Positions 1 to 33,173 are shown, counted from the stretch's first letter. The stretch is DNA of 33,173 nucleotides from Thermoproteota archaeon (GCA_030550585.1 JAUQPB010000006.1:1-33173); one strand, 5' to 3'. Numbers and translations: made by a program. The notes: a model not told the origin generated them from the sequence alone.

Positions 1-126
1 CACCACCAAACCTAGCCAAAGACAGAATTGCGAAAAAGATGACAAAACCAGTTATCCTTAATCAACATCACAGAACAGCACCAAAGAAAACCAAATTATT
101 AAACAAACTATGTAGAAACCACAACA

Positions 127-354
127 TCACCGATTCTCGGTAGCCACATAATCTTCACCATTACGATACCATTTAGCTTTCGGCAAATAGTTGATAAAAC
201 ATGAATACTTTACCTCCACTTTTTGTCTACATTTGTGACATAACAGTAGTTGGGATGCAAACCAGAAGATGTCGCGGTAAACATCACAATGAATCATAGA
301 ATAGAGCTGATAAAGTTTAACAGAGTCGCATTTTGAAGATATTCGTTCACGGTC
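127..354 (-). other. In-frame open extension after the HD gene stop, or separate small zinc-finger-like ORF
   Basis: After the TAA stop of the HD-domain gene, the same minus-strand frame stays open for 75 codons to a TGA at 127-129. An internal ATG at 297 would give a 56-residue protein. The translation contains a CHKC pair, two more Cys upstream and one downstream, and a basic aromatic tail (KAKWYRNGEDY), which suggests a small zinc-binding module. I do not recognise the family. No clear ribosome binding site precedes the ATG at 297. It could be a separate small gene, the remnant of a longer HD protein split by a new stop, or chance. Bases 1-126 show nothing I can support. Confidence 0.3.
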
Positions 355-885
355 TTAGCTGTTAATAACATCGGCAACAATCTTTTCCAGATTGTACTTT
401 TTGACCATTTCCATGATGTCTCTGTAGGCGTTGTCAACTATATCATCGACTTTGTAGCCAAGTCTCTTGTACTCTAATCCTATTAGATATGTCGCTATGT
501 AGTTGCATAGCTTAGCTAACTTAGATTCAAAATCTTTTTGCTCTAGATATTCTCTAAACAACTTTTTAACCAATGGATTATCAACATGCTCTTCAATTAA
601 ATTCAGCTCCAACTCCATTTTCATAGCACCTACTCGAAGAGAAACCATCTTAACGATATCGCCAGTAAAAGCTTCACTAACATCATGTAGTAGAGAGTAT
701 AGAACAAGCTTGCCAATGTCAACACTCTTAATCTTACTGCCAATCTCTATGCATATGTATGCTGTTAGAAAACTGTGATCTGCAACAGACTCAGCAATGC
801 TGCTTGGAACACCCCTCAACATCCACCCACTTCTAACCAATGATATTAAAGCTCTTGCAATCTGTACTAGCCTATTCTTTGTCAT
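355..885 (-). CDS. HD-domain hydrolase, YfbR/HDDC2-like 5'-nucleotidase family
   Basis: A 176-residue HD-superfamily protein of the YfbR/HDDC2 group, whose members remove phosphate from (deoxy)nucleoside monophosphates using a divalent metal. The visible signature is RSGW near residue 19, ESVADHS with His37, LLHD with His67-Asp68, and Glu71 three residues later. Length is normal. The helix that usually carries the last metal ligand as ADKL reads KLCNYIATYL here, so the expected Asp is Asn128; activity may be altered. The start is ATG at 885, with GGGGTGG about five bases upstream and an AT-rich box near 921-930. Family assignment is firm; catalytic competence is uncertain. Confidence 0.8.
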   Translation of the reverse strand: MTKNRLVQIARALISLVRSGWMLRGVPSSIAESVADHSFLTAYICIEIGSKIKSVDIGKLVLYSLLHDVSEAFTGDIVKMVSLRVGAMKMELELNLIEEHVDNPLVKKLFREYLEQKDFESKLAKLCNYIATYLIGLEYKRLGYKVDDIVDNAYRDIMEMVKKYNLEKIVADVINS

Positions 886-920
886 GGAACCACCCCATAC
901 TTAAGACAGTCACACACATT

Positions 921-930
921 TTTAATATAG
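921..930 (-). promoter_or_regulatory. Candidate TATA box for the HD-domain gene
   Basis: Read on the minus strand this is CTATATTAAA, about 40 bases before the ATG at 885. A transcript starting about 25 bases downstream would have a short leader carrying the GGGGTGG ribosome binding site. Position and composition are the only evidence. Confidence 0.4.
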
Positions 931-1007
931 AGTTTATGACAGTTCTGCAAAGTCTAATAGATTTAGATGTGTGTCTTGAATTATGTCTGCGAGGCAAAGA
1001 CTGAATT

Positions 1008-1013
1008 AAAAAA
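1008..1013 (-). terminator. Candidate T-run terminator after the YeeE/YedE gene
   Basis: A run of six T on the minus strand lies about 40 bases after the yeeE-like stop codon, before the HD gene promoter. Archaeal termination commonly uses T-rich tracts; no stem is required or seen. Confidence 0.3.
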
Positions 1014-1051
1014 GAGATTGTAATTAGGATTTACAAAAGATCGGCGTCGTG

Positions 1052-2287
1052 TCAAGCCCTTCCTCTCTTTAGTCTATACTCTTGATAGAAAAGAAATATT
1101 AGATATGTAGCTATAAATATTATGAATATTGCGTACGCTGCAATCCAGCCAATTACACCTGGTATGAAGATTCTTGGGTATTTAGTCAGGCTTTTGCTAA
1201 CAGTGTTGGCAAATATTGGATAGGCCAAAACCGTTGATATCAACCCTATTAGCGCTTTTAGATGGCCTTCGCCTACGCGCCATAGAATTCCTGATGCGCA
1301 ACCACCAACCATAGTGGCTCCAAATATGAATATCGCTCCTCCAATTACATTGGTTATGTAGACAGGCGAAACATTTATCGATATATCAGCCAAGCCCATG
1401 TATTTTAATGCATAAACACCTGTAGCCCCTGTGAGCATTGCTACAGCAATTCCCTTATGGATGTTGATTGCTCTTAGAGCCTCTGGCCCTCTAAGCAGAT
1501 CTCTGAATGCTGTTGCAAAGCAGAATCTCGCCCTCTGTAATATCATGCCCACAGTTACACCTATTAGCAATCCCCCAATCATGTGGCTTCCAATGTAGGC
1601 GTAATAGATAGATGCTAAAGCTATTATTATTAATGGTATAACTAACAATACATTATACTGGTTAGCTTCATGCTTTTTCTCATTGACAGAGCCTATTAAG
1701 AGATCAGCTTTCAGTTCTAGTCTAAACGTTTTCTCAGCTCTCCAAAGCACATATCTTTGTCCTAGATAGCCACCTACCAAAGCCCCTAACAGAAATGCAT
1801 ATCCGTGTAGACTCCAAGATGTTATAGCAGATAGAAAGCCTCCCCAATTGCATCCAAATGCCATTGAAACCCCCAATGCCATTAAAACACCTCCAATAAT
1901 ACTCTCAACAGCTCCTAGTCTATCTACTCCACGTAGACGAAATTCCTTAGACAGTATGGCAGCTATCATAGCACCTAAAATAAGCCCTATGTCACCAGCA
2001 CTTGTAGGCTCTAGAAGAGGCGGGGCTTTAGGTGTACCTGCTAGATCACCTAAGCCCACTAAGCTATATATGTGCTGACCCCAGTTTAGAAATCCCGTAT
2101 ATATAGTAAAAGGCTTTTTAACCCATACATATGATACAATGTTTATTAAACCTATTAAAATGCCTGCTACCACAACAGGCCAACCCTCTGGCCCGAAAAC
2201 CTTTCTAAAGTAGTTGCTCTCCAAATATTTCTTAAAGCTGTTAATGTCTTTGGTATCTGTCTTGCTATTTACAATGTGACTGGCCAT
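1052..2287 (-). CDS. YeeE/YedE-family sulfur (or selenium) transport membrane protein
   Basis: A 411-residue polytopic membrane protein of the YeeE/YedE family. Characterised relatives import thiosulfate through conserved Cys residues, and a YedE branch is linked to selenium use. The family signature is present in both halves: GCNWGG (Cys146), ARFCF (Cys256) and GGCASG (Cys330). Many hydrophobic segments run from about residue 37 to the C terminus, with a soluble N-terminal leader rich in K, D and S. Start ATG at 2287 has AGGTGG four bases upstream. It diverges from the tusA-selD-like run, and the shared palindromes in between suggest co-regulation. The substrate cannot be read from sequence. 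Confidence 0.85.
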   Translation of the reverse strand: MASHIVNSKTDTKDINSFKKYLESNYFRKVFGPEGWPVVVAGILIGLINIVSYVWVKKPFTIYTGFLNWGQHIYSLVGLGDLAGTPKAPPLLEPTSAGDIGLILGAMIAAILSKEFRLRGVDRLGAVESIIGGVLMALGVSMAFGCNWGGFLSAITSWSLHGYAFLLGALVGGYLGQRYVLWRAEKTFRLELKADLLIGSVNEKKHEANQYNVLLVIPLIIIALASIYYAYIGSHMIGGLLIGVTVGMILQRARFCFATAFRDLLRGPEALRAINIHKGIAVAMLTGATGVYALKYMGLADISINVSPVYITNVIGGAIFIFGATMVGGCASGILWRVGEGHLKALIGLISTVLAYPIFANTVSKSLTKYPRIFIPGVIGWIAAYAIFIIFIATYLIFLFYQEYRLKRGRA

Positions 2288-2298
2288 TATACCACCTA

Positions 2299-2309
2299 TA
2301 ACATTGTTA
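2299..2309. promoter_or_regulatory. Candidate operator (TAACATTGTTA) at the yeeE start
   Basis: An 11-base perfect palindrome, TAACATTGTTA, lies 12 bases upstream of the yeeE-like ATG. Its minus-strand context TGTTATAGGTG is identical to that in front of the divergent tusA gene, where a longer version of the same palindrome occurs. The paired occurrence suggests a shared regulator; a single 11-base palindrome alone would not. Confidence 0.45.
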
Positions 2310-2395
2310 ATATAGTAAGAATTGTTAGCGTAAATTAGGAATTATGCCTTTAACACAATTCCTCATATTTTTTGTATGTATTCAAATTCGTAATG

Positions 2396-2405
2396 CTTAT
2401 ATATT
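2396..2405 (+). promoter_or_regulatory. Candidate TATA box for the tusA-selD-like operon
   Basis: CTTATATATT sits about 38 bases before the ATG at 2439. Transcription starting 25-27 bases downstream would begin near 2426, inside the palindrome at 2414-2428, so a repressor bound there could block initiation. Confidence 0.45.
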
Positions 2406-2413
2406 CACACATT

Positions 2414-2428
2414 TATAACACTGTTATA
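2414..2428. promoter_or_regulatory. Candidate operator (TATAACACTGTTATA) at the tusA start
   Basis: A 15-base perfect palindrome centred on 2421, between the TATA-like box and the first tusA start. It overlaps the predicted transcription start and runs directly into the GGTG ribosome binding site. It shares the TAACAnTGTTA core with the element in front of the divergent transporter gene. Confidence 0.45.
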
Positions 2429-2438
2429 GGTGTTTTAC

Positions 2439-2693
2439 ATGGTGAGATTCGCGAAGATTGGCGACAATAAGTATGTGCTTGATGTCAAAGGGTTTGTATG
2501 CCCATATCCAGTCATATATACTAGAAAAGCTCTTTCACAAATCAATGCTGGCGATGTCTTAGAGGTTATAACTGACAATCCACCGTCTTGTGAGAATGTG
2601 CCAAAAGCTGTTGAAGCTGATGGTCACGAGGTATTAGGTGTTGAGAATATCGATAGAGGTGTTTGGAGAATAGTTATCAGGAAGAGGAGGTAG
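2439..2693 (+). CDS. tusA: TusA-family sulfur carrier (first copy)
   Basis: An 84-residue TusA/SirA-family protein. TusA proteins carry sulfur (or selenium) as a persulfide on the Cys of a CPxP motif and pass it to partner enzymes. The motif appears as DVKGFVCPYP near residue 21, followed by the usual alpha/beta fold with NPPSCENVPK, which supplies a second Cys. The ATG at 2439 is preferred because GGTG lies about six bases upstream; an in-frame GTG at 2430 is possible and would be nearly leaderless. The selD-like gene follows six bases after the stop. The acceptor is not known. Confidence 0.88.
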   Translation: MVRFAKIGDNKYVLDVKGFVCPYPVIYTRKALSQINAGDVLEVITDNPPSCENVPKAVEADGHEVLGVENIDRGVWRIVIRKRR

Positions 2694-2699
2694 TAGCTC

Positions 2700-4118
2700 A
2701 TGTTTGAAGAGATTATCAAGAGGGTTGAGTATTATAAGAAACTTGGCTTAAATCCACTTGCACTTGCCACTGGATGCGCTGTTAAAGTCGATCTTCTAAG
2801 AGTTGTTTACCCTGCTTTAAAGATTATTAGAGATGAACTCAAAAACTTTAAGTTTTTCATAGCGCCTAGAGAAGATGCTTTAGTTGTGCCTGGCTATGCC
2901 GATGAGATTTACAGGGCTATATACCCTCTTGGAGTTGATATCGATGTAGACAATAGTTTGAATAGATTGAATAGATATGGAAAGCTCTATTCTGTTACAG
3001 TTGTCCAAGTGTATCAGAGATATGCTGATTCTCCAGAGGGGTTTATCAACAAAATTCTACCTGTATATAGAGGCCTTGCCAAAAGTGGTTTAGAGATAGT
3101 AATTGGAAAGGGACACTCAATCATAACCCCGTTTCCAGAAGACGAGTTTTCACTTTTCGACTTAATACCTCCGCCAACTAGGCTAGAGGGCTTCACAGCT
3201 ATTAACAACGATACAATTCATATTATAGACCCATCTCAAGAGCCTGGAGACTTTAAGCAGGTTAGCGGGGCTTTGAGTAACTCACTTAATGACATATTTG
3301 CCTTAGGTGTGTACAGGGATCTGAGAATCGCACCTGTGGTAAACGCTCCTAGCGAAGAGCTTTTAGAAAAGCTGTTAAGGAATGTAGACCTATACTCAAA
3401 ACAATATGGTGTTAAGGTAGTTGATGTGACGCAACCGAAGAAAGGAAGATTGTTGATGGGGGCAACAGCTATAGGGTACACAGACAAGGCTCCACCACTA
3501 TTTGAGGACAAGGTTGGAAAGGGTATGAAGCTCATTATAACAAGGCCTATGGGGGAACTAGCACCACTAAATCTATACTTGTCTTGTATAATAGATGAGA
3601 GTCTTGTCAAAGATCTGGAGAGTCAAGGCATAGATGTGGGATATCTTGAGAAGATAAAGAATGAAGTTGTTGACCTCATATCCAAGCCCAATATAGATGC
3701 TGCAAAGGTTATATACAAGTATCTGCCGCCTAGCAAAGAGGAGTACAAACCAGGCGAGCACATAGCTGTTACAACAGATGTTACAGGGCCTGGCATACTT
3801 GTTGTGAAAGAACTTGCAGAAAGAACAAATACGAAGATAAGATTGTACACAGTACCCCTTCTATATCCAGAGATATCAGAGATAGCCACAAAGCTATATG
3901 TAATTCCAAACGCTACAAGCGGAACCAACGGACCATTCATAATTGTTGCACCTGATGAGATAGCTGAGGATGTGGTCAGAGACCTGAAGTCACTAGGACT
4001 AAAACCGGCTATAATAGGCGAGGTTGTCGATGTTGGCGAACCAGAGGTTGAAGCACCCAAATCGCTGGAGAGGTTTGTAGCTGATAGAAAGGTACTTGCG
4101 CAATTTAGATTGGTCTAG
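2700..4118 (+). CDS. SelD-like kinase (AIR synthase superfamily), putative chalcogen-activating enzyme
   Basis: A 472-residue relative of selenophosphate synthetase SelD, which makes selenophosphate from ATP and selenide. ATGCAVKVD at residues 23-31 matches the SelD catalytic loop: Cys26 and Lys29 keep the Cys-x-x-Lys spacing of the bacterial Cys/Sec and Lys, while the second Cys of GCGCK is Val. A segment SNSLNDIFALG corresponds to the SelD stretch ending in SDVYAMGG. The protein is about 120 residues longer than typical SelD. No Sec machinery is visible nearby; the neighbours are TusA carriers and an E1-like enzyme. It may activate sulfide or selenide for another acceptor. GGAGGT precedes the ATG by about nine bases. 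Confidence 0.72.
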   Translation: MFEEIIKRVEYYKKLGLNPLALATGCAVKVDLLRVVYPALKIIRDELKNFKFFIAPREDALVVPGYADEIYRAIYPLGVDIDVDNSLNRLNRYGKLYSVTVVQVYQRYADSPEGFINKILPVYRGLAKSGLEIVIGKGHSIITPFPEDEFSLFDLIPPPTRLEGFTAINNDTIHIIDPSQEPGDFKQVSGALSNSLNDIFALGVYRDLRIAPVVNAPSEELLEKLLRNVDLYSKQYGVKVVDVTQPKKGRLLMGATAIGYTDKAPPLFEDKVGKGMKLIITRPMGELAPLNLYLSCIIDESLVKDLESQGIDVGYLEKIKNEVVDLISKPNIDAAKVIYKYLPPSKEEYKPGEHIAVTTDVTGPGILVVKELAERTNTKIRLYTVPLLYPEISEIATKLYVIPNATSGTNGPFIIVAPDEIAEDVVRDLKSLGLKPAIIGEVVDVGEPEVEAPKSLERFVADRKVLAQFRLV

Positions 4119-4128
4119 GGGTAGGGAA

Positions 4129-4425
4129 GTGCTTAAAGCATCTTCTATTACTATTTGTGGAGAGGTTAAAGGTGTTGGATTTAGAAGATATGTTTGGAGA
4201 ATAGCAAAGACGCTTAACTTGAGAGGATTTGTAGAAAACATGCCTAATAGTAATTGTGTTAAGATATATGTTGAAGGCGCAGATAGCGAGATACGCGAGT
4301 TAGTGAATAGAATACTTCAGAATAGGGTGTACACTATTACTAATATAAATGTGGTAGACCATGAATATAGAGGATTGTACACGGATTTCACAATCGTAAA
4401 GTGTGTTGGTGAAGAAGAGGTTTAG
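4129..4425 (+). CDS. Acylphosphatase-family protein
   Basis: A 98-residue acylphosphatase-fold protein. Family enzymes hydrolyse acyl phosphates using an Arg in the phosphate-binding loop and an Asn. Both are visible: KGVGFRR supplies the loop Arg, and GFVEN supplies the Asn. The GTG at 4129 is chosen because a purine-rich GGGGTAGGGAA lies just upstream and because the homologous region begins a few residues later; an upstream TTG at 4096 would overlap the selD-like gene. It sits ten bases after that gene and four bases before the second tusA, so it belongs to the same operon. Its substrate here is unknown; a role in clearing a mixed anhydride made by the kinase or E1 enzyme is only a guess. 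Confidence 0.78.
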   Translation: MLKASSITICGEVKGVGFRRYVWRIAKTLNLRGFVENMPNSNCVKIYVEGADSEIRELVNRILQNRVYTITNINVVDHEYRGLYTDFTIVKCVGEEEV

Positions 4426-4429
4426 ATAT

Positions 4430-4657
4430 GTGAAGGTGCTAGATTTCAGAGGTGAGGAATGTCCTCATCCACTAGTCAAGACCGTTAGAGAACTCTCTAA
4501 GGCGCGTAAAGGGGAAGAAATAATTGTATTGACAACATCAAAGCTATGTGTTGATATGATTAAAGAGTCTGTTGAGGCATTTAATATTGGAGAGATTAAT
4601 ATATGCGAAAAGAATGGGTACTATGAAATTAGGCTTAGAAAAACAGTTGAGTTTTAA
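4430..4657 (+). CDS. tusA: TusA-family sulfur carrier (second copy)
   Basis: A 75-residue TusA-family protein, divergent from the first copy. The active motif is DFRGEECPHP, with Cys in the CPxP position about residue 11; a second Cys occurs in TSKLCVDM and a third in NICEK. The GTG at 4430 gives the standard family length and starts five bases after the acylphosphatase stop; in-frame GTG codons at 4403 and 4409 are alternatives that overlap it. Two TusA proteins in one operon suggest a relay, or carriers dedicated to different partners. Confidence 0.82.
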   Translation: MKVLDFRGEECPHPLVKTVRELSKARKGEEIIVLTTSKLCVDMIKESVEAFNIGEINICEKNGYYEIRLRKTVEF

Positions 4658-4696
4658 GATATACAATAGCCATTATAGCCGATATAGTGATTTTGT

Positions 4697-5728
4697 ATGA
4701 GCATTAGGAAAGGTGTTGCAGATTTTATTGAAAGATACTCTAGACAGCTACTTGTTATTGGAATTGAAAAACAGTTAAAATTGTCTAGCTCTAGAATAGC
4801 CATTATAGGCTGTGGTGCTACAGGTAGTAGCGTGGCCGAGGCACTTGCTAGAGCTGGCGTTGGCTTTATTAGAATTGTTGATAGAGATGTTGTAGAGATG
4901 AACAATATTCATAGAACACATCTGTTTAAAGAAGAAGATGCCTTGAAGAGAATGCCAAAGGCTATTGCATGTAGAAAACATTTAAAGGAAATCAATAGTA
5001 ATGCTGAGGTTGAGGCCATTGTAGACGATGTAGATGCCGATAATATTCAAGATATTATCGGGGATGTGGATCTCGTTATAGACGGCACTGACAACATGGA
5101 CACGAGATATCTAATAAACGAGGCTTGTGTAAAACTTGGCAAGCCCTGGGTTATGATCGGTGTTGAGAGATGGTATGGGAATACAAAGCTTATTGTACCA
5201 GAGAAAACAGCTTGTTTAAAATGTTTCATTCCTAGAGCTAGGACAAGGGAAAATGTGTGTGAAATTCTTGGTGTAATGCCAATAGCTATAAATTTGACGG
5301 TATCTGTGGCACTATCTATCGCAATAAGATATCTAATTGAAAATGAGGTAGATGAGTATTTGTATATAGTTGATGCATATGAAGCAATAATTGAAAAAGC
5401 TTATGTGAGGAGGAACAGCTCTTGTCCTGTATGTATTCACAAACAATTTGATTTTCTGAGAAGAGAAAGAGAAAATGTAAAGATTTTATGTGGTGCAAAG
5501 GCGGTTAAAATAGTGCCTGAAAATCGCATAGAGCTAGATTTTGCAAAGTTAACCAATTCTAACATAGTTAAGAATTTGATGGTATTTGACGACAATGTGG
5601 CTTATGGTGTAGTAGACGGCTTTGAAGTGATGATTCTACGTAATGGAAAATTATTTGTGAAGGGGACAACAGATAAGAGCTGTGCCCTAGAACTATATAA
5701 GAAGATAGTGAATGGCGTTACCAAATGA
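4697..5728 (+). CDS. ThiF/MoeB/HesA-family E1-like adenylating enzyme
   Basis: A 343-residue E1-like protein. These enzymes adenylate the C-terminal glycine of a ubiquitin-like sulfur carrier, or a related group, before sulfur transfer. Visible features are RYSRQLL (13-19), the nucleotide loop IGCGATGSS (37-45), an Asp near residue 62, NNIHR with Arg73, DGTDN (129-133), zinc pairs CLKC (173-176) and CPVC (243-246), and Cys188 near the usual catalytic-Cys region. The last 80 residues form an extra domain seen in archaeal members. It is the last gene of the sulfur island. No ubiquitin-like partner ending in GG is encoded here, so it may work with a SAMP/ThiS-type protein elsewhere or in a non-canonical way. 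Confidence 0.8.
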   Translation: MSIRKGVADFIERYSRQLLVIGIEKQLKLSSSRIAIIGCGATGSSVAEALARAGVGFIRIVDRDVVEMNNIHRTHLFKEEDALKRMPKAIACRKHLKEINSNAEVEAIVDDVDADNIQDIIGDVDLVIDGTDNMDTRYLINEACVKLGKPWVMIGVERWYGNTKLIVPEKTACLKCFIPRARTRENVCEILGVMPIAINLTVSVALSIAIRYLIENEVDEYLYIVDAYEAIIEKAYVRRNSSCPVCIHKQFDFLRRERENVKILCGAKAVKIVPENRIELDFAKLTNSNIVKNLMVFDDNVAYGVVDGFEVMILRNGKLFVKGTTDKSCALELYKKIVNGVTK

Positions 5729-5789
5729 CTTTGTCTGTAAGGCTCTAATGCAACAGCACGCCACTAATGTTTTTCTTAATATTCGAAAG

Positions 5790-6755
5790 TCATACTGTTA
5801 CAATGCCTTGGATATAGTCCCACACTATCTTTGGGACTGCTCTACCCATCCATAAAACGTCTTGTTGTGATATTATAGTGCCTATTGCTATGGGTTCTAG
5901 TCCTATGCTTTTCAGCCTCTCCAGAACCTCTTCCTCGCATCCAGGCTTAGCTATTAGCAGAGGTATGTACTCTTCATTAGATGCTAGAACAGCTATCTGC
6001 AAATCTACACCAACTCTTTTTGAATATTCTATTGCTAGCGGGTGCAGCATTTTAGATGGGTCTTCATCTATGTACACACCAGCTTCGCTGACCTCACTTA
6101 GCTGCTGAAGTGTTTCTGCAAATGTGTCGCTTATGTCTATAGAGCCTTCTAGACATGATCTGCAATGCTCTATAACATCAACTATTTGTTTGCATGGCAT
6201 TGGCCTACAGCTGAATTTGCGTACCTCGTCGATGCTAGGCGTTCTCTTCTTGGCATACTCCATATACCCTATCAGAGATAGCCCTATTCTTCTAGGCAAT
6301 ATAATTTTGCTTAGTTCTCTAGCTCTTCTTGGGAGGGGCCTGTTGTTGCACTCTCCCAGAATGAAAACATCTATCCAGTCGTCGTAGCCTATATTCGTAT
6401 CTATATTCTCTATATAGCCTCCGAACACGTCGACAGCATCTTCAACCCCTTTAATGATATCCTCTACAAAATCAGAATTCTCAGGCTTAACACCAACTGA
6501 GATGGCGTATACATATGGTCTACACCCCTTTGCAATAACATCGCTAACAGCTCCCACAACCCCCCTAAAGCCAAAATCTCTATAGCTACACCAGGGGTAG
6601 AGGGCTCTAGAAGCTGCAAATCCATCAACCTTAACAACAAAATATCTTCCACCAACCTCTATAGCTCCTGCATCGTCAAACCATGTTAGAAGGGATCTGG
6701 GATGCCTCTTAACCTTTCTAGCCAATTTCTTGATAATTTCATCTAGTTTACCCAC
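5790..6755 (-). CDS. thiL: ThiL-like thiamine-monophosphate kinase (AIR synthase superfamily)
   Basis: A 321-residue AIR-synthase/ThiL-type protein, last gene of a thiM-thiE-thiL operon. ThiL phosphorylates thiamine phosphate to the active diphosphate. The family signature is DDAGAIEVGG near residue 28, then VKVDGF and AVSDVIAKGCRPY, which match the metal- and ATP-binding strands. It is divergent: the bacterial metal-loop segment ending in His-Phe is not recognisable. The GTG at 6755 is preferred because GGTGG lies six bases upstream, one base after the thiE stop; a GTG at 6764 overlaps thiE. Assignment rests on fold motifs and on the two thiamine genes upstream. Confidence 0.75.
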   Translation of the reverse strand: MGKLDEIIKKLARKVKRHPRSLLTWFDDAGAIEVGGRYFVVKVDGFAASRALYPWCSYRDFGFRGVVGAVSDVIAKGCRPYVYAISVGVKPENSDFVEDIIKGVEDAVDVFGGYIENIDTNIGYDDWIDVFILGECNNRPLPRRARELSKIILPRRIGLSLIGYMEYAKKRTPSIDEVRKFSCRPMPCKQIVDVIEHCRSCLEGSIDISDTFAETLQQLSEVSEAGVYIDEDPSKMLHPLAIEYSKRVGVDLQIAVLASNEEYIPLLIAKPGCEEEVLERLKSIGLEPIAIGTIISQQDVLWMGRAVPKIVWDYIQGIVTV

Positions 6756-6756
6756 C

Positions 6757-7392
6757 TTACCCACCTGGTTTTAGTATTTCGTCTACAATTTTTCTAAGCT
6801 CTAGAGTAGCTCTATAAACATCTTCAGCGGCCATAACAGCTGATATAACGGCTACCCCTACGACACCTGTCCTAAGAACCTCTCTAACATTATCCCTGTT
6901 TATACCCCCTATGGCGACAACGGGTATGGACACAATCTCAACTATCTTCTTTAGACCCTCCAATCCAATGACTCTTGCATCTGGCTTCGATGGTGTTGGG
7001 TATACCGATCCAGCTCCTAGGAAATGGGCACCCTCTTTCTCAGCATTTAAAGCCTCTTCAACACTGTATACAGAAGCCCCGATAATTAGGTTTGGGGCTA
7101 TTTCACGGGCTATTCTAATAGGCATGTCCTCAGGGCCTAGCTGAACACCATCTGCGTTTGTAGCCAATGCAACGTCTATCCTATCATCGACAAAGTATAG
7201 AGCTCCATAATCTCTGGTCAGCCTCCTAACCCCCCTACCTATCTCCACCATTTCACGTGTAGACGACTCCTTTAATCTAAGCTGAATAGATGTTGCACCA
7301 CCTTTCAATGCCTCCTCAACAGATTTTACAACATCTGGCTTCAACTTTTTATCTGTTATAACAAGAAGTCTAAGTCTCTCAGCCAGTCTCAA
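6757..7392 (-). CDS. thiE: Thiamine-phosphate synthase ThiE
   Basis: A 211-residue TIM-barrel enzyme that joins HMP pyrophosphate and thiazole phosphate to make thiamine monophosphate. Family motifs are in order: SIQLRLKE (pyrophosphate and pyrimidine binding), VDDRIDVALATNADGVQLG, GAGSVYPTPSK (thiazole phosphate loop), and IGGINRDNV for phosphate binding near the C terminus. Length is standard. The TTG at 7392 overlaps the thiM stop by 14 bases, indicating translational coupling; GAGAGAGA precedes it. It feeds the thiL-like gene directly downstream. Confidence 0.93.
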   Translation of the reverse strand: MRLAERLRLLVITDKKLKPDVVKSVEEALKGGATSIQLRLKESSTREMVEIGRGVRRLTRDYGALYFVDDRIDVALATNADGVQLGPEDMPIRIAREIAPNLIIGASVYSVEEALNAEKEGAHFLGAGSVYPTPSKPDARVIGLEGLKKIVEIVSIPVVAIGGINRDNVREVLRTGVVGVAVISAVMAAEDVYRATLELRKIVDEILKPGG

Positions 7393-8215
7393 TCTCTCTC
7401 ACCTCAACAACATTTCTAATAATATCTCCATCGATTCTATAGAGCCAATCATATAGCTTGACATGGAATGAACCTGGGTAGACAGCCTCTTCAGAAGCCT
7501 TGTATGAAACTGCTTTGAATGTGGCCAACCCAGCTATAGCAGCTTTTAGAGGATTTTCCACAGCCAGAAACGCTCCTATTAAAGCCGATACAATACACCC
7601 CAGACCAGTGACTCTATGAATCACATTTTCAAGGCTTTGAGACCCCACTTTGAGTCTCACCTCATAAACATTGGAACCATTGCTAACAAAATCTGTATAG
7701 CCCGTTAAGCCAACAACACAATTGAATTTCTTTGAGGCCTGTAAAACAGCTTCGGATGCAACATTCCTATCATATGAAGCTGCATCAACACCTCTAGTCT
7801 TGCCAAACTCTCCCAGCAGACCCAGGATCTCGCCAAAGTTGCCTTTAACAACACTTATACCACCACTCTCAAGCAATGTCAAGGCCACTCTAGTTCTAAA
7901 CCTGGTTGCGCCAGCCCCTACAGGATCTAGGACAACAGGCTTTTTATATATCTTTGCAAGCTGGACAGCTTTAAGCATAGAGTAGGCGAATTCTTCATCG
8001 ATAGTACCAATGTTTATCACAATAGCGTCTGCTGCAGGCACAAGATCATCTAGATCCTCAACACCATGGGACATTATCGGCGATGCTCCTAGAGCTAGGA
8101 GGGCGTTGGCAGTTGTGTTCATAACAACGAAATTAGTGATGTTGTGAACCAATGGCTTTTTGTTTCTAAGCCTGTCTATTGCATCTCCAACCCAATTCAG
8201 GTTGGCTATGCTCAT
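7379..8215 (-). CDS. thiM: Hydroxyethylthiazole kinase ThiM
   Basis: A 278-residue ribokinase-like enzyme that phosphorylates salvaged hydroxyethylthiazole, giving the thiazole phosphate used by ThiE. The N-terminal VHNITNFVVMN is the classic ThiM substrate loop; GNFGEI and VTGLGCIVSALIG (catalytic-loop Cys) follow. Start ATG at 8215 has GGGG five bases upstream. It leads the thiamine operon, which points to salvage of thiazole. A TATA-like CATTTATAAC lies about 45 bases upstream on the minus strand. I looked for a THI-box riboswitch in the short leader and saw none. Confidence 0.93.
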   Translation of the reverse strand: MSIANLNWVGDAIDRLRNKKPLVHNITNFVVMNTTANALLALGASPIMSHGVEDLDDLVPAADAIVINIGTIDEEFAYSMLKAVQLAKIYKKPVVLDPVGAGATRFRTRVALTLLESGGISVVKGNFGEILGLLGEFGKTRGVDAASYDRNVASEAVLQASKKFNCVVGLTGYTDFVSNGSNVYEVRLKVGSQSLENVIHRVTGLGCIVSALIGAFLAVENPLKAAIAGLATFKAVSYKASEEAVYPGSFHVKLYDWLYRIDGDIIRNVVEVREIETG

Positions 8216-8402
8216 AAAAACCCCATGATTTTTGTATCCAATGCTAAATAAATTTGTTATAAATGGTTGAATAAATAAGCTTTACTATTATAGATGCAAA
8301 GATACGGCTCTATAGCAAATTTTATGGAGATTTGTTGTAGAGGTTTATACTGCGTAAACATTTTTAACCTGCAATGCCATTAAATGGTATTTTGGGATAT
8401 CT
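8216..8402. promoter_or_regulatory. Divergent promoter region, thiM and YHS-copA
   Basis: This 187-base gap separates thiM (minus) from the YHS gene (plus). A TATA-like CATTTATAAC for thiM lies near 8258-8267 on the minus strand. TTTTTAACC near 8360 may serve the YHS gene, with an 11-base palindrome CCATTAAATGG at 8377-8387 just downstream of it. The palindrome could be an operator for the copper genes, but one of this length is expected by chance. Confidence 0.35.
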
Positions 8403-8585
8403 ATGTCTGTGCATATAGATCCTGTATGTGGCATGATAGTCGATCCCGAGAAAGCCAAGTACAAGACTATCTACAGAGGCAAGGTCTACTATTTCTGTAG
8501 CAGACACTGCCTAAATGAGTTTGAGAAGAATCCAGAGTACTACATTACTCACGGACCTAAAGGCATGCCCCATGGCCAATCCTAG
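8403..8585 (+). CDS. YHS-domain protein, probable metal-binding partner of CopA
   Basis: A 60-residue protein made of a single YHS domain. The signature is DPVCGM (residues 6-11), then YYFCSRHC with two Cys three residues apart, and NPEYY at the end. YHS domains bind metals and often sit next to or within heavy-metal P-type ATPases and copper regulators. Here the ATPase starts 20 bases downstream on the same strand, so the two are probably co-transcribed and this protein may deliver or sense copper. The C-terminal HGPKGMPHG adds possible His/Met ligands. Start ATG at 8403 is the only reasonable choice. Confidence 0.85.
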   Translation: MSVHIDPVCGMIVDPEKAKYKTIYRGKVYYFCSRHCLNEFEKNPEYYITHGPKGMPHGQS

Positions 8586-8605
8586 CCTCTTGGGTGTCTA
8601 TAGCC

Positions 8606-11005
8606 ATGGCTGTTGTTAGAGAGAGACTTAGACTAATTGGTGTTGACTGTCCTAGCTGCGTATACTCGATTAACAGGGAGTTGGCGAAGCTCGGATGTGT
8701 AAGCAATTTCAGTGTAGATATATCCTCTGGCGAAGCTCTAATAGAATACGATGATTCTGGATGTAGTCTAGGCGATATATACAAGGCTGTTAGAGACTCT
8801 GGATACGATGTTGTTAAAGAGGTTGCAGTATTTTCTGTAGAGGATCTCGATGCCAATTTGGCTAGGGTTGTTGAGGAGAAGCTGAGTAGAGCTAGAGGGG
8901 TTTTCGAATGCAGAGCCTCTGTCTCTACATCCATGATCAAGGTGATCTACAATCCTCTGACCATAGCTCAGCAAGACGTAGAGAAAATTCTTCTTGGGCT
9001 TGGCATAGAGTTTGAGCATATATCAGAGGAAGCTAGGTCTGGGACTGGGGAAGGTGAACATAGGCTTCTTGTTAGAAGACTCACATCATTTGCCATAGGA
9101 CTCTCAGTTGTGCTTTTCGCTATCCTATCCGTGTTCACCGGTCTCCATATAGACAGCTATGTCTATTTCCTAGCAACAGCTTCTGTGATAATCATTATAC
9201 TGAGCCATGATATTATTTTCAGAGGCTATAAATCGTTGCTAAAGCTTGCGCCAACAATGGATTCTTTTGTGGCTCTCTCCTCGACAATATCATTTCTTTT
9301 TGGAGTTTTGTCTCTATCCAACACTATTTCCCTTGGCAATGAAATACCTGTGTCATCATTCTTCGAGGCTTCTGCAGGTGTTCTGGGTTTTGTTGGTCTG
9401 GGTCTCTATCTTGAAGAGAGGGTTAGGAGAAGGGCTTGGAGAGATGTTGAAGAGCATGTAAAGAGGCTTTACAGCAAAGCAAGGATAGTCTCCAACGAAA
9501 ATGTTGTTGAGGTTAACGCGGATAGGGTCCCTCTTGGAGCTATTGTAGAGATTAGAGCTGGAGAGATTGTGCCTGTAGATGGCGTCGTTGTCGAGGGGGA
9601 GGGATATGTCGATGAATCTAGTTTTACCGGAGAGCCAATGCCTATACACAAAAAGGCTTCGACAAGAGACCCCGTCTTAGCTGGAAGCAAGCTTGTATCT
9701 GGCTATCTAAGGGTTAGAGCAACGAGAGTGGGTAATGAGACAATTCTCTACAGAATAGTTGAGACTATTAGAGAAGCCCAATTCTACAAGCCTAGAATAG
9801 TTAGGCTTGCAGATAAGATAGTCGGATACTTTACCTGGGTTGTCATAGGCCTTGGCATCGCCACAGCGTTGTACTGGTCTATATACGTGGGAGATGTGTC
9901 AAAGGCCATACTCTTCGTTGCAGCAGTTTTTGCAACTGCATGCCCCTGTGGAATAGGAATCGCAATCCCAATGGCTGTTTCAATAGCTGTTCTAGCCACT
10001 GCAAGAAAAGGAATTGTAATTAGACGTGGAGATGTGTTTGACAGAGTTCTTGAAACCTCTGTTGTGCTATTCGACAAAACAGGGACTCTGACCATTGGCT
10101 CGCCAGCTGTGAAAGAAATTGTGTTTCTAGATGGAAATCCTGGTGCAGATGCTATACTCTCTTATGTGTGTAGCATAGAGTCTAGAAGCGAACATCCAAT
10201 AGCCAAAGCCATAGCGAATTACTGCAACGAGAAAGGCGTTGAGCTAAGACAAGTTGAAGAATTTGAGCATTTCCCAGGGCTTGGGGTTGTGGGCAGGGTC
10301 AATGGCATTACTGTGGCTATGGGAAATGCTGAGCTTATGGATAGAATGGGCATTGAGTTGTCGAATAACATTGAAAAGCTTTTAAAAGAAATTGGTGAAA
10401 GAGGTGGAACACCAGTTATAGTGGCAGTAGAGGGGAGACCTGTTGCAGTTATAGAGATTTCCGATAGCCTCAGACCGGAAGCCGCCAAAGTGGTCAGTTA
10501 TTTGAAGAGTCTGGGTCTGAGAATCGGTATTGCCAGTGGCGATGTTCAAGAAGCTGTTAAACATTATGCAGAGATGCTCAAGATAGACTTTTACTACTAC
10601 AAGCTCAAACCCCTTGATAAAGTAGATGTTGTTAAGAAGCTTCAGTTGAATGGAGAAAAAGTTCTCTATGTAGGCGATGGAATAAATGATGCAGCTGCAA
10701 TTTCAGCCGCAAATATCGGTGTAGCTATGGGTAGTGGAGCCGACATCTCTAAGGAGGCTGGAGATGTGATTATAACAAGCAACAGGCTAACAGATATAGT
10801 CTTCCTGATAGAGTTTAGCAAAAAGGTTAGAAGAAAATTCCTTGAAAACATCTTCTGGGCACTTATATACAACACGATATTGCTTCCAATAGCAGCTGGA
10901 GCGCTCTATAGCTACGGCATCTTCATAAAGCCAGAGCTAGGAGCTGTAGCAATGGTTTTAAGTGATGCCAGCGTAGTGCTAAACTCACTAAGACTCTTAA
11001 AGTAG
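8606..11005 (+). CDS. copA: Copper-transporting P1B-type ATPase
   Basis: A 799-residue heavy-metal P-type ATPase. An N-terminal HMA domain carries CPSC (Cys15, Cys18); a second ferredoxin-like repeat to about residue 145 lacks the CxxC. Membrane helices follow, with TGEP in the actuator domain, the intramembrane CPC at 446-448, the phosphorylated Asp490 in DKTGTLT, SEHP in the nucleotide domain, and GDGINDAAAI. CPC together with YN and the late MVLSDAS helix fits the Cu+ exporting subgroup (P1B-1). ATG at 8606 has GGTG nine bases upstream; a GTG at 8594 is an alternative. It is likely co-expressed with the YHS gene and exports Cu+ from the cytoplasm. Confidence 0.92.
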   Translation: MAVVRERLRLIGVDCPSCVYSINRELAKLGCVSNFSVDISSGEALIEYDDSGCSLGDIYKAVRDSGYDVVKEVAVFSVEDLDANLARVVEEKLSRARGVFECRASVSTSMIKVIYNPLTIAQQDVEKILLGLGIEFEHISEEARSGTGEGEHRLLVRRLTSFAIGLSVVLFAILSVFTGLHIDSYVYFLATASVIIIILSHDIIFRGYKSLLKLAPTMDSFVALSSTISFLFGVLSLSNTISLGNEIPVSSFFEASAGVLGFVGLGLYLEERVRRRAWRDVEEHVKRLYSKARIVSNENVVEVNADRVPLGAIVEIRAGEIVPVDGVVVEGEGYVDESSFTGEPMPIHKKASTRDPVLAGSKLVSGYLRVRATRVGNETILYRIVETIREAQFYKPRIVRLADKIVGYFTWVVIGLGIATALYWSIYVGDVSKAILFVAAVFATACPCGIGIAIPMAVSIAVLATARKGIVIRRGDVFDRVLETSVVLFDKTGTLTIGSPAVKEIVFLDGNPGADAILSYVCSIESRSEHPIAKAIANYCNEKGVELRQVEEFEHFPGLGVVGRVNGITVAMGNAELMDRMGIELSNNIEKLLKEIGERGGTPVIVAVEGRPVAVIEISDSLRPEAAKVVSYLKSLGLRIGIASGDVQEAVKHYAEMLKIDFYYYKLKPLDKVDVVKKLQLNGEKVLYVGDGINDAAAISAANIGVAMGSGADISKEAGDVIITSNRLTDIVFLIEFSKKVRRKFLENIFWALIYNTILLPIAAGALYSYGIFIKPELGAVAMVLSDASVVLNSLRLLK

Positions 11006-11136
11006 AGCTTAATCATAGTCTCTCAATCATTATCTCATAAAATTGTCAGGGTGTTCGCAAGAGATGTCGAAGATTGGAGGTCAGGAATGGTGGACAAAAC
11101 AACTATCTTGTTAGAGAGAAATAGCATACGGAGTGC

Positions 11137-11407
11137 ATGAAAATGATCACAAAGAGGAGGGTTAGGCTAGTAGTGGCGATAGATAGGAGCAAATGTGTGT
11201 GAAGGCGTGTTTAACAGGGGTCCTCGCTCTAGTAAATGGGAAGGCTAATGTGATGGATTTGGCTCTTGTGTAGCAGCTTGTCGATACAATGCGATCGCGC
11301 TTGTCATGAGAGAAGCAGAAGAGTTTGACCAGAGCATTTTATCATCAGTTTCTCTAGCTGATTGGCTAAAAAAGTTTAGGGTAACAGCAAAAAGCGTGAC
11401 AGCGCTA
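11137..11407 (+). pseudogene. Decayed [4Fe-4S] ferredoxin-like gene
   Basis: Three frames must be joined to read one ferredoxin-like protein. From the ATG at 11137 the translation runs to AIDRSKCV and meets a stop at 11200-11202. It resumes in another frame as CVKACLTGVLALVNGKANVM, and resumes again near 11260 as GSCVAACRYNAIALV, a typical second-cluster motif in which the usual Pro is Arg. At least two indels are needed. The third frame stays open past 11407, but from 11476 it is only the antisense of the flavodiiron gene. This explains most of the 470-base gap between copA and that gene; bases 11006-11136 show nothing recognisable. Confidence 0.6.
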
Positions 11408-11475
11408 TGTATCTGTTATCTATTCACTAACGCCATATATGTTTTCAGATCAATGGGAGTGCTTTGCTTAGTGCT

Positions 11476-12660
11476 TTATTCTGGCTCTGCTTTCAACCTT
11501 TTTGAAAGTTCTTTTGCTAAACCTCTTAAATTCTCTATATCTTCCTTGGAAGGCGTCACATTAATTTTTACCATTCCTATAAGCTCTGCCTTAAGATCTC
11601 TCGCTATTTCTTGTAATTGTCTTTCTGCTTGTGTACCCCAAGCATATAGAACTATTAGTGCTAGGTACTTTGCAGGGGGTTTCAGTATTTTAGCTAGATA
11701 AGCCGCTAGTGCTGCTAGTGGATGTGCATTTAGCACAACTGTTGGTGTTGCTAATACAATTGCACGAGAGTCTACAAGATCTTTCGCTACATCGCCTAAA
11801 TCTGCTACCGCTAAATTATGTAGAACAACATCTATTCCTTCGGCTCTAAGATCATCAGCAAATGTTTTGACGATGTTTTCAGTGTAGCCCCACATTGATA
11901 CATATAGTACAACAGCTTTCCTCTTTGTTCTTCCCTCTACCCAGCTATAATAACTCTCAATGATTTTCCTCGGATTTCTGTATATGGGTCCATGAGAAGG
12001 GGCAATAACTCTTATATCAAGACCAGCTATTTTCTTCAATGCATTCAAAGCATTAACTCTAAAGGGCATCATTATTTCTCCAAAGTACCTTTGTGCGTGG
12101 TATATCAAATCCTCTACCTCATCATCCCACAGACCCTGGGCTATGTGAGCCCCAAAGAAATCACATGTGAATAGTATCTTATTCTCTTCTAAGTACGTAA
12201 ACATTGTTTCTGGCCAGTGAAGCATGGGAGCCTCTATGAACTTTAGGGTCTTACCTCCCAGATCTATTGTATCGCCGTCCCTAACAACATATACTCTATC
12301 ATTTGGAACACCATAGAAGATCTTGGCCATCTTAGCTCCCACAGCCGTTGTCACAAGCTTTGCCTTGGGAGAGATTCTGAGTATATGTGGAATAGCCCCA
12401 GCATGATCTGGCTCAGCATGATTCATAACAACGTAATCTATATCTGATGGTTTAACAACAGAAGAAATTCTTTCCTCCAACTCACTCTCAAATCCAGGAT
12501 TGACGGTGTCTATCAACACAATCTTTTCCTTACCAACAACAAGATATGAGTTATATGATGTACCCTTAGGCAGAGGTATGATGGAATCGAAGATTCTTCT
12601 ACTAATGTCTCTTGCCCCAACCCACCAAACGCCATCATCTATCAGAACGGCTCTAGCCAT
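11476..12660 (-). CDS. Flavodiiron protein (FprA-like O2/NO reductase)
   Basis: A 394-residue A-type flavodiiron protein. The N-terminal metallo-beta-lactamase domain has the diiron ligands HAEPDH (His-x-Glu-x-Asp-His), a later His in LHWPE, Asp in CDFFGAH and His in SHGPIY. The C-terminal flavodoxin domain begins VVLYVSMWGYTENI, the FMN phosphate loop. Such enzymes reduce O2 to water or NO to N2O in anaerobes, usually fed by rubredoxin or coenzyme F420. The ATG at 12660 is preferred, with GGGTG six to seven bases upstream; a GTG at 12669 lies in frame. It diverges from a hemerythrin gene, consistent with an oxygen-response pair. Confidence 0.9.
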   Translation of the reverse strand: MARAVLIDDGVWWVGARDISRRIFDSIIPLPKGTSYNSYLVVGKEKIVLIDTVNPGFESELEERISSVVKPSDIDYVVMNHAEPDHAGAIPHILRISPKAKLVTTAVGAKMAKIFYGVPNDRVYVVRDGDTIDLGGKTLKFIEAPMLHWPETMFTYLEENKILFTCDFFGAHIAQGLWDDEVEDLIYHAQRYFGEIMMPFRVNALNALKKIAGLDIRVIAPSHGPIYRNPRKIIESYYSWVEGRTKRKAVVLYVSMWGYTENIVKTFADDLRAEGIDVVLHNLAVADLGDVAKDLVDSRAIVLATPTVVLNAHPLAALAAYLAKILKPPAKYLALIVLYAWGTQAERQLQEIARDLKAELIGMVKINVTPSKEDIENLRGLAKELSKRLKAEPE

Positions 12661-12802
12661 CTGGTACACCCTTTACATAGTTTCGTGTTATTCTTTACCA
12701 CCTTTTAAATCTGAATGTTGTAACACTGTTTTGTTTTGTTGTTCCAGATTGTTATGAAGGCAAAACATAAAAGTGTTTTTGTAGAGATAGACAATATGGG
12801 AG
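12661..12802. promoter_or_regulatory. Divergent promoter region, flavodiiron and hemerythrin genes
   Basis: For the flavodiiron gene, a TATA-like GATTTAAAAGG lies near 12703-12713 on the minus strand. For hemerythrin, CATAAAAGTG lies near 12766. TAACACTGTT at 12721-12730 matches the palindromic core found at both starts of the sulfur island, placed just upstream of the flavodiiron TATA box. That would link the two loci to one regulator if confirmed. Confidence 0.35.
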
Positions 12803-13363
12803 ATGAATTTGAGGTCTATAGAGCTCCTCATGAATGACCATAGAGTTATAGAGAAGGCCTTGCAGTTGCTTGAAAATTCGGTAATTAAATTACAGCAAGG
12901 GAAAAATGTTGATAGAAAAGTCTTTGAAACCTTAATCACATTCTTCAAACTATTTGCTGATAGGTGTCACCATGGAAAAGAGGAGAGCGCCTTCTTCCCG
13001 ACATTAGAAAGATTGGGAATTCCAAAAGAGGGCGGCCCTATAGGCGTTATGCTATATGAGCATGATATGGGCAGAAGGTATATAAAAAATCTTGAGGATA
13101 GCATAGAAAAATTCTATTCAGGCGATGCTAGTGCTCTACAAGATATTGTAGAAAATGCCTATGGCTACATCAACCTTCTGAGAAATCACATTTTCAAAGA
13201 AGATAACATTCTATTCCAACTAGCAACACAGGTACTAGATTATGACACAGATAGAGAGTTAGTTGAAGAATTTGAGAGAATAGAAGAGGAAAGAATAGGC
13301 CATGGAAAACATGAAGAACTAATTAGAAGCATAAACGATTTAGAATCTATTCTAATACGGTAA
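12803..13363 (+). CDS. Hemerythrin HHE-domain protein
   Basis: A 186-residue hemerythrin-like four-helix protein, which binds O2, NO or iron at a non-heme diiron site. The expected ligands are in order: NDHRVIEK (His14), CHHGKEES (His plus Glu, second helix), YEHDMGR (His, third helix) and NHIFKEDNIL (His-x4-Asp, fourth helix). Length fits the DUF438/HHE single-domain class. Start ATG at 12803 is used; a downstream ATG at 12830 begins just before the first ligand. Divergent from the flavodiiron gene and close to rubrerythrin, it probably serves in O2 or NO sensing or scavenging. Confidence 0.9.
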   Translation: MNLRSIELLMNDHRVIEKALQLLENSVIKLQQGKNVDRKVFETLITFFKLFADRCHHGKEESAFFPTLERLGIPKEGGPIGVMLYEHDMGRRYIKNLEDSIEKFYSGDASALQDIVENAYGYINLLRNHIFKEDNILFQLATQVLDYDTDRELVEEFERIEEERIGHGKHEELIRSINDLESILIR

Positions 13364-13575
13364 AGTGTTGAAAAAGACTCGATTTTTTGTAGCTGGGCGG
13401 GTTAAATGAAATAGCCATGTTTTGTAAAGAAGGTAGCGTTGTGTAAGGTAACAGCATTTTAGCATTCCTCTCTACTTTATTGTTACAATATTTATAATTT
13501 AAGTAGACCTAGCCTTGACAACACATTTTCGAGACGTATTAGGATTGACATCTCTTTCTGCCCAACTTTGTATAG

Positions 13576-14313
13576 CTAGAGACCGCAACAACTAAAATCG
13601 ACATGGAGATCCAGATCTCCAAAAACAATGTTTTTTAAATATGGGTCTAGATAGATGTTGATTGACTTGAATTTAACCCCATTTTCTAATGCATTTTCAA
13701 TGCTTTTGCAGATATCTTTATCTATGTGACAGTTGAGTCTAAACCCCTTTGCGTTTGGTATGCCAGCAACGAAAACCACATATGCATCTCTGTCTCCACC
13801 TGAAACAAATTTTGCTAGTGCTTCGATGTGTTTTCTTCCTCTAGGTGTTGGTGCATCGGGGTACCCAGTGAAGTTGTCGGGAAACCTCATAACAGCGCTC
13901 TTGAGCTCAACTAGAGTGGTTTTGTTTCTGCATTCCAATTCATAGTCTATTCTAGAGCTGTGTAGAGGATAGCCTCTTCTAATCAATGCACAGTTTCTTA
14001 GCCATGGGATAGCATCTCTGGCCACAAGTTCTTCAAAGGATTTCTCATGGAGCCTGGTGTCAACTAGAGCTGCATACCCATTGTCTTCTACGCCAACAAG
14101 TCTGTATCTAGCTCTACCCCTCTCTAAAGGTATGCAAAAACCTTTTCTGCCTCTAGCCAAGTAGCCTTCAAGCCTACCTGTATTGTTTAGATAAGCTACT
14201 GCCTCAGCACCGCCAATATCTACAACCACAGTAAATCTAGATATCCTCTCAACAATGCAACACTCCAACAAATCTCTAAGCGTTATAAGGTTCTGGGAAA
14301 TGGTCTTCACCAC
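13576..14313 (-). CDS. sfsA: SfsA-family protein
   Basis: A 245-residue SfsA-family protein. E. coli SfsA was described as a sugar-fermentation stimulator and DNA-binding protein; the fold contains a nuclease-like core. Family motifs seen are LNNTGRLEG (N-terminal OB-like part), SSRIDYEL, VELKSAV (the catalytic-like E-x-K of the nuclease core), and YPDAPTPRGRKHIEAL. The C-terminal half ends in a D-rich tail with a CC pair. Start GTG at 14313 fits a leaderless transcript: a TATA-like box lies about 25 bases upstream. The 210-base gap downstream (13364-13575) shows no gene. The role in archaea is unknown. Confidence 0.87.
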   Translation of the reverse strand: MVKTISQNLITLRDLLECCIVERISRFTVVVDIGGAEAVAYLNNTGRLEGYLARGRKGFCIPLERGRARYRLVGVEDNGYAALVDTRLHEKSFEELVARDAIPWLRNCALIRRGYPLHSSRIDYELECRNKTTLVELKSAVMRFPDNFTGYPDAPTPRGRKHIEALAKFVSGGDRDAYVVFVAGIPNAKGFRLNCHIDKDICKSIENALENGVKFKSINIYLDPYLKNIVFGDLDLHVDFSCCGL

Positions 14314-14333
14314 ATACTAGCTGAAACTGGTGT

Positions 14334-14343
14334 CAGATTAAAT
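14334..14343 (-). promoter_or_regulatory. Candidate TATA box for sfsA
   Basis: Minus-strand CATATTTAAT, centred about 25 bases upstream of the GTG at 14313, which is the spacing expected for a leaderless archaeal transcript and supports that start. Confidence 0.5.
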
Positions 14344-14387
14344 ATGCAAGAATTGACAGACTTCTATTTACTAGTTTTATTAGGTTT

Positions 14388-14394
14388 AAAAAAA
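14388..14394 (-). terminator. Candidate T-run terminator after rubrerythrin
   Basis: Seven T in a row on the minus strand, 13 bases after the rubrerythrin stop at 14408. A T-rich tract directly after the stop is typical of archaeal intrinsic termination. Confidence 0.4.
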
Positions 14395-14407
14395 GATTTT
14401 ATTTTGT

Positions 14408-14966
14408 TTAGAATCCAACATATCTATTTTTCGGTGCTCCGCAAACAGGGCATTTCTCTGGCGGTTCTGCACCAATTATTGTATGGCCGCATACTGGGCA
14501 TATCCAAATCTTTTCCTCGGGTTTTAGTGGAAGGTCTTGCCCTTTATCCACATATTCCTTGGCCTGTTTATAAAGTGATGCATGTATTTGTTCTGCCTGG
14601 TACGCATAGGAAAAGCTTTTCTCAGCCTCTGCCTCTCCTTGGTATCTTGCAATCTCTAGAAACACTGGATACATTTCCTTGACCTCATACTCTTCTCCGG
14701 CTATGGCAAGCTCAAGATTCTTACTCGTGTTGCCGGGTCCTATGGGGGTTCCTGAATAGACTTTTGCATCTTCTTTATAGTCTCTCAACACTCTATAGTG
14801 GTTAGATGCATGGACTTGCTCAGCATATGCTATAGCTTTGAAGAGTCTCGAAACATTTTTGAAACCTTCTCTCTGCGATATCAGCAAATATGAGATATCT
14901 CATATGGGCCATGGACTCCCCTGCAAAAGCCGATAGAAGCGCATCTTTTGTCATTGATCTAACCAT
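14408..14966 (-). pseudogene. Rubrerythrin gene with a frameshift near its N terminus
   Basis: Rubrerythrin reduces hydrogen peroxide with a diiron site in a ferritin-like domain and a C-terminal rubredoxin domain. Translation from the ATG at 14966 (GGGTGA upstream) gives LLSAFAGESMAHMRYLIFADIAE, the true N terminus with its first Glu ligand. The frame then breaks, and the rest, EGFKNVSRLFKAIAYAEQVHA onward, is in another frame through to ICPVCGH...CPVCGAPKNRYVGF, an intact rubredoxin domain. The break lies at 14866-14876 in a GAGAGA repeat; one unit fewer than expected explains it. Either the gene is broken, the frame is shifted in translation, or the sequence has an indel error. Without the N-terminal part the first Glu ligand is lost. 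Confidence 0.8.
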
Positions 14967-15057
14967 TTTTTCACCCAGTAGACCATTCAAGAAGATCTCA
15001 TATAAAGTTTTCTATTATGAAAGTTTTCTATACTTGTATTTTGCTTTACAACATCCG

Positions 15058-16062
15058 CTACCTGTGTTCACCACCTTTTCTCAGACTTAGGATATAGTGG
15101 TAGACAGAGTCTGCCGCAAGAGCCCCCTCAGCTGCTGCAACAACTATTTGCTCGAATCTCTTTTTGCACGGCCCTCCAGCAACATCGCCTGCCGCGAAAA
15201 CCCCTGGCAGGTTTGTGCTCATATCTGGTTTTACAGCTATGTAGCCCTTTTCATCGAGCTCCAGTCCAATCTTCTTCAAAATGTTTACTGGGGGCTCTGA
15301 CCCAATTTCGATGAATACTCCGTCTATGGGTAGAATCCTCTCCTCACCGCTAACAACGTTTCTGATCTTCGCAGCCTCAACCCTGTCTTTCCCGATTATC
15401 TCAACAACTACTGTATTTAGAAGAAGCTCTATTTTTGGCTCATTCAAAACCTTTTCTACATAGGCTTGGAAGACCCTGAACCTATCTCTTCTATGGATGA
15501 TATAGACCTTTTTAGCATAGGATGCAAGGTGGATAGCGCTAGATAATGCAGAGTCTCCGCCACCAACAACAGCAACAACCTTGTCTTTAAAGAATGGAGC
15601 GTCGCAAACAGCGCAGTAGGAAACCCCTTTTCCGACCAGCCTATCCTCTCCAGGAACACCAAGCTTTCTTTTCTCACATCCAATAGCAATTATAACGGCA
15701 TAGCCGCAAAAGACATCTCCATTAACAGTTTCAACACACCATAGGTCTCCCTCTCTCCTAAGATTATCCATTGGATTCCCAGCAACAATATCAACACCAA
15801 ACTTGCGCACATGAGCCTCAAAAAGACTTGCAAGCCTACTTCCAGGAACCTCAGGAACACCAGGATAGTCATCAACCAGCGGGGCTATAGCCATCTTCCC
15901 CCCAATATCCTTGGTAACAACAACAGTCTTTAAACCAAATCTAGCCAGGTAAATGGCTGCTGTTAGCCCAGCAGGGCCAGCCCCAACAACAACACAGTCA
16001 TATATCTCCCTCCCAGCTCTTTTTCTAGGAAAAGCCAATCTAAATGAGGTTCCCACAGACAT
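15058..16062 (-). CDS. trxB: Thioredoxin reductase (TrxB-like flavoprotein)
   Basis: A 334-residue FAD-dependent pyridine-nucleotide disulfide reductase. It has the FAD loop VVGAGPAGLTAA, the redox pair CAVC near residue 150, the second nucleotide loop VVGGGDSAL, and HRRDRFR, whose basic residues favour NADPH. The C-terminal GVFAAGDV binds FAD. The N terminus has about 18 extra residues before the first beta strand, rich in K and R. Start ATG at 16062 has AAGGTG upstream and a TATA-like box near 16091-16100. It lies 91 bases upstream of the rubrerythrin gene on the same strand and may supply reductant for thiol or peroxide metabolism. Confidence 0.93.
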   Translation of the reverse strand: MSVGTSFRLAFPRKRAGREIYDCVVVGAGPAGLTAAIYLARFGLKTVVVTKDIGGKMAIAPLVDDYPGVPEVPGSRLASLFEAHVRKFGVDIVAGNPMDNLRREGDLWCVETVNGDVFCGYAVIIAIGCEKRKLGVPGEDRLVGKGVSYCAVCDAPFFKDKVVAVVGGGDSALSSAIHLASYAKKVYIIHRRDRFRVFQAYVEKVLNEPKIELLLNTVVVEIIGKDRVEAAKIRNVVSGEERILPIDGVFIEIGSEPPVNILKKIGLELDEKGYIAVKPDMSTNLPGVFAAGDVAGGPCKKRFEQIVVAAAEGALAADSVYHYILSLRKGGEHR

Positions 16063-16270
16063 TTAAACACCTTAAAAAAATTGGGCAGGGCAAATATAAA
16101 AATTGATGATAGATAAACCAAATCGATTTTTGAATATGCCAAGTAGCCCAGCACAAAAGATTTCTTCACAGAACCAGCCACAGCAATTTGTTGCCTATTT
16201 AACGATGTTTTATCGACAAAGTTTATTATTTATTCAAGCACTTGTCTTATTTTGAATATTTAGGAGTGTA

Positions 16271-16942
16271 TTGAAAGATGGTATGAGTATGCAGATACCT
16301 TGTATAGATGTCTTTAGATCGCTGAGGGGTTTTGGGTTTAAGGCTTTGGAGAAGAGGGGGAGGTTTCCCGAGGAAAAGGCGATAGAGCTTTATATTGGGT
16401 GTGGAAGCTCTTGGCAAAGGCTAATGGTTTTAAAGATTTTTGATGGTAGACCACCTTTCTATAGGAAATGGGTAGAAGTTTTCTCAATAAATCCTGTAGC
16501 AGATTTTGGCTCGGCCAAATACGTTTTTGTTAATTCTGCAGAGGAGAAGATGCTCATAGACTGCCTGTCTAGGTATATAAACCCTGGGGAGAGGCTGTTC
16601 ATAGAGTATGTATATGATAGGGAGACGTGGAAAGCTCTAGAAATTGGTGTGCCACCACATCTAACCAGACTTGGTTTCATGCTTCTTGAGAACGGGTTTA
16701 CATGGTTTAAAGACTGGTATTATCCGGAGGGGTTTATGGAGGGGAATCCAAAGATCCAGGTGGAGAAGCCTCTAGATGATGATATGAGGAGAAGGCATAT
16801 TGTGGATTTGTGCAAAGATGCTAGGGATTTCGAGGTCAAGGCGAAGATGTTTATTCAACAGAAAATATATGTGGATATATTTGAGGGTGTTCTAAACAGG
16901 ATACAGACTATGTTGACAGGTATGTGCAAGGGTGTTGCCTAG
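16271..16942 (+). CDS. DUF1122-family protein, function unknown
   Basis: A 223-residue soluble protein that I assign to the archaeal DUF1122 family from its central region: GERLFIEYVYDRETWKAL, then GVPPHLTRLGFMLLENGFTWFKDWY. No catalytic motif that I can name. The acidic and basic C-terminal third (EKPLDDDMRRRH onward) is helical in composition. The TTG at 16271 is chosen because AGGAG lies four to five bases upstream; an ATG at 16283 is an alternative. It converges with the ferritin-like gene, and both stop codons use the same CTAG at 16939-16942. Confidence 0.7.
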   Translation: MKDGMSMQIPCIDVFRSLRGFGFKALEKRGRFPEEKAIELYIGCGSSWQRLMVLKIFDGRPPFYRKWVEVFSINPVADFGSAKYVFVNSAEEKMLIDCLSRYINPGERLFIEYVYDRETWKALEIGVPPHLTRLGFMLLENGFTWFKDWYYPEGFMEGNPKIQVEKPLDDDMRRRHIVDLCKDARDFEVKAKMFIQQKIYVDIFEGVLNRIQTMLTGMCKGVA

Positions 16943-17415
16943 CCACCTGGCGTTCCATGCCACGGGCTATTCCTCCATATAAGATCCCAAATATCTTCTT
17001 CTGTAACTGCTTCTTTCTTGGCTAGATTATCTCTTATATCAACAAGCACTTTGTGGTGCTCAACCTCATCACTTAGAATAGCAGATAGAACAAGCTTTAC
17101 CCTAGCATCATCACTTTCCTGAAGAGCCTTTTTAGCAACTTCAATCATCCTAACCTCTGTCTCTATATGTCTCTCAATCTCCTTGAATATAGCCTCCAGC
17201 TCGGTCTCAGATAGAATTGGCTGGGGATTTGACAACAGCTCTACAATTGCTTCGTAAAGTTTTGAATGCTTTAAACTGTCATTAGCAATCGCGATGAAGA
17301 TTGCTCTTAGGGTTGGATGGGCTATCCTATTGCCCAAATTTTGTAGAGCTTCAGAATATTCCTTCTCCCTCCTAGCCATTTCCCTAAACAGATCCAGATA
17401 ACCCTCCATACACAT
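16939..17415 (-). CDS. Ferritin-like diiron protein (rubrerythrin-related)
   Basis: A 158-residue four-helix protein of the ferritin-like superfamily. Metal-ligand patterns appear in order: RREKEYSEAL (Glu), ANDSLKHSKLYE (acid and His), EIERHIETEVRM (Glu), and SDEVEHHKVL (Glu-x-x-His). There is no rubredoxin domain. The ATG at 17415 is preferred over an open frame reaching 17529, because the upstream residues do not resemble the family and a TATA-like CTTTTATCTTA lies about 30 bases before it. It sits in the redox stretch and may handle iron or peroxide; sequence alone does not say which. Confidence 0.8.
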   Translation of the reverse strand: MCMEGYLDLFREMARREKEYSEALQNLGNRIAHPTLRAIFIAIANDSLKHSKLYEAIVELLSNPQPILSETELEAIFKEIERHIETEVRMIEVAKKALQESDDARVKLVLSAILSDEVEHHKVLVDIRDNLAKKEAVTEEDIWDLIWRNSPWHGTPGG

Positions 17416-17555
17416 CACAAAATATATATTGTCAGATCTAAGATAAAAGTCTTTCTGGTATAACAACAGACATGAAGTTTTGCCAACATAGCAAAAAGCG
17501 TTGAGAATAGATTTAAATCTGTTTACCAAAGAGTTGTGTGGAAGGGATTTGATGC

Positions 17556-17921
17556 ATGGGCTTGGTGTATATCGACGGTGTTGTCAAGCATGGTGGTAAA
17601 AGTGCTAGGGTCAGGTTTCTAGTTGATTCTGGCGCAACATATACTGTGTTAACAAAATCTGTTTGGGAGTTCCTTGGGCTGGAGCCCAAAGGCGAAATGG
17701 AGTTTGTGCTAGCCGATGGAACTGTTATCCACAGACAGATATCCGAGGCTCTGCTCGAGCTACCCGGCTTTGGGGAAAGACACACACCTGTAGTCCTTGG
17801 CGAGAGTGAAGACGAGAATCTACTGGGCATTGTAACACTCGAGATATTCGGCCTAATCCTAGACCCATTCAAAAGAGAGCTAAGGCCCATAAGAGCCATT
17901 ATGAAGAGAACACAACGGTAG
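17556..17921 (+). CDS. Retropepsin-like aspartic protease (clan AA)
   Basis: A 121-residue single-domain retropepsin-like protein. The active-site motif is FLVDSGATYTVLT (DSGAT) at about residues 22-34; the second conserved hydrophobic-Gly segment is NLLGIVTLEIFGL. Such domains act as homodimers, each monomer giving one Asp. Similar small proteins occur widely in archaea and bacteria but their substrates are unknown. No signal peptide or membrane segment is visible, so it should act in the cytoplasm. Start ATG at 17556 follows a GGAAGGG stretch. Bases 17922-18112 after it show no gene. Confidence 0.83.
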   Translation: MGLVYIDGVVKHGGKSARVRFLVDSGATYTVLTKSVWEFLGLEPKGEMEFVLADGTVIHRQISEALLELPGFGERHTPVVLGESEDENLLGIVTLEIFGLILDPFKRELRPIRAIMKRTQR

Positions 17922-18112
17922 ACGTAGAATTAGCATTGGAAACTTGCTGGGTTACAATTTTGCTAGGCTTGCCATGGTTTTCAGGGCTTTACTAGGTATT
18001 GCACACTCTATTTACTGTGATCAGACTTAGACAGAGAAAGAGAAAAGAAAGCTAAATCCAATGCAACTACACTTCAAGACGCACTATCTTTAGCAATAAG
18101 GAGAGTAGCTGT

Positions 18113-18564
18113 TTATGGAACCATCCAAAGCCATGACACTCTTTTAAAGTCGTTGTCAAATGTAAGTATAGTGTCTATATCATAGTGTCTACAAGTTAAA
18201 GCTATTTGCGCGTCGTTGGGAAGAAGCTTAAACCCTTGAATTAATTGAACGTACCCATCATAGTTGAAATAATTGGTTACTATTTCAATGTTCATGTCTT
18301 TTAGAAAGGAATAAACAGCGTCTATCATCTCTTTAGAATACCCCTGCCTTGCAATCAAATTTCTTAGACTGTGCCTGCCTTTAGCTATATCCTTTGTTTG
18401 TAGTATTCATATGTTGCAACATAGAGTGCTTCGCTAATTGCAGTTCCTGAAATCACAAAGCGTGAGTTACGATAATCTTCTAGAAGTTGCTCGGCTAAGT
18501 CACTCTTCTCGGTTTCAAGAAGGATACTTAGTATGAAGTTAGTGTTAATATAGACCAGATTCAT
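18113..18564 (-). pseudogene. Decayed VapC-type PIN-domain toxin
   Basis: VapC toxins are Mg-dependent RNases with a PIN domain. The N-terminal 59 codons from ATG 18564 read VYINTNFILSILLE and AISEALYVA, then stop at 18385. The rest continues in another frame: DIAKGRHSLRN through FKLLPNDAQIALTCRHYDI and TILTFDNDF to 18113. The central Glu and two later Asp of the acidic site are kept, but the first catalytic Asp (normally DTN) is Asn, coded AAC. Frameshift plus lost ligand argue for a dead toxin. The start overlaps the antitoxin stop as ATGA. Confidence 0.75.
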
Positions 18565-18755
18565 TGTATATGGGCCTCTTCCTCAAGCTCCAACAACTCT
18601 TTAATCAAGGATCTTCCCAAGACCCCACGATACTTCCTAATCACCTTTCTTATATCGCGTTTAATAATAACTAACACCTCTTCACCCTTCTCTAAATCAA
18701 TTGGTCCAAAGGCTTAGGAACCCTTCTCATACCTTGCTAGTACGACCTTGGACAT
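18561..18755 (-). pseudogene. Decayed AF2212/DUF104-type antitoxin
   Basis: Read across three frames, this region encodes a small AF2212-like antitoxin: VVLARYEKG from ATG 18755, then VPKPL, then PIDLEKGEEVLVIIKRDI and a helical tail ending RSLIKELLELEEEAHIQ. The pattern of a beta-strand N terminus with KPL and DLEKGEEV is typical of the family, whose members bind DNA and neutralise the PIN toxin encoded downstream. The first frame hits a stop at 18714-18716, and a second shift follows near 18706. Both partners of the pair are therefore broken. Confidence 0.65.
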
Positions 18756-18795
18756 TCAGCTACACCCAACTAATATATTGCTCTAAAAATTAAAG

Positions 18796-18809
18796 TATGC
18801 TACAGCATA
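18796..18809. promoter_or_regulatory. Inverted repeat before the DmrX-like gene
   Basis: TATGCT-AC-AGCATA, two perfect six-base arms, ends three bases before the ATG at 18813. An AT-rich box (TAAAAATTA, near 18784) lies upstream with the spacing expected for a leaderless start, so the repeat would overlap the transcription start. It could be an operator, but six-base arms are common by chance. Confidence 0.3.
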
Positions 18810-18812
18810 ATA

Positions 18813-19592
18813 ATGTCTCTAGGCTCTATCGTTTTGCTAGGTGTTGGAGAAATGTCTTTCAGGGCTTTGGCTTGGTGTGTAACTGGTGGTGGGGCTGGTC
18901 TTAGGGATGTTGTGAACGCTATGCAGAAGATTAAGGGAATTGGCAATGTTAGGATAACTGTTTTTCTCACTAGGTGGGGTTTTGAGGTTGCTAGGATATT
19001 TGGTGTTTTGCCTAGGATAAGGTCTATAGCTTCTGGTGGTTACTATGAGGAGTTTTTGGTTGGCGATGAGGGTATGTACTATATTGGGAGGTTGAATAGA
19101 AGGTCTTACAAGCTTCTTGTTGTAGCTCCTGCAACATCTAATAGTGTGGCGAAGTTTGTTCGCGGTATTGCAGATTCTGTTGCCTCGGCACTTTTCTCAC
19201 AGGCTATCAAAAGTGGTGTGCCGGTAGTTGTTTTGCCAACTGATATTCCGAATGAGATGGGTGTTATAGTGTCTGAGTCTCCGTGTTATGTGGATAGAGC
19301 TGTCTGTGCAGCTGTTGGTTGTAGAGAGTGTTCTGTTGTTGGTGTTTGCCCTGTTAATGCTATAAAGATTGTTGAGGGTGCTCCAAGGATAGATATTAGG
19401 TATTGTATTGGGTGTGAGAAATGCGTTTCTGCGTGCCCCCATGGAGCTGTTAGGTGCTGGGACAAGGTGTACTTGTCTCCAAATCCTGTAGATGTTGAGA
19501 ATATCGAGAGGTTGAAGAAGATGAAAAACGTCTATGTTGTTTCGAATGCCAGTCAGCTACTCGACACGATTCTAAGTATTTTGAATGGCTAA
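18813..19592 (+). CDS. Flavoprotein-ferredoxin fusion, DmrX/DmrB-like dihydromethanopterin reductase
   Basis: A 259-residue protein with an N-terminal flavoprotein domain (APATSNSVAKFVRGIADSV, then VVVLPTD, as in FMN-dependent DmrB/AfpA proteins) and a C-terminal double-cluster ferredoxin: GCREC...GVCPVNAI and YCIGCEKCVSACPHGAV. In methanogens and methylotrophs, related proteins reduce dihydromethanopterin to the tetrahydro form. It opens a region full of pterin-cofactor genes, which supports that role. Start ATG at 18813 appears leaderless. Its end overlaps the convergent DUF1464 gene by 21 bases. Confidence 0.8.
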   Translation: MSLGSIVLLGVGEMSFRALAWCVTGGGAGLRDVVNAMQKIKGIGNVRITVFLTRWGFEVARIFGVLPRIRSIASGGYYEEFLVGDEGMYYIGRLNRRSYKLLVVAPATSNSVAKFVRGIADSVASALFSQAIKSGVPVVVLPTDIPNEMGVIVSESPCYVDRAVCAAVGCRECSVVGVCPVNAIKIVEGAPRIDIRYCIGCEKCVSACPHGAVRCWDKVYLSPNPVDVENIERLKKMKNVYVVSNASQLLDTILSILNG

Positions 19593-20756
19593 GGATTCTC
19601 TGCATAGCCTAGGCCTTGCAACTGTTTCTACATAGCTTCTGACAACCCTTCTCCTAAACTCCTCGGCTCTGGGGTGATAAACATAGTCTACAACTGTGCC
19701 ACAAGCCCTGTCTATACCCATGTGCCTAACGAGCTCGTTGAAGATCCCGCCCACAGCACCCTCGCCTATTGCTGCATATCCTTGGCCAGCCTCCTTACTT
19801 GTAGAAGCGCCTCTTAGTTGTTTAGATGGTATTATCTCTGCATCAGGTATATATTCCCTCAAAAGCTTTTGAACAAGGGGTATCTTGCTGTGGCGACCCG
19901 TCAAAACTATTGTATCTACTTTCTTCTCAACTGCAAGCATTCTGTATATGTCTTTGACAACCCCCTCTATATAGGCGAGGAAAAGCGATGCCAGAGGCTC
20001 TTCAGATTTCTCATAGGCCCTGGCAAAAACATTCAGATCGTATGTCCTTCCTATGTGGAATATACCACCGTAGAAAACATCCCACCTGCTCCAGCTACTT
20101 ACATGCGCAGCTATCTCAAGGTCTAGAGCACCACCTGTTAAAGTTCCTGTAGAAGCTATTGTGCCACCAACAGCATCTACAATCCTACCCTCTTTAACAG
20201 CTATAACAGCGTTATATCCATAGCCAAGCTCAACAACAAGAGCGTTTACATTGTTATATGGAATGCCCCTCTCCTGAGCTAGTGTATACACAGCTATGAA
20301 CGTTGCTGCAAGCTTGTCTGCAGTCCCCATATCAACCTTGTTTATCTTTCTGTGCACAGGTATTGTTGGGAGGAGCGTTATAGATGGGATGAATATTGCT
20401 TTCCCGCCATAGCTTTTAACAATATGTTCAACAACCTTGGCCAGAGCGTCGTAGACCCATATCCCAAGCTCCCCAGCCTTCACACCCTCCTCAATATCCT
20501 TCTCAGTACTCAGAAGAAGAACCTCAACAGCAAACCTCCTCGCATCTCTAACCTCATCACCAAAGGTTATCGGAACCCCATATCCAGAGGGGCCAACAAC
20601 ATAATCGGGGGCTGCAGCATCTATAGCCTCTATCAGAATAGCAGGGTTTTTAGCAACCTCAGCTGTTTCAAGACTCTTCTCATAAACTACTTTGCCATCC
20701 TCTATACAAACAACATCAAAGCTTTTCGTACCTGGATCAACACCCACAACCCTCAC
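19572..20756 (-). CDS. DUF1464-family protein (acetate/sugar-kinase-like ATPase fold)
   Basis: About 394 residues. The start VVGVDPGTKSFDVV is the phosphate-1 loop of the actin/ASKHA ATPase fold, and VLTGRHSKIPLVQKLL plus SKEAGQGYAAIGEGAVGG resemble the C-terminal nucleotide region; these fit DUF1464, related to butyrate-kinase-like proteins. No substrate is known to me. GTG at 20756 is preferred: AGGTGA lies seven bases upstream and contains the stop of the DUF447 gene, so the two are translationally coupled. An upstream ATG at 20777 and a longer frame to 20843 also exist. Its place among pterin genes suggests a kinase or ligase-like step in that cofactor's synthesis. Confidence 0.72.
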   Translation of the reverse strand: MRVVGVDPGTKSFDVVCIEDGKVVYEKSLETAEVAKNPAILIEAIDAAAPDYVVGPSGYGVPITFGDEVRDARRFAVEVLLLSTEKDIEEGVKAGELGIWVYDALAKVVEHIVKSYGGKAIFIPSITLLPTIPVHRKINKVDMGTADKLAATFIAVYTLAQERGIPYNNVNALVVELGYGYNAVIAVKEGRIVDAVGGTIASTGTLTGGALDLEIAAHVSSWSRWDVFYGGIFHIGRTYDLNVFARAYEKSEEPLASLFLAYIEGVVKDIYRMLAVEKKVDTIVLTGRHSKIPLVQKLLREYIPDAEIIPSKQLRGASTSKEAGQGYAAIGEGAVGGIFNELVRHMGIDRACGTVVDYVYHPRAEEFRRRVVRSYVETVARPRLCRESLAIQNT

Positions 20757-20763
20757 AACATAT

Positions 20764-21402
20764 TCACCTAGAGACATTGCCTTCTTCCATAAGTCTTTTG
20801 GCAGAGCTATATATGCTCTCCACAACCTTTCTGTGACTCTCATCAGAAGAGCTTCTATAGACAGTTTCTCTAAGCATCGCTATGAATTCGAATGCCCATC
20901 TCCTCTCATCATCTCTGAGAAAAGGCATTTTGGTTAGCCAAACAAGAGCCTCTACTATAGCTGCAGAAGCTCTTGTGAAGACCCTTGGCACCCTCCTGAA
21001 AACCCTTATCCTAACCGGCCTTAGAAAAACCTCTACAAAGTCTCCACCATCCAAAACCCTTTCAATGCTTGTATCTATATAGGCGTCACAGACGCTGCGA
21101 AGGCATATTCCATTCTTGAAGCACTCAACAAGCCTCTCCTTATCGAATATAGAGTTGTAGAAAGCTATTGGGTCTAGGGATACACATATCCCACAACTAA
21201 TATCGCTAGCACTAGAACTTTTAAGAATTTTGTATGCTGTAGAGGATTTAAATACCCTGCCATAGAGGTTTTCAGAAGCGATTTTAAGACCCATGGCCAT
21301 GACATAAACAGTTTCTCCAGCAGCGAAAAAGGCTATCGTCTCCCCAAATACATTCTCCGAGAAGCCGAGCCTTCTAAGCCTCTCGACAATTCTCTGAGCC
21401 AA
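20764..21402 (-). CDS. DUF447-family protein (flavin-reductase-like split barrel)
   Basis: A 212-residue protein of the DUF447 family, thought from structure to be a split-barrel flavin-binding fold. The N-terminal half reads GLKIASENLYGRVFKSSTAYKIL and ISCGICVSLDPIAFYNSIF, which is the part I recognise; the C-terminal half is helical. DUF447 genes recur beside tetrahydromethanopterin genes in archaea and methylotrophs, consistent with this location. Start TTG at 21402 has a full GGTGATC ribosome binding site 11 bases upstream. It diverges from the mptE gene and is coupled to DUF1464 downstream. The reaction is not established. Confidence 0.75.
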   Translation of the reverse strand: MAQRIVERLRRLGFSENVFGETIAFFAAGETVYVMAMGLKIASENLYGRVFKSSTAYKILKSSSASDISCGICVSLDPIAFYNSIFDKERLVECFKNGICLRSVCDAYIDTSIERVLDGGDFVEVFLRPVRIRVFRRVPRVFTRASAAIVEALVWLTKMPFLRDDERRWAFEFIAMLRETVYRSSSDESHRKVVESIYSSAKRLMEEGNVSR

Positions 21403-21484
21403 TGAAAACCCCCGATCACCTTATTTGTTGCCTAAAAATAATAAGGTTGTTGCAGTGCTTGCAAAAGCTTTTTGGTGTAGCTAT

Positions 21485-22264
21485 ATGGGGACATGGCTAA
21501 ACGCTTTTAGGGGCTTTGCCGATTGGTGGATAATATACCTCGATATTGTTGAGAAGCTTGGGATAGACCCTAAATGGGATAGACTGGCAACGGAAATTGC
21601 ATATAGAATAGCATACTTTTCTGACCCCCCTCTAGAAACACTAAAATCTCTGATCATTGGGCAGAGAGTTGTTGTGTTTGGGGCTGGACACAATCTAGAA
21701 AACCACATCAACATGGTTGTCAGAAGCCCCAAGTGGAGAAAAGCAGTTTTCATAGCGGCTGACGGAGCCTCGAAAGCTCTTTTAGAAAATGGTCTAGAAC
21801 CACATATAGTTGTAACAGATTTGGATGGGGATCTAAAATACATTTGGAGATCCGTTGAAGAGGGCTCGATACCTGTTGTACATGTCCACGGAGACAACAT
21901 AGATGTTGTCACAAGGTTTCTGTATGAGATTGTGAAAAGTGGTAGGAGATTTGTTGTGACAACTCAGATAGAGCCCATGTACCCTATAATGAATTTTGGG
22001 GGCTTTACAGACGGTGACAGGGCTTTTGCCATAGCAGTTCTATTCAATGCATATGAGATTCTTCTCGCAGGTATGGACTTTGGGGACATTGTTGGAAGGT
22101 ATTCGAAGCCTTGGCTGAAAACACATGAGAAGGCGTCTCCAAGAAAAAAGATTAAGCTGGATATAGCATATGAGATAGTGTCCATGCTCTCTTGTGAAGC
22201 GAGATCTAAAATCTATACGCTATCGGATACAGCACCTAGATGCGTTTCAAAAATATCTCTATAG
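21485..22264 (+). CDS. mptE: MptE-like 6-hydroxymethyl-7,8-dihydropterin pyrophosphokinase
   Basis: A 259-residue DUF115/MptE-type protein, the archaeal replacement for FolK that pyrophosphorylates hydroxymethyl-dihydropterin. Key segments are VVFGAGHNLENHI, VVTDLDGDL (metal-binding Asp motif), and PVVHVHGDNID, all typical of the thiamine-pyrophosphokinase-like fold. The C-terminal GMDFGDIVGRYSKPW is also family-like. The open frame reaches 21425, but ATG 21485 is preferred: GGTG lies seven bases upstream and a TATA-like TAAAAATAA at 21433 fits that start. beta-RFAP synthase follows 62 bases downstream on the same strand. Confidence 0.85.
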   Translation: MGTWLNAFRGFADWWIIYLDIVEKLGIDPKWDRLATEIAYRIAYFSDPPLETLKSLIIGQRVVVFGAGHNLENHINMVVRSPKWRKAVFIAADGASKALLENGLEPHIVVTDLDGDLKYIWRSVEEGSIPVVHVHGDNIDVVTRFLYEIVKSGRRFVVTTQIEPMYPIMNFGGFTDGDRAFAIAVLFNAYEILLAGMDFGDIVGRYSKPWLKTHEKASPRKKIKLDIAYEIVSMLSCEARSKIYTLSDTAPRCVSKISL

Positions 22265-22326
22265 AAAGTTGGGTATCAGCAAAAACATAAATATCTTGCA
22301 TTTCATCATCTCACTAGGAGAGAGAA

Positions 22327-23310
22327 ATGGCTAGCGTATTAGTCGAGTCATCGGCTAGGCTCCACCTAGGATTCTACAACTTTTACGAGGATGGCATTGC
22401 CTATGGAGGTCTAGGCGTTGCTATAGAAGCTCCAACAGTTTGTGTAAGGGTCTTCAAGTCCGATACCACCATAGTTTTAAACAGAACAGATGCTGATGTT
22501 GGAGATGCTGTAAATGCTGTTAGAAGGGGTCTTGGGATCGAGGGATTCGGTGTCGAGATTCTAAAGGCTATACCGAGGCACGTTGGTCTTGGCTCAACAA
22601 CACAAACAGTTCTCTCTATAGGCTATGGAGTCTCCAAGCTCTATGGCCTTGGACACACTGTTAGGGAATTGGCATACAGACTTGGCAGAGGGAGAGACTC
22701 TGGAATAGGCATAGCAACCTTCGAGTTCGGTGGATTTGTAGTGGATTCTGGGAGAGTTGCTAAAAATGGTTTTGTCGAGTTACCTAAGTCTGTTAACGAT
22801 TTGCCTCAGATAATCTTTAGGCATAGTGTCCCCAGAGACTGGTACTTCATATTGTTTATCCCAAGGGGTGTTAAGGGATTGGATGAAAGAAGTGAGAGGA
22901 GAGCCATGGACAGCCCAGAGCCCCTCTCACCAGAGACTCAGAGAGAGCTTTACAAACTGGTTTTGCTACACATCATACCATCTATTGTAGCTGGGGATGT
23001 GGAGAGATTTGGAAAGGCTCTAACAAAACTACAGTTTATTGTGGGAGGGTACTTCTCAAAGTTTCAGAAGGGTGTATTCTGCTGCGAAGAATCTGAATAC
23101 ATCGTCAACTCGCTTCTCAAACACGGTGCTTGTGGTGCTGGGCAGAGTAGCTGGGGGCCAACAGTCTACGGAGTTGTGAAGGGGCGTAGAAAGGCATTGA
23201 AAATTTTGGCAAGGGTTCTAAAAGACATTGACTCAAAGGGTTTTGAAGTTGATTATCATGTTGTTAGAGCTCGCAACAGGGGGGCTTCAGCAACTGTTTC
23301 ACAAGTTTAG
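22327..23310 (+). CDS. beta-ribofuranosylaminobenzene 5'-phosphate synthase
   Basis: A 327-residue GHMP-kinase-fold enzyme, beta-RFAP synthase, which condenses 4-hydroxybenzoate or p-aminobenzoate with PRPP in the first dedicated step of tetrahydromethanopterin synthesis. Family features are SARLHLGFYNFYEDG at the N terminus, the glycine-rich HVGLGSTTQTVLSIGYG, GIATFEFGGFVVDSG, and the late GAGQSSWGPTVYG. Start ATG at 22327 has AGGAGAGAG upstream. It converges with mptA with a 12-base overlap. Its presence is the best evidence that the pterin made here is a methanopterin-type cofactor and not folate. Confidence 0.92.
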   Translation: MASVLVESSARLHLGFYNFYEDGIAYGGLGVAIEAPTVCVRVFKSDTTIVLNRTDADVGDAVNAVRRGLGIEGFGVEILKAIPRHVGLGSTTQTVLSIGYGVSKLYGLGHTVRELAYRLGRGRDSGIGIATFEFGGFVVDSGRVAKNGFVELPKSVNDLPQIIFRHSVPRDWYFILFIPRGVKGLDERSERRAMDSPEPLSPETQRELYKLVLLHIIPSIVAGDVERFGKALTKLQFIVGGYFSKFQKGVFCCEESEYIVNSLLKHGACGAGQSSWGPTVYGVVKGRRKALKILARVLKDIDSKGFEVDYHVVRARNRGASATVSQV

Positions 23311-24201
23311 CGAACTGTTTTTCTGGTTGCTCTCCTCGAATATTTTTCTAAGTTCTTCTATGGTGTAGCCAGCCTCTGCATAGAGGTTGTATGGGTGTAT
23401 GCTCTCATAGCTAACAACCTTCACCACTATCCTAGCATCCTTATCTAGACCATCTCTACACAGCTTGTAGATATTGTACATGGCTTCTCTAACAACATCC
23501 TCGACAAATCTAGGCGTTGAAAAAGCCTTTTTAACAAGCCTATACTCATTAACTCTTTTGAGCATGAAGTAGAGTGGTGCTGAAAAAGCATTTAAACCCG
23601 CTTCTACAAGTCTTCTGATATCAATTGTCTTCTCACCTCTTGAAACAACTGTTGCTATAAGCTTTGCCCTCTGGCTATGCGATGGAACGTGAGGCGCTTG
23701 GAGATTCTCTAAGAAGGCGTAGACTTGTTGCACACATGGGCAAACAGTCATCCCCTTGATCTCTACAGATATCGAGTTTAGCTGATGACCGTTTCTATCA
23801 ACCTCAACCATTATGCGTATTTTCACAGGTATGTGATCCTCTACACCAACAAAATCGTCTCTTACTCTATGGAGATAAACAGTTTTCAGCGATGTAGAAG
23901 CCTTCAAAGCGTATTCATGTGACTTAAGCAAGTTCTTCGCCAGTATCTTGAGATAGTCTTCAAGCCTGTTTACATCGCCACTAGCAGACTCTTCAAATGA
24001 TTTTATAACAGCTTCTATGCTTCTAGAAACGTGTACTCCCCTCTGGGTCTTTGGAAGATCTATACAGGCATCCACTTTAACATCTAGGCAATAGCTATTT
24101 CCACTACCCCCTAGACAAACCCTTCTATAAACCCCCTTCACACAGACCTTATCTATATCGAGAGGTACTACAGGGGTAGATCTCTGAACATCTGGCAACA
24201 A
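23299..24201 (-). CDS. mptA: GTP cyclohydrolase MptA (FolE2/type IB family)
   Basis: A 300-residue MptA/FolE2-family enzyme that opens GTP to give dihydroneopterin 2',3'-cyclic phosphate, the entry to archaeal pterins. The signature GMTVCPCVQQV (metal-binding Cys) is followed by APHVPSHSQRAKL, the conserved His-x-Gln-Arg stretch; the N terminus begins PDVQRSTPVVPLDI, as in the family. Start is TTG at 24201, with a second TTG directly after it. It is divergent from mptD, the aldolase later in the pathway; the intervening region holds a 12-base palindrome. MptB, the cyclic phosphodiesterase, is not in this window. Confidence 0.92.
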   Translation of the reverse strand: MLPDVQRSTPVVPLDIDKVCVKGVYRRVCLGGSGNSYCLDVKVDACIDLPKTQRGVHVSRSIEAVIKSFEESASGDVNRLEDYLKILAKNLLKSHEYALKASTSLKTVYLHRVRDDFVGVEDHIPVKIRIMVEVDRNGHQLNSISVEIKGMTVCPCVQQVYAFLENLQAPHVPSHSQRAKLIATVVSRGEKTIDIRRLVEAGLNAFSAPLYFMLKRVNEYRLVKKAFSTPRFVEDVVREAMYNIYKLCRDGLDKDARIVVKVVSYESIHPYNLYAEAGYTIEELRKIFEESNQKNSSLNL

Positions 24202-24241
24202 GTTTGATGACCAACAAATCTAAAGCAAAACAGAATATATT

Positions 24242-24253
24242 TCTAGCGCTAGA
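24242..24253. promoter_or_regulatory. Palindrome TCTAGCGCTAGA between mptA and mptD
   Basis: A 12-base perfect palindrome sits in the 90-base gap between the two divergent pterin genes, next to an AT-rich GAATATATTT at 24231. Its position would allow control of both genes, but even-length palindromes of this size occur several times by chance in 33 kb. Confidence 0.35.
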
Positions 24254-24291
24254 TACAACCAACACAAGAAATGCTGTAAGGCGATATTGAT

Positions 24292-24693
24292 ATGCAAGAT
24301 GATCCAGCATCAAAATATTTCTCGCCGAAGGTAACAGATAGGGAGAGGGCAGCTTTCGAAGCGGGTATAGCAATTGGTATGGCAATACACCAATTCACTG
24401 GAATTCCAATAAGATTTAGAGAAGAGGTAGAACATCTCGAAAAAGCTATAGAATATGCGATCATGTCCCAACCATACAAAAAATTCGCCAAAGTCAAGAT
24501 AGACATTGAGATACCTCCAAATGAGAACCCATATAGATACACAACACTAAGATCGAGCAACATGGATATAACAGTTGTTGTCGAATATGGAAAAGCGTAT
24601 GTGAAAGCCCGTCTAAGATACATACCTGAACTGAGCTACACCCTTGCATACATAGAGGACATTGGAGAGATCAGAGAGGAGACCCAGAGGTAG
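24292..24693 (+). CDS. mptD: Archaeal dihydroneopterin aldolase MptD
   Basis: A 133-residue protein of the MptD family (formerly DUF372), which splits dihydroneopterin to hydroxymethyl-dihydropterin and glycolaldehyde. The recognisable parts are DPASKYFSPKVTDRERAAFEAGIAIG, read as two short segments around Asp4 and Glu23, then MAIHQFTGIPI. Length is standard for the family, which is unrelated to bacterial FolB. Start ATG at 24292 is the first in frame. With mptA divergent and mptE nearby, the window holds three successive activities of the pterin branch. Confidence 0.87.
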   Translation: MQDDPASKYFSPKVTDRERAAFEAGIAIGMAIHQFTGIPIRFREEVEHLEKAIEYAIMSQPYKKFAKVKIDIEIPPNENPYRYTTLRSSNMDITVVVEYGKAYVKARLRYIPELSYTLAYIEDIGEIREETQR

Positions 24694-24761
24694 CCAGCTC
24701 TTGATTATCTAGGCTGGCAATTTTTACTGCTTGCTAAGTAGAAAGCCTGTTTTGAATATTG

Positions 24762-25559
24762 TCAGGGAACTTCAATGGGATTTGAAAGAAGTTTGTTTGC
24801 CAGTGTGTTTAGAGATGATATTGTGATTGCTATGACTGTTACCGGTGCTAGCAACAGGTAGGGGGCTGTAAATATATACTCTCTATACTCGGCAATCATG
24901 TTTCCAAGTGTTGGTGTTGGGGGTTGTACTCCTAGCCCCAAGATGCTTAGAGACGCTTCGAATGCAATGGCATCTGATAGAAGGTATATTGATGTGGTTA
25001 GCAAGGGTTTTGCAAGCTCCCAGACGATATATCTAGTGATGATCCAGCTTGTAGATGCTCCCAAAGCCTTTGCAGCCTCTATATATGGCTTAGTCAAAAT
25101 CTCTTTGGCGGCGGATCTAGAGAATCTGTAGAATATTGGCGCTAGGCTCAACCCAATGGCTATTGAAGCTCCAATTACATTGGGGCCTACAACAATGGAT
25201 ATAGCTGCTGCTGTGAAGAGACCTGGGATAGTGTAGATGGTGTTGAAGAGTATTGAGAGAGCGGAGTCTATATACCCACCAGCAATAGCCGATAGGCCTC
25301 CTAGTACAACGCCTAGAGAAAACGCTATTGCAAGCGAGAGTGCTGCTACTGCAAGGGAGTATCTAATGGCGTATAAGAGTCTTGTGAAAACGTCTCGCCC
25401 CAGAGAATCTGTTCCAAGAATGTGTTGTGTGGATGGGGGTGCCAACCTATTTGAAAGGTCTATGGCTGTTGAAGAATATTTTGTGAATAGCTGCGGAAAG
25501 AGGGAAACAATGATCTCGGCAACGATAATGGCTATAGCTATTTTGGGCCAGACCCCCAT
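24762..25559 (-). CDS. ABC transporter permease, DppC/OppC type
   Basis: A 265-residue inner-membrane permease of the dipeptide/oligopeptide class. It has an N-terminal helix, then the family segment STQHILGTDSLGRDVFTRLLY, five further hydrophobic segments, and the coupling loop YIEAAKALGAS followed by a basic stretch that contacts the ATPase. The C-terminal FEASLSILGLGVQPPTPTLGNMI is typical of DppC. Start ATG at 25559 overlaps the dppB stop as TAATG. No ATPase gene follows: the next gene is mptD on the other strand, so energising subunits must come from elsewhere. Confidence 0.9.
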   Translation of the reverse strand: MGVWPKIAIAIIVAEIIVSLFPQLFTKYSSTAIDLSNRLAPPSTQHILGTDSLGRDVFTRLLYAIRYSLAVAALSLAIAFSLGVVLGGLSAIAGGYIDSALSILFNTIYTIPGLFTAAAISIVVGPNVIGASIAIGLSLAPIFYRFSRSAAKEILTKPYIEAAKALGASTSWIITRYIVWELAKPLLTTSIYLLSDAIAFEASLSILGLGVQPPTPTLGNMIAEYREYIFTAPYLLLAPVTVIAITISSLNTLANKLLSNPIEVP

Positions 25560-26458
25560 TAGCTAGACCCCCTTAGCCTCGGATCCATGTATATATGCAG
25601 AATGTCTGAGACCATGTTCAGAGTTGCCAGAATTATTGAAACAGTTGCTGCCCAGCCAATCAAAACTGGGTAGTCTCTAGATGAAAATGCTTGGAGGAGG
25701 AGAAGACCCATCCCAGGGTAGGCAAAAATAGCTTCTGTAGCCATTGCCCCAGCTATTATCAGCCCAGCTCTATAGAAAACTGTTGTGAGGTAGATGGGCA
25801 GCACATATCTCAGTGCCTTTAGAAAAATCCTGTTTCTCGTCATGCCCAATGCAATATATGCGCCTATGAAGGGCTCTGAATAGGCTTTCTCCAAAAGGCT
25901 CTGGAGAATCTTGTAGAAAACCCCTGTCCCAGCAACAACAAGTGTGGTCAGAGGTAGCCCTATCCCCCCAAAGCCAACAGGCTTTTTGGTGAGGGCTAGG
26001 ACAGCCATTATGGTTACACCCCAGACAGATGTGGGCATCGACGATGATAGCGTTGAGATTGCTGTTGGAAGGAGTGCAATGTCTCTAGCCATGGATAGAT
26101 AGGCAAGCGCTATACACACAAGCGTTGTTATAACTGTTGCTAGAATAGATAGCTTCAAAGAATTCAACAGGCTCTTGAAGACGACTTGGGTAACCGGCTC
26201 AGCAAAAAATATTGATCTCCCCCAATCACCCGTGAAAATCCTTTTCCAATATATGAGAACTTGCATATACAGCGGCTTGTCGAGGCCTAGCCTAGATTCA
26301 ATAGCTTTTCTGACCTCTTCGGACGGCTGTTGCTCACCGTATAGAACGGTTATTGGGTCTCCTGGAAAAAGCCTTGCAATCAAATATATGAGTGCAGTGG
26401 CTATAAGCAGAGTTGCAAAGGCTTTTGCAACGCCATTCGCTATTAGACTCCAAAACAT
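25559..26458 (-). CDS. ABC transporter permease, DppB/OppB type
   Basis: A 299-residue permease pairing with the DppC-type protein. The N terminus carries LIARLFPGDPITVLYGEQ, typical of DppB; six hydrophobic segments follow. The ATPase-contact loop is YIALGMTRNRIFLKALR, and AIFAYPGMGLLLLQAFSSRDYPVL with DPRLRG at the end complete the family pattern. It starts two bases after the stop of the binding-protein gene and overlaps dppC, so the three form one operon. Confidence 0.9.
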   Translation of the reverse strand: MFWSLIANGVAKAFATLLIATALIYLIARLFPGDPITVLYGEQQPSEEVRKAIESRLGLDKPLYMQVLIYWKRIFTGDWGRSIFFAEPVTQVVFKSLLNSLKLSILATVITTLVCIALAYLSMARDIALLPTAISTLSSSMPTSVWGVTIMAVLALTKKPVGFGGIGLPLTTLVVAGTGVFYKILQSLLEKAYSEPFIGAYIALGMTRNRIFLKALRYVLPIYLTTVFYRAGLIIAGAMATEAIFAYPGMGLLLLQAFSSRDYPVLIGWAATVSIILATLNMVSDILHIYMDPRLRGSS

Positions 26459-26460
26459 CT

Positions 26461-28044
26461 CTACTCAACAGTTGTGTTGTCTAGTACAAGCATTTGGAAT
26501 GGGAGTATCTGCAAACCTTTTACATTTGGCTTGGTCGCGACTATAATGTTTTCGAAGTATAGCCATATAGCTGGGGCATCGCTCCACAGAATCTGCTGAG
26601 CCTCTCTATAGAGCAAAGCCCTTCTACTCTCGTTCAACTCAGATGCAATCTCATCCAACAGCCTGTCGTACACAGGGTTGCTGTAGAGAGGCCCGTTTAA
26701 ACTGGCGTTGGTTCTCCAGTATGTGAGTGCGTAGTATAGAGATGATGGGGAGGGACCATATATCGCAAGGTCGAAGTCATGGTCTGTGAAGACCCTTTTC
26801 AGGAATGCTGTGTGCTCCACCTGCTCAATAACAACGTTTATCCCGACTGCCACAAGATACTGTTGTATTGCTTGGGCAAGCTGAACATCCTTGGGGCTTC
26901 TCGTCGACACCAAAAGCCTTAGGGTTTTATTCGTAAACCCAGCCTCCCTCAGAAGCTCAACAGCTTTGGAGACGTTGTACTCGTATGCTTTGAATGTGTA
27001 GACATTTGGGAAAACAGGTGAGACAACACTGTTGGCCACTACGGCAAAGCCTTTCAAAAGGTTTTTAGCTATAGCCTCTCTGTCTACAGCGTAGTTCATA
27101 GCCTGTCTAACACGGGGGTCTGGAACCCTCTTGCAGTTTATAGCAACTAAAACAAGTCTAACACCAGTTGCGTTGTAGACTACCAACCCACTCGACTTTA
27201 GTCTAGCCACATCATCTGGCGACACCCCGACAACCACATCTGCTGAGCCACTCAATATAGATGCTATCCTAGCTGAAGAGCTTGGCAATATGAGGTAAGT
27301 CAACCTTGATATTCTTGGAGCATTACCCCAGTACCTGTCAAACCTTGATAAAATCGCCTTAGACCCCTTCTCATACGACACTAGCTTGAACGGCCCTGTG
27401 CCAATGACATCAGCTGTAGAGTTTATCGGCCCACTCCAGTATTTTTCGGCTATATCCCTAGGCATTATAGCTGTTGCCAAATGCGCTAGATTTTCGATCA
27501 ATGGGGTGAAGGGTTTGGCGAGCACCAGGACGACGGCTGTGGAATTCAAAACAGCGATTCTACTGATAATCGGGTTTCCACTAGAATCCCTCAAAAGCAT
27601 TCTGCCTATTGGCGATATCCTCATAGACCTCTCTAGACTTGCTTTAACATCCCATGCGTCTAACCTCTTACCATTGTGGAAATACACATTGTCTCTGATC
27701 ACAAAAAGCCATGCAGTTTCATTAATCTGTTTATAGGACTTTACAAGCCATGGAACATAGCTGAGCCTCCCATTGTCTAGAACTATCCTAAACAGAGATT
27801 CGTATACCTTTCCAAGAACCTCAAAATCTGCAACACCTTGGGCAAACTGAATGTCTATTGTCGATAAATCGGTTGGGATGGCTATGGTTAGACTCGCCGA
27901 GGTTCCTTGCAGCTCTTGTGTAGAGGCTGTAGCAGGTGTTTGTGTAGCTCGGGGAGGTAACAGATATTCATAGACTAGAAAAATGGATAAAAGTAGTATG
28001 GCCACAACAACAAGTGGTACAATAACCTTAAATGTTTTCCTCAT
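26461..28044 (-). CDS. Peptide/solute-binding protein, family 5, membrane-anchored
   Basis: A 527-residue extracellular substrate-binding protein of the SBP_bac_5 (DppA/OppA/NikA) family. The N terminus is a short basic stretch and one membrane helix (about residues 7-27), then a Pro/Thr/Ser-rich linker that would hold the domain off the cell surface; no lipobox Cys is seen. The domain shows YESLFRI, FHNGKRLDAWDVKASLER, and QAMNYAVDREAI-type segments of the family. ATG 28044 is chosen since GGTGAT lies four bases upstream; GTG 28053 is in frame. Ligand is not predictable: peptides, sugars and nickel are all used in the family. Confidence 0.88.
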   Translation of the reverse strand: MRKTFKVIVPLVVVAILLLSIFLVYEYLLPPRATQTPATASTQELQGTSASLTIAIPTDLSTIDIQFAQGVADFEVLGKVYESLFRIVLDNGRLSYVPWLVKSYKQINETAWLFVIRDNVYFHNGKRLDAWDVKASLERSMRISPIGRMLLRDSSGNPIISRIAVLNSTAVVLVLAKPFTPLIENLAHLATAIMPRDIAEKYWSGPINSTADVIGTGPFKLVSYEKGSKAILSRFDRYWGNAPRISRLTYLILPSSSARIASILSGSADVVVGVSPDDVARLKSSGLVVYNATGVRLVLVAINCKRVPDPRVRQAMNYAVDREAIAKNLLKGFAVVANSVVSPVFPNVYTFKAYEYNVSKAVELLREAGFTNKTLRLLVSTRSPKDVQLAQAIQQYLVAVGINVVIEQVEHTAFLKRVFTDHDFDLAIYGPSPSSLYYALTYWRTNASLNGPLYSNPVYDRLLDEIASELNESRRALLYREAQQILWSDAPAIWLYFENIIVATKPNVKGLQILPFQMLVLDNTTVE

Positions 28045-28160
28045 CTCCATCACCTATCCTATTTTGCTATAGGTAATGATATTAAAACATATTTAAACTT
28101 GTTGTTATAATCTATTTAAATAATTTAAATAGGGTGGCCAAGTGTTTTCCAAGGCAAAGA

Positions 28161-28170
28161 GTTATAAGCT
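28161..28170 (+). promoter_or_regulatory. Candidate TATA box upstream of the C/D-box-like element
   Basis: GTTATAAGCT lies about 44 bases upstream of the C-box-like ATGATGA and has no adjacent protein gene; the next TATA-like box (CTTTTATACT, 28269-28278) fits the CcdA gene instead. It could drive a small RNA. Confidence 0.3.
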
Positions 28171-28202
28171 AGCTGTACAAAACTGGGGTGCAGCATCAAA
28201 TT

Positions 28203-28268
28203 GTGGAGATGATGAATGGGGTCCTCTTTTGTTGATGGGGATGATAGGGGTTAGAGATGCTGAATAGA
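28203..28268 (+). ncRNA. Possible C/D-box guide RNA
   Basis: Within the gap between the binding-protein and CcdA genes, ATGATGA (C box, 28209-28215) is followed by a weak TTGA (D' position, 28232-28235), a weak ATGATAG (C' position, 28241-28247) and CTGA (D box, 28260-28263). The overall length of about 60 bases and the spacing of 12-17 bases between boxes fit archaeal 2'-O-methylation guides. A TATA-like box lies upstream. The internal boxes are imperfect and I could not match the guides to a target, so this is tentative. Confidence 0.3.
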
Positions 28269-28324
28269 CTTTTATACTGTGGCCCTAGTGTTTTAGCTAT
28301 GTCAAGCTGTTTGTGGGTGTGACT

Positions 28325-29005
28325 ATGGATATTAGGTATCTGCTTACACTAATCGTTTTTGGAGCGCTTGTCGATTCTATAGATCCGTGTATCTTCGCTT
28401 TATACATCTCGCTTTTGCTAACATCTTCTGTTAGCGGTTTGAAGCGCGTTTTAAAGATTGCTACTGCCTTTGTATCCTCTGTTTTTTTGGGCTACCTGGT
28501 ATTCGGCGCTATACTCAGGGTTATTGTGGTTTCGTGGCAGGTTCCTAGATGGGTGCTAACAGCTGTTTTGATTGTCTATGCCATTGCCATGCTAATCTAT
28601 ACAATCTTTTTTGAGGGTGAGGGCAGTGAGGCTGTGTGTAGAGAGGATAGAATAGCGTGTAGAATTGCATCTTCGCTAAAATTCGACAGGTTTGCAAAGG
28701 CAGAGACAAGTATACTGGCTGTTTCCCTACTAGGTTTTCTAGCATCTTTCACACTACTCCCATGTAGCGCGGGCATGTACATAGCATTCAACTTTGTGAC
28801 TGCCAACCTCGGCTTGTGGGCCTGGCTACCCCTAGCAATGCTGTATACAGCTATATTCGTTCTCCCCCTAGTCATCATAACAGTAGCCGTCATAGGGCTC
28901 ACCAAGATAAAGAGGGTCTACGAAGCCGCTTTATCGAAGCAGAGAATACTCAAAATAGCTGCTTCAATAGCTATGATAGCCATCGCAATGTGGATAAGCC
29001 TCTAA
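28325..29005 (+). CDS. CcdA/DsbD-like thiol-disulfide membrane transporter
   Basis: A 226-residue membrane protein with about six helices, of the CcdA/DsbD transmembrane family, which moves reducing equivalents across the membrane through two Cys. Both are present: SIDPCIFALYI in the first helix and TLLPCSAGMYI in the fourth. A soluble loop of about 35 residues with two Cys (EAVCREDRIACR) lies between helices three and four. ATG 28325 has GGTG five bases upstream and a TATA-like CTTTTATACT about 50 bases before it; a GTG at 28313 is in frame. It may keep extracytoplasmic thiols reduced or assist cytochrome assembly. Confidence 0.83.
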   Translation: MDIRYLLTLIVFGALVDSIDPCIFALYISLLLTSSVSGLKRVLKIATAFVSSVFLGYLVFGAILRVIVVSWQVPRWVLTAVLIVYAIAMLIYTIFFEGEGSEAVCREDRIACRIASSLKFDRFAKAETSILAVSLLGFLASFTLLPCSAGMYIAFNFVTANLGLWAWLPLAMLYTAIFVLPLVIITVAVIGLTKIKRVYEAALSKQRILKIAASIAMIAIAMWISL

Positions 29006-29108
29006 GAAGATACAGCAATTTGTGTAATCCGCACTACGATCTGCATGCCCTACATGTTGCGAAATAGAATAATAAGCTGCTTTCGAAATATGTGATCGAG
29101 TGGTATGC

Positions 29109-29249
29109 ATGGAAATAGTCTGCGACGAGTATGCGAAGACACACCCATATAGATTTTGCAGAGACTTCTGCTCAGAGAGAGCTGTTGACGCCAACTCCTA
29201 TAGGGTCTGCGTAGAGGAGTGTGTTAAAAGCGTTGGAGAGAAGTGTTGA
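29109..29249 (+). CDS. 46-residue Cys-rich mini-protein with twin CX3C motifs
   Basis: A short gene: ATG at 29109, TGA at 29247-29249, preceded by GTGATCG about ten bases upstream, a strong archaeal ribosome binding site. The product has six Cys in 46 residues: Cys5, then CRDFC (17-21), CVEEC (34-38) and a final Cys46. The two CX3C pairs are 12 residues apart, the layout that in other small proteins forms a disulfide-linked or metal-binding helical hairpin. It follows a CcdA-like thiol transporter by about 100 bases on the same strand. No homology is claimed; it may be a redox substrate or metal chaperone. Confidence 0.6.
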   Translation: MEIVCDEYAKTHPYRFCRDFCSERAVDANSYRVCVEECVKSVGEKC

Positions 29250-29331
29250 TGGACATAGGCTTTGAGGCATTTGATTCACGTTTTAAAGTCCTCTAAGAGT
29301 CTACAGACTTTTTGATGCTGGTGGGCAGACC

Positions 29332-30084
29332 ATGATCTTTGTCGGCTGTTGTGGTTTTTGCATGTCTAGACAGAAATACTATACAATCTTCGATGTTGTC
29401 GAGCTCCAAGAGACCTTCTACGACCCTCCAGACCCGGAGAAGCTGAGGAGGCTAGCTGGCGAGGCGCCACCTGGGTTTGTATTTGCTATGAAGGCTTGGC
29501 AGGCAATTACACACCCACTCGATTCGCCAACATGGAAGAGGACTAGAGTTGTCCCCGACAAGAGCCTTTCCGATAGATACGGGTTTCTAAGGCCGACCAA
29601 AGAGGTTTTCGATGCATGGGAAAGGGTTGTCGAAGGCGCCAAGGCTCTGAATGCGAAGGTGGTTGTTGTTCAGACTCCGCCAAGCTTTGGATACACAGAG
29701 GAGAACTATAGAAACGCTCTAGAGTTCTTCGCATCGGCATCAACACAGAGTTTCTTGATTGGCTGGGAGCCTAGGGGGACATGGCAGCAGAACAGAGATA
29801 AGATAGCCGATATCGTCTCCAGGTTTAGGAATGTCATCCATGTTGTCGATCCCTTCAAAAACCTTCCGGTAGTCGATAAAGAGACAACGTATTTCAGACT
29901 GCATGGAATTGGCGAGGGAGAGGTCAACTACAGGTATAAGTACACAGACCAGGACCTCAAAAACCTCCTCAACATTGTTAGAAGATCTTTGGAGAGAAGC
30001 AAAGAGGTGTTTGTGCTATTCAACAATGTTTATATGGCTCAAGACGCACAGGCGTTCAAGGCATTGGCCAAGGCAATGCAATAG
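29332..30084 (+). CDS. DUF72-family protein (YecE-like TIM barrel)
   Basis: A 250-residue DUF72/YecE-family protein with a TIM-barrel fold and no established reaction. Recognised parts are IFVGCCGF at the N terminus (usually GTSGW or GCCGF), VVELQETFYDPP, FVFAMKAWQAITHP, VVVQTPPSF, and TTYFRLHG near the C terminus, where family members keep an aromatic and basic residue set. Start ATG at 29332 has GGTGGG upstream. The fumarase genes begin 67 bases downstream on the same strand, so co-transcription is possible. Confidence 0.88.
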   Translation: MIFVGCCGFCMSRQKYYTIFDVVELQETFYDPPDPEKLRRLAGEAPPGFVFAMKAWQAITHPLDSPTWKRTRVVPDKSLSDRYGFLRPTKEVFDAWERVVEGAKALNAKVVVVQTPPSFGYTEENYRNALEFFASASTQSFLIGWEPRGTWQQNRDKIADIVSRFRNVIHVVDPFKNLPVVDKETTYFRLHGIGEGEVNYRYKYTDQDLKNLLNIVRRSLERSKEVFVLFNNVYMAQDAQAFKALAKAMQ

Positions 30085-30151
30085 CAGTTTTCCTAGAGAT
30101 CTATCCGCATAGTCTAGGACAGGCCTTGGAGAATAGTTGGTGTGGCTGGAC

Positions 30152-31030
30152 ATGGACTTGAAAGACGCTATAGTCAGAGCTGTTGTAGACGGTCTTCACA
30201 GAGCCGTTGTCTATCTGCCAAAAGATGTTAAGGAGGCTATTAAGAGGGTCTACGAGGAGGAGAAATCACCTACTGCAAAGACCCATCTAGAGGCTATTCT
30301 CAGAAACATCGAGCTTGCTGAGAGGCTTGGCCTGCCACTTTGCCAAGACACTGGGATAATAACATTCTATGTCAGGGTTGGAACCGGGTTTCCAGCTATC
30401 CATCAAATTGAAGAGGCTTTGATCGAAGCTGTTAGAAAGGCTACGTCGACCATTCCTCTAAGACCGAATAGCGTTGACCCTTTCACAAATAGAAATAGTG
30501 GCGATAATACTGGTAGATATGTGCCGGTTATCTTCTGGGACGGTTTTAGAGATGGCGACGGCCTAGAAATAGTTGTTGTTCCGAAGGGGGGTGGCTCTGA
30601 ATACGTCTCGACATTTGCTATGGGCGTTCCGGGCAAGGGTGTTGAGAACATCAAGGAGGTTGTTCTAGACGCTGTTGTCAGGGCCGGTGCAATGCCGTGT
30701 CCACCAACTATAATCGGTGTTGGTATTGGGGGTACAGCTGATCTTGCAATGCATTTGGCTAGGAAGGCGGCTACAGTGAGGAGGGTTGGTTCCAGGAATC
30801 CAGATCCCCATGTGGCAGAGCTTGAGGAGGAGCTGCTGAAAATGGTTAACAGTCTCGGTATAGGGGCTATGGGGATGGGTGGGACAGCGTCGACGGCGCT
30901 GGCAGTTCATATAGAGTATGCCTATAGGCACCCAGCCACATACCCGATAGCAGTAGCTTTTCAGTGTTGGGCTGCTAGAAGAGCTGTTGTAACTATAGAG
31001 CCTAGTGGGAGGTATGAAATAGAGCAGTAG
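30152..31030 (+). CDS. Class I fumarate hydratase, alpha (N-terminal) subunit
   Basis: A 292-residue alpha subunit of the two-subunit, [4Fe-4S] class I fumarase that interconverts fumarate and malate. The three cluster Cys are visible: LPLCQDTG, AMPCPPT and FQCWAARR. NSGDNTGRYVPV and the glycine-rich GVGIGGTADLAMHLARKA are also conserved. ATG 30152 is chosen with GGTG nine bases upstream; a TTG at 30137 is in frame. The beta subunit begins 10 bases after the stop, giving a complete enzyme for a citric-acid-type cycle. Related tartrate dehydratases share the fold, but the archaeal context favours fumarase. Confidence 0.92.
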   Translation: MDLKDAIVRAVVDGLHRAVVYLPKDVKEAIKRVYEEEKSPTAKTHLEAILRNIELAERLGLPLCQDTGIITFYVRVGTGFPAIHQIEEALIEAVRKATSTIPLRPNSVDPFTNRNSGDNTGRYVPVIFWDGFRDGDGLEIVVVPKGGGSEYVSTFAMGVPGKGVENIKEVVLDAVVRAGAMPCPPTIIGVGIGGTADLAMHLARKAATVRRVGSRNPDPHVAELEEELLKMVNSLGIGAMGMGGTASTALAVHIEYAYRHPATYPIAVAFQCWAARRAVVTIEPSGRYEIEQ

Positions 31031-31040
31031 GCGATTTGAT

Positions 31041-31649
31041 GTGGCTGTATATAGGCTTGTAACCCCTCTGAAAGAGGAGGATGTTAGGAGGCTGAGGGTG
31101 GGGGACACCATATACATATCTGGGATTGTGTATACAGCTAGGGATGCCGCCCACAAGAGGCTTTTAGAGTATTTGAGAGAGGGGAGGGAATTGCCCTTCG
31201 ACCTAAGCAACGGTGTCATATATCACTGCGGCCCTGTTGCAGTAAAAGAGGGGGGTGTGTGGAGAATAGTTTCAGCAGGCCCGACAACAAGCATGAGGAT
31301 GGAGCCGTATGAGCATATAGCTATAGAGCGACTGGGTGTTAGAATGGTCATAGGCAAGGGCGGCATGGGTGCCAAAACTGCAGAGGCATGCAAAAGGCAT
31401 GGAGCTGTCTACACAGTGTTTACAGGTGGGGCAGGTGTTCTAGCTGCGCAAGCGATAAAGAGGGTTTTGGATGTCTATTGGCTGGATCTCGGGATGCCAG
31501 AGGCTGTGTGGAAGCTGGAGGTAGAGGATTTCGGGCCACTAACAGTGGCTATAGACTCGACTGGCAGGAACATCATAGACGAGGTCGTGAAGATGGCTGT
31601 TGAGAGAAAGAAGGGGGTTCTAAGCCAAGAACACAATGCGTTAATATAA
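31041..31649 (+). CDS. Class I fumarate hydratase, beta (C-terminal) subunit
   Basis: A 202-residue beta subunit that completes the fumarase active site. Motifs: GDTIYISGIVYTARDAAHKR at the start (TARDAAHKR is diagnostic), YHCGPVA, SAGPTTSMRMEPYE (substrate-binding loop), and VIGKGGMG. The C-terminal swivelling domain carries EDFGPLTVAIDSTG. Start GTG at 31041 keeps the family N terminus; an ATG two bases earlier is out of frame. It is cotranscribed with the alpha subunit. Confidence 0.92.
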   Translation: MAVYRLVTPLKEEDVRRLRVGDTIYISGIVYTARDAAHKRLLEYLREGRELPFDLSNGVIYHCGPVAVKEGGVWRIVSAGPTTSMRMEPYEHIAIERLGVRMVIGKGGMGAKTAEACKRHGAVYTVFTGGAGVLAAQAIKRVLDVYWLDLGMPEAVWKLEVEDFGPLTVAIDSTGRNIIDEVVKMAVERKKGVLSQEHNALI

Positions 31650-31747
31650 GCCCGGCATTGTTGTCAAATTCGCTACCTCTAAAAACACGAGAAGCTCTCT
31701 AAACTCCGAAAGCTGCTTGCCAAACATTTCAATGGGGCTGTGGGGCT

Positions 31748-32569
31748 ATGGACATAGAGAAGAGCATTGAAACACTTTCACGCTGGTTCGAGAATGTTGA
31801 GAAGCCTGTTATCGTAGCCTTTTCCGGGGGTGTTGACAGCAGTGTTGTGTTGGCTGTTGCCTGCAGGGCTATAGGATGCGAAAACGTGTTTGCTGCTACT
31901 GCTGTATCCCCCATAAGATTTGAGGAGGATTTGGAGTGGGCTAGAAGGGTTGCACAGCAACTTGGTGTAAAGCACATTGTTTTTGAGACCGACGAGCTTT
32001 CCATACCGGGTTTCGCAACAAACCCGCCGAACAGATGCTATATATGCAAAAAGAACTTGGCTGGTAAACTGGTTGAGCTGGCTAGAAGGCTAAACGCCAA
32101 GACAATTGTCGATGGCTCAAACGCCTCGGACCTGAATAGCTATAGACCCGGTATGCAGGCGTTTCGAGAGGCTGGGATTAGAAGTCCGTTGGCAGAGCTT
32201 GGAATTGGAAAAGATGTTGTGAGGATCATTGCCAAGCACCTTGGGCTGCCAAACTGGGGCAGACCATCGAACAGCTGTATAGCGACTAGAATACCCTATG
32301 GAGAGACCATAACGCTGGATAGGCTGAAGAGAATAGTCCTCGCAGAAAAGACTGTTAGGGAGATTACAGGAGTTGAAGTCGTTAGGGTTAGAGACCACGG
32401 CTACATAGCCAGGATAGAGGTCGACCCCAAGGAAAGGAGAAAATTCTTCGACGAAGAGACTATGGACAGGGTTGCCACAGAACTTAAGAAGCTTGGATAC
32501 AAATATGTGGCACTAGACCTCCAAGGCTATAGAAGCGGAAGCCTCGACGAGATGATAATAAAAAGTTGA
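31748..32569 (+). CDS. larE: LarE-like ATP-dependent sulfurtransferase (PP-loop)
   Basis: A 273-residue PP-loop enzyme of the LarE family. LarE adds sulfur to the nickel-pincer cofactor precursor of lactate racemase-type enzymes. The PP-loop is FSGGVDS (25-31); RCYICKK gives Cys97 and Cys100, and SCIATRIPYG gives Cys177, aligned with the sulfur-donating Cys of bacterial LarE. Three such Cys are the pattern of LarE variants that hold a [4Fe-4S] cluster and need not sacrifice a Cys. LarB, LarC and a LarA-like racemase are not in the window, so another sulfuration target is possible. Start ATG at 31748. Confidence 0.85.
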   Translation: MDIEKSIETLSRWFENVEKPVIVAFSGGVDSSVVLAVACRAIGCENVFAATAVSPIRFEEDLEWARRVAQQLGVKHIVFETDELSIPGFATNPPNRCYICKKNLAGKLVELARRLNAKTIVDGSNASDLNSYRPGMQAFREAGIRSPLAELGIGKDVVRIIAKHLGLPNWGRPSNSCIATRIPYGETITLDRLKRIVLAEKTVREITGVEVVRVRDHGYIARIEVDPKERRKFFDEETMDRVATELKKLGYKYVALDLQGYRSGSLDEMIIKS

Positions 32570-32626
32570 TAAATCCATCGAACAACATTCTTTGCCCCTC
32601 GTAAACTCTGAAACAGTTTAACAGCT

Positions 32627-33173
32627 CTAACCGTCCTTCTGCTCTTCGAGGTACCTACCCACCAATCTTTGGTGTAGCGGTGTTTGCCATGCATAGAGCT
32701 TTCCAATACCCATGCCCTTGTCTATTGGAGGTGTATACCCGATGCATGGCCTATCAATTGGTATTATAAGGTTTGCCTCTAGCAGGTATTTGCCGAGTTC
32801 TGGATGCTCTGAAACTTTATCGATGTCCTCTACAACCTCCTCCAACCCCTTCCTAAACCTCCTAGCTATAGACTCTAGCAAAACCTTAACACCTTTATAG
32901 AGATCCTCCTCCAAGACATCCAACCTCCACCCACGTGCTCTAAGAGCTATAGCAAGTCTGGGGTTTCCCCCAAGAGCCTTCCAAACATCGTACAGTATGT
33001 TGTCTGGCGCTCCCAACTCAATTAACAGCTCTTTAAATGAGCTGTAATCCAGATTCCAAATCTCTGCAAGAGTCACATAGTTGTGGCGTGCAAGAATGCT
33101 TCGTGAGACCCCCTCGCTTGTTGTAGCCAAGATAAAAACGCTTTTAGCTTCATAGGCCAGCAGATCCTCTAGA
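32627..33173 (-). CDS. Archaeal-type AAA ATPase, C-terminal part (continues past window end)
   Basis: The frame is open from 33173 to the stop at 32627, about 182 residues, and its 5' end lies outside the window. Near the cut end, a hydrophobic strand and VFILATTSEGVSRSILAR correspond to the end of Walker B and sensor 1 of the archaeal ATPase family (PF01637-like), followed by the helical lid and a basic C-terminal domain. A TTG at 33130 would give a shorter frame but would cut this strand, so it is not a true start. The gene converges with larE. Function unknown; such ATPases are often associated with mobile or lineage-specific regions. Confidence 0.65.
   Translation of the reverse strand, partial: LEDLLAYEAKSVFILATTSEGVSRSILARHNYVTLAEIWNLDYSSFKELLIELGAPDNILYDVWKALGGNPRLAIALRARGWRLDVLEEDLYKGVKVLLESIARRFRKGLEEVVEDIDKVSEHPELGKYLLEANLIIPIDRPCIGYTPPIDKGMGIGKLYAWQTPLHQRLVGRYLEEQKDG

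Follow-up and report, generated by a model that had tools for sequence, protein, structure and literature searches.

The window, meaning the whole stretch of DNA analyzed here (33,173 nucleotides), is one entire contig of a 1.76 Mb, seven-contig assembly of Ignisphaera sp., a heat-loving archaeon. Six predicted genes lie between positions 1,052 and 5,728, all of them open and each matching a named family in Pfam and NCBIfam profile searches. A TsuA-like importer of the YeeE/YedE family is encoded on the minus strand (1052..2287; PF04143 Sulf_transp, 1e-40; aligned to 6leo/8j4c). It diverges from five packed plus-strand genes across an intergenic region (2288..2438), in which a TATA-like TTATATA near 2398 can be read from the sequence for the plus-strand operon. 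That operon begins with TusA1, a sulfur carrier with a CPYP motif that is by position a YeeD-like partner of the importer (2439..2693; PF01206, 3.1e-24), followed by a SelD-like ATP enzyme of the PurM family (2700..4118). Next come an acylphosphatase with its catalytic Arg (GVGFRR) and Asn (FVENMP) intact (4129..4425; PF00708, 2.1e-18; aligned to the archaeal 2bjd), a second sulfur carrier, TusA2, with a CPHP motif (4412..4657; PF01206, 5.5e-15, and recurrence of the module), and a long-form E1-like adenylyltransferase of the ThiF/MoeB superfamily (4697..5728; PF00899 ThiF, 2.6e-61; aligned to 1zfn). The five genes are separated by gaps of 6, 10, -14 and 39 bases, in agreement with the preliminary description of an importer diverging from five close genes. 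No Rfam element was detected in a scan of window positions 1-9000.

A second Ignisphaera genome (L050/G314) has the whole operon, unbroken and with the divergent YeeE gene, and its SelD-like protein is 87% identical to that of the window. A third Ignisphaera (G298, locus L087, JAPWTX010000011.1) keeps YeeE, TusA1, SelD-like and acylphosphatase genes together; its long E1 is on that contig too, at a distance of about 12 kb.

The SelD-like protein matches NF038049, the "SelD-related putative sulfur metabolism protein," with 593 bits against a curated cut-off of 250 and over positions 2-464 of the 465-position profile, but scores only 30.7 bits against the SelD model TIGR00476, under its cut-off of 125. 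The family was described by Li et al. in 2014 with TusA (SirA) and peroxiredoxin-like neighbors, with a fusion to acylphosphatase in Thermoproteales, and in carriers that lack any selenium trait, and it was modeled as a maker of thiophosphate (PMC4210487). A 2022 selenium review repeats this account, a paper on how selenophosphate synthetases evolved is silent on the family, and no experimental work on it was found in the open literature. The window shares with the published family the protein itself, the TusA neighbor, the acylphosphatase partner and the lack of selenium traits, whereas its operon also contains YeeE, another TusA and the long E1, and its hosts are Ignisphaera and relatives. 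The combination had been thought undescribed. Since the 2014 paper (PMC4210487) already covers the SelD-like core, its links to TusA and acylphosphatase and the proposal of thiophosphate, and since NF038049 is a curated family, this holds only for the outer parts. The operon is an expanded form of the cluster noticed in 2014.

As judged by alignment, the predicted SelD-type active site of the kinase is intact. C26 and K29 (Cys-x-x-Lys), D59, D171, N194, D198 and D360 are invariant in 28 aligned family members outside a divergent group, f49, as is a GKGHSI motif (136-141) within an insertion. A duplication of the SelD GGHSI element was considered as the source of this insertion, but it was weakly supported, with 21 of 1000 shuffles reaching the score, and is not claimed. 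A profile of the SelD-like family matches structures of human selenide, water dikinase 1 (SPS1) with E = 1e-7, better than the weak match given by hhalign to E. coli SelD alone, and a structure prediction from three sequences reached a pLDDT of 47. In the six f49 relatives (L057-L062), the lysine and most of the metal ligands are gone, and genes for ATP sulfurylase and PAPS reductase lie alongside; these relatives appear to be inactive paralogs.

The family was reported to be confined to Sulfolobales and Thermoproteales and absent from Desulfurococcales (PMC4210487). This confinement does not hold, given that SelD-like genes are present in Ignisphaera, Acidilobaceae and others. The NF038049 cut-off is passed in 58 of 398 genomes sampled from the phylum, and in 30 of 117 genomes of the GTDB order of the host, Ignisphaera and Acidilobaceae included; a contig scan with a single SelD-like query recovered two loci only. 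When Sulfolobaceae and f49 are set aside, 38 SelD-like loci remain; 35 of them have TusA no more than two genes from SelD-like, 34 have an acylphosphatase that adjoins SelD-like or is fused to it, and 10 have YeeE no more than two genes away. The linkage of SelD-like, TusA and acylphosphatase is far above chance and, with the operon repeated in a second genome, upholds the earlier suggestion of a recurrent island. The Sulfolobaceae are arranged differently, with adjoining TusA, acylphosphatase or YeeE in 0 of 9 SelD-like loci. There the neighbors are a sulfide dehydrogenase-related flavoprotein, DUF1641 and, in some species, a molybdenum hydroxylase, along with genes that we read as rhodanese-like and small proteins that we read as DsrE-like, one of which was scanned and had no Pfam match. 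Sulfur genes near SelD-like in other groups encode an SQR-like flavoprotein and a protein of the siroheme sulfite/nitrite reductase family.

Co-occurrence was counted in one GTDB order outside Sulfolobaceae, where 17 SelD-like-positive genomes were compared with 85 negative ones and kinship was partly corrected for. YeeE (PF04143) is found in 15 of the 17 and in 1 of the 85 (Fisher p = 6e-15), with a broken 59-residue fragment in one genome (G398) scored as absent. By genus the counts are 10/11 and 1/38, and none of 20000 within-family shuffles reached the observed co-occurrence. Intact YeeE and SelD-like are found in the same three of 11 sampled Ignisphaera genomes. Adjacency is not the whole explanation, since in several Acidilobaceae the importer lies away from SelD-like in the same genome.

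The window importer aligns to the solved structure of a thiosulfate transporter, 6leo, the two halves being exchanged, such that C146, C256 and C330 correspond to C293, C22 and C91 of StYeeE, and E115, R262, R337 and E340 to E261, R28, R98 and E101. In the transporter, C22, C91 and C293 are the relay cysteines, and R28, R98, E101 and E261 make contact with YeeD, which belongs to the TusA family and breaks thiosulfate down (PMC11073785). The window thus resembles the YeeE-YeeD (TsuA-TsuB) thiosulfate uptake system in relay cysteines, docking residues and a CPxP partner of the TusA family, and differs from it in that its proteins fall under the TsuA and TsuB cut-offs and are linked to SelD-like. 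The importer scores 102.6 bits against 400 and 83.2 against 645 for the two NCBIfam TsuA models, and slightly higher, 117 against 350, for its top match, the selenium-linked YedE/FdhT. Despite these scores, the retention of the relay cysteines and docking residues favors thiosulfate as the predicted substrate.

The E1-like gene of the window is the second paralog in its genome, a shorter housekeeping MoeB-type gene (G000:C4:331436, a 253-residue frame, 39% identical) being found elsewhere. Like E. coli ThiF and MoeB and the archaeal UbaA, the long E1 has the adenylation domain, two CxxC pairs and, at the position of C184 in E. coli ThiF, a cysteine (1zfn alignment); unlike them, it carries an extra C-terminal domain, which the housekeeping MoeB lacks, and sits by TusA. 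It scores under the equivalog cut-offs for MoeB (105 against 376.6) and UbaA (130.5 against 450). In the same comparison of genomes, the long E1 is found in 15 of 17 SelD-like-positive and 16 of 85 negative genomes (p = 8e-8; p = 2e-4 at genus level), counts that involve some judgment because long and short forms were told apart manually by the length of the match. Among 20 further E1 loci, TusA is a direct neighbor in six and lies within three genes in seven, and TusA2 adjoins the long E1 in several genomes. Other E1 neighbors include a class V aminotransferase of the cysteine-desulfurase type, NifU_N, enzymes of Cys/Met metabolism, a PLP enzyme of the O-phosphoserine sulfhydrylase type and a ThiS-type protein. 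Because its neighbors are sulfur-transfer genes even where SelD-like is missing, the long E1 counts as part of cytoplasmic sulfur transfer, with ties that reach beyond SelD-like. Its earlier assignment to the island is therefore only partly right, as it also stands apart from SelD-like, beside genes for TusA, cysteine desulfurase and O-phosphoserine sulfhydrylase. Two ThiS-like candidates for an E1 partner, one of them under its family cut-off, are encoded elsewhere in the host genome.

The reading that we prefer, at a probability of about one half, is that the operon imports thiosulfate and that the SelD-like enzyme uses ATP to make thiophosphate rather than activated selenium. Thiosulfate would enter through YeeE, as the conserved relay cysteines and docking residues suggest. 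By homology to YeeD/TsuB, TusA1 would then take the sulfane sulfur and either free sulfide or pass on a persulfide. The SelD-like enzyme, with C26, K29 and the aspartate metal cluster placed by alignment, would join sulfide to a phosphate of ATP to yield thiophosphate, a step modeled on the synthesis of selenophosphate by SelD. An acylphosphatase that is intact and linked this closely, in some loci by fusion, would have to work on something that this step consumes, yields or releases as a by-product. Going by linkage, TusA2 and the long E1 might help in passing the sulfur on, either to a carrier or to an enzyme of assimilation, and the likeliest acceptor might be a ubiquitin-like thiocarboxylate; the final acceptor is, as the preliminary description pointed out, missing from the locus. 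Counted against the pathway are the sub-cut-off YeeE scores, the Sulfolobaceae loci with no neighboring TusA or acylphosphatase, and the presence of the long E1 in genomes that lack SelD-like.

An alternative that we hold to be unlikely is a selenium operon, in which a selenium species enters through YedE and is carried by TusA in the manner of YedF, and the SelD-like enzyme makes selenophosphate for a selenium product. SelD, YedE and YedF are linked in selenium-using bacteria (PMC5322559), so that the same three families stand side by side; the top NCBIfam matches of the importer and of TusA1 are YedE/FdhT and YedF, both sub-cut-off, and C26, K29 and the aspartates are as in SelD. However, the host has no known user of selenophosphate, the window TusA lacks the DsrE domain of YedF, and the SelD-like protein reaches 31 of the 125 bits that mark SelD. 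No selenouridine synthase over the cut-off was found in 60 relatives, and none in the host; YqeB was likewise missing over the cut-off from 41 genomes and from the host. SepSecS is absent from the host genome, consistent with the earlier remark that no selenocysteine genes are visible, and one weak partial match over the cut-off was seen in another genome (G403). With these marker genes missing, selenouridine, selenocysteine and selenium-cofactor roles were rejected for the host. In addition, carriers of the family have no known selenium trait (PMC4210487), and the neighbors of SelD-like in other groups are sulfur genes. The preliminary description had left the product of the kinase between thiophosphate and a supply of selenium to a cofactor or a tRNA base; thiophosphate is now the likelier, and the tRNA base finds no support in the 60 relatives.

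Similarly improbable is a SelD-like kinase whose substrate is no chalcogenide, comparable to ThiL or HypE; the acylphosphatase would then remove an acyl-phosphate product, and the pair would mirror HypE with the acylphosphatase domain of HypF. Enzymes of the PurM family phosphorylate varied substrates. Acylphosphatase forms the N-terminal domain of HypF, a search with the window acylphosphatase matches HypF, and the C-terminal half of the SelD-like protein has weak similarity to HypE in NCBIfam. On the other hand, every catalytic member retains the SelD-type Cys-x-x-Lys, and the SelD cysteine is reported to be absent from other PurM families (PMC4210487).

More doubtful still is the idea that an O-phosphoserine sulfhydrylase makes cysteine with thiophosphate from the SelD-like enzyme, a tRNA-free version of SepSecS-type chemistry. 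A CysO-like PLP enzyme adjoins SelD-like in four loci of family f3 and lies one gene away in another locus of that family (L034, L039, L043, L085, L047), and lies 3 kb from SelD-like in the second Ignisphaera. The top structural match of this PLP enzyme is CysO of Aeropyrum pernix, a cysteine synthase that is known as an O-phosphoserine sulfhydrylase. The Aeropyrum sulfhydrylase, though, uses sulfide or thiosulfate, and no linkage to SelD-like was seen in Sulfolobaceae or in the fused group. The sulfhydrylase does not need SelD-like, since it is found in Ignisphaera both with and without it, and as an obligate partner it is ruled out.

It is very improbable that SelD-like supplies molybdenum hydroxylases with their sulfido or selenido ligand: three subunit genes follow it co-directionally in three Sulfolobaceae loci (L068, L069, L071) and MoeA is next to or near it in three other loci (L035, L041, L044), but the marker MoCoBD_1 (PF02738) is absent from the host, from all sampled Ignisphaera and from 13 of 17 SelD-like-positive genomes outside Sulfolobaceae (association p = 0.99), and for these reasons the hydroxylase is rejected as the acceptor both as a general role and in the host, where selenium in a hydroxylase cofactor likewise finds no support.

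What is new here is the presence of SelD-like outside the groups of 2014, its co-occurrence with YeeE and with the long E1, and the TsuA relay and docking residues in YeeE. A broader form of the thiophosphate reading, which we put forward tentatively as a possibility well short of even odds, is that thiophosphate serves in archaea as a dedicated activated sulfur donor, the counterpart of selenophosphate, made with ATP and fed by thiosulfate, for thiocarboxylation of ubiquitin-like proteins by E1 or for cysteine synthesis from O-phosphoserine. The links to YeeE and E1 narrow the question to the input, thiosulfate, and the output, E1-dependent sulfur transfer. Sulfolobus, for which genetic tools exist, has the SelD-like gene but not the neighboring TusA and acylphosphatase. 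Should SelD-like indeed make thiophosphate, archaea would possess a sulfur donor activated by phosphate, of a kind that to our knowledge is part of no characterized pathway, and selenophosphate chemistry could be seen as having its origin in a sulfur context.

The SelD-like protein, a PurM-family ATP enzyme encoded at 2700-4118, carries an insertion (window positions 2859-3200) within which a GKGHSI motif is invariant. This motif is similar to the GGHSI motif found further along SelD, a tentative hint that the N-terminal domain may have been duplicated or rearranged.

Divergent relatives of the SelD-like protein in family f49 (loci L057-L062) lack the catalytic lysine and most of the metal ligands, and their genes adjoin those for ATP sulfurylase and PAPS reductase. 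These relatives are likely to be inactive paralogs in a sulfate-assimilation context. In three Sulfolobaceae loci (L068, L069 and L071), the SelD-like gene is followed by genes for all three Mo-hydroxylase subunits, in the same orientation. A gene for a fused SelD-like/acylphosphatase has a MoeA-type molybdopterin gene adjoining or nearby in L035, L041 and L044.

Convergent with the long E1-like adenylyltransferase gene (4697-5728) are the thiamine genes for ThiL-like, ThiE and ThiM proteins (5790-8215), an order shared by the second Ignisphaera locus, L050. The ThiL-like kinase, which scores under the ThiL cut-off, is a further PurM-family enzyme besides the SelD-like protein. A PP-loop protein that looks LarE-like is encoded at 31748-32569, and a gene resembling it lies close to the long E1 gene in L089-L091. 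In L090 (G398:C50), from an Ignisphaera without the SelD-like gene, a broken fragment of the YeeE importer gene lies at a distance of some 10 kb from the gene for the long E1, as would fit a system that was lost recently.
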